Shown here one piece after another: positions 1 to 41,478 of a stretch of DNA of 41,478 nucleotides. The stretch lies in assembly GCA_016219275.1 (NCBI GenBank), contig JACRBM010000062.1, forward strand, positions 1 to 41,478, written 5' to 3'. The stretch's first letter is position 1, and each line of letters starts with the position of its first letter. Both the position numbers and the translations under genes were made by a program. Below the pieces are notes generated by a model. That model made no database searches and was not told the DNA's origin. It saw only the letters and a list, made by a program, of their open reading frames with translations. Source of the stretch: Chloroflexota bacterium. Lineage in GTDB: Bacteria > Chloroflexota > Anaerolineae > UBA4142.

Positions 1-234
1 GCGCAGTCAGTCAAGCCGGCGTGATTCATCTTCGCCGGTTTCCACGCGGTCGTCGTGTGACACTGCGAGCATTGCCCGGCAAAGTGATTCGCCGGTTTCT
101 TGTTCGAGTGACAACTCGCGCAGTCAGTCAAGCCGGCGTGATTCATCTTCGCCGGCTTCCACACGGTCGTCGTGTGACACTGTGAGCATTGCCCGGCAAA
201 GTGATTCGCCGGCTTCTTGTTCGTGTGACAACTC
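1..234 (-). repeat. 117-bp tandem coding repeats in the heme domain
   Basis: Units 1-117 and 118-234 differ at five positions by eye (about 96% identity). A third, diverged unit follows at 235-351. Because 117 is a multiple of 3, each unit adds 39 residues and two CXXCH motifs without breaking the frame. The array continues past the left edge, so its copy number is unknown. Confidence 0.9.
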
Positions 235-1028
235 GCGCAGTCGGTCAAGCCGGTGTGATTCATTTTCGCCGGCTTGAACGCAACGGTTGTGTGACATCGC
301 TCGCACTGTTGCCCGAACGCGTTCTTGTGTTGATCGGCGTGGCACGCGGCGCACGCGCGCGGCGTGCCGGCGTACTTGCCCTCGACGTGGCATTGCTCGC
401 ACGCGACATTCGCGTGCTTGCCGTCGAGTGGGAACGAATGCTGGAATCCGCCCGGCAAAGGGATCGCGCGCGGCGCGAATTCACCGGCAGAGGGCAATTG
501 CGCGACCACGGCGGCGGGCAGTTCGAGCGAGATCGCGGCGAGCGCGCGCAAATCGTCCGGCGCGATCCAGGCGTCCTCGCTGATCGCGCGGATTTGATCC
601 AACTTGTCGCCGAACCGCGCGACCAATGCGGGATCGCTCGTCAACGCGCCTTGCGCGAGCAATGCTTGTGCGCTGTTCACCAGGGTGGTCAGCGACGGCA
701 TCAATTTCGCGCGCGCGTCCGCCGGTAAATCGGCGAGCGACAGCAACGCCGCATTGAGCGCCGCGTCGAAATACGCGAGCGCGAGAATTTCGTGCGACGT
801 GCCGACGCGCGCGGTGAGATCGCGCAAACGGTACTGGGCGATGGCAACGCGCATTTCCGATTTGTTCGGCGACAGCGTGATGCGAAACGATTCGCTCATC
901 TGACGCACGGTGAACCAGGCATCGCCGGGCAATGAATTTTCCGCGACCGCGTTCGCCGCGGCGACGCCGCCGACCGAGGTGACCAGGAGGATGAGCAACG
1001 CGGAGAGACCCAGCAAAAGGAGTCGCAT
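1..1028 (-). CDS. Multiheme cytochrome c with N-terminal DUF5667-like domain (3' end beyond window)
   Basis: Electron-carrying multiheme cytochrome, probably outside the cytoplasmic membrane. The ATG at 1028 lies 2 nt after the stop of the FAD oxidoreductase, with GGGAG 8 nt upstream. About 342 codons are present; the C-terminus is cut by the window edge. Residues 1-25 form a signal peptide or anchor. Residues ~30-190 resemble DUF5667 (LPGD near the start, then a helical region). The rest is heme-binding: seven complete CXXCH motifs (CEQCH, CAACH, CERCH, then alternating CASCH and CSQCH) and the first residues of an eighth. The last part is built from 39-residue repeats, each binding two hemes and encoded by near-identical 117-bp DNA units. 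It is last in a five-gene redox operon, so it is a likely terminal electron carrier. The DUF5667-heme fusion is inferred from sequence style. Confidence 0.85.
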   Translation of the reverse strand, partial: MRLLLLGLSALLILLVTSVGGVAAANAVAENSLPGDAWFTVRQMSESFRITLSPNKSEMRVAIAQYRLRDLTARVGTSHEILALAYFDAALNAALLSLADLPADARAKLMPSLTTLVNSAQALLAQGALTSDPALVARFGDKLDQIRAISEDAWIAPDDLRALAAISLELPAAVVAQLPSAGEFAPRAIPLPGGFQHSFPLDGKHANVACEQCHVEGKYAGTPRACAACHADQHKNAFGQQCERCHTTVAFKPAKMNHTGLTDCASCHTNKKPANHFAGQCSQCHTTTVWKPAKMNHAGLTDCASCHSNKKPANHFAGQCSQCHTTTAWKPAKMNHAGLTDC

Positions 1029-1030
1029 CG

Positions 1031-2380
1031 TCAACTCCCGTGTCCGTTGCGCCGCCGATGCTGTTCGTACAAGGCGCGCACCGCGCGCGCGAGCGCGTCA
1101 TTCCCGACTTGCAATTGCGCGCGGATCGGCGTGATGTCCATGCGTTGCGCGATCACTTCGCGCAGTGGGTCCGCTAAATCCTGGTTGCCCAGGATGAGCG
1201 CGCCGGCGATCTGATCGCCGCGCAAAACGAGACGCACGGAATTATCGCCGTGATGACTCCACGCGCTCGTGTAGGGTCCACCGGGACGCGCCCACCACAC
1301 TTCGGACGAACCGCGCGATTGATATTGCAAAGTTTCATTCCCATCATCCGCATCGCGTTGTCCCGATCCCGCTTGCCCGATCGCGGTGAGATGCACGCCG
1401 AAGAGCAACGCGGCGTTGAACGGCACGCCTTTGATGTACGGCGTATGCCCGCCCGCCATGTTCGCGCCCGCCGCGCGACCCGCCGCGATGGCGGAGGGCC
1501 ACAAATCATCCACGCGATACTCGCCGCTCCAATGATCGAACACTTGCGCCGCGTCGCCCGCCGCGAAAATTCCCGGCGCGGATGATTCGAGCAATTCGTT
1601 GACGACGATCCCGCGTTCGACCGTGATGCCGGCGGCTTTTGCCAACGCGATATTCGGACGCACGCCAATCGCGACGCCGACCAGGTCGCACGCGATCCGC
1701 TGTCCGCTCGTTGTACAGACGCCGCCGACGCGTTTGCCCGCGCCGATGATCTCGGCGATCTCTTCGTTATAGTGAATCCGCACGCCAATCGCCCGCGCAT
1801 GATCCTCGACGATTTGCGATTCCGCGCGGGTGAGCAACGCCGACCAAATCGTTTTCTTGCGAAGCAGGTAATGCGTCTCGACGCCGCGATGGCACAATCC
1901 TTCCGCCATCTCCATCGCGGTGATGCCGCCGCCGACGATGACCGCGGCGCGCGCGCCGTCGTCCACGCGGCGCAAAATGTCTTGCACGTTCGCGAGATTG
2001 TCGAGGTACACGATGCCGTCCAGGTCGCTGCCGGGAAACGACGCGCGCACCGCGCTGGAACCGGTCGCGAGCAAAAGCGTATCGAAAACAATCGCGCGAC
2101 CATCGTCAAGGTTGACTGCGTGCCGCGCGACATCAAGCGACGCGACGCGCGCGTGAATCAAGTGAAAGTGTTTTTGATCGTAATAATCCGGCGTGCGACA
2201 GAAAACGCGCGTCTCAGGAATTTCGCCCATCAGCAAATACGCGAGACCCGGACGCGAGTACATCGGCACGGGTTCGTCGCTGAGGATCGTGATATGCGCG
2301 GTATGATCGCGCCGGCGAATTTCTTCCGCCGCGCTCATGCCCGCCGCGCCATTGCCGATAATGAGGTGATGCGTTGCCAT
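1031..2380 (-). CDS. FAD/NAD(P)-dependent pyridine nucleotide-disulfide-type oxidoreductase
   Basis: Cytoplasmic flavoprotein of 449 residues expected to pass electrons between NAD(P)H and the adjacent iron-sulfur protein. Residues 9-14 (GNGAAG) are the FAD-binding glycine motif, ATGSS at 105-109 is the second conserved FAD-side motif, 149-160 (GGGITAMEMAE region) is the NAD(P)-binding Rossmann fold, and GDAAQ near 277 closes the FAD site. The first two thirds resemble nitrite reductase NirB N-termini and rubredoxin reductases, but the siroheme part of NirB is absent. No redox CxxC or signal peptide is visible. The start is 2 nt after the ferredoxin stop, so translation is probably coupled. 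The substrate cannot be named from sequence. Confidence 0.88.
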   Translation of the reverse strand: MATHHLIIGNGAAGMSAAEEIRRRDHTAHITILSDEPVPMYSRPGLAYLLMGEIPETRVFCRTPDYYDQKHFHLIHARVASLDVARHAVNLDDGRAIVFDTLLLATGSSAVRASFPGSDLDGIVYLDNLANVQDILRRVDDGARAAVIVGGGITAMEMAEGLCHRGVETHYLLRKKTIWSALLTRAESQIVEDHARAIGVRIHYNEEIAEIIGAGKRVGGVCTTSGQRIACDLVGVAIGVRPNIALAKAAGITVERGIVVNELLESSAPGIFAAGDAAQVFDHWSGEYRVDDLWPSAIAAGRAAGANMAGGHTPYIKGVPFNAALLFGVHLTAIGQAGSGQRDADDGNETLQYQSRGSSEVWWARPGGPYTSAWSHHGDNSVRLVLRGDQIAGALILGNQDLADPLREVIAQRMDITPIRAQLQVGNDALARAVRALYEQHRRRNGHGS

Positions 2381-2382
2381 TT

Positions 2383-3204
2383 CTATTTGATGAGTGTTTC
2401 CGGCGAATGGAGTGGGGCAGGGGTGTGCGGGAGCAGGGGGGATGACTGTTCCCCGGCTCCCCGGCTCCCCTGCTCCGCAGGTTGGTTCTTGACAACTTCA
2501 GCGTACAACGCGCTATTCAATTGAACCAAGCCCTCTTCCGTCACGCGCAACATCGCGCCGGTTGGACATTCCTTGACGCACGCGCTCTCGCCATAGCCGC
2601 AGCAGAGATCGCATTTGTCGGCGCGAAATTTCGAGACCGGCAAAGTCGGATACGTTTCAAAGCGCAAGGTGCCGCGCGGACATTTCGCGATGCACAAGCC
2701 GCAACCGATACAGCGATCATCATTTACGGTGCGCCCCTCGCGCGCGTACTCGCGCACCTGGATTCCGACCGGGCAGTTGTGTCCGCAAATGCCGCACTGC
2801 ACGCAACGCGTTTCGTCGGTCGCGATGCGGAAATTTTGCGGCGTGTGTCCGTTCGACCCGAATGCTTCGGCGAGAATGCTCTGGAAAAATCCGCGACGTT
2901 CATCGTGACCGCGCGGCAAAAGTTTGACGACGCCGTACAGACACGCTTGTACGCACTTGTTGCACCCGCGACACGCATCCGACACGAATGTTTTCCCGTT
3001 GTGCCGCTGCATCCCGTCGAGATGACACGCGTTGACGCAAGGCGTGTCGGGACAATTGCGGCACACGTCCGGCAGTTGATACCGACCGAAACGCGGACCG
3101 CTCATCGTCATTCGTGCGCGTCCATGCCGAGTCCGGCACGCGTTGACGCACGTATCACAGTTGATGCACTTGGCAAGGTCGCGGACTAGAATTTCTCGTG
3201 CCAT
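2383..3204 (-). CDS. Polyferredoxin-like protein with six 4Fe-4S cluster motifs
   Basis: Cytoplasmic iron-sulfur electron carrier of 273 residues. Six Cys groups are visible in order: CINCDTCVNAC from residue 13, CRNCPDTPCVNAC, CRGCNKCVQAC, CVQCGICGHNC, CIGCGLCIAKC and CDLCCGYGESACVKEC. The first three resemble the DsrO/HybA/NrfC four-cluster family; the extra CxxCxxCxxxC groups extend it. No Tat or Sec signal is present, which places it in the cytoplasm beside the FAD protein encoded 2 nt downstream. The last ~25 residues (rich in S, P, H, G) are encoded by a GC-rich palindrome and are probably not part of the fold. It likely bridges the flavoprotein and the membrane b-type cytochrome. Confidence 0.88.
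   Translation of the reverse strand: MAREILVRDLAKCINCDTCVNACRTRHGRARMTMSGPRFGRYQLPDVCRNCPDTPCVNACHLDGMQRHNGKTFVSDACRGCNKCVQACLYGVVKLLPRGHDERRGFFQSILAEAFGSNGHTPQNFRIATDETRCVQCGICGHNCPVGIQVREYAREGRTVNDDRCIGCGLCIAKCPRGTLRFETYPTLPVSKFRADKCDLCCGYGESACVKECPTGAMLRVTEEGLVQLNSALYAEVVKNQPAEQGSRGAGEQSSPLLPHTPAPLHSPETLIK
2427..2478. repeat. GC-rich palindrome inside the ferredoxin 3' end
   Basis: GCGGGAGCAGGGG (2427-2439) pairs with CCCCTGCTCCGC (2467-2478) with one bulged base. The sequence between is itself C/G-rich (repeated CCCCGGCT). It looks like a dispersed intergenic repeat that has been read into the C-terminus of the ferredoxin gene. Confidence 0.7.
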
Positions 3205-3216
3205 TTATTTTTGGTG

Positions 3217-3290
3217 GTTGGAAATTGGAAATTGGAGGTTGGAAATTGGAGAGGCATCCAATTTCCAATTTCCAACGTCCAACGTCCAAC
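3217..3290. repeat. Inverted arrays of TTGGAAA-type heptamers
   Basis: The left arm 3217-3250 is made of TTGGAAA/TTGGAGG heptamers and the right arm 3257-3290 of their complements (TCCAATT, TCCAACG). The inner 12 bp (3239-3250 with 3257-3268) pair perfectly around a 6-nt loop. This fills the 94-bp gap between the 12-heme cytochrome and the ferredoxin genes. It could act as an RNA-processing or stability element in the operon mRNA. Heptameric repeats of this kind are known from cyanobacteria (STRR) and filamentous Chloroflexota. Confidence 0.8.
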
Positions 3291-3298
3291 TTCTAAAC

Positions 3299-4312
3299 TC
3301 ATTCGCGTCCGGTCGGATGACACTTGACGCAGTTTTGTAGATCGGCGATCCGTTCTTTCTGATGCGCGCGCGTAATCTCTGCCTGGGTATGTTCGTGGCA
3401 ACCATAGCAGGTGTACGTCGCGTAATTCTTTGGGTGGCAAACCGCGCACGCGGATTCTTTACCCTTGTTGCCGTGAATCAGTGGGAACGTGTGCTTGATG
3501 AGGCGCGCCGGTCGCCACGCGGCAGTCGTGTGGCACGCGGCGCAATCGTTGCCGAATTGCCCGCGATGCACTTGCGGATCGGGATGGCATCTCGCGCAGT
3601 CGCGCGGCGTGTCTCGAAAACGATTGTTGACGTGGCACTTGCCGCACGCAACCTGGGTGTGTTTGCCGGTGAGCGCGAACACAGTCGCGTGATTGAATCC
3701 CTTCATGCGATCCGCGCCGTCGTGGCACGCGAGACACGCATCGCCTACCTCGCGGCGATGGCTTGCGATGAAGGTGGCTGCCGCGAGTTGGTGGCAATCC
3801 ACGCAGGACGCCGACACTGCTTGCGCGTCCGGCCGGTTCGCTTGCGTCGAAAAGGGGTGGCACGCGCGACAGTTCATCGCCGCGCCGCTATAATCGCGCT
3901 GATGGCGCGCGAGCGTGAAACCGAATTGATTGTGCGAAAAATCGGCGATAGACGCATTCGTCAAATTCGCGTCGCGTCCTTTGTGATCGGAATGGCACGC
4001 GGTACAATTTTGCGAATCGCGCAGTGTGCCGTGCAAACCACTCGCGGCGGACAATTGATCGCGCACGGTCGTGTGGCACTCGACACAACGTGTCGCGTCC
4101 GCGCCGCGAAACGGCGCGTGGCACAGATCACACCGCGGTTCGAAATCGGCATGCGATGCAAACCCGGCGAGCGGTGGACGATTCTGCAAATTCTGCGCGC
4201 TCAACGGACCGGGATTGAACGGTGCGCCGCCGGCGATGATGCTGATGCCGGCGAGACAAATCAACATTGTAAATGTTGTGCCACATCCCAAAAACCAACC
4301 AGTTACTTTCAC
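3299..4312 (-). CDS. Dodecaheme cytochrome c, membrane-anchored
   Basis: Twelve CXXCH motifs in 337 residues (CDLCH, CVECH, CTACH, CRACH, CVDCH, CLACH, CGKCH, CARCH, CAACH, CAVCH, CYGCH, CVKCH) make this a 12-heme c-type cytochrome. Residues 10-28 form a hydrophobic signal anchor, so the heme part is outside the membrane. Start is GTG 4312, with AAGGA 7 nt upstream and 39 bp after the stop of the b-type protein. Dense heme packing (about one per 25 residues) is typical of conduits for long-range electron transfer rather than of an enzyme with a dedicated active site. It is the natural partner of the diheme membrane protein next to it. Confidence 0.9.
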   Translation of the reverse strand: MKVTGWFLGCGTTFTMLICLAGISIIAGGAPFNPGPLSAQNLQNRPPLAGFASHADFEPRCDLCHAPFRGADATRCVECHTTVRDQLSAASGLHGTLRDSQNCTACHSDHKGRDANLTNASIADFSHNQFGFTLARHQRDYSGAAMNCRACHPFSTQANRPDAQAVSASCVDCHQLAAATFIASHRREVGDACLACHDGADRMKGFNHATVFALTGKHTQVACGKCHVNNRFRDTPRDCARCHPDPQVHRGQFGNDCAACHTTAAWRPARLIKHTFPLIHGNKGKESACAVCHPKNYATYTCYGCHEHTQAEITRAHQKERIADLQNCVKCHPTGRE

Positions 4313-4351
4313 GATGTCGTCCTTGATGTGGAACGCAACGGCGTGCGTGCC

Positions 4352-5161
4352 CTACAAACCGAAACCTTTGAAGAACAGCGCCGCGATGACGTGGATGAAC
4401 GCGGACGTGAACAATGCCGCGCCGAGCGGCACATGCACCAAACGCCACACGCCCATCAAGCGATGCGCCAAACTGAGCGACGCGATTTGCCGTTCGAGTT
4501 GGCGGCGGCGATGCAACAATTTCTCCAATTCGCGGAATCGCGCGCGTTCGCTTTTGGCGAGACCGCGGGACGCCGCGTGCACGCGTCGATCGTACGCGTA
4601 ATCTTGCCACGCGCGCGCGAGCAAACCGAGCCAATCGTTTGGGTCCACTGGCGACGCGGTGACGCGCGCATTGATCGCGTTCACGAGTGCGGGACGTTGC
4701 GCCGTCCATGCATCGAGTTCGCGTTGCAACGCGTTCGCGCGCGCGGTCAGTTCATCGTGGCTGACCTCGATGCCGGCGCGCGTGCGCGGCACGGCGGTGT
4801 AAATGTAGCGTCCGACAAAACCGCTCATCACGACGATGCCGGTCATCAGCATCGCAAAGCCGGCGAGTCCGCCAACCATGAACGCGCTGTGCAACAAGAC
4901 CAGGAAGGGACCGACGATGCCGGTGAAAATATGGAACGACAACCACACGCGCAGGGGTCCCAACCAACTGAACCAGCGGATGCGCTTGCGGATCGTATAG
5001 ATCGTTTCGGTGATGAGCATTAATGTCATCCCGACGATGCCGATGAAATGTCCGAACGGATTTCCGCCGGAAGGTGTCATCAAAAACGCGTAGATCGCAT
5101 AGAAGATGGCAAGAATAAAACAAGCAAACAATGCGATCCACAATTCGAAATGTTCTTCCAC
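4352..5161 (-). CDS. Diheme b-type cytochrome membrane subunit
   Basis: Membrane protein of 269 residues with about five transmembrane helices: four in residues 8-120 and one near 243-262. Between them is a soluble Arg/Glu-rich, probably coiled-coil stretch (125-235). Two helices each carry His pairs spaced H-x13-H (HIFTGIVGPFLVLLH and HVPLGAALFTSAFIH). This spacing ligates two stacked b-hemes in cytochrome b families. The protein therefore probably moves electrons across the membrane or exchanges them with quinone. Start is GTG 5161 with GAGG 8 nt upstream; a downstream ATG is not supported. It is first in the operon, right behind the phased operator. Heme binding is inferred from the histidines. 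Confidence 0.8.
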   Translation of the reverse strand: MEEHFELWIALFACFILAIFYAIYAFLMTPSGGNPFGHFIGIVGMTLMLITETIYTIRKRIRWFSWLGPLRVWLSFHIFTGIVGPFLVLLHSAFMVGGLAGFAMLMTGIVVMSGFVGRYIYTAVPRTRAGIEVSHDELTARANALQRELDAWTAQRPALVNAINARVTASPVDPNDWLGLLARAWQDYAYDRRVHAASRGLAKSERARFRELEKLLHRRRQLERQIASLSLAHRLMGVWRLVHVPLGAALFTSAFIHVIAALFFKGFGL

Positions 5162-5189
5162 GTGGTTGCCTCAGAGATAGCTTTGAAAA

Positions 5190-5254
5190 ATTATAAAACG
5201 CGATCACGCGGCGTGTGTTAAGAGCATCTTAAATCCATCTTAAAAGCGACTTAA
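5190..5254 (-). promoter_or_regulatory. Operon promoter with four 11-bp-phased TTAAG repeats
   Basis: On the minus strand four half-sites TTAAG, TTAAG, TTAAG, TTAAC occur at exactly 11-bp intervals (TTAA cores at 5251-5254, 5240-5243, 5229-5232, 5218-5221). A perfect TATAAT follows at 5195-5190, 22 nt past the last core, with no good -35 box in between. Four direct repeats at one helical turn upstream of a -10 box is the layout of PhoB/PhoP-type (OmpR-family) activator sites. The transcript would start near 5183 and reach the GTG at 5161. Confidence 0.75.
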
Positions 5255-5271
5255 TTTATCCGTTGAGTAAG

Positions 5272-5381
5272 TTGGCAATGTCACATTCTTCTTTGCCATA
5301 GAGGTCATAGAGAACAGAGAGAAGAAAACGAAGAGTTCTCTATGCCCTCTATGTTCTCTATGGTTAATCTGACATTGCCAA
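5272..5381. repeat. 110-bp imperfect palindromic element
   Basis: The ends TTGGCAATGTCA (5272-5283) and TGACATTGCCAA (5370-5381) are perfect inverted repeats. Inside, 5296-5315 pairs with 5335-5354 at 18 of 20 positions (CCATAGAGG / CCTCTATG type). It lies between the two divergent promoters. It could be a non-autonomous mobile element or a divergent-transcription insulator. No target duplication is obvious. Confidence 0.7.
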
Positions 5382-5404
5382 AGAAATCACCCATCGCAAA
5401 ATCA

Positions 5405-5433
5405 TTGACCCTCCGGGTGATTAGTGATAGAAT
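5405..5433 (+). promoter_or_regulatory. Sigma-70-type promoter for the signalling cluster
   Basis: TTGACC (5405-5410), 17-nt spacer, TAGAAT (5428-5433). It is the only strong promoter in front of the substrate-binding protein gene and implies a leader of about 355 nt. Confidence 0.55.
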
Positions 5434-5450
5434 GAAATTACCGAGGCTGC

Positions 5451-5606
5451 ATGGGGCAGTATCTGCATGCCGACCGTGGGTATGCGTTTGAGGTACGTTC
5501 AGGTGTTACTTTGCCGATCCAAGCCGCCGAATTCACAAACGACTCTCCTGATTTCGATGGGTTCGGCGCGTCCAGAAATCTACACGTTCGCGTTCCTCGG
5601 TCTTGA
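5451..5606 (+). CDS. Possible 51-residue leader ORF, unrecognised
   Basis: An ATG just downstream of the promoter at 5405-5433, with GAGG 4 nt upstream, opens a 51-codon frame with a plausible non-repetitive composition (begins MGQYLHADRGYAFEVRSG). I recognise no family. The rest of the 5162-5795 interval holds the operator, the palindrome, this frame and an apparently noncoding leader. It may be a decayed gene start or an upstream regulatory ORF. Confidence 0.25.
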   Translation: MGQYLHADRGYAFEVRSGVTLPIQAAEFTNDSPDFDGFGASRNLHVRVPRS

Positions 5607-5795
5607 TCCGCGCACGAATTCTCCAGCACGATCTTCCTCTTGGAGTTCACTTCACGCAACCTTTTCCGGGCGTAGCCGGGTTTTTTGTCCATACGCGAGC
5701 GCCGCCGAACGCGCCAATGCAAAACGCGTCAGGCGCCATTGTTGCGCCAGTTGAAAGGATCAGATCCTACTCTCACCGAAAGGATAGGTGGGAAG

Positions 5796-6812
5796 ATGAA
5801 AAGAACTAGAGTCTGGATCGGTGTTGCGCTTTTGTTCACGGTCTTGAGCGTGTTCATCGCGGCTTGGCTTGGATTGACCAAATCGCCCGGCAAACCCGGA
5901 CCAAGCGACAAAATCACTCTCGGTGTTGTGCCGGCTTACTTCTCATTGCCGATCCTGGTAGCAGCCGATCAAGGATACTTTATAAAGAACGGTCTGGATG
6001 TCACCGTGAATTTTGCTGGGTCCGGGCTTGTGACGCTCGAGATGCTCGTGCGGGGGGATGTTGATTTCGCCACAGCCAGCGATTCGGGTTTCGTCGTTAA
6101 AAGCCTTGAGGCAGGCAATGAGAATTTGAGGATCATCGCCTCTCTCGCCACCAATGATTTAGAGGAGCTGGTGGCTAGACGCGATCACGGCATTCAAGCT
6201 ATAACGGATTTGAGAGGGAAGCGAGTTGGAATCCCATGGAATTCGGCGGTCCACTTTAGCTTCTACCGGTTTCTTATCCTCCAGGGCATTCCACCCGAAG
6301 AAGTAACTCTGGTTGATCTCTCATATCCAAAGTGCCTCGAAGCGATTTTGAAAGGCGAAATAGATGCGACACTCTTGTTCGATTATCTGCTCTACGACGC
6401 CAAGCAGCAGTTGGGAGTCAATGCGGTGAGTTGGCAGACGCGCAGTACACAGCCGTCATACTGGCTGTTGATTGGCAAGAGCGAATCCATCCAGAACCAA
6501 CCAGCCATCAGCCAGCGTCTGCTCACGTCGCTGTTGGAAGCGCAGGCGTTTATCCGAGCGCACCCCATTGAAGCAGAAGCCATGCTCGCCCATAGCGCGC
6601 CGCGCGACCCGGAATTTCTGCGGTCTGCGCGAGAGACCAGCCATTTTGAAATCTCACTGGAACAAGGGTTGATCGTCGCCATGGAGGACGAAGCCGACTG
6701 GAGGATAGAGAGAGGATTGGCTGAGAAGGCAGCAGCGCCAAATTACCTCCACCATATCTACATGGATGCATTGGATGCAGTTAAGCCAGAGGCAATTACG
6801 ATTTTCAGATAG
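5796..6812 (+). CDS. NMT1/THI5-like (SsuA-type) substrate-binding protein without transporter
   Basis: Extracytoplasmic ligand-binding protein of 338 residues from the SsuA/TauA/NMT1 fold. An N-terminal hydrophobic helix (residues 6-24) acts as signal peptide or anchor; there is no lipobox Cys. The mature part opens with the family pattern (ITLGVVPAYFSLPILVA, then DQGYF, GDVDFATA near residue 90). ATG 5796 is chosen because it follows AGGTGG and gives a normal signal sequence; upstream in-frame codons do not. No permease or ATPase gene is adjacent. Instead a membrane histidine kinase begins 11 nt after the stop, so the protein probably presents its ligand to that sensor. The ligand (sulfonate, pyrimidine-like or other small organic) is not readable from sequence. 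Confidence 0.85.
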   Translation: MKRTRVWIGVALLFTVLSVFIAAWLGLTKSPGKPGPSDKITLGVVPAYFSLPILVAADQGYFIKNGLDVTVNFAGSGLVTLEMLVRGDVDFATASDSGFVVKSLEAGNENLRIIASLATNDLEELVARRDHGIQAITDLRGKRVGIPWNSAVHFSFYRFLILQGIPPEEVTLVDLSYPKCLEAILKGEIDATLLFDYLLYDAKQQLGVNAVSWQTRSTQPSYWLLIGKSESIQNQPAISQRLLTSLLEAQAFIRAHPIEAEAMLAHSAPRDPEFLRSARETSHFEISLEQGLIVAMEDEADWRIERGLAEKAAAPNYLHHIYMDALDAVKPEAITIFR

Positions 6813-6823
6813 TGGAGCTGGCT

Positions 6824-9565
6824 ATGAGTATCAAGATCAGGATTCAACTAACCGTGATAACCGTTTTGTTCGCGGGTGGCATCATTTCGTTAACGGTCTT
6901 TATAACCTCCCGGCAAATGAACGCCAGTTTAGCCAGAGTGAATCTATACACCGAACTGGTCCGTAAGATTGCGGCATTGGATGTGCTCAGAGAAGAACTT
7001 TATTTCGATCCGCGAGAGCGAAGCCGTGAGCAGTGGCAAACCACTTACAACTCACTGGGAGTGCTTTTGGAAGCCATCCAGCCCGAAGATGCCGCCGAAA
7101 AATTCCGCGTGGCTTCCTTGCGCCAACACCATGGGGAATTGCGCCAGCTCTTCTCCCAATTGTTGACCGCGCGGACAAACTCTATCGAAAGCAGCTCCCT
7201 CCAGCAGGATGTGCAAGAACGATTGGCGAGTCTGTTCAATGTGAAATTTGCGGTCATGTTCGACCAAGTCTCCCGGTTAGTCGAAGAAAACCAAAAGAAA
7301 GTTGTGGCTTCTCAGCAAACAGCCAATTGGGTTGCACTATCGGTAGTCCTTGCTATGCTGATGCTGAGTGGGAGCGTCCTCCTTTTGACCAGCCATAGAA
7401 TTACCCAATCCTTCCAGAAATTGCGCGAAGGGACCAGTCTCATCAGCCGGGGCAACCTCAACCGCCGCGTTGAAATAAACGGCGCGGACGAAATCGCCGA
7501 CTTGGGTGAATCTTTCAATGCGATGGCACAACACCTGGAGCTAGATATCGCCGAGCGCGAGCGGGTGGAGGACAACCTCCGCGCGAGCGAAGCCCGCTTC
7601 CACACTCTGGTGGAGCAGGCAGCCGACGCCTTCTTTCTGCACGACACCCAGGGAACTATCCTGGACGTGAACCGTCAAGCCTGTGAAAGTTTGGGCTATA
7701 CGCGCGAGGAACTGATCGGGATGTCTCCGTTTGTTTTCGATGTGGATGTTGACCACTCCTCTACCGAACGACTTCAGGCGCGATTGGCTGCCGGCGAGGT
7801 GATTACGTTCGACACTCGTCACCGCCGGAAGGACGGGACCGTGTTCCCGGTTGAGGTTCGCATCAGCGCGCTCTGGGAGGGTGGACGACCGGTGGGCTTT
7901 TCCCTGGTCCGCGACGTCACCGAGCGCAAGCGCGCGGAGGAGGCGCTGAGAAATGTACTGCGCCACGCCCGCACCATTGTGATGCATGCCGAGGTGACCG
8001 CACCCGAAGATTGGGACCAGCACGAGCCGGAATGGGGCGCCGCGCATTATCATTGGGAATCACGCTTCTACGATAGTGAAGCGGCGCAGGAAGTGCTACC
8101 CCTCGAACTGCCGCCTGGAAAGGATTACCAGTATGGTTGGGGAGAAGCCAAACATTGCGATGACCTGGAACCGATGAGTCTGATCGCAGCCAGGGCTTTT
8201 GTCGCCGGTGCATCAAGCTGGAACCAAGAATTTCGCGCCATTGACCGATATGGTCGGTTGCACTGGTTCGCCCAAAGCGCCTCAATCAAACCTGCGGCTT
8301 ACGGGCGTTGGAGAGTGACGACGATCAACACAGACATCACCGAGCGCAAGCGCGCGGAGGAAGAGCTCGCGAGGCACCGCGAACATCTCGAAGAACTAGT
8401 AGCGGAACGCACCCAGCAATTACGGCACAGCGAAGAACACTACCGACGGCTGTTTGAAACCATGCTTCAAGGCGTAGTCTATCAGGATGCGAACGGAAAG
8501 ATCATCGCGATGAACCCGGCTACCGAGCGAATCCTGGGTGTGACCCCAGCCGACTTTCTGGGACAAACGTCGGTGGATCGCGAATCTTTGACGATCCGCG
8601 AAGATGGTTCACGCTTCCCCGGACTAGAACACCCGGCGATGATGACATTACAGACTGGACGCCAAGTGCAGGACGTGGTAATGGGAGTCTACAATCCGCG
8701 CGAGAAGGACTATCGTTGGATCACCATTAGCGCGGTGCCGATTTTTCGGCAAGGCGAAGACACCCCCTATCAAGTCTACACGCTCTTTGACGACATTACC
8801 GAGCGCAAGCGCGCCGACGAAGAGATCAGACGACTAAACCGGGATTTGCAAGACCGCGCCGTCGCGCTGGAAGCGGTGAACCAGGAACTGGAGGCGTTCG
8901 CCTACTCCGTCTCGCACGATCTGCGCGCGCCGTTGCGCCACATTGACGGGTTTTTGGAACTGTTCCAAAAACGAACCATCGCGACCCTGGATGAAAAGAG
9001 CCAACGTTATTTGGCGAACATTGCGGACGCTTCCAAGCGGATGGATACGTTGATTGACGATCTCCTTTCCTTTTCGCAAATGGGGCACAATAAAATGACC
9101 ATCTTGCGGGTGAACCTGGTAAGTCTGGTGCAGGACGTGATTCGAGAACTCGAGCCAGAGATGGCAGGCAGGAACATCCACTGGCGCATCGCCAATTTGC
9201 CGGTGGTCGTCGGTGATCGCGCCATGTTGCGGAACGTACTCTTCAACCTGATCTCGAACGCGTTGAAATTCACCAAGCCGCGTCGCCACGCCGAAATCGA
9301 AATCGGATACCAGCCGGGCAAAGATGCCGAGAGCGTGGTCTTTGTGCGCGATAATGGAGTGGGCTTTGATCCGCACTATGCCGACAAGTTGTTCGGGGTG
9401 TTTCAGCGTTTGCACCGGGCGGAAGAGTTTGAAGGCACGGGGATTGGACTGGCGAACGTTCGTCGGATCATCCAACGGCACGGCGGCAGAACCTGGGCAG
9501 AGGGACAGGTAGACCGCGGGGCGACGTTTTACTTTTCGCTCCCTCACACAGCACAAGGCGGGTAG
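6824..9565 (+). CDS. Membrane histidine kinase: TM-HAMP-PAS x3-HisKA-HATPase
   Basis: Sensor kinase of 913 residues. TM1 is near residues 5-25, TM2 at 169-189, and between them lies a ~140-residue helical extracytoplasmic sensor. Then HAMP (190-245), three PAS domains (~250-370, 376-513, 536-666; each linked by the DITERKRAE motif), HisKA (686-763; phospho-acceptor His698 in SVSHDLRAP) and HATPase_c (796-913; N box NLISNALKFT, G1 box DNGVGFD, G2 box GTGIGLANV). The ATG at 6824 is preferred over GTG 6812 because GGAG lies 7 nt upstream. It follows the substrate-binding gene by 11 nt and precedes a response regulator by 2 nt. Kinase type resembles phytochrome-like kinases that pair with Rcp1-like regulators. 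Confidence 0.92.
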   Translation: MSIKIRIQLTVITVLFAGGIISLTVFITSRQMNASLARVNLYTELVRKIAALDVLREELYFDPRERSREQWQTTYNSLGVLLEAIQPEDAAEKFRVASLRQHHGELRQLFSQLLTARTNSIESSSLQQDVQERLASLFNVKFAVMFDQVSRLVEENQKKVVASQQTANWVALSVVLAMLMLSGSVLLLTSHRITQSFQKLREGTSLISRGNLNRRVEINGADEIADLGESFNAMAQHLELDIAERERVEDNLRASEARFHTLVEQAADAFFLHDTQGTILDVNRQACESLGYTREELIGMSPFVFDVDVDHSSTERLQARLAAGEVITFDTRHRRKDGTVFPVEVRISALWEGGRPVGFSLVRDVTERKRAEEALRNVLRHARTIVMHAEVTAPEDWDQHEPEWGAAHYHWESRFYDSEAAQEVLPLELPPGKDYQYGWGEAKHCDDLEPMSLIAARAFVAGASSWNQEFRAIDRYGRLHWFAQSASIKPAAYGRWRVTTINTDITERKRAEEELARHREHLEELVAERTQQLRHSEEHYRRLFETMLQGVVYQDANGKIIAMNPATERILGVTPADFLGQTSVDRESLTIREDGSRFPGLEHPAMMTLQTGRQVQDVVMGVYNPREKDYRWITISAVPIFRQGEDTPYQVYTLFDDITERKRADEEIRRLNRDLQDRAVALEAVNQELEAFAYSVSHDLRAPLRHIDGFLELFQKRTIATLDEKSQRYLANIADASKRMDTLIDDLLSFSQMGHNKMTILRVNLVSLVQDVIRELEPEMAGRNIHWRIANLPVVVGDRAMLRNVLFNLISNALKFTKPRRHAEIEIGYQPGKDAESVVFVRDNGVGFDPHYADKLFGVFQRLHRAEEFEGTGIGLANVRRIIQRHGGRTWAEGQVDRGATFYFSLPHTAQGG

Positions 9566-9567
9566 GC

Positions 9568-10020
9568 ATGGAAACACTCCGGCGTATTCTCTTGGTCGAA
9601 GATGATCCAAAAGACATTGAGCTAATGCTCAACGCGCTCGGCGAATACAACCTGGCGAACGAGGTTGTCGTCGCGCGCGACGGCGTCGAAGCGCTGAATT
9701 ACTTGTACCGTAGAGAAATCTTCGCGCAGCGTCCCGAAGGCAAACCCGCGGTGATTCTGCTCGATCTCAAAATGCCGAAGCTCGATGGCATCCAGGTTTT
9801 GCGGCAACTCAAATCGGACGAACAGATGCGTTCGGTACCGGTGGTCATCCTGACCTCCTCGCGCACCGCGCGCGATTTGGACGATTGCTACCAACTCGGC
9901 GTCAATGCCTACGTCGTGAAACCAGTGCGCTTTACGGAATTTGTACTAGCGGTCAAGGCAATCGGTGTGTTTTGGGTGTTGATCAACGAACCACCGCCCG
10001 GCAGTTTACCGAAACAATGA
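9568..10020 (+). CDS. Single-domain response regulator (Rcp1-like)
   Basis: CheY-like receiver of 150 residues with no output domain. The acidic pocket (VEDD near residues 10-13), phospho-acceptor Asp66 (LLDLKMPK), a Thr/Ser at ILTSS and Lys in VVKPVR are all present. The longer alpha4-beta5 region and C-terminal extension match Rcp1-type regulators of PAS/phytochrome kinases. It starts 2 nt after the kinase stop, so it is the cognate partner. Its target is unknown; the downstream HD-GYP protein has no receiver, so signalling would need an intermediate. The 119-bp mobile element is inserted exactly at its stop codon. Confidence 0.92.
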   Translation: METLRRILLVEDDPKDIELMLNALGEYNLANEVVVARDGVEALNYLYRREIFAQRPEGKPAVILLDLKMPKLDGIQVLRQLKSDEQMRSVPVVILTSSRTARDLDDCYQLGVNAYVVKPVRFTEFVLAVKAIGVFWVLINEPPPGSLPKQ

Positions 10021-10027
10021 ACGGGTC

Positions 10028-10146
10028 GGGTGTGCGTCAAGTTTTTGGGTGGTGAAAAAACCTTGCGCAGGTTGAACGGCAATCAAATTTGATTTGTCGT
10101 CAAAACCTTCGCAAGGTTGAGTGTTCCAAAATTCCAACGGACACCC
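10028..10146 (+). mobile_element. 119-bp MITE-like element, copy A
   Basis: The left end is GGGTGTGCGTCAA. The right end is a degraded copy of its complement, ending GGACACCC. It is flanked by a perfect 9-bp duplication GAACGGGTC (10019-10027 and 10147-10155). It matches copy B (39646-39764, opposite orientation) at about 113 of 119 positions, with the same length. Inside are two AACCTT-N3-AAGGTT hairpins. There is no coding capacity, so transposition in trans by an unseen transposase is inferred. Confidence 0.9.
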
Positions 10147-10190
10147 GAACGGGTCATGCGACTTGCGACGAGCAAGAGGATTGGCATAAA

Positions 10191-11126
10191 ATGGGCAACT
10201 TGATTCGCATTCTACATTTGGAAAATGATGCTGGAGACTTGGAACTTGTGCGGGCAACGCTAGAATCATCCGACCTGACGTGTCAAATCACCGCGGTTCA
10301 GACGCGTGACGAATTCAGCCAAGCGTTGAGCCAGGGTGGGTACGATGTCATCTTCGCGGATTATCGGTTGCCGGGGTACGACGGCAGGTCCGCGTTGCGG
10401 TTGACGCTGGAACGTTGTCCCGAAGTGCCCTTTATCTTCGTCTCCGGCACGATTGGCGAAGACGCGGCGATCAACGGTCTGACGGACGGCGCAACCGATT
10501 ATGTGCTCAAGCAAAAACTGTCGCGCCTCGTGCCGGCGGTCACACGCGCGCTGCGCGAAGCGGAGAACCGGCGCGCGCGCAAACGCGCGGAAGAATCGCT
10601 GAAAAAACAGTACTCCACTTTGCGAAGTATTATTGACAGCACGAACGCGCTCATCTTTTCAGTAGACCAACAATATCGTTACACAAGCTTCAACAAGGGA
10701 CATGCCGCAGTGATGCACGCGCTGTACGGAGCGGAAATCGAAACGGGGCGCAGTATATTGGGTTATATGACTGTAACGGTGGATCGCGAGATCGCACACC
10801 GCAACTTGGATCGGGCGCTCGCTGGAGAGCAACTGGTGGAGGAAGCCTACTCGGGTGAAGAACTCAAGTCGCGGCGTTATTTTCAAGTTTCGCACAGTCC
10901 CATCAAAACCGAAATGGACGAGGTCATCGGCGTTGCCGTTATTTCGCAAGACCTGACCGAACGCAAACACGCCGAAGAGAAAATCAAACATCAACTCAAT
11001 GAACTCCAGCGTTGGCACGATGTTACGCTTAACCGGGAAGGACGCGTTCAAGAGCTCAAGCACGAGGTCAACCAGTTGTGCGCTCGGCTCGGTGAACCGC
11101 TTCGTTACCCTAGTCAGGCAGGGTGA
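10191..11126 (+). CDS. Receiver-PAS response regulator with coiled-coil tail
   Basis: Protein of 311 residues: receiver (1-125; phospho-acceptor Asp57 in FADYRLPG, SGT switch and Lys in VLKQKL), PAS (about 140-265, closing with DLTERKHAE) and a short helical C-terminus (270-305). It has no kinase, DNA-binding or cyclase domain, so it is an adaptor-type regulator. ATG 10191 follows AGAGGA by about 10 nt and starts the receiver fold directly. Removing the MITE brings this gene to within about 50 bp of the upstream regulator, so the two were probably co-transcribed from one promoter. Confidence 0.88.
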   Translation: MGNLIRILHLENDAGDLELVRATLESSDLTCQITAVQTRDEFSQALSQGGYDVIFADYRLPGYDGRSALRLTLERCPEVPFIFVSGTIGEDAAINGLTDGATDYVLKQKLSRLVPAVTRALREAENRRARKRAEESLKKQYSTLRSIIDSTNALIFSVDQQYRYTSFNKGHAAVMHALYGAEIETGRSILGYMTVTVDREIAHRNLDRALAGEQLVEEAYSGEELKSRRYFQVSHSPIKTEMDEVIGVAVISQDLTERKHAEEKIKHQLNELQRWHDVTLNREGRVQELKHEVNQLCARLGEPLRYPSQAG

Positions 11127-11140
11127 GTTGCGCGAACAGT

Positions 11141-11191
11141 ACGGGCACGATAATCGCTACCATCGCCAAATCGTTTTCGCCCGTTTTTTTT
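11141..11191 (+). terminator. Possible weak terminator
   Basis: ACGGGC (11141-11146) and GCCCGT (11179-11184) can pair, followed by T8. The loop is long, so the call is weak. The remaining DNA to 11296 shows no gene. Confidence 0.35.
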
Positions 11192-11296
11192 ATCCGCGCA
11201 TAACCCGAATCTCCGCTAATTTTTAATTTCATTCGCGTTACACTTGCCCTGGCGGGAACGCAAGTGCCAGGCTTCGCGTTATTCGCGGATGAATTT

Positions 11297-11488
11297 ATGA
11301 TTTTGGCGACGGTGTTGGATCATGAGTGGAGTTTGTTTACGCTGGGAAAGCAGCCGAATTGCCAAGATGCCACAAGAGCGTTAGAAATTATTGCCGGGCG
11401 CGGCTTGACCGGTGGTGTCATGCCGTAGTACGTTTCCGAAGAAAACATTCGGACAATGCTCGAAACTGTGGACGAGTTTGTAAGTTAG
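11297..11488 (+). pseudogene. Gene remnant with in-frame TAG
   Basis: From ATG 11297 the frame reads 43 sensible codons, then TAG (11426-11428), then 19 more codons in the same frame (YVSEENIRTMLETVDEFVS) to a TAG at 11486. Both halves look like ordinary soluble-protein sequence, and the last segment has an amphipathic helix typical of a C-terminus. I do not recognise the family. The likeliest reading is the decayed 3' end of an older gene left between two signalling genes. Confidence 0.45.
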
Positions 11489-11520
11489 CGAAATTGACGT
11501 GACTGAGAAAGAGAAACCGT

Positions 11521-14500
11521 ATGTCTGAGATGACGACCATATCAAAGGCGGACCTTGCCAATCTGGAAGAACGCGTCGAGCGGCTCGCGTCCGATAAAGC
11601 ATATCTTCAGTTGACGATCCAACTGATGAACAAGATGAGCGCCGTGTCGGGTCTCGCGAACACCATCGAGACCATGTTGAAATCGGTGAGTGACGTGATT
11701 GGCGGCGTCAATCTCATTCTGTACTATGTGATTGACGGCGGCGTCTACTATGCGGATGTCTATGGCGACACAAAGAAACTCGATGCCGTTGACGATGAGC
11801 GCGTGAAAAAGGTTATGGACACGCGCGAGCCAATCGAGTACGCCCACGAGTTCAGCGATGGCAAGTTGATGACGCCCGAGTCTTCCAAGGCGTACACGTG
11901 GATCGCGCCGCTTCTTGTCGAAGCGGAATTGATCGGCGTGTTCAAGTTGGAGAGTCTGCCCATCGCGGTGCGCGAATTATCGCGACAGTTGCCGACCTTC
12001 TTCAATTACGCCGCGTTGGTTCTGAAAAACGAGATCCTGGGATACACGCGACTCCAAAAAGATGACAATGACCTCGCACAAGAAATGTCGGCACGCAAAC
12101 AGGTGGAGGCAGAACTGCATTGGGCGAATCAAGCCCTGGAAGACCGCGTCGTGGCACGCATCGCCGAATTGCAAACTGCCAACGCGCAACTCGAGGAGAA
12201 TGAAAAGCAGATCACCGCGCTGCTCGACAAGTCGGAGCAATCGCGTCGCGCGTTGTTGAACATCCTGGAGGACGAAAGGCAGTTGGAAATGGCGCTGCGC
12301 CGCGAGCGCGCGCTCCTCAGTCGCATCATGGAGACAAGTCCGGTTGGCATCACGATGGTGGATCGCGACGGGCAAATCACGTTTGCTAATCCGCAAGCCG
12401 AGCGCGTGTTGGACTTGCCGAAAGAGGAAATCACTCAGCGCGCCTACAATGCGCCGTCTTGGTTCATCACGGATTACGATGGCAATCCTTTCCCCGATGA
12501 AAAACTTCCGTTCCGCCAAGTCATGTCCACGGGCAAACCAGTCCTGGATGTTCAACACACCATCATCTGGTCCAACGGGCGTCACGTCTTTCTTTCCATC
12601 AATGGCGCGCCGATCCTGGACCAAGCCGGCAAAGTCGAAAGTGTCGTCCTCACCGTCGCCGACATTACCGAACGCCACCGCGCCGAGGTGGAGATCAAAC
12701 GGCTTAACCGGGTCTACGCGGTTCTCAGCAATATCAACCAGATGATTGTGCGGACACGTGACCCGCAACAACTTTTCGAAGAGACCTGCCGGATTGCGGT
12801 GGAGGACGGCGAGTTCCGACTTGCGTGGATCGGACAGTACGACGATCAGACCCAGCAGATCCATGTTTCCGCACATCATGGACATAGCGATGGTTTTCTT
12901 GAACATGTTCAACGCGTCCGTTTGAGTGAAACCCCAACGCGCGCCGATCCGACCGCGACCGCGATTCGTGAGAATCGTTGTTTCCTTTCGAATGATATCG
13001 AACGCGAGGACGGCGCGGCGCTCTGGCGCAACGAGGCGCTCACGCGCGGCTATCGTTCCTGTGCTATCCTGCCGCTCCAAGTGTTTGATCGTGTCTGGGG
13101 CGCGGTTCATCTTTACGCGCCAGTTCCCGGATTCTTCGACGATCAAGAAATGTCGTTGCTGACGGAAATGGCGGCAGACCTGGGCTATGCGGTTGAATCG
13201 TTGCAACGCGACGAGCAACGCCGGCAAGCCGAACAAGCGTTGCGCGAGAGCGAAGAAAAATATCGCACCATCATCGAACAATCGGCAGAAGGCGTTACGC
13301 TGAATGATGAAGCCGGCAACATTGTAGAATGGAATCAAGCGAACGAGAGAATGACGGGTTTGAAGCAGAGCCAAGTCCTGGGGATACCCCTTTGGGATAT
13401 GATGATGAAAATCATCGCCCCGGATCGAGCAACCGTGCAGCGACGCGAATTTCTCAAATCCGCTGTGCTAGAAGCGCTACAAACTGGCAAGTCCTCCTTG
13501 TTTGCCGCGCCGATCGAGGCGGAGTTTTATCCACCGCCAAGCAAAGAAAAGCATTACCTTCACCAAACAATCTTCCCCATCAAAACAGAAAAGGGTTATC
13601 GCATTGCCACCCTGACCGAGGACATCACCGAACGCAAGCGAGTGGAACAGGAACTGCGAGAGACCAACGAACTTCTTCGCGCGATTATCGAGGCAGCTCC
13701 AACCGCGATCATCGGTTTGGACTTGGAAGGAAGAGTTCACACCGTTTGGAATCCTGCGGCTGAAAAGATGCTCGGCTGGAGCGCTCAAGAAGCGATGGGC
13801 AATTTCCTTCCCAGCGTACCGGTGGAAAAAGAGGATGAATTCCGGCGATTTCGCGATTTGATCCGAAGCGGTCAGACTCTGAACGGTATCGAAGTCCAAC
13901 GACAAAAACGTGATGGCACGCCGATTGACTATAGCATTTATGCGTCAGCATTGCATAACCCAGAGGGACAGATTACCGGAAACGTCGCCGTGTTGGTGGA
14001 CATCACCGAACGCAAGCGCGCGGACAATGCGTTGCGCGAGAGCGAGCAAAAATTCCGCGGCTTTGTCGAAAGTTCATCCGAGGGATTCACGTTGGTGGAC
14101 GAGCAAGGCACGATCATCGAGTGGAACCATGCGCGCGAGAAAATAACCGGTTTGCCGGCAAGTCAAGTGCTCGGTAAAGCATACTGGGATGTTCAGTACC
14201 AAATGCTCCCACGGGAATGGCAGACGCCTGAACGTCACGCGCGTAACAAACAAATCGTGTTGGATGCGCTGCAGACTGGTCAATCGCCTATCTTTGCAAA
14301 AGTGATCGAAGCCGAAGTGATGCGGCAAGATGGCACACGTCAATTTATTCAGCAGACCATCTTCCCGATCAAGACCGACAAGGGCTATCGGATCGGTTCG
14401 GTGACGAGTAACATCACCGAACGCAAGCGCGCCGAGCAAGAACGTCTGGCGCATCTGCGATTCTTTGAATGTATGGATCAGATCAATCGGGCGATGCAAG

Positions 14501-17500
14501 GGACGAATGATCTTGAGCAGATGATGCGCGATGTACTCGACGCGACACTGGCGATCTTTGATTGCGACCGCGCGTGGCTGGTTTACCCGTGTGACCCGGA
14601 AGCAACATTGTGGCAAGTGCCAATGGAGCGCACTCGACCGGAATATCCCAGTGTTCTTCCGCTGGGGGTTGAACTGCCGATGGATCCCGCTGGCGCAACG
14701 GTGTTTCGAATTTTGAGAGGCGCGACGGGTCCAGTGAAATTCGGTCCGAGGTCTGAGCGCCCAGTGCCGGTAGAGATAGCGCAAGGTTTCAGTGTTCAAT
14801 CCTTCATCGCGATGGCGATTTATCCCAAGGTCGGCAAACCCTGGGTGTTCGGACTCCACCAGTGTTCGTACCCCCGTGTCTGGACAGCGGAAGAGGAGCG
14901 CCTGTTTCAAGAGATCGGCAGGCGGTTGAGCGACGCTTTAAGCAGTTTGTTGATGTATCGTGATCTCCAAGAAAGCGAAGCGAAATTTTCGACCGCGTTC
15001 CGTTCCAGTCCGTCCGCTCTGTCGGTTTCCTCAGCGCAAAACCGGATTTATCTTGACGTGAACGAAAGTTTCTTGCAGGCGACCGGCTACACGCGAGCGC
15101 AAGTCCTGGGTCACACCTCCGCCGAGTTGAACCTGTGGGCTGTACCGGAGCAAGCCGAGCAGTACCGGCGATTGTTCCAAGAACACGGTAGCGTACACAA
15201 TTTCGAATATGAGTTTCGACGCCAGACAGGCGAAGTGGGATATGCACTGGTGTCGGCGACGCTCATCACACTCGGCGGAGAAATATGCATTCTGGCGCAA
15301 TCCAACGATATCACCGAGCGCAATCGCGCGGAGCAGGAGCACCTCGCGCATTTGCGGTTCCTGGAAAGCATGGATCAGATCAATCGAGCGATACAGGGTA
15401 CGAACGATCTTGAGGAGATGATGGGTAATGTGCTCGACGTGGTGCTTTCGATCTTTGATTGCGACCGGGCATGGCTCCTCTATCCGTGCGATCCGGATGC
15501 GCCGTCGTTTCGGGTACCAATGGAAATCACCAAGCCCGAATATCCCGGCGCCAAGTTCTTGAATGTGGACGTGCCGATGTCCCCCGGCGAAGCGCAGAAT
15601 ATGCGGGAAGCTCTGGAGTCGGATACCCCAGTGATTTACACCGCCGGGACGGAAAGACCAATCTCGACTGCCAAGCAATTTGGCGTTCAGTCCCAGATGT
15701 TTGTTCCGGTTTATCCCAAGGTCGGCAAGCCCTGGGTGTTCGGGTTGCATCAGTGTTCTTACCCACGCGTTTGGACCCCGGAGGAGGAGCGGCTGTTTCA
15801 AGAGATCGGCAGACGGCTGACCGATGGCTTGACCAGTCTGTTGGCACACCGCGATCTGCAAGACAGCGAAGCGAAATTCTCGATGGCGTTTCGTTCGAGT
15901 CCGACGGCTTTGTCGGTCAGTTCAGCGAAAAGCCGGATTTATCTTGACGTGAACGAAAGTTTTTTGCAAGCAACCGGCTACGCGCGAGCAGAGGTCGTGG
16001 GACACACCTCCGCCGAGTTGAACCTGTGGGCTGAACCTGAGCAAAGAGCGCGATACCGCCAACTGTTAGAAGAACACGGCAGTGTACACAATTTCGAATG
16101 TGCGTTTCGGCGCAAGAATGGCGAAGTGGGATATGCAATGGTGTCGGCGACGCTCATCACACTCGGCGGAGAGACCTGTATTCTGGCGCAATCCAGCGAC
16201 ATTACCGAACGCAAGCGCGCCGAGGAAGCGCTGCGCGAAAGCGAAGAACGCTTCTCGACCGTCTTTCGCCTCAGTCCCGTCGCGATCAGCATCGTGCGCG
16301 CCGCGGATGGACGCTTTGTTGATGTCAATGATGTATTCGTCAAAACATCGGGTTACACACGCGAGGAAATCGTCGGCCGGACATCGGACCAACTTGAACT
16401 ATGGGCGAATCCCGAAAATCACGCGGCAAAGATCAGAGAACTGGACGAGCATAACGCGGTGGACACGTTCGAATTCAAAGCCCGCACCAAGTCGGGCGAG
16501 ATCAAGATTGGTCTTGCCGCGACAGCGCCGATAGACCTGGGTGGGGAAAAACATTTTCTGTCGCTCATCCACGACATCACCGACCGCAAGAGCGCGGAGG
16601 AAACGCTGCGGCAACAAGGCGCGGCGCTCGAAGCCGCCGCGAATGGCATCGTCATCACCGATCGTCAGGGCGTCATTCGCTGGGTCAACCCTGCCTTTAC
16701 GCGCTTGACGGGCTTTACCGCCGAAGAGTCAATTGGTCAGAATCCGCGCATTTGGCAATCCGGCAAACATGACGGTGCATTTTTCAAGAATCTTTGGGAC
16801 ACGATTCTCGCGGGTCAGGTCTGGCGCGGCGAGATTATCAATCGCCGCAAGGACGGGTCGTTGTACACGGAAGAAATGACGATCACGCCCGTGCGCCAAG
16901 TTGAGGGCGAGATCACTCACTTTATCGCCATCAAGCAGAATATCAGCGAGCGCAAGCAACACGAGGACGAACGCGAAGCAATCATCCGGATTTCCAATGC
17001 CTTGCGCACCTCGCCCACCCGCTCGGAGATGCTCCCCGTGCTCCTCGATCAATTGAACGATCTGTTCCATTCGGACGGCGCGACCTTGGCGATGCAAGAC
17101 CCGGTGACCGGAGAAATCGTCATCGAACTGGGGCGAAGCATCGTCGGGAGAAATTTCACCGGCGCGCGCCTTGCGCCTGGTCAGGGTGTCAGCGCGTTGG
17201 TCATTGCAAGCGGCAAACCCTATCTCAATAACGATGTGCGGAATGATCCGCGTTTTGTCCCGCTTGATCAGCTCGGCGAAGCCCACGCCGTGGCTTGCGC
17301 GCCGCTCATCACCCAGGACCATACCATTGGCGCGCTCTGGATCGTCCGTCAGAGTAGCATTACTGAAAATGAGTTGCGTCTGCTTGTGGCAATCGCGGAC
17401 ATTGCCGCAAACGCGATTCACCGCACCACACTCCACGAACAAACCGAACAGCAACTGCGTCGTTTGACCGCGCTGCATCAAATTGATAACGCGATCAGCG

Positions 17501-18540
17501 CGAGTCTCGATCTGCACATTATTCTCAACGTGTTGCTGAACAACAGTGTCGCGCTTCTCGGCGCGGATGCGGCGGACATTCTGCTGTACGACCCGTACAC
17601 CCAGACGTTGAGTTACGCGGCAGGTTGCGGCTTCCGCACCCGCAACATCGAATACTCGCAAGTGCGTCTGGGACAAGGTCAGGCGGGCACCGCGGCGCTC
17701 GAACGCCGCGTGATCGCTCTCCCGGATATGGATCAAGCCGACAGTGCCTTCAAGCTTGCCGCGCTCTTGGCGGATGAAGGATTCGTCTCGCACTTTTGCG
17801 CGCCGCTGATCGCCAAGGGGCAGATCAAAGGCGTGATCGAAGTGTTTCATCGCGCGCGGCTCGATCCACCGGCGGGGTGGCTTGATTTTCTCGAAACGTT
17901 GGCAACGCAAGCCGCGATCGCCATAGACAACGCGACCCTGTTCGATCACTTGCAGCGTTCCAATCTGGAATTGAAACTGGCTTATGACGCGACCATTGAG
18001 GGTTGGTCGCGCGCACTCGATCTGCGCGACAAGGAAACGGAAGGACATACGCAGCGTGTGGCGGAGATGTCGGTGCGCTTGGCAAGGTCGTTGGGGATGC
18101 GCGACGAGGAGTTGATTCAGGTGCGCCGCGGCGCGCTCTTGCATGACATCGGCAAGATGGGTATTCCCGACCGCATCTTGCTCAAAGGGGGTTCGCTCAC
18201 CGAGCAAGAATGGGACATTATGCGTAGGCATCCGACGTATGCCTACGAATTGATCGCGCCGATTGCGTTTCTACGCGCGGCGTTGGATATTCCCTACTGC
18301 CATCATGAGAAATGGGACGGGAGTGGTTATCCGCGTGGCTTGAAAGGCGAACAGATTCCGCTATCGGCGCGCGCGTTCGCGGTGGTTGATGTATGGGATG
18401 CCTTGCGCTCAGACCGACCGTATCGTCACGCGTGGACAAAGGAGCAGGCATACGACTATATCCGCGAGCAAGCGGGTATCCAATTTGATCCGCAAGTCGT
18501 GGAGGCATTCTTTGCGCTGTTGGTCACCTTACCCGGATGA
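11521..18540 (+). CDS. Giant PAS/GAF sensor with C-terminal HD-GYP c-di-GMP phosphodiesterase
   Basis: Soluble protein of 2339 residues with no transmembrane segment. Order: N-terminal GAF-like (~20-190), coiled coil, PAS (267-390), GAF (397-560), PAS (577-707), PAS (714-833), PAS (840-973), GAF-PAS (974-1273), GAF-PAS (1274-1570), PAS (1570-1693), PAS (1695-1813), GAF (1819-1973), GAF (1980-2140) and HD-GYP (2154-2339). The HD-GYP part has HDIGK at 2208-2212 and GYP at 2269-2271, so c-di-GMP hydrolysis is expected. There is no receiver, GGDEF or kinase domain. PAS modules are joined by DITERKRAE linkers. It sits downstream of the kinase/regulator genes after a pseudogene, and is probably the output of this sensing cluster, tuning c-di-GMP to many internal signals. 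Confidence 0.93.
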   Translation: MSEMTTISKADLANLEERVERLASDKAYLQLTIQLMNKMSAVSGLANTIETMLKSVSDVIGGVNLILYYVIDGGVYYADVYGDTKKLDAVDDERVKKVMDTREPIEYAHEFSDGKLMTPESSKAYTWIAPLLVEAELIGVFKLESLPIAVRELSRQLPTFFNYAALVLKNEILGYTRLQKDDNDLAQEMSARKQVEAELHWANQALEDRVVARIAELQTANAQLEENEKQITALLDKSEQSRRALLNILEDERQLEMALRRERALLSRIMETSPVGITMVDRDGQITFANPQAERVLDLPKEEITQRAYNAPSWFITDYDGNPFPDEKLPFRQVMSTGKPVLDVQHTIIWSNGRHVFLSINGAPILDQAGKVESVVLTVADITERHRAEVEIKRLNRVYAVLSNINQMIVRTRDPQQLFEETCRIAVEDGEFRLAWIGQYDDQTQQIHVSAHHGHSDGFLEHVQRVRLSETPTRADPTATAIRENRCFLSNDIEREDGAALWRNEALTRGYRSCAILPLQVFDRVWGAVHLYAPVPGFFDDQEMSLLTEMAADLGYAVESLQRDEQRRQAEQALRESEEKYRTIIEQSAEGVTLNDEAGNIVEWNQANERMTGLKQSQVLGIPLWDMMMKIIAPDRATVQRREFLKSAVLEALQTGKSSLFAAPIEAEFYPPPSKEKHYLHQTIFPIKTEKGYRIATLTEDITERKRVEQELRETNELLRAIIEAAPTAIIGLDLEGRVHTVWNPAAEKMLGWSAQEAMGNFLPSVPVEKEDEFRRFRDLIRSGQTLNGIEVQRQKRDGTPIDYSIYASALHNPEGQITGNVAVLVDITERKRADNALRESEQKFRGFVESSSEGFTLVDEQGTIIEWNHAREKITGLPASQVLGKAYWDVQYQMLPREWQTPERHARNKQIVLDALQTGQSPIFAKVIEAEVMRQDGTRQFIQQTIFPIKTDKGYRIGSVTSNITERKRAEQERLAHLRFFECMDQINRAMQGTNDLEQMMRDVLDATLAIFDCDRAWLVYPCDPEATLWQVPMERTRPEYPSVLPLGVELPMDPAGATVFRILRGATGPVKFGPRSERPVPVEIAQGFSVQSFIAMAIYPKVGKPWVFGLHQCSYPRVWTAEEERLFQEIGRRLSDALSSLLMYRDLQESEAKFSTAFRSSPSALSVSSAQNRIYLDVNESFLQATGYTRAQVLGHTSAELNLWAVPEQAEQYRRLFQEHGSVHNFEYEFRRQTGEVGYALVSATLITLGGEICILAQSNDITERNRAEQEHLAHLRFLESMDQINRAIQGTNDLEEMMGNVLDVVLSIFDCDRAWLLYPCDPDAPSFRVPMEITKPEYPGAKFLNVDVPMSPGEAQNMREALESDTPVIYTAGTERPISTAKQFGVQSQMFVPVYPKVGKPWVFGLHQCSYPRVWTPEEERLFQEIGRRLTDGLTSLLAHRDLQDSEAKFSMAFRSSPTALSVSSAKSRIYLDVNESFLQATGYARAEVVGHTSAELNLWAEPEQRARYRQLLEEHGSVHNFECAFRRKNGEVGYAMVSATLITLGGETCILAQSSDITERKRAEEALRESEERFSTVFRLSPVAISIVRAADGRFVDVNDVFVKTSGYTREEIVGRTSDQLELWANPENHAAKIRELDEHNAVDTFEFKARTKSGEIKIGLAATAPIDLGGEKHFLSLIHDITDRKSAEETLRQQGAALEAAANGIVITDRQGVIRWVNPAFTRLTGFTAEESIGQNPRIWQSGKHDGAFFKNLWDTILAGQVWRGEIINRRKDGSLYTEEMTITPVRQVEGEITHFIAIKQNISERKQHEDEREAIIRISNALRTSPTRSEMLPVLLDQLNDLFHSDGATLAMQDPVTGEIVIELGRSIVGRNFTGARLAPGQGVSALVIASGKPYLNNDVRNDPRFVPLDQLGEAHAVACAPLITQDHTIGALWIVRQSSITENELRLLVAIADIAANAIHRTTLHEQTEQQLRRLTALHQIDNAISASLDLHIILNVLLNNSVALLGADAADILLYDPYTQTLSYAAGCGFRTRNIEYSQVRLGQGQAGTAALERRVIALPDMDQADSAFKLAALLADEGFVSHFCAPLIAKGQIKGVIEVFHRARLDPPAGWLDFLETLATQAAIAIDNATLFDHLQRSNLELKLAYDATIEGWSRALDLRDKETEGHTQRVAEMSVRLARSLGMRDEELIQVRRGALLHDIGKMGIPDRILLKGGSLTEQEWDIMRRHPTYAYELIAPIAFLRAALDIPYCHHEKWDGSGYPRGLKGEQIPLSARAFAVVDVWDALRSDRPYRHAWTKEQAYDYIREQAGIQFDPQVVEAFFALLVTLPG
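14434..16221 (+). repeat. Internal tandem duplication of a GAF-PAS module (~0.9 kb)
   Basis: The module beginning at 14434 is repeated from 15331, a period of 897 bp (299 codons). Long stretches are nearly identical at the DNA level, for example around 14821 and 15715 (YPKVGKPWVFGLHQCSYPRVWT). The duplication is therefore fairly recent compared with the other PAS and GAF domains of the same protein. Confidence 0.9.
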
Positions 18541-18571
18541 TGTGTGGCGGAGGAATTTTAGCGGATCGAAC

Positions 18572-18606
18572 GAGACCTTCCCGGTTTGCAAAACTGGGAA
18601 GGTCTC
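18572..18606. terminator. Bidirectional terminator hairpin
   Basis: GAGACCTTCCC (18572-18582) and GGGAAGGTCTC (18596-18606) form a perfect 11-bp stem with a partly paired loop. It lies between the convergent HD-GYP and lipoprotein genes. Clear T tracts are missing, so efficiency is uncertain. Confidence 0.7.
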
Positions 18607-18620
18607 GCTGTGTTCTCGGG

Positions 18621-20081
18621 TTAGCGCACGCACTCGATCAAGCGCACACTACTGTTTGTGGAACTCTGGCGCGAGTTGCCGCGTGTATCCCGCGCGATGA
18701 CGTAAAAGTAAAACGTGCCGGTACTGTTTCCTGCAACGTCACTACTTTTGATCGTCTCGCGATAGTTGTTGCTGCCAATCGAATCCATCGTCCGGCTTGC
18801 ATACGCTCCGCTCGTGCCGACGCGATAGTACAGTGTCACGTTCGCCACGCCGGACGAATCGCTCGCCGTCGCGTTGATAGTGATCGAAGTGGGATTGCAA
18901 TACGAACGGTAAAAGTAGGTGCCGACCGGATAGATGGATCCAAAGGTCGGACCGGTCGTGTCGGTTGGGGGCTTGGTCGGAGTCGGCGTGTTCGTTTTGA
19001 TTTTGTCGGGGATGGTGATGTACAGCGCCACCGACACGGTGACCTGGCGCGTCACCGTGTTCGAGCCGCACCGCGCGGTCAGCGTGTACGTCGTCGTGCT
19101 CTTGGGCGAAACCTTGATCGAACCGGGCGCGGCGACGCCGCCGATGCCTTGATTGATCTCGACTGAATCCGCGTTTGTCACCGCGCCCCAATTCAGTGTT
19201 GAGGATCCGCCCGAAGTGATGGATGTGGGCGACGCGCTGAACGACGCAATGACCGGGGCGCCGTTGCATCCTTGAATTGGTGGCGCGAGCAGATACTTGG
19301 TCGGCGTGCGCGTCGGCGTGCGCGTTAGCGTTGCCGTCCGGGTTGGCGTGATCGAAGGCGAAACGACATTGATCGTTACCGTGCGTTGCGCGACCTGACT
19401 ATCGAGTGTGACGACGCGTAACGTGTAGCTCGTCGTCTTGGTAGGGCATTCTTGTTTTGCGCCGCTCGCGCCAACCGATGTGTTGCCCAGAAAAACTTGC
19501 GCAACATTTTTCGTTTCCCAGCGCAACGTCGCGCATTGCCCCGCGACAAGGTTTGTTTGATCGGCGGAAAACGCGATGCTTGCCGGCGACAAGGGCGTGC
19601 GCGTATCGCCGGCTTTGGCGACCTGGATCGGCGGGGTATTCGTCGCGGTGGGCGTGGGCGCGCCGGGTCTCGGCGGTGTTGGCGGCGTCGGGGTCGTCAC
19701 GCCGCCAATCGTGACGACGGTGAGCGCATAGTCGCTCCACACGCTCGCGCTGTTTTGGGCGCGCACCATCAGCGTGTAATTTCCCGGCGCGGGCGGCGAC
19801 CATTTCTGTCGCATCGTTACCAACGTCTTTGCCTGGTCCGGATTTGGATCGGTTCGCAAGATGTTGCCGTTCACATTCAGCTCGACCTGGGTAACCTGTA
19901 GGGGGTCGCTCGAATGAGAAATCACTTCGAGCGGCGCGAGCGGAAACGCGCTGTCGTTCAACGGCGCGTCCAACCACACGCGCGGTCCTTCGGATGTGAT
20001 TGCCGGCGACGAGGACGGATTGCAACCGGCGGCAGTCGCTGCCAGCATCGTCAGCACGAGAAAAATGGTTAAGCGTTTCAT
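18621..20081 (-). CDS. Surface lipoprotein with Ig-like repeats and Thr/Pro linkers
   Basis: Exported lipoprotein of 486 residues. Lipobox ends at Cys20 (TAAGC). After an N-terminal Ig-like domain (~30-125) there are two copies of a Chloroflexota-type Ig-like module, each with a stretch like LVAGQCATLRWE or ITSGGSSTLNWG followed by TTTYTLT/TTSYTLR (~165-240 and ~280-350). A last Ig-like domain (380-486) contains the conserved aromatic strand of bacterial extracellular repeats. Linkers are rich in TPTRT and TPTPT and are likely flexible and glycosylated. Such modules usually bind polymers or other surface proteins. It is 31 bp after the LysM-family gene on the same strand, so the two are probably one operon. 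No catalytic motif is visible. Confidence 0.85.
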   Translation of the reverse strand: MKRLTIFLVLTMLAATAAGCNPSSSPAITSEGPRVWLDAPLNDSAFPLAPLEVISHSSDPLQVTQVELNVNGNILRTDPNPDQAKTLVTMRQKWSPPAPGNYTLMVRAQNSASVWSDYALTVVTIGGVTTPTPPTPPRPGAPTPTATNTPPIQVAKAGDTRTPLSPASIAFSADQTNLVAGQCATLRWETKNVAQVFLGNTSVGASGAKQECPTKTTSYTLRVVTLDSQVAQRTVTINVVSPSITPTRTATLTRTPTRTPTKYLLAPPIQGCNGAPVIASFSASPTSITSGGSSTLNWGAVTNADSVEINQGIGGVAAPGSIKVSPKSTTTYTLTARCGSNTVTRQVTVSVALYITIPDKIKTNTPTPTKPPTDTTGPTFGSIYPVGTYFYRSYCNPTSITINATASDSSGVANVTLYYRVGTSGAYASRTMDSIGSNNYRETIKSSDVAGNSTGTFYFYVIARDTRGNSRQSSTNSSVRLIECVR

Positions 20082-20112
20082 CGTTTCACCTTGAGTGTTC
20101 AGTTGTCATTCA

Positions 20113-22695
20113 CTATTTGATGGACAATCCAAAAGGTCCGTAGATGGACCAGCACTTGTTATTGTCCTCGACGGAGAATCTTTCGTCCGCACCACCGAAA
20201 ACAAATCCATAGTTGGGACGAACTCCCTGCGCCCAGTCACGCACCGCCGAGGTCACGTCAATGCTGAAATTTTCAGATTCCGCGATCTTGACTCCGTCGG
20301 CGTTGACCGTCAGACTCGTCGGATTCATGATACCCCAAGAGTTGGGCACGTACTTGTACACATCCCCCGGCGGCAGAACCTTATAGTCCGGTACCGTCCA
20401 ATCGTCTTGGGCAAGATAGAGAACCGAGAGACATGTGGGAACTTGATTGGTTGCCCAGAGGTCGGTGTCGAACACACCGGTGCGGAGACGGAATTGGAGT
20501 TCCGCCTTGGTGAAAGATTTATCCTTGAGTTCGTTGAGATTAAAGCGCACTGCGCCGCGATACGCGATGTTTTGGTACTGTGAACCTACCCATCCTGATG
20601 GCTGGGTCAGATGGTCAAATCCAACGACAATCTCGCCCGACCCGAGTTGATCAAAAATGGGATCATGTCCCGTCCCCATAGTGCTCAACCCGCCCCAACT
20701 TGCTCCGCTTTCGGAGTACTTAAAGGAACGATAGTCGCGTACGGTTGCCTTGGGCGGAGATGGCAGCGGAGGGTTTTGCGGCGGCGATACAAGTTTGCTG
20801 TCCGCGGATTGAACCTCTCCCTTGAATCCGTTTCCAAAATCATGATCGCTCTTGAACGCGCGCACAGAGTATTGCGGCACGGGGATGCCGGGCGGTGGTT
20901 GTAGCCGGTCTTTTGGCAGGAAGGCAAGCGTGATCTTGTCGTTTGAGATGGTTGCTAATAGTTGGCTTGATGAGAAACCCGATCCGAGCGAGACCGTCTC
21001 GTACACGTAATACCCATCAATCTTCGTAAGATGCCCATCACACTTGTCCGAACTTGTACTACTAATGCAAATGAGTGATTTCCAATCCCAGACCAAGACA
21101 GGCGTCTTGGTACTCAGGATAATATCGCAAAAGACCTCATGTCCGTGCTTGGCGCAGATCTCCGGGTCGGTCGTAAATTTTGCGCCGGTCGGCGGATCAA
21201 TCCAGGGGCTGGGCGGCGGCGGTGGATCGCCGTCCGAGGGCTGGGTCGCGTGACCACTCAGGTCAATTTTGCCCCGGTTAACATTCGCGATCAACTTGTA
21301 GTTTATGTTTCCAAATTGAATCGGCTTGTTGAGCTGATTCGCGTTGATCGTCGTGCTGGCTTCGCCGAGATTCACTAACGCGTTGCCGCGCCAGCCCCAG
21401 CATTCCAGGTTGAGCGTGATATTGCCTTGCGCGTCCGGCGGCGCGAGTTTCTTGATGAACTTGCTCAGGTCTACTTCGCCATTCTTGGGTTGGAGAAAAT
21501 CCTCCGCGCCGGGTGGCACGCGCGTCCAGGGTCCCTTGTTGACCGAGAGGTAGCAGTACATCTTGTCAACGGGTTGCGTCACGCTGATTTTGGTTTTCTC
21601 CAAACTAATTGATTGCCATTCCGGTGTGAGACACTTGTCGTCGGCAACTTTGACGTTGACGATGTTGCTCGGCGATTCGCCGGCGGCATTGAACGCGGCG
21701 ACATAGTACTGGAACTTGCCGTACAATCCCTTGTCCACAAAATGCAAACTCTCATCGCCGTTCGCATCCAGCGTCGCAACGCGTTGGAAGACGTGCGAAT
21801 TTGGATCGAGCCGATAGATGACAAAGCCCGCTTCATTTTTCGATTTGTCGGCGATGCGAATATCCGCGTCGCATTTGCCGGGAATGGCGTTGGCTTTGAT
21901 GGTGGGCGCGGTGGGCAAGGTGTTTTGAAGCAACTTGCCGAGAAGGTTGCCAATCCAAATTCCGTACTTGCTCGGCTTGTTGGTGGACGGCTCCTCGGAT
22001 GGATCGCTCGGTGGACCGGGATCGAACGACGTGTTGGCATCGCCCGTCTCACCGGGCGCGTTGGGGTCGCCCGCCACGCTCGGATCGTCGCCTACATCCG
22101 GCGGCGGCGGCTCGATCGGAATGTTGACATCGCCGCCGGGCGTGACCGGGTTGCCGGAACTGGTTGGTGGATTCGCATCAATAATTTCCTGGGGCGTCGT
22201 GCCGTACTGTTTCGCGATGCCTTGCAGTGTTTCGCCCGGTTGAACCGGATGCGCGACGATCAACTGCACGTTCGCGTTCTTGCTCGCGCTCACGCGCACC
22301 GCATTCGACGTGGCGATTTGTTGATCGGCAGCAAGCGCGCGCGCCAACAAGACGTGTTCGCCTTCGACGACCGGCAGCCAGAGCCACGACGCAGAGAGTT
22401 GCTTGAGTTGCAACTCGGGCGGCGCGCTCTTGGCTTGCGATGGCACGCCGTCAATCCACAATTCCAGCGCGATGATCGGCTGCGCGCCGAAGGCTTGCGC
22501 CTCGATGGTCGTCGGTCCGTTCAGCGCAAGCGCCGCGCCATTTGCCGGCGCGGAGAGCGTTACAATGATTGGCGACGCGCCAACCGGCAGTTGCTCTTCC
22601 ACTTCGGGGACGAGAAGCCAGAGCGCCGCGCCGCCCCCGGCGAGCAAGAGAATCAAAAACACCAAACAGCCCATTCCCAGTTTCCAGTTTTTCAT
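20113..22695 (-). CDS. Membrane-anchored LysM/Fn3 protein with DNRLRE-like C-terminus
   Basis: Protein of 860 residues. A single N-terminal anchor (residues 8-30) holds the rest outside. An Ig-like domain (~40-130) is followed by LysM (~150-195; QPGETLQGIAKQYGTT), an acidic Pro-rich linker (195-245), an Fn3-like domain (~270-350), and a long beta-rich region. The last ~200 residues resemble the DNRLRE/CBM96 fold (AYRGAVRFNLNEL, then DVTSAVRDWAQG and NYGFVFGG). LysM suggests binding to peptidoglycan or other N-acetylglucosamine polymers; DNRLRE-like domains bind polysaccharides. ATG 22695 is used because AAGGAAGAG precedes it and the anchor follows directly; codons further upstream lie in the terminator-like region. 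It begins a two-gene envelope operon. Confidence 0.85.
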   Translation of the reverse strand: MKNWKLGMGCLVFLILLLAGGGAALWLLVPEVEEQLPVGASPIIVTLSAPANGAALALNGPTTIEAQAFGAQPIIALELWIDGVPSQAKSAPPELQLKQLSASWLWLPVVEGEHVLLARALAADQQIATSNAVRVSASKNANVQLIVAHPVQPGETLQGIAKQYGTTPQEIIDANPPTSSGNPVTPGGDVNIPIEPPPPDVGDDPSVAGDPNAPGETGDANTSFDPGPPSDPSEEPSTNKPSKYGIWIGNLLGKLLQNTLPTAPTIKANAIPGKCDADIRIADKSKNEAGFVIYRLDPNSHVFQRVATLDANGDESLHFVDKGLYGKFQYYVAAFNAAGESPSNIVNVKVADDKCLTPEWQSISLEKTKISVTQPVDKMYCYLSVNKGPWTRVPPGAEDFLQPKNGEVDLSKFIKKLAPPDAQGNITLNLECWGWRGNALVNLGEASTTINANQLNKPIQFGNINYKLIANVNRGKIDLSGHATQPSDGDPPPPPSPWIDPPTGAKFTTDPEICAKHGHEVFCDIILSTKTPVLVWDWKSLICISSTSSDKCDGHLTKIDGYYVYETVSLGSGFSSSQLLATISNDKITLAFLPKDRLQPPPGIPVPQYSVRAFKSDHDFGNGFKGEVQSADSKLVSPPQNPPLPSPPKATVRDYRSFKYSESGASWGGLSTMGTGHDPIFDQLGSGEIVVGFDHLTQPSGWVGSQYQNIAYRGAVRFNLNELKDKSFTKAELQFRLRTGVFDTDLWATNQVPTCLSVLYLAQDDWTVPDYKVLPPGDVYKYVPNSWGIMNPTSLTVNADGVKIAESENFSIDVTSAVRDWAQGVRPNYGFVFGGADERFSVEDNNKCWSIYGPFGLSIK

Positions 22696-22750
22696 ACGAC
22701 TCTTCCTTTTTTGGTTATTGTGAGTGGTGCAGGTTGTGGCTGAGTAACAC

Positions 22751-22778
22751 AAAAAAAAGAACCACTTGGATGCAAGTG
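22751..22778 (-). terminator. Rho-independent terminator
   Basis: On the minus strand CACTTG-CATC-CAAGTG (22778-22763) is followed by GTTC and T8 (22758-22751). It stops transcription from the 71-residue gene before the LysM gene. The 22696-23064 interval otherwise holds the two palindromes listed next and no gene. Confidence 0.75.
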
Positions 22779-22838
22779 CTTTGGGCTTGCATCGAATGGT
22801 CCTCTCATGAACCAGTCCGGCTCGGCATAGGCGGGTGA

Positions 22839-22869
22839 GATACCAGGTTGCTTCAAGCAACCTGGTATC
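22839..22869. repeat. Perfect 15-bp hairpin
   Basis: GATACCAGGTTGCTT (22839-22853) and AAGCAACCTGGTATC (22855-22869) are perfect inverted repeats with one base between. The CCAGGTT core recurs in the hairpins at 35067 and 35128. Confidence 0.85.
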
Positions 22870-22870
22870 T

Positions 22871-23016
22871 GTCAAGCGACTATTGCGGCAATGCCACGGT
22901 TTTTCAAAAGTTATTTACAGACCCATCCCCCTGCCCCCTTCCCTATAAGGGAAGGGGGCAGGGGGTTAGGTTGGCAAGTGAGTCAAGCGACTTTTGAAAA
23001 GCCGTGGCGGCATTGC
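22871..23016. repeat. Nested palindromic element
   Basis: An inner perfect 18-bp stem CCCCCTGCCCCCTTCCCT / AGGGAAGGGGGCAGGGGG (22927-22944, 22948-22965; loop ATA) sits inside a second pair of arms (22888-22911 with 22990-23016; GCAATGCC...CACGG...TTTTCAAAAGT). A 10-bp direct repeat GTCAAGCGAC occurs at 22871-22880 and 22982-22991. The inner stem looks like a widely dispersed GC-rich repeat inserted into an older palindrome. Confidence 0.8.
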
Positions 23017-23064
23017 GAAAATCAGGCGCGCATCGTTACGCGCTGGCGTCGGCGGATGATGGAA

Positions 23065-23280
23065 TCATTCATCGGAGTTTCCCTTGAAGGAATTGGATAA
23101 AGTGTTCACGCGCAACGAGATAAAATCAAATAGATCATCCAGCGACTCAAAGTACACGCGTTGCGCGGAGGGAATGTGCTCGATTGATCCACGCCAATGC
23201 ACGGGCGCCGCTTGACTGGGTTCTTGCCAGACGCGGACAATAAAGAGATGCTCGATGCGTCCAGAGGTCGGTGCCACCAT
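23065..23280 (-). CDS. Conserved short Chloroflexota protein, function unknown
   Basis: Small protein of 71 residues starting at ATG 23280 behind AAGGAG (GTG 23277 is an alternative with better spacing). The segment HLFIVRVWQEP, then HWRGSIEHIPS and YFESLDDLFDFI, matches a short family common in Chloroflexota and usually annotated as hypothetical. Sequence is soluble, with a predicted beta-beta-alpha shape. It stands alone between a terminator and a palindromic spacer. No function is assigned. Confidence 0.7.
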   Translation of the reverse strand: MVAPTSGRIEHLFIVRVWQEPSQAAPVHWRGSIEHIPSAQRVYFESLDDLFDFISLRVNTLSNSFKGNSDE

Positions 23281-23394
23281 ATTCTCCTTGAAACGGGATT
23301 GATTGTGGTGAGCCACTACTGCGAACAAGCATACACCAGCCGCGTCTAAAAAGCGTCTAGACCAATTTCCATCTGGATTTACCGTTGGTTTTGA

Positions 23395-23424
23395 AGAGAC
23401 GTTCGCGAAGCGTGCAACGTCTCT
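23395..23424. repeat. Small hairpin repeat (AGAGACGTT)
   Basis: AGAGACGTT (23395-23403) and AACGTCTCT (23416-23424) pair perfectly. This AGAGACGTT...AACGTCTCT pattern is a familiar dispersed intergenic repeat in cyanobacteria and Chloroflexota. It lies in the 200-bp spacer upstream of the 71-residue gene. Confidence 0.6.
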
Positions 23425-23462
23425 ACAAAATCACAAACCCAATGGAATTCGCGCTAAAAATC

Positions 23463-23499
23463 AAAGACCCGAAGGGTTTCCTAAACCCTTCGGGTCTTT
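23463..23499 (-). terminator. Terminator embedded in the 3' end of the SARP gene
   Basis: AAAGACCCGAAGGGTTT (23463-23479) and AAACCCTTCGGGTCTTT (23483-23499) form a perfect 17-bp stem with a 3-nt loop, followed on the minus strand by TGATTTTTA. The stop codon (23483-23481) lies in the hairpin, so the left half encodes the last residues TKTRRV. Confidence 0.85.
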
Positions 23500-26400
23500 G
23501 TCGAAGATGCCTCGCGCAACTCACGATTGAACGGCAGATGGAAAAACGTCGCGCGCGATTCGGCGTCCGGGATCGCCGCGGCTTTATCTTCGAGCACGCG
23601 GTATGCTTGCTCGAGCAACTCGCGCGCGCGTTTACCATTGCCCAACGCGCGATAGGTTTGCGCTGCCGCCCACAAAATGTACTGCGGGTGCATCATCGTC
23701 TCTGCCGCCGACGCGTAGAGCGCGAGCATTTCATCCGTGGAGGCGCGCGCCGCGCCCAGATCGCCGGCGCGCAGGTACGCGACCGTGAGATCGCACAGGT
23801 CGGTGCCGAGTTCTGCCGGTTGTCCCAGTTGCCGGCGGATCGCCAACCCGGCTTGCATGTGCGCGAGCGCGTCCGGCAGTTCGCCCAGGTCGCGTTCCGC
23901 CGCGCCCAGGTTCGCGAGCGCGTTCGCCTCCATCACCGCGGCGTTCATCGCGCGCGCGAGTTCCAAGCCGCGTTGCGCGGCGGATTTCGCGGCGGCATAA
24001 TCACCTTGAAACAAATTGACAATGCTAAGGTTGAGCGCGCTGACCACTTGCCCGCGCAGATCATTCAACGCGTGGAAAAGTTTCTCGGCTTGTGCATACG
24101 CATCCAAACTTTCCGCGTAATGTCCTAGCCGGCTCGCTAGCACCGCGCGGTTGATCATCACCGCCGCTAGACCCTGCCGTTTTTCCAACGCGGCGTACAA
24201 CTTGCGCGCCTGATCGTAATGTTCGCGCGCGGATTGAATTTGAAACTGACGCGCGGCAATCGCGCCCAAGCGTGCGTGCGCGTCCGCTTCGCCTTCGCGG
24301 TCGCCCATCGCGCGACACCGTTCGAGCATTTGGTTTGCCAAACGCGCCGCTGCGTCAAAATCTTGCCGCGCGAACAAGACGCCCGATGTCGTTCGCCACG
24401 TTTGGATCAAGAGCGCGTAATTGCCGCGCGCTTCGGCGAGCGCGGTGGCTTGATCGAGGAGGGGTTGAACGCGCGACCACTGTCCGCGATGAATCGCGAC
24501 TTCGGCGAGGAGGCAAAAGCATTGCACCTGGTTATTCGCATCGTCGAGTTCGCGATGCAGAACGAGTGCGTGTTCGAGCGAAGCGTGCGCCGCGTCGTAC
24601 TCACCGATCAAGACTTGGTGCGCGGCTTGCGCCTGAATCGCTTCGGCTTGCCAGCATTTAGCGTCGCGCGCGAACGCGCGCGTCGTTAGCGCGTCAATCG
24701 CCGCCGCCTCATCCTGCCGTTCGCCAAGCGCGCGCAGAAAAAGAATTTGCCGGCGCAACACCTCGCATTCCGCGTCGTCGTCGTTCAACGCCAGGGCGCT
24801 CTGCGCTAGTTGCTCCAGGTCTATGCGTTGCGCGTCGCGCTCGCCGCGCCGGCTGTGGATCGTCTCGCGGAGCCGAACCAGGTCGAACCGCGTTCGCTGA
24901 TCCGGGTCGAGTTCGAGCGCGTGTGCGATGTGCTCCAACGCGTCTTGATCCGCGTAAATCATTTGCGCGCGCCGCGCCACGCGTAAAGAGTACTCTGCCG
25001 CGCGGCGCGTTTCGCCGGCGCGTTCCAGATGGAGCGCGAGTTGGCTCGCGAGGTCGTCGAGCCGGTCGGCGTACAATTCTTCCATCACGCGCGCGACACG
25101 ATGATGCCGCCGCCGCCGCGCCGCTTCTGGTGTGTCCGCGTAGATCGCGGCTTGATGCAAGGAATGCGTGAACGCGTAATCGAAACGTCCGTGCCCGCCG
25201 GCTTCGCGGATGAGATGCTGATCGAGCAATTCGTCCACCGCGTCGAGCGCTTGATGCTCGTCCCACCCGCACGCCACGCGCGCCAATTCAATGTCGAACG
25301 CGCTCCCGATCACCGCTGCGATCCCGGCGAACATGCGCGCGGATTCCGATAGCCGCGCGACGCGGCTGGCAATCGTCGTTTGCACGTGTTTTGGAATCAT
25401 GTCGCCGAGCGTCGTTGGATGCGCATCGTCGAGGTCGCGGATCAGTTCGGTGAGGAACAGTGGATTGCCGCCGCTCGCCGCGTACAGATCGCGCGCGAGA
25501 TCATTCCCTGGTGGCGTTGAATCGGTCGCAAATTGCGCGAGGAGATTTTCGACATCGGTCGCGGAGAGCCGCGTCAGCGCGCACTGCGCGACCTGGTTTT
25601 CCGTTTCCAAACGGCGGCGCAGATCGCGCCAGGGATGCGCGCGCGTGATTTCTTCATCGCGATACGTGAGCAGAACGAGGACGCGGTGCGATGAAACGCG
25701 GCGCGCGAAAAATTCGAGCCACGCCAGCGTCGCCGCGCCCGCCCAATGCAAATCTTCGAGGATGAGCAGGATCGGGCGCGGTTGCGCTAATCCTTCGAAA
25801 CAGCGCGCCAACGCTTCGAACAAGCGCGCGCGTTCGCGGTCGGGATCGAGCGGCGAAAGTTTGGCGAGGTCCGCGCGCCGCGTCGCCAATGCCGGGATGA
25901 GTGGCACGATGGCGGACAGCCAAATCGGATTGATCTCCAACGCGGCGAGCAAAGCCAGGACGGACGCGAGCGCGGCGATGACCGCCTGATACGGCATCGG
26001 CTCGGCGAACGCGGTGTCGCCCCACAACACGCGCGCGCCTTGCGTTTCGACGAACTGCGCGAGTTCGGTCGCGAGCCGCGTTTTGCCAATGCCCGCTTCG
26101 CCGCCGATCAGAACGATGCTACCCTGTCCCTGCGCCGCGCGACTCCACGCGACGCGCAAGCGTTCCACATCCGCCTCGCGTCCGACAAAGGGGAGCGCGA
26201 AGGGAATGGTTTTCTCGTTCGGCGTGACCTCGCTGGTGGGCGCTGTGCCGGGAAGTCGTGTGTTGCGGACCACCGCTTCGTACAACGCAACTGTCTCCGG
26301 CATCGGCTCGACGGAAAGCTCTGTGCCGAGGCGACGGACAAAACGCGCGTACTCATCAAGTGCGCCGGCGCGGTCGCCGGCTTGATAACGCAGAGTGATC

Positions 26401-26969
26401 AACTGACGAAGCGTGTCTTCGCGCAGCGGATCCGCCGCGAGCAACTGATTCGCGTACGCGATGGCTTGGGGATGTTCGCCGCGCGCGCGGTGAGAGAGAA
26501 CGAGTTGGTGAAGCGCGGCGAAATACAAATTACGAAAACGTTCGCGCGCGTACACGATCCAATCGTCGTACACGTTGGCGAGGAGATCGCCGGCGTAGAG
26601 AGCGACCGCCGCGGCGCGTTGGTCGGGGATGTTGCACAGTTTTTCAAACTCAGCGGTGTCGAGCCAAAAATCGGCTTGCGGATTCCACTGGACCGTTTCC
26701 GCGTCGATCAACAACCAGGGAACGGATTGCGGCGCGCGCGGCAACGCGCGGCGCAAATAATGCAGATGCCGGCGCAGGTTGGCGCGCGCCACCGTTTCTG
26801 GCTCGTCCGTCCACAGCGCAAACGCGACTGTTTCGCGCTCGACCGGTTGAGCTATGTTCAATAAGAGAAAAGACCATAGAGGCAAGGTCTTGGGCGGCGC
26901 GGAAAATTTGAATGATTTTTCGCCGTCGTCGAAACGCGGCTGACCGAACAGATGAATGCGTAGCGTCAT
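23481..26969 (-). CDS. SARP-type regulator: winged helix/BTAD, STAND ATPase, TPR
   Basis: Cytoplasmic regulator of 1162 residues. N-terminal OmpR-like winged helix (1-95; MTLRIHLFGQPRF opening, LWTDEPETVARANLRRHLHYLRRAL), bacterial transcriptional activation domain (~100-245), then a STAND/AAA ATPase with Walker A GGEAGIGKT near residue 290 and Walker B-like LLILEDLHWAG near 410, and a long TPR-rich C-terminus (~690-1150). Such proteins activate transcription after ligand or protein binding to the TPR part and nucleotide exchange. ATG 26969 overlaps the TGA of the transglutaminase-like gene (ATGA) and has no Shine-Dalgarno, so it is made by coupled translation. It ends inside a terminator. 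It likely controls the upstream partner or nearby envelope genes. Confidence 0.9.
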   Translation of the reverse strand: MTLRIHLFGQPRFDDGEKSFKFSAPPKTLPLWSFLLLNIAQPVERETVAFALWTDEPETVARANLRRHLHYLRRALPRAPQSVPWLLIDAETVQWNPQADFWLDTAEFEKLCNIPDQRAAAVALYAGDLLANVYDDWIVYARERFRNLYFAALHQLVLSHRARGEHPQAIAYANQLLAADPLREDTLRQLITLRYQAGDRAGALDEYARFVRRLGTELSVEPMPETVALYEAVVRNTRLPGTAPTSEVTPNEKTIPFALPFVGREADVERLRVAWSRAAQGQGSIVLIGGEAGIGKTRLATELAQFVETQGARVLWGDTAFAEPMPYQAVIAALASVLALLAALEINPIWLSAIVPLIPALATRRADLAKLSPLDPDRERARLFEALARCFEGLAQPRPILLILEDLHWAGAATLAWLEFFARRVSSHRVLVLLTYRDEEITRAHPWRDLRRRLETENQVAQCALTRLSATDVENLLAQFATDSTPPGNDLARDLYAASGGNPLFLTELIRDLDDAHPTTLGDMIPKHVQTTIASRVARLSESARMFAGIAAVIGSAFDIELARVACGWDEHQALDAVDELLDQHLIREAGGHGRFDYAFTHSLHQAAIYADTPEAARRRRHHRVARVMEELYADRLDDLASQLALHLERAGETRRAAEYSLRVARRAQMIYADQDALEHIAHALELDPDQRTRFDLVRLRETIHSRRGERDAQRIDLEQLAQSALALNDDDAECEVLRRQILFLRALGERQDEAAAIDALTTRAFARDAKCWQAEAIQAQAAHQVLIGEYDAAHASLEHALVLHRELDDANNQVQCFCLLAEVAIHRGQWSRVQPLLDQATALAEARGNYALLIQTWRTTSGVLFARQDFDAAARLANQMLERCRAMGDREGEADAHARLGAIAARQFQIQSAREHYDQARKLYAALEKRQGLAAVMINRAVLASRLGHYAESLDAYAQAEKLFHALNDLRGQVVSALNLSIVNLFQGDYAAAKSAAQRGLELARAMNAAVMEANALANLGAAERDLGELPDALAHMQAGLAIRRQLGQPAELGTDLCDLTVAYLRAGDLGAARASTDEMLALYASAAETMMHPQYILWAAAQTYRALGNGKRARELLEQAYRVLEDKAAAIPDAESRATFFHLPFNRELREASSTKTRRV

Positions 26970-27880
26970 TTGAAACGTTGCACAATGTACGGCGGATATT
27001 GAAGCAGTTCGAGTTTGATTTGCCGCGCCGATTCTTCCATCAATCGCGTCAACTCGTTGTTGCTTCGAATGCCATAGCCCCAGGTATCCACGCCTTTCCG
27101 CATCACGAACAATCCTTCCGTTTCGTTGCCCATATTGATTGGAATGACCGGGTTCGCCGGGTCGTAACCGGTTTCGACGTACCAATTGTTGGTCGAGTCC
27201 ACGAGTACCCATTTGCCGGCGACAAACACTTCGACGAAGACGTGTCCGGCGTAGCCGCCTTTCTGATTGGCAAGGAATCGTTTTGCCCACGCGATACCCG
27301 CCGTGTCAATCATTACGACGGGATAACCCAGGTCGCGCGCGACCGATGCGTAGACCAAGCCCCAATCGTGACAGCCGCCCAAGCGACGCTCTTTCATCAA
27401 TTGATCGGTCGTGATCGCGCCGATGGTGCTGCCGCCTGCCGACCAGGTTTTGAATTCGCGCTTGATCCAAAAATAAATCTCACCCAAGTGCGCGATGCTC
27501 TGCGCTTTGCCGCGCAGTGAATTGATCACGCTCGGATCGGAGAGGCGCGTCTGGTCGCCTTGCGCGCGATATTTTTCCGGCTGACCATAATCAATGCCGA
27601 ACGCGGATGGATAGCGTTGGCTCGCGGTCAATGTCGGCGTGAGCGTGGGCAACGCGGTTGGAGTCGGCGATGGTGTCGGCGCGATGGTGCGCGTTACTGT
27701 TGGCGCTGATGGAGGCACTGCAGTTGGGACCGGCGTCGCGGTAGGTGATGCCATACTTGTCGGTGACGGGGGAATCGGTGTTGGGGTTGGCGTTGCCGCC
27801 GATGTGCATCCCGGCAACCACACACTGCCGAGAAAGAACGCAAACGTGATGAAGCTGGACCATCGCGATAGGTGAATCAT
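26966..27880 (-). CDS. Transglutaminase-like lipoprotein
   Basis: Exported lipoprotein of 304 residues; lipobox LPGC with Cys25, followed by a Thr/Pro linker (27-90). The catalytic domain shows the transglutaminase triad: Cys in GGCHDWG (~169), His in AGHVFVEV (~215), Asp in VLVDSTNNW (~230). Members act as Cys proteases, peptidoglycan-modifying enzymes or cross-linkers in the envelope. ATG 27880 is chosen over 27901 since GGGGAGC lies just upstream and it begins a normal signal peptide. Its stop overlaps the SARP start by 4 nt, which ties the two functions. Residues around the Cys are intact, so it is probably active. Confidence 0.85.
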   Translation of the reverse strand: MIHLSRWSSFITFAFFLGSVWLPGCTSAATPTPTPIPPSPTSMASPTATPVPTAVPPSAPTVTRTIAPTPSPTPTALPTLTPTLTASQRYPSAFGIDYGQPEKYRAQGDQTRLSDPSVINSLRGKAQSIAHLGEIYFWIKREFKTWSAGGSTIGAITTDQLMKERRLGGCHDWGLVYASVARDLGYPVVMIDTAGIAWAKRFLANQKGGYAGHVFVEVFVAGKWVLVDSTNNWYVETGYDPANPVIPINMGNETEGLFVMRKGVDTWGYGIRSNNELTRLMEESARQIKLELLQYPPYIVQRFK

Positions 27881-27926
27881 TTTGCTCCCCTGCAAGCGCA
27901 AAAGTGTGGTGCGTGAGTCGCCTAAA

Positions 27927-27956
27927 CATATAGCACGTAGTGCCCTGCTTTGTCAA
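27927..27956 (-). promoter_or_regulatory. Promoter for the transglutaminase/SARP operon
   Basis: On the minus strand TTGACA (27956-27951), 18-nt spacer, TATATG (27932-27927), about 47 nt upstream of the ATG at 27880. Confidence 0.6.
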
Positions 27957-27969
27957 AAAGTCATGTACA

Positions 27970-27998
27970 TTGACAGGTTGAATCAAGTCATAGATAAT
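27970..27998 (+). promoter_or_regulatory. Promoter for the DUF4160/DUF2442 pair
   Basis: TTGACA (27970-27975), 17-nt spacer, GATAAT (27993-27998). It is back to back with the minus-strand promoter at 27927-27956; the -35 boxes are 13 bp apart, so the two may compete or share a regulator. Confidence 0.65.
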
Positions 27999-28030
27999 TG
28001 GGACACACACGCGCGTGAGGATAGATGCCC

Positions 28031-28291
28031 ATGCCCACGATCAGCCGATTTTATGGCATCCTAATTCAAATGTTCTACGATGAAAAACACAGCCCACACT
28101 TTCACGCGCTCTATGCCGAGTACAAAGCGTCCATCGAGATCAAGACCGGAAAAATCGTGGTTGGCAAACTGCCCAGGAATGCCCAACGGCTTGTGCTCGC
28201 CTGGGCTAAAATCCATCGCGACGAATTGTTGAACAACTGGGAACGCGCCCGGCGCGAAGAGCCGCTCAAGGACATTGCGCCGCTGGAATAA
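28031..28291 (+). CDS. DUF4160 family protein (small, possibly toxin-antitoxin related)
   Basis: Soluble 86-residue protein starting MPTISRFYGILIQMF, with the family's YDEKHSPHFHA motif and a C-terminal helix (LVLAWAKIHRDELLNNWE). ATG 28031 is preferred to 28025 because its distance from GAGG (28017-28020) is normal. It precedes a DUF2442 gene by 12 nt; the two families often occur as neighbours in bacteria and are suspected to form a toxin-antitoxin-like pair, but no biochemical role is established. It is transcribed from a good promoter at 27970. Confidence 0.8.
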   Translation: MPTISRFYGILIQMFYDEKHSPHFHALYAEYKASIEIKTGKIVVGKLPRNAQRLVLAWAKIHRDELLNNWERARREEPLKDIAPLE

Positions 28292-28303
28292 TCAGAGGGA
28301 ACG

Positions 28304-28705
28304 ATGACAATCGGCACGATCGTACAAAACAAGAAATACCCGGAATTGATTTGCGTGCGCGCGGTCAAACCGCTTGCCGGGTTCAAGGTACACGTCACTT
28401 TTACGGACGGTACGCAACGCGTAATAGACCTTACTCCGTACATCGGCACGGGACCCGTCTTTGCTCCTATTCGCAATGACCCTGCCTTGTTTCGACGCGT
28501 CTTTGTGGACCCCGAAACGGAAACGCTTACCTGGGAGAATGGCGCGGATATTGCGCCGGAAACGCTCTACTATGACGGTGATCCCCCCTGGGTAAAGGAT
28601 GCCCGACCAGCTAAGCTGGTGAGGAGACGCACCGCGGCAAAGAAAAAATCACTCGCATCGCGACGGCAAACGCACCGGACGCGCGCCCGCGCCCGAACCG
28701 CTTGA
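28304..28705 (+). CDS. DUF2442 family protein, C-terminus frameshifted
   Basis: Protein of 133 residues. The first ~90 residues are the DUF2442 fold (VKPLAGFKVHVTFTDGTQRV, then FVDPETETLTWENGADI). After that the frame turns into a basic, low-complexity tail (RTRARARTA). In the +1 frame from an A6 tract at 28643-28648 a better C-terminus is readable to a TGA at 28764-28766 (39 codons, ending DADYLSDLGY). The tail may therefore be a frameshift artefact, sequencing error or programmed slip. It pairs with the DUF4160 gene upstream. AGAGGG precedes the ATG by 5 nt. Confidence 0.75.
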   Translation: MTIGTIVQNKKYPELICVRAVKPLAGFKVHVTFTDGTQRVIDLTPYIGTGPVFAPIRNDPALFRRVFVDPETETLTWENGADIAPETLYYDGDPPWVKDARPAKLVRRRTAAKKKSLASRRQTHRTRARARTA

Positions 28706-28762
28706 ACGTCACATGATCAAGCTCTACCAATTGGACGCCGACTATCTGAGCGACTTGGGCTA

Positions 28763-28790
28763 TTGACACGAACGCGTGTCTGCATACAAT
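28763..28790 (+). promoter_or_regulatory. Promoter at the end of the DUF2442 locus
   Basis: TTGACA (28763-28768), 16-nt spacer, TACAAT (28785-28790). It reads toward a terminator only ~110 nt downstream. Confidence 0.55.
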
Positions 28791-28796
28791 TAGCGC

Positions 28797-28927
28797 ACGA
28801 ATTGATCACTCGCCTGTGATGGTGCAGGATGAGGTGAGATATGATGATGTTGTCAGTCGCGGCGCGCGAACAGAAAATAGTTGACAAATGAAATTGTTAG
28901 AGGCAGGGATAAGTCTGCCTCTTTTTT
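28797..28927 (+). ncRNA. Possible small RNA or leader between promoter and terminator
   Basis: The interval from the expected start at ~28797 to the T tract at 28922-28927 has a promoter on one side and a perfect 8-bp stem terminator on the other, and no long frame (only frames of about 16-18 codons). It may be a small regulatory RNA or a leader with attenuation for the zinc-ribbon gene that starts at 28954. Confidence 0.35.
28899..28927 (+). terminator. Rho-independent terminator
   Basis: AGAGGCAG (28899-28906), loop GGATAAGT, CTGCCTCT (28915-28922), then T6. Perfect 8-bp stem and clear U tract. Confidence 0.8.
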
Positions 28928-28953
28928 GTTTGCGCGCGAAGGAGCGCAAGACG

Positions 28954-29352
28954 ATGTATTGTCCCAAGTGCGGTTCTCAAAACGCGGCAGGCGCGCAAGC
29001 TTGTCGCGTGTGCGGCGCATCGCTCGTTTCCCCCGTGTCGCTCGAGTCCATTCGAACGGCGGTCAAGCCCACGTACACGTCAGTTCGCGCGGCGCTTGCC
29101 CGGTTGGGCATCTCGCTTTCGCGCGAGCAGGTCATCGGATTCATCGTGTCGCTCATCGGCGGCATGATTATGGCGCGCGTCCTCCCCTTTATTTACCCGA
29201 TCTTCGATCCGATTCTCACCCTGGTTTTTGGAAGCGGTCCGGGCGCGCTGCGCGATGGTTTCAATACGAACATGATGACCCTGATCACGTTCGCGACCAG
29301 TTTCGTTTTGTCTTTCGGAACGATGTTTCTGACGACGAAGCAGGGACGATGA
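28954..29352 (+). CDS. Zinc-ribbon membrane protein
   Basis: Protein of 132 residues. An N-terminal zinc ribbon (CPKCGSQNAAGAQACRVCG, residues 3-21) is followed by a helix, then two hydrophobic segments (~66-90, ~112-126). The ribbon should be in the cytoplasm with the helices in the membrane. ATG 28954 has AAGGAG 9 nt upstream and starts right at the Zn-binding Cys pair; in-frame codons upstream lie across the terminator. Its stop overlaps the next ATG by 4 nt. The family is unknown to me. It opens a run of similar zinc-ribbon/membrane genes. Confidence 0.75.
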   Translation: MYCPKCGSQNAAGAQACRVCGASLVSPVSLESIRTAVKPTYTSVRAALARLGISLSREQVIGFIVSLIGGMIMARVLPFIYPIFDPILTLVFGSGPGALRDGFNTNMMTLITFATSFVLSFGTMFLTTKQGR

Positions 29353-29978
29353 TCCGCGCGTTGTTCAAGTCTGGTCAACGGCATCGGCGCTTGACCGGCG
29401 CGGCGTTCATCGCGGCGTCCGTCTCCGGGCTTGCGATTTTGCTCCATGCGACGGGTTGGCTGCCGATGTACTTTCTCGTGGACGTTACCGCCGCGCCCTC
29501 GCTCGTCTTGCTGTTGATCCTGGGTGTGATCGCCGCGCGCATTGACGAGCGCGTGTTCCTCGACCGGTTGGTCGTCGGCGCGTGGGGCGGCATCGTCGCG
29601 ACGCTGGCGTACGATGGCATTCGCGTGCTGATTCGCGCGAGCAATCTCATCAGCTTCAATCCATTTTCAAGTCATCCCGCGTTTGGGCGGCTCATTACCG
29701 GCTTGCCCGAAGAAACGTTCACGGCGATTGTCGTTGGGTGGGCGTACCATTTCTGGAACGGCTTTGGGTTCGGAATCATGTACACCGTGATCGCGGGCAA
29801 CGCGCGTTGGTACTATGCGGTTGTCTGGGCGATGTTTCTCGAAATCGCGTGGCTCACCGCGTTGCCTTCGGCATTGCAATTGCGACTTAGCCCCGAAGTC
29901 GTCGCGGTTAGTTTCATCGGACACGGCGTGTACGGCATCGTCCTGGGATTGCTCGCGCAACGATTCATTCGCGCGTGA
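29349..29978 (+). CDS. Polytopic membrane protein, unknown family
   Basis: Membrane protein of 209 residues with about five to six hydrophobic helices: ~17-34, 42-62, 72-92, and two to three in 115-205. Start ATG 29349 overlaps the stop of the zinc-ribbon gene (ATGA), so the two are translationally coupled and probably form one complex. No transporter or enzyme motif is visible. Conserved-looking residues are in a HFWNGFGFGIMYT segment near 135-148. Confidence 0.7.
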   Translation: MIRALFKSGQRHRRLTGAAFIAASVSGLAILLHATGWLPMYFLVDVTAAPSLVLLLILGVIAARIDERVFLDRLVVGAWGGIVATLAYDGIRVLIRASNLISFNPFSSHPAFGRLITGLPEETFTAIVVGWAYHFWNGFGFGIMYTVIAGNARWYYAVVWAMFLEIAWLTALPSALQLRLSPEVVAVSFIGHGVYGIVLGLLAQRFIRA

Positions 29979-29988
29979 GGAGTGGCGT

Positions 29989-30030
29989 ATGGCGAATGGC
30001 AGATGGCAAATGGCAAATGGCAAATGGCAG
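29989..30030 (+). repeat. Six tandem ATGGCAA-type heptamers
   Basis: Units ATGGCGA, ATGGCAG, ATGGCAA x3, ATGGCAG. They lie between two genes and stay in frame with the coiled-coil gene, adding three in-frame ATG codons that are probably not used. They parallel the TTGGAAA heptamers at 3217. Confidence 0.85.
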
Positions 30031-30051
30031 ATTGAATTCGGAGAGGTGTCT

Positions 30052-32025
30052 GTGAATAAACGCAATCATCGTCCGGCATCATTCGCGATCTTGGCGCTTT
30101 ACTGCGCGTTCTCATTTTCGATTTGGTTGTTCTATTTTGCGAGTGTCGCATACGCGCGCGATTGTCCACCGAATGATCCCAGTCGTTCGGACTGCGCCGC
30201 CGCGGCGACCACCGCGCAAAACCCGGCAGTCCCGGCAACCGGCACGGTCGCCGGCGCGGGCACGTCCGTCGTCATTGATCGGCTGCGCAATCGCCGGCGT
30301 CCGCGTCCTGCGCCACGACCGCCGCGCGAATATGGCGGCAGGACGAATGTGTGGGATCCGCCGGAGGACGAGCAACAACGAAAGTGGGAACACGAAGGTC
30401 TGGTCTGGGATCCGCAAGAATTGACCTGGCGACCACCCCGACCCGGCGAAATTCCGCCGCCCGATGACGCGCCGGAAAATCCGCCGCCCTATCAACAACA
30501 AAACCCGCGCGAAAAAGTTCCGCCGGCGTGCCTCGATAAGTACGACGACTATGTGCTCCTCCAAGCGCGCTTGATTAAACTCGAAGGTGAGATCAAATTC
30601 GCGTCGGAGGCGCAGTGGGATGCGCAGTTCAAACTCAACCAACTGCTCGCCAAGTTTTCGCTCAAGTTCGGCTATGATTTGGCAGATACGGTGATCTTGG
30701 CGAAAGCTGTGGCGGAACTAACGGTTCACCTCGGCGGGGCACTGATGCAATTTCTGCCGCGCACGTTAGCCGAGGCGCTTGAGACGGCGCGCTCTGTTTT
30801 TCGCAGAGCGTCCTCGAAAGCATCCGACCTCGCAAATGAGTTGGGCGAGGTAACTCGCATCGCCGGAAGCAAAGCGAAAGTTGCTGAAGAAGCGGCAGAA
30901 GCTGCCAAGGCACTCCGCGGGACTGCTGACGACGCGGCTAAAGCACTGAGCGAGGCAGACGAAGCGGCAAAGGCAGCCCAAGCCGCGATCAAGGAAGCCG
31001 AAGACGCGCTCGCCGCCGCCACGACCAAGGTGGACAAACTCAAGGCGGAGCGCGCGCTTCTGGAAGCCCAGAAGGCGGCGGTTGAAGGTCAGGCGCAAGT
31101 GTACAAGCAATGGCAGGAGGCATATCTCAAGTACCTGGGTCAGAAACCCGCCGCCGGCATTGGCAGCAAATTCTATGACGAGGCGTTCAAGATGGAGATG
31201 TTGGGGTTGGATATGGCGACGACCAAGATCGACATTTCCAAGCTGCGCGCACTTCCGAATCCATCGCCATCGCAATTGGCGGAGTTGGCTCATTTGGAAG
31301 GACAACTTGCCAATCTGTACAAACAGGCGGAGCCACTCAAAAAAGTTTTGGACGACGCGGCAAAGGCGTTCTATGGTGTAGATGATGTCAGCAAGGTCAC
31401 GCAGGAATTTACGGAGAAGCATCTGAACGATCATCTCCGCCGCGTGATGGGCGATGACGCCTTTGCGAAGTACGCCGCGTCATCGGGAGAAGACTTGGTC
31501 CACGCAGTGAACAAGGTGACGGAGATCGAAGGCAAATTGTCGGGCGTGGCGAAGGAGTTGGATCCGCTGCTACAGCAGGCGCGCAAAGCGGGGACTCAAG
31601 TGGCAAAGGTTGCCGAAGACGCGAAAAAGGCGCAAACCGCTGTGCAAAAGATTTCGTCCGAAGCAGCCGAAAAAGCGAGCAAAGCGGCGGAGGCGGAGAG
31701 CAAGGCGGCGAATGTCGCGCAAGAAGCCGCAGAAGCGGAGAGCAACGTCACGCGCACCAAAACAAATCTCGAAGGAGCACAGACCGAAGCAAGCACGGCG
31801 CAACAAGCGCTGAACACTGCCGAAGCTGCCGCGCGCGAACACATCAAAAATAAATTCGCCGAATCGCCGGACGAAGTCGCCAAGGTTCTGATTGAAGCGC
31901 GCAATGACGTTCAGCGCATCGTGGATGCTCTCAAAGCCAAGCAAGCCGAGTACGATGGCGTGCTCAAAGCGATGAAGGAAATCAAACCCAAGCTCGACCA
32001 ATGTCTTTACGAAAATACTCCGTGA
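30052..32025 (+). CDS. Exported Ala-rich coiled-coil protein
   Basis: Secreted or membrane-linked protein of 657 residues. GTG 30052 is preferred because GGAGAGG lies 5 nt upstream and a clear signal peptide follows (cleavage near SVAYA-RD at ~29); ATG 29989 would read through heptamer repeats. Residues 30-165 are Pro/Arg-rich with Trp motifs (NVWDPPED, LVWDPQELTWRPP) similar to the Trp module of the downstream proteins. Residues ~170-650 are long heptad helices very rich in Ala, Glu, Lys (EAAEAAKAL type), like rod or tethering proteins. No catalytic motif is visible. Its place among zinc-ribbon and Trp-module genes suggests a shared envelope structure. Confidence 0.8.
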   Translation: MNKRNHRPASFAILALYCAFSFSIWLFYFASVAYARDCPPNDPSRSDCAAAATTAQNPAVPATGTVAGAGTSVVIDRLRNRRRPRPAPRPPREYGGRTNVWDPPEDEQQRKWEHEGLVWDPQELTWRPPRPGEIPPPDDAPENPPPYQQQNPREKVPPACLDKYDDYVLLQARLIKLEGEIKFASEAQWDAQFKLNQLLAKFSLKFGYDLADTVILAKAVAELTVHLGGALMQFLPRTLAEALETARSVFRRASSKASDLANELGEVTRIAGSKAKVAEEAAEAAKALRGTADDAAKALSEADEAAKAAQAAIKEAEDALAAATTKVDKLKAERALLEAQKAAVEGQAQVYKQWQEAYLKYLGQKPAAGIGSKFYDEAFKMEMLGLDMATTKIDISKLRALPNPSPSQLAELAHLEGQLANLYKQAEPLKKVLDDAAKAFYGVDDVSKVTQEFTEKHLNDHLRRVMGDDAFAKYAASSGEDLVHAVNKVTEIEGKLSGVAKELDPLLQQARKAGTQVAKVAEDAKKAQTAVQKISSEAAEKASKAAEAESKAANVAQEAAEAESNVTRTKTNLEGAQTEASTAQQALNTAEAAAREHIKNKFAESPDEVAKVLIEARNDVQRIVDALKAKQAEYDGVLKAMKEIKPKLDQCLYENTP

Positions 32026-32035
32026 GGGTGTTGTC

Positions 32036-32698
32036 ATGGAACAACAAACTGAAACGAGAGCCGAACGCGCAACGCCCGCGGAATGGATCGCGCGACTCGA
32101 AATTTTTCGCGAGCGATTTCGTCTCGGGCTGATGGACGCCAACGCGTTCAAAAATATCACGCGCGCATTTCAATTCACCGACGACCTGGGACACATCTGG
32201 ATGCCGGGCGCGACGAGCGATCAGTGGTATCGTTGGGATCGTACACACTGGAGTGTTGCCGCGCCGCCCCCGCAACTTAGTGCAGCCACAATGCCCATCG
32301 CGCTGACGCTCGCGTGGAATCGGCATCCCGTTCTCGCGCCGCCGAGCGCGGACGCGCCGCGCGTTCAAGCCATGGTACCGCCCACAGCGATTGAACCGTC
32401 ACGCGTTCAAGTCGAGGTACCACCCGAGGTGATTGAACCGCCGCGCGCGGAAATCAAGCCGGCGGTGATCGAACCCACGCCGGCGATTCCACCCGCGCCG
32501 GCGATTCCACCTGCACCCGCGACCCCACTCGCGCGGCAAGCGTGTCCGCACTGCGGTCACGCGTACGTTGCGCCCGCGCGATTTTGTCCGAACTGCGGCG
32601 AGCCGCTCACCGCCGAGAAAAAACCGCGTCGCCCGACGGATTTGCCGGAGCGCGGCGTGACGCGCGGTCGCGCCAAGCCGACCGATTTGCCCAGGTGA
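32036..32698 (+). CDS. Trp-module protein with C-terminal zinc ribbon
   Basis: Soluble 220-residue protein. Residues ~18-75 are a diverged copy of the Trp module (GHIWMPGATSDQWYRWD), followed by a long Pro-rich spacer of repeated (A)IPPAPAIPPAP units, and a C-terminal zinc ribbon (CPHCGHAYVAPARFCPNCG, ~170-190). It lacks a membrane helix, unlike its paralogs. ATG 32036 lies 10 bp after the coiled-coil stop with GAGGG upstream. Probably binds the membrane partners through its Trp module. Confidence 0.75.
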   Translation: MEQQTETRAERATPAEWIARLEIFRERFRLGLMDANAFKNITRAFQFTDDLGHIWMPGATSDQWYRWDRTHWSVAAPPPQLSAATMPIALTLAWNRHPVLAPPSADAPRVQAMVPPTAIEPSRVQVEVPPEVIEPPRAEIKPAVIEPTPAIPPAPAIPPAPATPLARQACPHCGHAYVAPARFCPNCGEPLTAEKKPRRPTDLPERGVTRGRAKPTDLPR

Positions 32699-32766
32699 GT
32701 ACGCCGTCAGGCGAATTTGCGCTGTCGGGACAATCGCGGTTATCGGAGAAATGACAAAAACGAAAA

Positions 32767-33570
32767 ATGGAATCACCGAATCCTTTCAAACAAGCCGAAG
32801 AGCAATATTTTATTCTGCGCGGAAAACTTGAAACGGGGCGGATCACGCGCGAACAATTCGAAGCCGCGCTGCATGATTTGATGGTCGAGGACGCGCAGGG
32901 ACGACACTGGGTTCCCGGCGTGGACAGCGGCAAGTGGTTCGTGCACGATGGGCGATCCTGGGTCGAAGCGAATCCGTACGGAACGGTTCAGCCGGCGACG
33001 ACGCCCCCGCGCCCAATGGGAATGCCGGAGCGAAGTGCGTCGTCAGTGCGTCCCATTGCGCCGCCGCCGCCGCCATCCCCCCAGCCCAAGCAGAGCCGCG
33101 GTTGCGCGGGCTGGCTTGTGCCCGGTTGTCTTGTCCTTGTTGCGTTAGTTGTGGTCCTGGGCGCGGGTGGCTTTTATGCTTTTCAAAATCGTTTGATCAC
33201 GTTGAACACGGTGTTGAGTCTCATCGGCATGGGACCCGCCGACATCGAGATAAATAATTTTCGCGATGACGGCATTGATGTCACTGTGCGCGAACTGAAC
33301 CCTGCCCAGGGTTCTTCACCGAGCCAGGGATCGTTGCGCCTGAACGCCTTCGACGTGAAAGCGTACCGCGCGCAAAACCCTGGTCGGTATCGCGTCGAGT
33401 TTCGCGCGACGCGCGGCGCGGTTGATCTTGGCGCGTGCGCGTTGACCGTCAAGTCGGGCGAGCAATATCAATTCGTCGTTCTGCCTGAACGCATCGTCGT
33501 CAATCGCGCAAACAACCCTTCGACGGTGGGAACCGATTTTGTGATTCAGACCTCGGCGCTGTGCCGCTAG
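32767..33570 (+). CDS. Trp-module protein, single-pass membrane
   Basis: Protein of 267 residues: N-terminal Trp module (~10-70; EDAQGRHWVPGVDSGKW and HDGRSWVEA), Pro-rich linker (80-115), one transmembrane helix (~118-140), and an extracytoplasmic beta-rich domain (~155-267). The module is cytoplasmic if the N-terminus is inside. Its module is closely similar to that of the 34069 gene. Start ATG 32767 has only a distant GGAGA; no better in-frame start is seen. The family is not recognised. Confidence 0.78.
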   Translation: MESPNPFKQAEEQYFILRGKLETGRITREQFEAALHDLMVEDAQGRHWVPGVDSGKWFVHDGRSWVEANPYGTVQPATTPPRPMGMPERSASSVRPIAPPPPPSPQPKQSRGCAGWLVPGCLVLVALVVVLGAGGFYAFQNRLITLNTVLSLIGMGPADIEINNFRDDGIDVTVRELNPAQGSSPSQGSLRLNAFDVKAYRAQNPGRYRVEFRATRGAVDLGACALTVKSGEQYQFVVLPERIVVNRANNPSTVGTDFVIQTSALCR

Positions 33571-33585
33571 GTTGGGGAGGCAAAC

Positions 33586-34050
33586 ATGCGACGACGAATA
33601 TCGCTCGCGGTCTGGATCGCATTGGCAATGTTGATCGCCGGTTGTGGTCCATCCATCACCGTGAACAACAAGACGCGCATCCCGGTGCGCGTGATCGTCA
33701 ACGCGGCAGGACGCTCCGAAGTGTTGTCGCCTTCGCCGGGCGAGAGTTCCACCGCGGATGTTGAGCCGGGCGCATACCGCGTGACGGTGATCCGCGATGA
33801 AGAGTGGATCGCGTATGCCAAATTGACGCGCCAATATCTGAACGACCAATTGGCAAATTCGGATAAACTCACCGGTCCGCAACTGCTCGAGGTCATTCGG
33901 CGACTCAAAGACATTGCCATGCAGATGCAGCAATTCGAACAGGCGGCGGGCGCGGGTGCGAGTTGTCGCGGCTCGGTTAGGGAGGACGGGGGTGGTGTCG
34001 CTGAGATCAGTCTTATGGCGGAAGGCAAACTGGTTGTGGCGTGCAAATGA
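33586..34050 (+). CDS. Small lipoprotein of unknown function
   Basis: Lipoprotein of 154 residues with lipobox IAGC (Cys20). The mature N-terminus is a compact beta-rich domain (TVNNKTRIPVRVIV, then DVEPGAYRVTV), then a helix (LTGPQLLEVIRRLKDIAMQ). Strong GGGGAGG 6 nt upstream of ATG 33586 and 15 bp spacing from the preceding stop show it is in the same operon as the two Trp-module membrane proteins, so it may be their extracytoplasmic partner. Confidence 0.8.
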   Translation: MRRRISLAVWIALAMLIAGCGPSITVNNKTRIPVRVIVNAAGRSEVLSPSPGESSTADVEPGAYRVTVIRDEEWIAYAKLTRQYLNDQLANSDKLTGPQLLEVIRRLKDIAMQMQQFEQAAGAGASCRGSVREDGGGVAEISLMAEGKLVVACK

Positions 34051-34068
34051 TTTGTTGTGGAGGCATCC

Positions 34069-35040
34069 TTGACGGACGAACGTTTTGAAAATGCCGAGCG
34101 CGAATTTTTCAAGTTGAAAGGGCAATTCGCCGCCGGACGAATTACGTCCGAGCAGTTCGACCGCGCGCTCAAAGAGTTGATCGTCGAGGACGCGCAAGGA
34201 CGTTTCTGGATGCTTGGCGCGGACAGCGGCACGTGGTACATTCACGATGGGCAATCCTGGGTCGAAGCCACTCCGCCGGGCGTTACCCAACGTGAACCAC
34301 GGGTCGCGCCCACGCCGCCGCCACCTACACCCCAGCCGCAAGCGCAGCCGCAAGGATCGTGCCGAGCGCGCGCGATCCTGGGAACGGTTGTGGGCGGTTT
34401 GCTAACGCTTGGACTGGGTCTTGCGGTGACGTGGGGGCAAGGCGCGTTGCGAACCGCATTCCTCGGTGCGGGGACAACGCCGTCGGTTGTCTTTGTCACG
34501 GCGACGCCACTACCGCAAATCAACACACCTCCGCCGGTCAAGGTTCTGTCGCCCGTGGTCGTCGTCGTGACCGCGACAACCTTGCCGTCTACGAGCACAC
34601 CCACGCGCACCAACACGCCGACATCTACTCTGACGAACACGCCCGTCGCGCGTACGCCGACCGCCACCGCCACGCCGAGTCCAATTGTCGTACCCACATT
34701 CCCAGCGAGTGTATTGACGTGGAGTTCGGGCTATGACAAAACCGTCGGCACGCCCCTGAATGTCGTTGCCAACAAAACTTTCTCCGCGCGCCCTCTCGAA
34801 ATATACGCAACGTGGAACCCGACCGGCGTCCCGGCTGGCACGAAATTACAAACCACGTGGTATTACAATGGCGCGTTCTGGGCGCAAGGGGAATACGTTC
34901 TTCAAGCCGGTGATGACTCGGTTTGGCATTCTGTTTTTCGTCAAGATGGTCAGCCGCTCGCCTCCGGCACGTATCGCATGGAGATCAAGGTGGGGAACAA
35001 GATCATCTTGACCGATGAAGCCCGCGTGCTCAATCCATGA
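34069..35040 (+). CDS. Trp-module protein, single-pass membrane, TTG start
   Basis: Protein of 323 residues. Start TTG 34069 is chosen because GGAGG (34059-34063) lies 5 nt upstream and the product then aligns with the paralog at 32767; GTG 34057 sits before that ribosome site. Order: Trp module (~1-65; EDAQGRFWMLGADSGTWY), Pro/Gln linker, one transmembrane helix (~103-122), a Thr/Pro-rich extracellular stalk (~150-215) and a beta-sandwich domain (~220-323). The stalk is typical of surface proteins in this phylum. It closes the operon; terminator hairpins follow. Confidence 0.8.
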   Translation: MTDERFENAEREFFKLKGQFAAGRITSEQFDRALKELIVEDAQGRFWMLGADSGTWYIHDGQSWVEATPPGVTQREPRVAPTPPPPTPQPQAQPQGSCRARAILGTVVGGLLTLGLGLAVTWGQGALRTAFLGAGTTPSVVFVTATPLPQINTPPPVKVLSPVVVVVTATTLPSTSTPTRTNTPTSTLTNTPVARTPTATATPSPIVVPTFPASVLTWSSGYDKTVGTPLNVVANKTFSARPLEIYATWNPTGVPAGTKLQTTWYYNGAFWAQGEYVLQAGDDSVWHSVFRQDGQPLASGTYRMEIKVGNKIILTDEARVLNP

Positions 35041-35066
35041 TGCTCGATGATTAGTACCTTCGTCAA

Positions 35067-35101
35067 AAACCAGGTTTCCCCGAAGGGAAGAAACCTGGTT
35101 T
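35067..35101. terminator. Terminator hairpin 1
   Basis: AAACCAGGTTTC (35067-35078) and GAAACCTGGTTT (35090-35101) pair perfectly; T-rich runs follow in both directions. It separates the converging Trp-module and LysR genes. Confidence 0.8.
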
Positions 35102-35127
35102 CTTTCTCGCATCCCGGCATCAAAAAA

Positions 35128-35164
35128 GAATCCAGGTTTCCTCGAAGGGAAGAAACCTGGATTC
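35128..35164. terminator. Terminator hairpin 2, related to hairpin 1
   Basis: GAATCCAGGTTTC (35128-35140) and GAAACCTGGATTC (35152-35164). Loop and core (CCAGGTTTC..CGAAGGGAAGAAACCTGG) match hairpin 1, so the pair arose by duplication. Confidence 0.8.
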
Positions 35165-35189
35165 GGGAAAATGATTTTACTTGCGCGAC

Positions 35190-36113
35190 TTAACCGACGG
35201 TACTGGCAATGAGTTGCTGTCCGGCGGGCGATTCGAGAAACTCGCGGAAACGCAACTGGGTGCAGGTGCACGCGCGCGTCCGGTTGCGCGCGAACATTAT
35301 TTGACGTCGGAGAACTAGCCCGGCGACCGGGACGATTTTGATGCGCCCCAGTTCCAATCCCCGTTTGACTGCCACCCGCGAAACAAACGACACGCCATGC
35401 CCCGCTTCGACCGCGGCTTCTACGGCTTCCACACTGCCCAGTTCCATCCCTACGTTCAAATCATCTGCCGACAAACGATGCTCCATCAACGTGGATGCAA
35501 TCAATTGCCGCGTCGCCGCGCCCCCCTCGCGCAAAATCCAATCTACCTCGTTCAATTCAGCCGGCGTAACCATGTCCCGTGTTGCCCAGGGATGCGTCGC
35601 GCCGACGATCAAAACTAGCTCGTCGTCGAACAGTCGCCAACATTCGAGTTCCTTGTGGCGGCTGGGAATGCTCAACACGCCGATATGGATTTCCTTCCGC
35701 AGCAATTTTTCTTCGACATCTTCACGACTCATCACTTGTACGCTGAATTGCACGTCGGGATATTGTTTGCGGTACGCGCCGATCAATTGAGGGAGAACAT
35801 ATTTGCCGGGGCTGGTGCTACAACCGATTTGGATGTGTCCCTTGACGATGCCTTGTTGCAGACACATCGTTTCTTCGATGCGCGCCGAAAGATTGACCAT
35901 CTCGCGCGCGAGCGGCATCAGATCGCGCCCCGCATCCGTAAGCGAGATGCGCTTGCCAGTGCGTTGAAATAACTGTACGTTCAAGTGCTCTTCCAACGAT
36001 TGCACTTGGAAGCTGATCGCGGGTTGGCTCAAATGCAATTTGCGCGCCGCCGCCGAAAAATTCTCTTCCTCCGCCGCGACGAGGAACACTTGTAATTCGT
36101 GGGCTCCCAACAT
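35190..36113 (-). CDS. LysR-family transcriptional regulator
   Basis: DNA-binding regulator of 307 residues. The N-terminal helix-turn-helix (1-60; FSAAARKLHLSQPAISFQVQSLEE) is followed by the LysR effector domain (~90-300; GHIQIGCSTSPGKYVLPQLI). ATG 36113 has GGAG 8 nt upstream; the GTG or ATG codons further out precede the HTH by too much. It is not divergent to an obvious target gene, so its regulon is unknown; the fold resembles the CysB/Cbl-like and CbbR-like branches only in general. It has its own promoter. Confidence 0.88.
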   Translation of the reverse strand: MLGAHELQVFLVAAEEENFSAAARKLHLSQPAISFQVQSLEEHLNVQLFQRTGKRISLTDAGRDLMPLAREMVNLSARIEETMCLQQGIVKGHIQIGCSTSPGKYVLPQLIGAYRKQYPDVQFSVQVMSREDVEEKLLRKEIHIGVLSIPSRHKELECWRLFDDELVLIVGATHPWATRDMVTPAELNEVDWILREGGAATRQLIASTLMEHRLSADDLNVGMELGSVEAVEAAVEAGHGVSFVSRVAVKRGLELGRIKIVPVAGLVLRRQIMFARNRTRACTCTQLRFREFLESPAGQQLIASTVG

Positions 36114-36223
36114 ATCGTCACTCCGAAAAAAAATACCTCGCGCCCGGGTGATACTCGGCAACAACCAGCATTGGTGTTGCAAGCAATTCCCCGTGGAGCG
36201 AGGCGATCTTTACCTACAATTCG

Positions 36224-36252
36224 AGTCTACTGTAATAAGGATGATTTGTCAA
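36224..36252 (-). promoter_or_regulatory. Promoter of the LysR gene
   Basis: On the minus strand TTGACA (36252-36247), 17-nt spacer, TAGACT (36229-36224), about 110 nt before the start codon. Confidence 0.65.
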
Positions 36253-36332
36253 GAAATGGATCGGTACAAGTTTTGCTTATCAGAGGGGACGCGCTAGTCA
36301 GCCACCTTCGCAAGCGTGGCAGTCACCGAGGT

Positions 36333-36989
36333 TCACATCTTGGTGATGCCGGCGCGCACCGCGTAGAGAATCGCTTGATTGCGATTCTCCAATCCCAATT
36401 TGCCCAAGAGATTGTGCACATGCGTGCGGACGGTTCCCTCGCTGACGTTGAGCGTTTGCGCGATCTGTTTGTTCGACGCGCCTTGTCCAATCAATCCCAA
36501 CACTTCAATCTCGCGGTCGGTGAGCGGCTCGACCGGCGGCGTGGCGTGTTCCTTCTTTTGCTCGCGCACGCTGTTGGCGAGTTTCTGCGCGATTTGTGGC
36601 GGCAGGAATGTGTTGCCTTGACTGACTTGACGAATCGCTTGCAATAATTCTTCGCGCGCGCTGTCCTTCATCAAATAACCGAGCACGCCGGCTTGCACCG
36701 CCGCCAAGACCATCGCTTCGTCCGTCGAACTAGTGAGCGCGAGAATGCGCGCGTTTGCATCGCGACTCTTGATGTCGGCAATCGCGTGCAAACCATCTTG
36801 GCGCGGCATAAACAAGTCCATCACCGTCACGTCCGGTTTGAGCGCGTGCGCCTGCCGCACGGCATCCTCGCCGTTCGCCGCTTCGCCGACGACTTGCATA
36901 TCGGCTTCATCTTCGATTGCCATACAAAGCGCCTCGCGCATCAACGGATGATCGTCCACCACGAGGATACGAATTTTTTGATTCGCCAT
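36333..36989 (-). CDS. NarL/LuxR-type response regulator
   Basis: Response regulator of 218 residues: receiver (1-120; VVDDHPLMR, phospho-acceptor Asp in VTVMDLFMP, Lys in YLMKDS) and LuxR HTH (~150-215; LTDREIEVLGLIGQGASNKQ). ATG 36989 with GGAGG is used in preference to an upstream ATG at 37067 that would overlap the kinase gene. It is 16 bp after the kinase stop and thus its cognate partner. NarL-type regulators bind target promoters when phosphorylated. Confidence 0.92.
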   Translation of the reverse strand: MANQKIRILVVDDHPLMREALCMAIEDEADMQVVGEAANGEDAVRQAHALKPDVTVMDLFMPRQDGLHAIADIKSRDANARILALTSSTDEAMVLAAVQAGVLGYLMKDSAREELLQAIRQVSQGNTFLPPQIAQKLANSVREQKKEHATPPVEPLTDREIEVLGLIGQGASNKQIAQTLNVSEGTVRTHVHNLLGKLGLENRNQAILYAVRAGITKM

Positions 36990-37005
36990 CCCACCCTCCA
37001 ATTTT

Positions 37006-39297
37006 CTACGCGTTTGTCTCACGAATCGCGAAATGAATCCGCATACCATTCCCAGTTGTCGAATCAATCACCAACGTCCCGCCGAGCCGCTCGGCGCGCT
37101 CACGCATATTACGCAAGCCCATCCCGCCCGAGTTAGCGGTGGTCGGCGCGATGCCTTGCCCATTGTCGGCGATGTCCAACACGATGCCATTCGGGAGACC
37201 GCGCAGTTGCACGCGCACCTGGGTCGCGCGTGCGTGCTTGAGCGAATTGTTCAACGCTTCCATCGCGATGCAGTACAATTCGCCTTCCCACACCTGCGGC
37301 ACGAACGATAAATTCTCGACGACGAGTTGCGCGTCAATCCCAGCGCGTCGTTCGACTGCATCGAGTCGCAATTGCAGCGCGTCAATCAGATTGACCTGGT
37401 CGAGCGTTGCCAGGCGCAACTCGTACAACAACAAACGCATTTCTTTGAGCGCCTGCCGCGCGCTCTCCGCGAGTTGTCCGAGCGACGCGCCAAGCCGGTC
37501 CAACTTGTTTTGACGCAAACGATGATTCGCCGTATCGGCGGAGAGCACGAGACTATGCAGCGATTGCGTCACCGAATCGTGCAAGTCGCGCGCGAGGCGA
37601 CGTCGTTCTTGTTGCACCGCTGCGGCTTCACTGCGTTGACGCAAGCGCACGTTTTCGACGACGATGCTTACCTGGTCTGCCATCGCGCTGAACAACGCGA
37701 TGTCTTCGACCGGAAACGATCGAGTGCGTTTCCAGAACAAACTCAACGCGCCGGTCGGCTTGCCCAGCAGAAAAGTTGGAATGCCCAAATAGCTTTGCCA
37801 GTTCGGCATACGTAACTCTGCTGGCAGTTGCGTGTTGGCGGATAAATCCGTGACCGCGCGCGGAATACGGTCGTTCAGAAGCCATTCTGCCGGTAACGTG
37901 CCCAGTTGCGATTGTTGCGCGGTTGCCAAGCCGCGTTGCGCGGCGAGTTGCAGGGTCCGACTCTTCTCGTTCCACAGATGGATACATCCCGCGTCGCTGC
38001 CCATCACGAGCATGATCGTCGCGAGCGCCTGCTCCTGGATTTCGGGCACGGTGAGCGATTGCCCGGCGAACAGAATCAATTCATACAACGCGGAGAGTTT
38101 GAGGCTTTGATCGGCGACGCGTTGCGCGAGCACTTCTTCCATTTGCCGCAATTTCGTTTCGACTTGTTTCCGTTCGGCGATTTCGTTCTGCAATTCGGCA
38201 ACGGTCTGTTGCAATTCCGCGGTGCGTCCGGCGACAAGTTGCTCGAGCTTACTATTCATCTCGTGCAGCGCGAATTCCATCTGTTTGCGCGGTGTGATGT
38301 CAGACAAGATGATCAAGTGCCCAGCCATTTGGTTGCGCTGATCGAAGAGCGGCGTGGCGCGCATTTCGAGGTAACGCGCCGGCGTGCCGTCGAGCGCAAG
38401 TTCGGCGCGCGTTTCGGCGCGATCGGATTGCGCGGTCAAGCGCGCGTCAATCTGCTCCACGCGCTCGCCGATCAACGCGCGTTCGCGACCCAGGATGGTC
38501 TGCGCCACGGGATTGACATCCACGACGCGATGCTGGCGGTCGAAGACTAGTACGCCGTCGCTCATTTTTTCGATCAAGCGATCGCGCGCGATAGGAACCA
38601 GATCGAGCAAGCGATAGCGCGTGACCGCCCAGGCAAGCGCGAGACCGGTCAACGCAAACATGAACGGCGATAAATCCAACGTCGGGAGCGGACTCCAACC
38701 AAAGACGTAAATCGCACTCGCGGTGAGCGGAGCGAACGCGGCGATCAACATCGCGAGGGCTTGCTGGCGATACAAACGTGGCGAGCGAATCACAAAGCGA
38801 ATCAACAAGATCGTGCTGATGAACGCGAGCGCATAGTTGTACGCGACGTTGACCCAGAACCAGAAGGCGTGTCCGTAGATGAGCAGGGTGTCGCCGCTGC
38901 TGAAATCGAACGTAAAGCTGTTCCACAACCACTGGTGCCATTCGTTCGTCGCGGCGATGAGAAAGGTAAGCGCCGGCACGATCGCGAGCAAAAATGTCGC
39001 GCGGCGAGTGAGCCAGCGGTCGAGATGCGTGTATTGCGCGGCGAACAGAAAATAAAAGGTGCCTTCGGTCGCGACGCCGAGATATTCGATCTTGGACCAG
39101 AACACTTTGCCGGGAATATCCGGCGTGAGTGTTTCTAGCGCAACACTGAGCGACCAAATCGCCGCGCCGAGGAGGAGGAACACGAGCGGCATCCCGCCGG
39201 GCATGGTGCGGCGTTGCCACGCGATACGCGCGACGATGCCGCAAATGCCGGACGATACGAACAACAGGAGAACGTATGCGGATAGTTGGTCAGTCAT
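37006..39297 (-). CDS. 7TM histidine kinase (HisKA_3) with PAS and GAF
   Basis: Membrane kinase of 763 residues. Seven N-terminal helices (5-235; histidine kinase 7TM sensor type), then PAS (~245-340), coiled coil, GAF (~402-545), HisKA_3 dimerisation (RRRLARDLHDSVTQSL, ~563-580, phospho-acceptor His) and HATPase_c (~680-760; DNGQGI and GGMGLRNM boxes). ATG 39297 is preceded by a good promoter. The regulator gene follows by 16 bp. HisKA_3 kinases pair with NarL/LuxR-type regulators, as here. The 7TM domain may bind a hydrophobic ligand or sense membrane state. Confidence 0.92.
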   Translation of the reverse strand: MTDQLSAYVLLLFVSSGICGIVARIAWQRRTMPGGMPLVFLLLGAAIWSLSVALETLTPDIPGKVFWSKIEYLGVATEGTFYFLFAAQYTHLDRWLTRRATFLLAIVPALTFLIAATNEWHQWLWNSFTFDFSSGDTLLIYGHAFWFWVNVAYNYALAFISTILLIRFVIRSPRLYRQQALAMLIAAFAPLTASAIYVFGWSPLPTLDLSPFMFALTGLALAWAVTRYRLLDLVPIARDRLIEKMSDGVLVFDRQHRVVDVNPVAQTILGRERALIGERVEQIDARLTAQSDRAETRAELALDGTPARYLEMRATPLFDQRNQMAGHLIILSDITPRKQMEFALHEMNSKLEQLVAGRTAELQQTVAELQNEIAERKQVETKLRQMEEVLAQRVADQSLKLSALYELILFAGQSLTVPEIQEQALATIMLVMGSDAGCIHLWNEKSRTLQLAAQRGLATAQQSQLGTLPAEWLLNDRIPRAVTDLSANTQLPAELRMPNWQSYLGIPTFLLGKPTGALSLFWKRTRSFPVEDIALFSAMADQVSIVVENVRLRQRSEAAAVQQERRRLARDLHDSVTQSLHSLVLSADTANHRLRQNKLDRLGASLGQLAESARQALKEMRLLLYELRLATLDQVNLIDALQLRLDAVERRAGIDAQLVVENLSFVPQVWEGELYCIAMEALNNSLKHARATQVRVQLRGLPNGIVLDIADNGQGIAPTTANSGGMGLRNMRERAERLGGTLVIDSTTGNGMRIHFAIRETNA

Positions 39298-39342
39298 AAG
39301 GTTGCTCACCCGCGCGTGGTATTCGCGCGGCGAGGCAACCAA

Positions 39343-39371
39343 ATTGTACCGCAGTTTATTGGCGAGGTCAA
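39343..39371 (-). promoter_or_regulatory. Promoter of the kinase/regulator operon
   Basis: On the minus strand TTGACC (39371-39366), 17-nt spacer, TACAAT (39348-39343), about 46 nt before the start codon. Confidence 0.7.
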
Positions 39372-39400
39372 AAATGCCTGAAAGTGCTTGCGGTGTATTC

Positions 39401-39449
39401 CGAAATAAAAACACGGCTGGGCGACTGTATTCTCACAGTCGCCCAGCCG
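39401..39449 (-). terminator. Rho-independent terminator after the tRNA fragment
   Basis: CGGCTGGGCGACTGT (39414-39428) and ACAGTCGCCCAGCCG (39435-39449) make a perfect 15-bp stem; on the minus strand TGTTTTTATTT follows. It starts only a few bases after the tRNA 3' end. Confidence 0.9.
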
Positions 39450-39454
39450 TCGAG

Positions 39455-39499
39455 TAGCGGGGCCCAGACTCGAACTGGGGACCTTTGGGTTATGAGTCG
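39455..39499 (-). pseudogene. 3' half of tRNA-Met(CAU), initiator-like
   Basis: On the minus strand the anticodon loop CTCATAA is followed by CCCAA, a 5-nt variable loop AGGTC, a perfect T arm (CCCAG-TTCGAGT-CTGGG, 39479-39463), an acceptor strand CCCCGCT and discriminator A (39455). The CCC after the loop fits initiator tRNA. The 5' half is missing: no matching D arm, TTGGG anticodon strand or AGCGGGG acceptor strand is found upstream (towards 39650). A half ending in the anticodon loop is the typical footprint of integration at a tRNA gene. Confidence 0.75.
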
Positions 39500-39601
39500 C
39501 AATCCTGGGTCACCTAATTCTAGCCCCTTGGGTTCTTGATTTAGCCTCGCCCAACGCTCGTCAGTTCCCAATAACCCAACGAGTTTGGATACGATGTGCT
39601 C

Positions 39602-39629
39602 ATTATAGGCAAAGATAACCAATAGTCAA
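39602..39629 (-). promoter_or_regulatory. Strong promoter reading toward the tRNA half
   Basis: On the minus strand TTGACT (39629-39624), 16-nt spacer, TATAAT (39607-39602). No protein gene follows; the transcript would cross the tRNA half and stop at the terminator at 39401-39449. The rest of 39298-39919 contains this unit, the MITE and about 155 bp (39765-39919) with no feature. Confidence 0.7.
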
Positions 39630-39645
39630 CCGTACTGTTCTCGGA

Positions 39646-39764
39646 GGGTGTGCGTCAAAATTTTGGAACACTCAACCTTGCGAAGGTTTTGACGACAAAT
39701 CAAATATGATTGCCGTTCAACCTTCGCAAGGTTTTTTCACCACCCAAAAACTTGACGCACACCC
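39646..39764 (-). mobile_element. 119-bp MITE-like element, copy B
   Basis: Complete terminal inverted repeats GGGTGTGCGTCAA and TTGACGCACACCC, flanked by a perfect 9-bp duplication GTTCTCGGA (39637-39645 and 39765-39773). It is the inverted relative of copy A. Both AACCTT-type hairpins are intact. It is inserted about 10 bp upstream of the promoter at 39602-39629. Confidence 0.92.
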
Positions 39765-39919
39765 GTTCTCGGAGGGGCGCACACTCCAAATCCAACCTTT
39801 TCACCATTCGTCCATCATCGTCTATCCAGCAGAATTCCCCAGACCGCAAATAAGACATGGGCGAGCAGCACATCAACAACCGAATGTTCAATGAGGGCGA
39901 CTGGAGAGACACGAGTCGT

Positions 39920-40282
39920 CTATTTTGAATCCTGACTTGCGATGTCCTCCAACATCTTTTTTGCAATGTCGCGCAAGGGCGGCAAATCCTCTTGAACCGT
40001 ACGCCACACAACTTCGAGATCAACGCTGAAATATTCGTGTGTCATTTTGTCGCGCATCCCAGTCACTTGCTTCCAAGGAATCGCGTTATATTTGTTGCGC
40101 AGGTTTTTCGGCAAATGCCGCGCGGCTTCGCCAACAATTTCGATCATCTTGACGACCGCAAAAATTTTTTCTTCGTCGTCGCCAAATTCATCGAAACTCA
40201 CATCCCTGACAAAGCGCATTGCTTTTTCGGAATAGTCGACAATATCTTGTAAATAATCGGTGTAGACGCGCTTGGCGCTCAT
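39920..40282 (-). CDS. hepT: HepT-like HEPN toxin
   Basis: HEPN-domain RNase-type toxin of 120 residues. The motif RX4HXY is intact: Arg77, His82 and Tyr84 in MRDKMTHEYF. In the family HEPN dimers cut RNA, and the Tyr of this motif is the residue AMPylated by MntA in the best-studied case. ATG 40282 overlaps the TGA of the upstream mntA-like gene (ATGA), so the two are translationally coupled. Symbol follows family naming only. Confidence 0.85.
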   Translation of the reverse strand: MSAKRVYTDYLQDIVDYSEKAMRFVRDVSFDEFGDDEEKIFAVVKMIEIVGEAARHLPKNLRNKYNAIPWKQVTGMRDKMTHEYFSVDLEVVWRTVQEDLPPLRDIAKKMLEDIASQDSK

Positions 40283-40623
40283 AACGGGACGACCTCAGCG
40301 AGGATATAGCGACCGATGTGCGCCTTGAGCGTCTTTTTCATGACCAAATCCACTTTGATGCCGACGAGTTCGCTCAGATGATCTTCCAGTTCGACGTACT
40401 TGAACAGCGAAGGAGCGCGTTCGAATTCTACCAGCAAATCCAAGTCGCTCTTCTTTTTCTGATCACCGCGCACGTACGAGCCAAAGATACCAAGCGATGT
40501 AATCGAATAGTGTTCGCGCAACGCCGGTAAATGTGCGCGCAGGATTCGCTTGGCGCGTGCCAGGTCAGCATTGCGACGCGTGGAACTGGATTTACGGCGA
40601 CCATTCTTGGGTAGTGTTGGCAT
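40279..40623 (-). CDS. mntA: MntA-like nucleotidyltransferase antitoxin
   Basis: Minimal nucleotidyltransferase of 114 residues. GS at 48-49 and DLD with Asp60 and Asp62 form the GSX10DXD catalytic motif, all intact. It neutralises HepT by AMPylating its active-site Tyr. ATG 40623 is preferred to GTG 40632 since GGAG lies 8 nt upstream. The basic N-terminus (1-25) is extra and may bind nucleic acid. Promoter at 40648-40676. Confidence 0.85.
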   Translation of the reverse strand: MPTLPKNGRRKSSSTRRNADLARAKRILRAHLPALREHYSITSLGIFGSYVRGDQKKKSDLDLLVEFERAPSLFKYVELEDHLSELVGIKVDLVMKKTLKAHIGRYILAEVVPL

Positions 40624-40647
40624 TGGGATCACTCCTCGACGCCGTCA

Positions 40648-40676
40648 AGTATAACACATTTGCGACAGCGCTTCAA
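40648..40676 (-). promoter_or_regulatory. Promoter of the mntA-hepT operon
   Basis: On the minus strand TTGAAG (40676-40671), 17-nt spacer, TATACT (40653-40648). It leaves a leader of about 20 nt. Confidence 0.7.
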
Positions 40677-40746
40677 ACGAGCGTGAGATCGTACACAAAA
40701 AATGCCCCACTATCTGGTGATATGGGATATTGAAATTCACGCGCCA

Positions 40747-40763
40747 GATGGTTCAAAACCATC
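40747..40763. repeat. 7-bp hairpin
   Basis: GATGGTT (40747-40753), loop CAA, AACCATC (40757-40763). No clear T tract, so not called a terminator. Confidence 0.5.
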
Positions 40764-40914
40764 GCTCAATAGACCCGCACACCATTCGTTGGACTCGCCC
40801 GTTTGTGACTGGACGGTACCACCGGCGGTTTCCTTTGGCGCGCGAAAGTAAAGAAAATTTATCTTTTCTCCGCTCAATTTGACTAAACTCGTTGGCACAA
40901 AAACTGGGTTCTCA

Positions 40915-40923
40915 TGTTATAAT
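40915..40923 (+). promoter_or_regulatory. Extended -10 promoter
   Basis: TGTTATAAT (TG at 40915, TATAAT 40918-40923) is an extended -10 element. The -35 candidate TTGGCA (40892-40897) has a long 20-nt spacer. It reads toward the exported protein gene at 41231, giving a ~300-nt leader. Confidence 0.5.
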
Positions 40924-41146
40924 GCGCCCAGTTTGCGCACATGCGTGCACTCACACATGTTTGTATCTTCAATCAGTTCTTCTCGGTTTGACCCTGCACT
41001 AAAGCTCGATCGTACGCACAGCACGTCGTAATTCATCTCACTGTGGAGGTGCGCGTTGCATTGCCGTATTCTAGACCCAGGGTTCCTCGGTTTGCTCGTC
41101 TGTTCCTGTACCTAACCATCCCTACGTAAATCCTGATCCAATTCGT

Positions 41147-41166
41147 CATACCACAGGCGTGGTATG
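41147..41166 (+). promoter_or_regulatory. Stem-loop in the long leader
   Basis: CATACCAC (41147-41154), loop AGGC, GTGGTATG (41159-41166), about 65 nt before the ATG. The leader 40930-41230 contains no ORF I can support and no riboswitch class I recognise. Confidence 0.45.
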
Positions 41167-41230
41167 TTAGTTTGCGTTTGCTGTTTTTAGGAACTGAATC
41201 ACGATCGCATTCTTTTCCGGTGGGGGCATC

Positions 41231-41478
41231 ATGAAACACAATCGTCTGACGCAATTCACGCGCGCACTGCACGTCATTCTCCTCGTCACACTCGTGGCGA
41301 ACCCATTTATCAACGTGGGGCAAGCCATCGCCGCAAGCGGAGTATACCGCAAAAGTGTCGGCGACTTCAGATGACAATGGGCACGGTTTTCTGCCAAGCC
41401 TTATCAAAACGACCGCTGTGAAGTTCACTCAACCCAGCGAGCATGGCTTGCGCACAGTCACGTTTCCATCCGCGTCCA
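41231..41478 (+). pseudogene. Secreted protein, frameshifted near start, cut by window end
   Basis: ATG 41231 behind GGTGGGGG opens a frame with a classical signal peptide (residues ~12-36; VILLVTLVANPF, cleavage near GQAIA-A) that stops at TGA 41372-41374 after 47 codons. In the +1 frame the coding-like sequence continues to the window end (AKVSATSDDNGHGF and onward). A one-base shift between about 41320 and 41345 would restore a longer extracellular protein. Sequencing error, pseudogene or true frameshift cannot be separated here. Family unknown. Confidence 0.5.

Follow-up and report, generated by a model that had tools for sequence, protein, structure and literature searches.

Does the run of redox genes at one end of this Chloroflexota contig form a functional unit and, if so, where would it carry electrons? 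The window analysed here, 41,478 nucleotides long, is the whole of contig G000:C62; the genome that it belongs to measures 6.16 Mb and is 97.9% complete, and its relatives are Chloroflexota MAGs. Five genes fill its positions 3–5161, all on the minus strand and read from 5161 towards 1: a diheme b-type membrane cytochrome (4352..5161; 269 aa, GTG start, five predicted helices), a 12-heme c cytochrome, hereafter c12 (3299..4312; 337 aa), a six-cluster [4Fe-4S] ferredoxin (2383..3204; 273 aa), an FAD/NAD(P) flavoprotein (1031..2380; 449 aa) and the N-terminal part of a tandem-repeat multiheme c cytochrome (3..1034; 344 aa, open at the contig start). The initial annotation had noticed H-x13-H pairs in two helices of the membrane protein, 12 CXXCH motifs in one cytochrome and at least seven in the other, six 4Fe-4S groups and an FAD/NAD fold, all of which were borne out: the b protein carries H77-x13-H91 and H243-x13-H257, c12 has exactly 12 CXXCH and the ferredoxin exactly six Cys quartets, seven CXXCH are visible in the second cytochrome before the contig ends, and the flavoprotein matches Pyr_redox_2 (E 1.3e-50). 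The same annotation described co-directional genes with gaps of 2–94 bp; this held for the strand and for the successive gaps of 39, 94 and 2 bp, and failed at the last junction, which is a 4-bp overlap.

The gene set is a conserved cassette rather than a chance run. A profile scan of the genome collection with the aligned b proteins gave 80 loci, nearly all in Chloroflexota (Anaerolineae, Caldilineales, Oscillochloris, Chloroploca, Viridilinea) and several in Planctomycetes. The synteny count was limited to the 51 b loci flanked on both sides by 2.5 kb or more, where the neighbours on the same strand include a ferredoxin (51/51), the FAD protein (50/51) and a c cytochrome that has 7 or more CXXCH (51/51). 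Conserved synteny had been set beforehand as a test that could refute the initial annotation; the genes were found to be kept together, with all three partners beside b in 50 of 51 loci and cytochromes carrying 7 to 47 heme motifs. Up to 6.5 kb from b homologs, each 100 kb of sequence holds 11.5 reading frames with at least 7 CXXCH; at greater distances the figure is 1.4.

The order Fd-FAD-b-c is found at 28 loci, and at six more with a second c cytochrome, while the window's type, b-c-Fd-FAD-c, is found at seven, plus one. Misassembly as the cause of the gene order was ruled out, since the same order is kept in unrelated assemblies. In the b-protein tree, which is rooted at the midpoint only, the order b-c-Fd-FAD-c lies in one supported clade, and the four Planctomycete sequences group together next to the Oscillochloridaceae. 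Among 400 Chloroflexota genomes sampled, 62 gave a b-protein match, about half of the matches being weak and distant and about half strong. Of 13 further genomes listed for the family that the window belongs to, 3 have the cassette, and its distribution is therefore patchy. Note that the b protein also has remote matches in many large Chloroflexota genomes (E about 1e-12 to 1e-23); most are frames of 300–350 aa, and they align mainly over the N-terminal part.

In the b protein, TM3 bears W73x3H77x13H91, TM4 S113GxxG117 and TM5 W239x3H243x13H257. The four His, both Trp and the SGxxG residues are invariant in 50/50 relatives, so that every one of them has two WX3HX13H motifs plus SGXXG. In the AlphaFold model of the window protein (pLDDT 89.9), helices span residues 5–27, 35–60, 70–91 and 98–122, followed by a long helix ending at 266; the chain stops a few residues past TM5, and there is no fused C-terminal FAD/NADPH dehydrogenase domain. 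The TM2–TM3 and TM4–TM5 loops are rich in Arg and Lys and, by the positive-inside rule, are predicted to be cytoplasmic. Each His-bearing helix would therefore have one His near each face of the membrane, H77/H243 forming the inner heme site and H91/H257 the outer one. Most members have an insert of ~100 residues between TM4 and TM5, reduced to just 15–18 residues in 10/50; that of the window protein (~100 residues) is charged, mostly helical and predicted to be cytoplasmic.

The window b protein matched no family among the Pfam and NCBIfam models, and the matches of its relatives were all below cut-off: Ni_hydr_CYTB matched weakly in 28/50 members and Pfam Ferric_reduct in 7/50 (best E 0.0012), the window protein being unmatched by the latter. 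A search of PDB sequences with the b profile returned nothing meaningful. Submitted to Foldseek, the window model retrieved coiled-coil and F-BAR entries, which were set aside as an artefact of the ~100-residue helical insert, and a short-form relative was folded in its place (AlphaFold, pLDDT 88.9). Diheme b cytochromes came out on top for this relative when Foldseek's own hits were re-examined with VIA-align, and not in the Foldseek ranking itself: E. coli superoxide oxidase b561 (Z 9.9, 132 aligned residues, 3.5 Å) and the NADPH oxidase SpNOX (Z 9.3, 117 aligned, 3.1 Å), with the b6f cytochrome b6, cytochrome b561 and STEAP2 as the other top neighbours and E. coli hydrogenase-1 cytochrome b also among them. 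These Z values are below ~13, the level that the tool regards as safe for helical bundles, and unrelated bundles rank close behind; the comparison thus supports, and does not prove, a b561/NOX diheme bundle.

On the other side of the putative inner-to-outer path stand the two c cytochromes. c12 has a hydrophobic N-terminal segment and C7/C3-type heme modules; we found no relative of it in the PDB, its similarity to the DmsE, HmcA and NrfH models is weak, partial and far below cut-off, and its C-terminal end resembles, by eye, that of the repeat cytochrome. The latter consists of a hydrophobic N-terminus, a domain of ~200 residues devoid of heme motifs and then 39-residue repeats, each with two hemes spaced by 17 and 22 residues. 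Its N-terminal domain weakly resembles DUF5667 (best E 0.042), and the ~200-residue heme-free region recurs at other loci, nearly always in cytochromes with heme repeats. The repeats of the truncated protein match the start of contig C72 of the same genome, which encodes a C-terminal part with 11 CXXCH in the same style. No exact overlap between contigs C62 and C72 was found, as expected if the assembly broke inside the repeat; judging from the repeats, the remainder of the gene is probably at G000:C72:1-654, which would give at least 18 hemes if the contigs join.

Complete relatives indicate what the full-length protein may look like. That of locus L022 (genome G010) has 1082 aa and 44 CXXCH, and that of L023 (G011) 789 aa and 29 CXXCH, so that the cytochrome pairs of these cassettes, in which the diheme repeats measure 39 aa, comprise 12 plus 44 and 12 plus 29 hemes. 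The L022 units share a mean identity of 73% at the protein level and 71% at the DNA level. This 44-heme protein has one heme motif per ~24.6 aa, and its His residues outside CXXCH are at least as numerous as its heme motifs, as expected for bis-His hemes. The largest cytochrome in the set, with 1155 aa and 47 CXXCH, is encoded after another cassette (L088:12413-15880).

Two cytoplasmic candidates could feed the membrane protein. The closest solved relative of the FAD protein is AorC (8c0z_E, E 1.8e-48), and its best NCBIfam model is PadH, whose cut-off of 475 bits it does not pass (185.5 bits). Its second Rossmann motif reads GGGITA with an Arg at +24, and GxGxxA plus this Arg is present in 68/68 scored relatives, whereas the aligned AorC has GxGxxG and Glu. 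In such a fold, GxGxxA with Arg points to NADP(H), and going by these residues the protein most likely prefers NADPH. In AorC, FAD receives electrons from an Fe4S4 chain and passes them to NAD+ (PMC12096430). The Cys quartets of the window ferredoxin lie at residues 13, 48, 78, 134, 165 and 198, and no signal peptide was seen by eye. Typical cassette ferredoxins have roughly 85–125 residues and two quartets; the short 2[4Fe-4S] form aligns to residues ~126–183 of the window protein, a longer ferredoxin containing this module occurs in the window, L022, L023, L024 and L029, and the other quartets of the long form resemble HycB/DmsB-type four-cluster proteins. Since most cassettes carry only the short two-quartet module, the six-cluster ferredoxin is, as these alignments indicate, a local elaboration that arose by insertion or fusion.

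We consider it probable, at roughly 60%, that the operon is a transmembrane electron conduit leading from NAD(P)H through FAD, the ferredoxin and the b hemes to c-heme wires outside. The cytoplasmic flavoprotein would oxidize NAD(P)H, most likely NADPH, and reduce the ferredoxin, which would act as the link to H77/H243, the inner heme site of the b protein. Transfer from there to the outer heme (H91/H257) would constitute the membrane crossing, after which electrons would pass to c12 at the outer face of the membrane and then to the tandem diheme-repeat cytochrome, a heme wire that would conduct them across the cell wall; the heme density and repeat structure of this protein suggest such a wall-spanning role. 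The final acceptor would be extracellular, be it a mineral, a partner cell or a soluble oxidant. We infer a net outward direction on two grounds: electrons that leave a negative-inside cell go downhill, and the set has no energy-coupling subunit. As outward flow would dissipate the membrane potential, a valve for surplus reductant fits better than a proton-pumping site. The genome also encodes complex I and heme-copper oxidases, and electron export would therefore not be its only outlet.

That the set links a cytoplasmic NAD(P)H/ferredoxin pool to extracytoplasmic hemes had been proposed in the initial annotation, and the proposal gained support from the synteny (50/51), the inner and outer His pairs, the AorC/PadH-like flavoprotein and the low number of residues per heme in the repeat cytochromes. 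Also counted in favour of the conduit are the invariant b motifs, the b561/NOX neighbours, the ~24.6 aa per heme and a gene for the NADH-responsive redox-sensing repressor Rex, located on the same strand ~140 bp downstream of one cassette (L054:12425-13036). Against it counts that quinone-reactive cytochromes have this b fold too.

By its motifs, the cassette looks like a porin-free relative of PCC3/PCC4, the systems proposed for neutrophilic iron oxidizers, which combine an inner-membrane protein with a porin and with very heme-rich repeat cytochromes (PMC5566968). The nearest idea had initially been the b/c modules of metal reducers; this was sharpened, PCC3/PCC4 being closest by motif and not Geobacter Cbc. 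Indeed, compared by published motifs, the PCC3 inner-membrane protein likewise has five helices, with SGXXG on TM4 and one WX3HX13H motif on each of TM3 and TM5, and the cassette too has two many-heme cytochromes with heme-bearing repeats and few residues per heme. By contrast, PCC3 includes a porin and none was found with the cassette: the complete L022 operon, to which the search was confined, holds only the five genes and no porin gene. The cassette adds a ferredoxin and an FAD protein, neither of which is mentioned in the PCC3 text, whereas PCC4 subgroup II has one Fe-S protein. Moreover, PCC3 occurs mainly in Proteobacteria, and the cassette in Chloroflexota, which are described as single-membrane, and in some Planctomycetes. 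In Geobacter Cbc complexes, too, one operon unites a b cytochrome with an Fe-S protein and c cytochromes, but Cbc4 and Cbc5, as described, are set apart by having no such flavoprotein. Large multiheme cytochromes of variable heme number and without a porin–cytochrome complex have been reported in Anaerolineales (PMC7399161); the host group is that of the cassette, and no b cytochrome or inner-membrane partner is mentioned there.

NADPH oxidases and ferric reductases (e.g. SpNOX, 8qt6) share with the cassette two hemes held by His pairs of TM3 and TM5 and, as we assume for the cassette, an outward electron flow from cytoplasmic NADPH and flavin. They differ in having a fused FAD/NADPH domain in place of a ferredoxin and a separate Pyr_redox_2 flavoprotein of another fold, and in passing electrons to O2 or a ferric chelate instead of c hemes. 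With AorC and PadH, which belong to tungsten aldehyde oxidoreductase and phenylglyoxylate dehydrogenase and connect an Fe-S chain to NAD, the cassette shares a Pyr_redox_2 protein encoded together with a polyferredoxin; its own FAD protein has GxGxxA and Arg rather than the NADH-type GxGxxG and Glu, and its partner is a membrane b cytochrome and not a dehydrogenase. The initial annotation did not recognize the whole combination as a named complex, and we found no description or name for it in the open-access literature, to which the search was confined. What is new here is the joining of a PCC3-type b signature and wire cytochromes to a ferredoxin and an NADPH-type flavoprotein, with no porin found; the kinds of parts were already known. 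The PCC3-type b protein may accordingly serve as a general adaptor, connectable to a cytoplasmic NAD(P)H/ferredoxin module.

The main rival to the conduit is a quinone-linked module, in which the b protein would trade electrons with menaquinone, the ferredoxin and flavoprotein reducing the quinone or a quinol feeding the c cytochromes. Hydrogenase and formate dehydrogenase b subunits exchange electrons with menaquinone, and b561-type cytochromes, b6 and hydrogenase-1 cytochrome b among the fold neighbours, together with the weak Ni_hydr_CYTB matches, argue for this possibility. In addition, quinone contact was proposed for the PCC3/PCC4 protein by He et al. 2017 (PMC5566968). A simple quinol oxidase, however, needs no soluble ferredoxin or flavoprotein, yet both genes are almost always present. 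Furthermore, both heme pairs are on TM3 and TM5 as in NOX, unlike those of FdnI/HydC-type b subunits, whose heme ligands are spread over other helices. On balance, we regard the quinone-linked module as unlikely, albeit less so than electron uptake, in which Fe(II), partner cells or cathodes would deliver electrons through the c wires and the b protein to ferredoxin and NADP+ and so provide the cell with reductant. Uptake would accord with the NADPH-type signature of the flavoprotein, the occurrence of the cassette in phototrophic Chloroploca and Oscillochloris, the identity of the b motifs with those of the iron-oxidizer clusters and the bidirectional (anodic and cathodic) electron transfer of the Chloroflexi isolate Ardenticatena maritima (PMC5808234). 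We nevertheless hold it to be improbable: from a donor at the level of iron to ferredoxin/NADP+, against the membrane potential, the path would be strongly uphill, and we found nothing in the cassette that could drive it.

We give even less credence to a respiratory reductase acting on a soluble compound at a specialized heme of one c cytochrome. The freely varying heme number (7 to 47) is unlike that of a catalytic cytochrome, and the His residues available besides the heme motifs give no indication of an unligated heme; the resemblance of c12 to DmsE, HmcA and NrfH, far below cut-off as it is, and the NMT1-like binding protein and histidine kinase adjoining the window's operon and that of one relative are the points that speak for it. 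Returning to the conduit, a more specific version of it is tentative, at somewhat under even odds: an unnamed, split NADPH-oxidase-like exporter, in which flavoprotein, ferredoxin and diheme b protein would together take the place of the fused oxidase and supply wires that hold up to 40 or more hemes, giving single-membrane Chloroflexota direct extracellular transfer from NADPH/ferredoxin with neither a quinone step nor a porin. Chloroflexota genomes are predicted to be single-membrane (PMC3971608), and extracellular electron transfer in this phylum has been demonstrated in one isolate, Ardenticatena, with no molecular path in the literature searched. If the conduit is real, the cassette offers a testable molecular path for this process and explains porin-free export by cells described as having no outer membrane.

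Several observations concern the surroundings of the cassette. Divergent to the operon, positions 5685–11126 of the window encode an NMT1-like substrate-binding protein, a PAS histidine kinase and two response regulators; because L022 has a similar divergent set (three NMT1-like copies, kinase, regulators), it may be a sensory unit of the cassette. A SulP-family sulfate permease gene separates the b and c12 genes at L016:12776-14443 (G001). Upstream of another cassette, L080:6264-7525 holds a gene for ApbE (FAD:protein FMN transferase) and a small gene, a hint that some lineages may have a flavinylated partner. The source genome itself has a paralogous set with no b protein beside it (L014:2864-10760, on G000:C76), whose FAD protein, six-cluster ferredoxin and 12-heme cytochrome are 72%, 66% and 56% identical to those of the window, and which continues with a 1033-aa 7-heme and then a 490-aa 16-heme cytochrome. 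Finally, several of the 15 molybdopterin oxidoreductase matches in this genome (contigs C33, C40 and C9) have one in-frame TGA and are possible selenocysteine enzymes.
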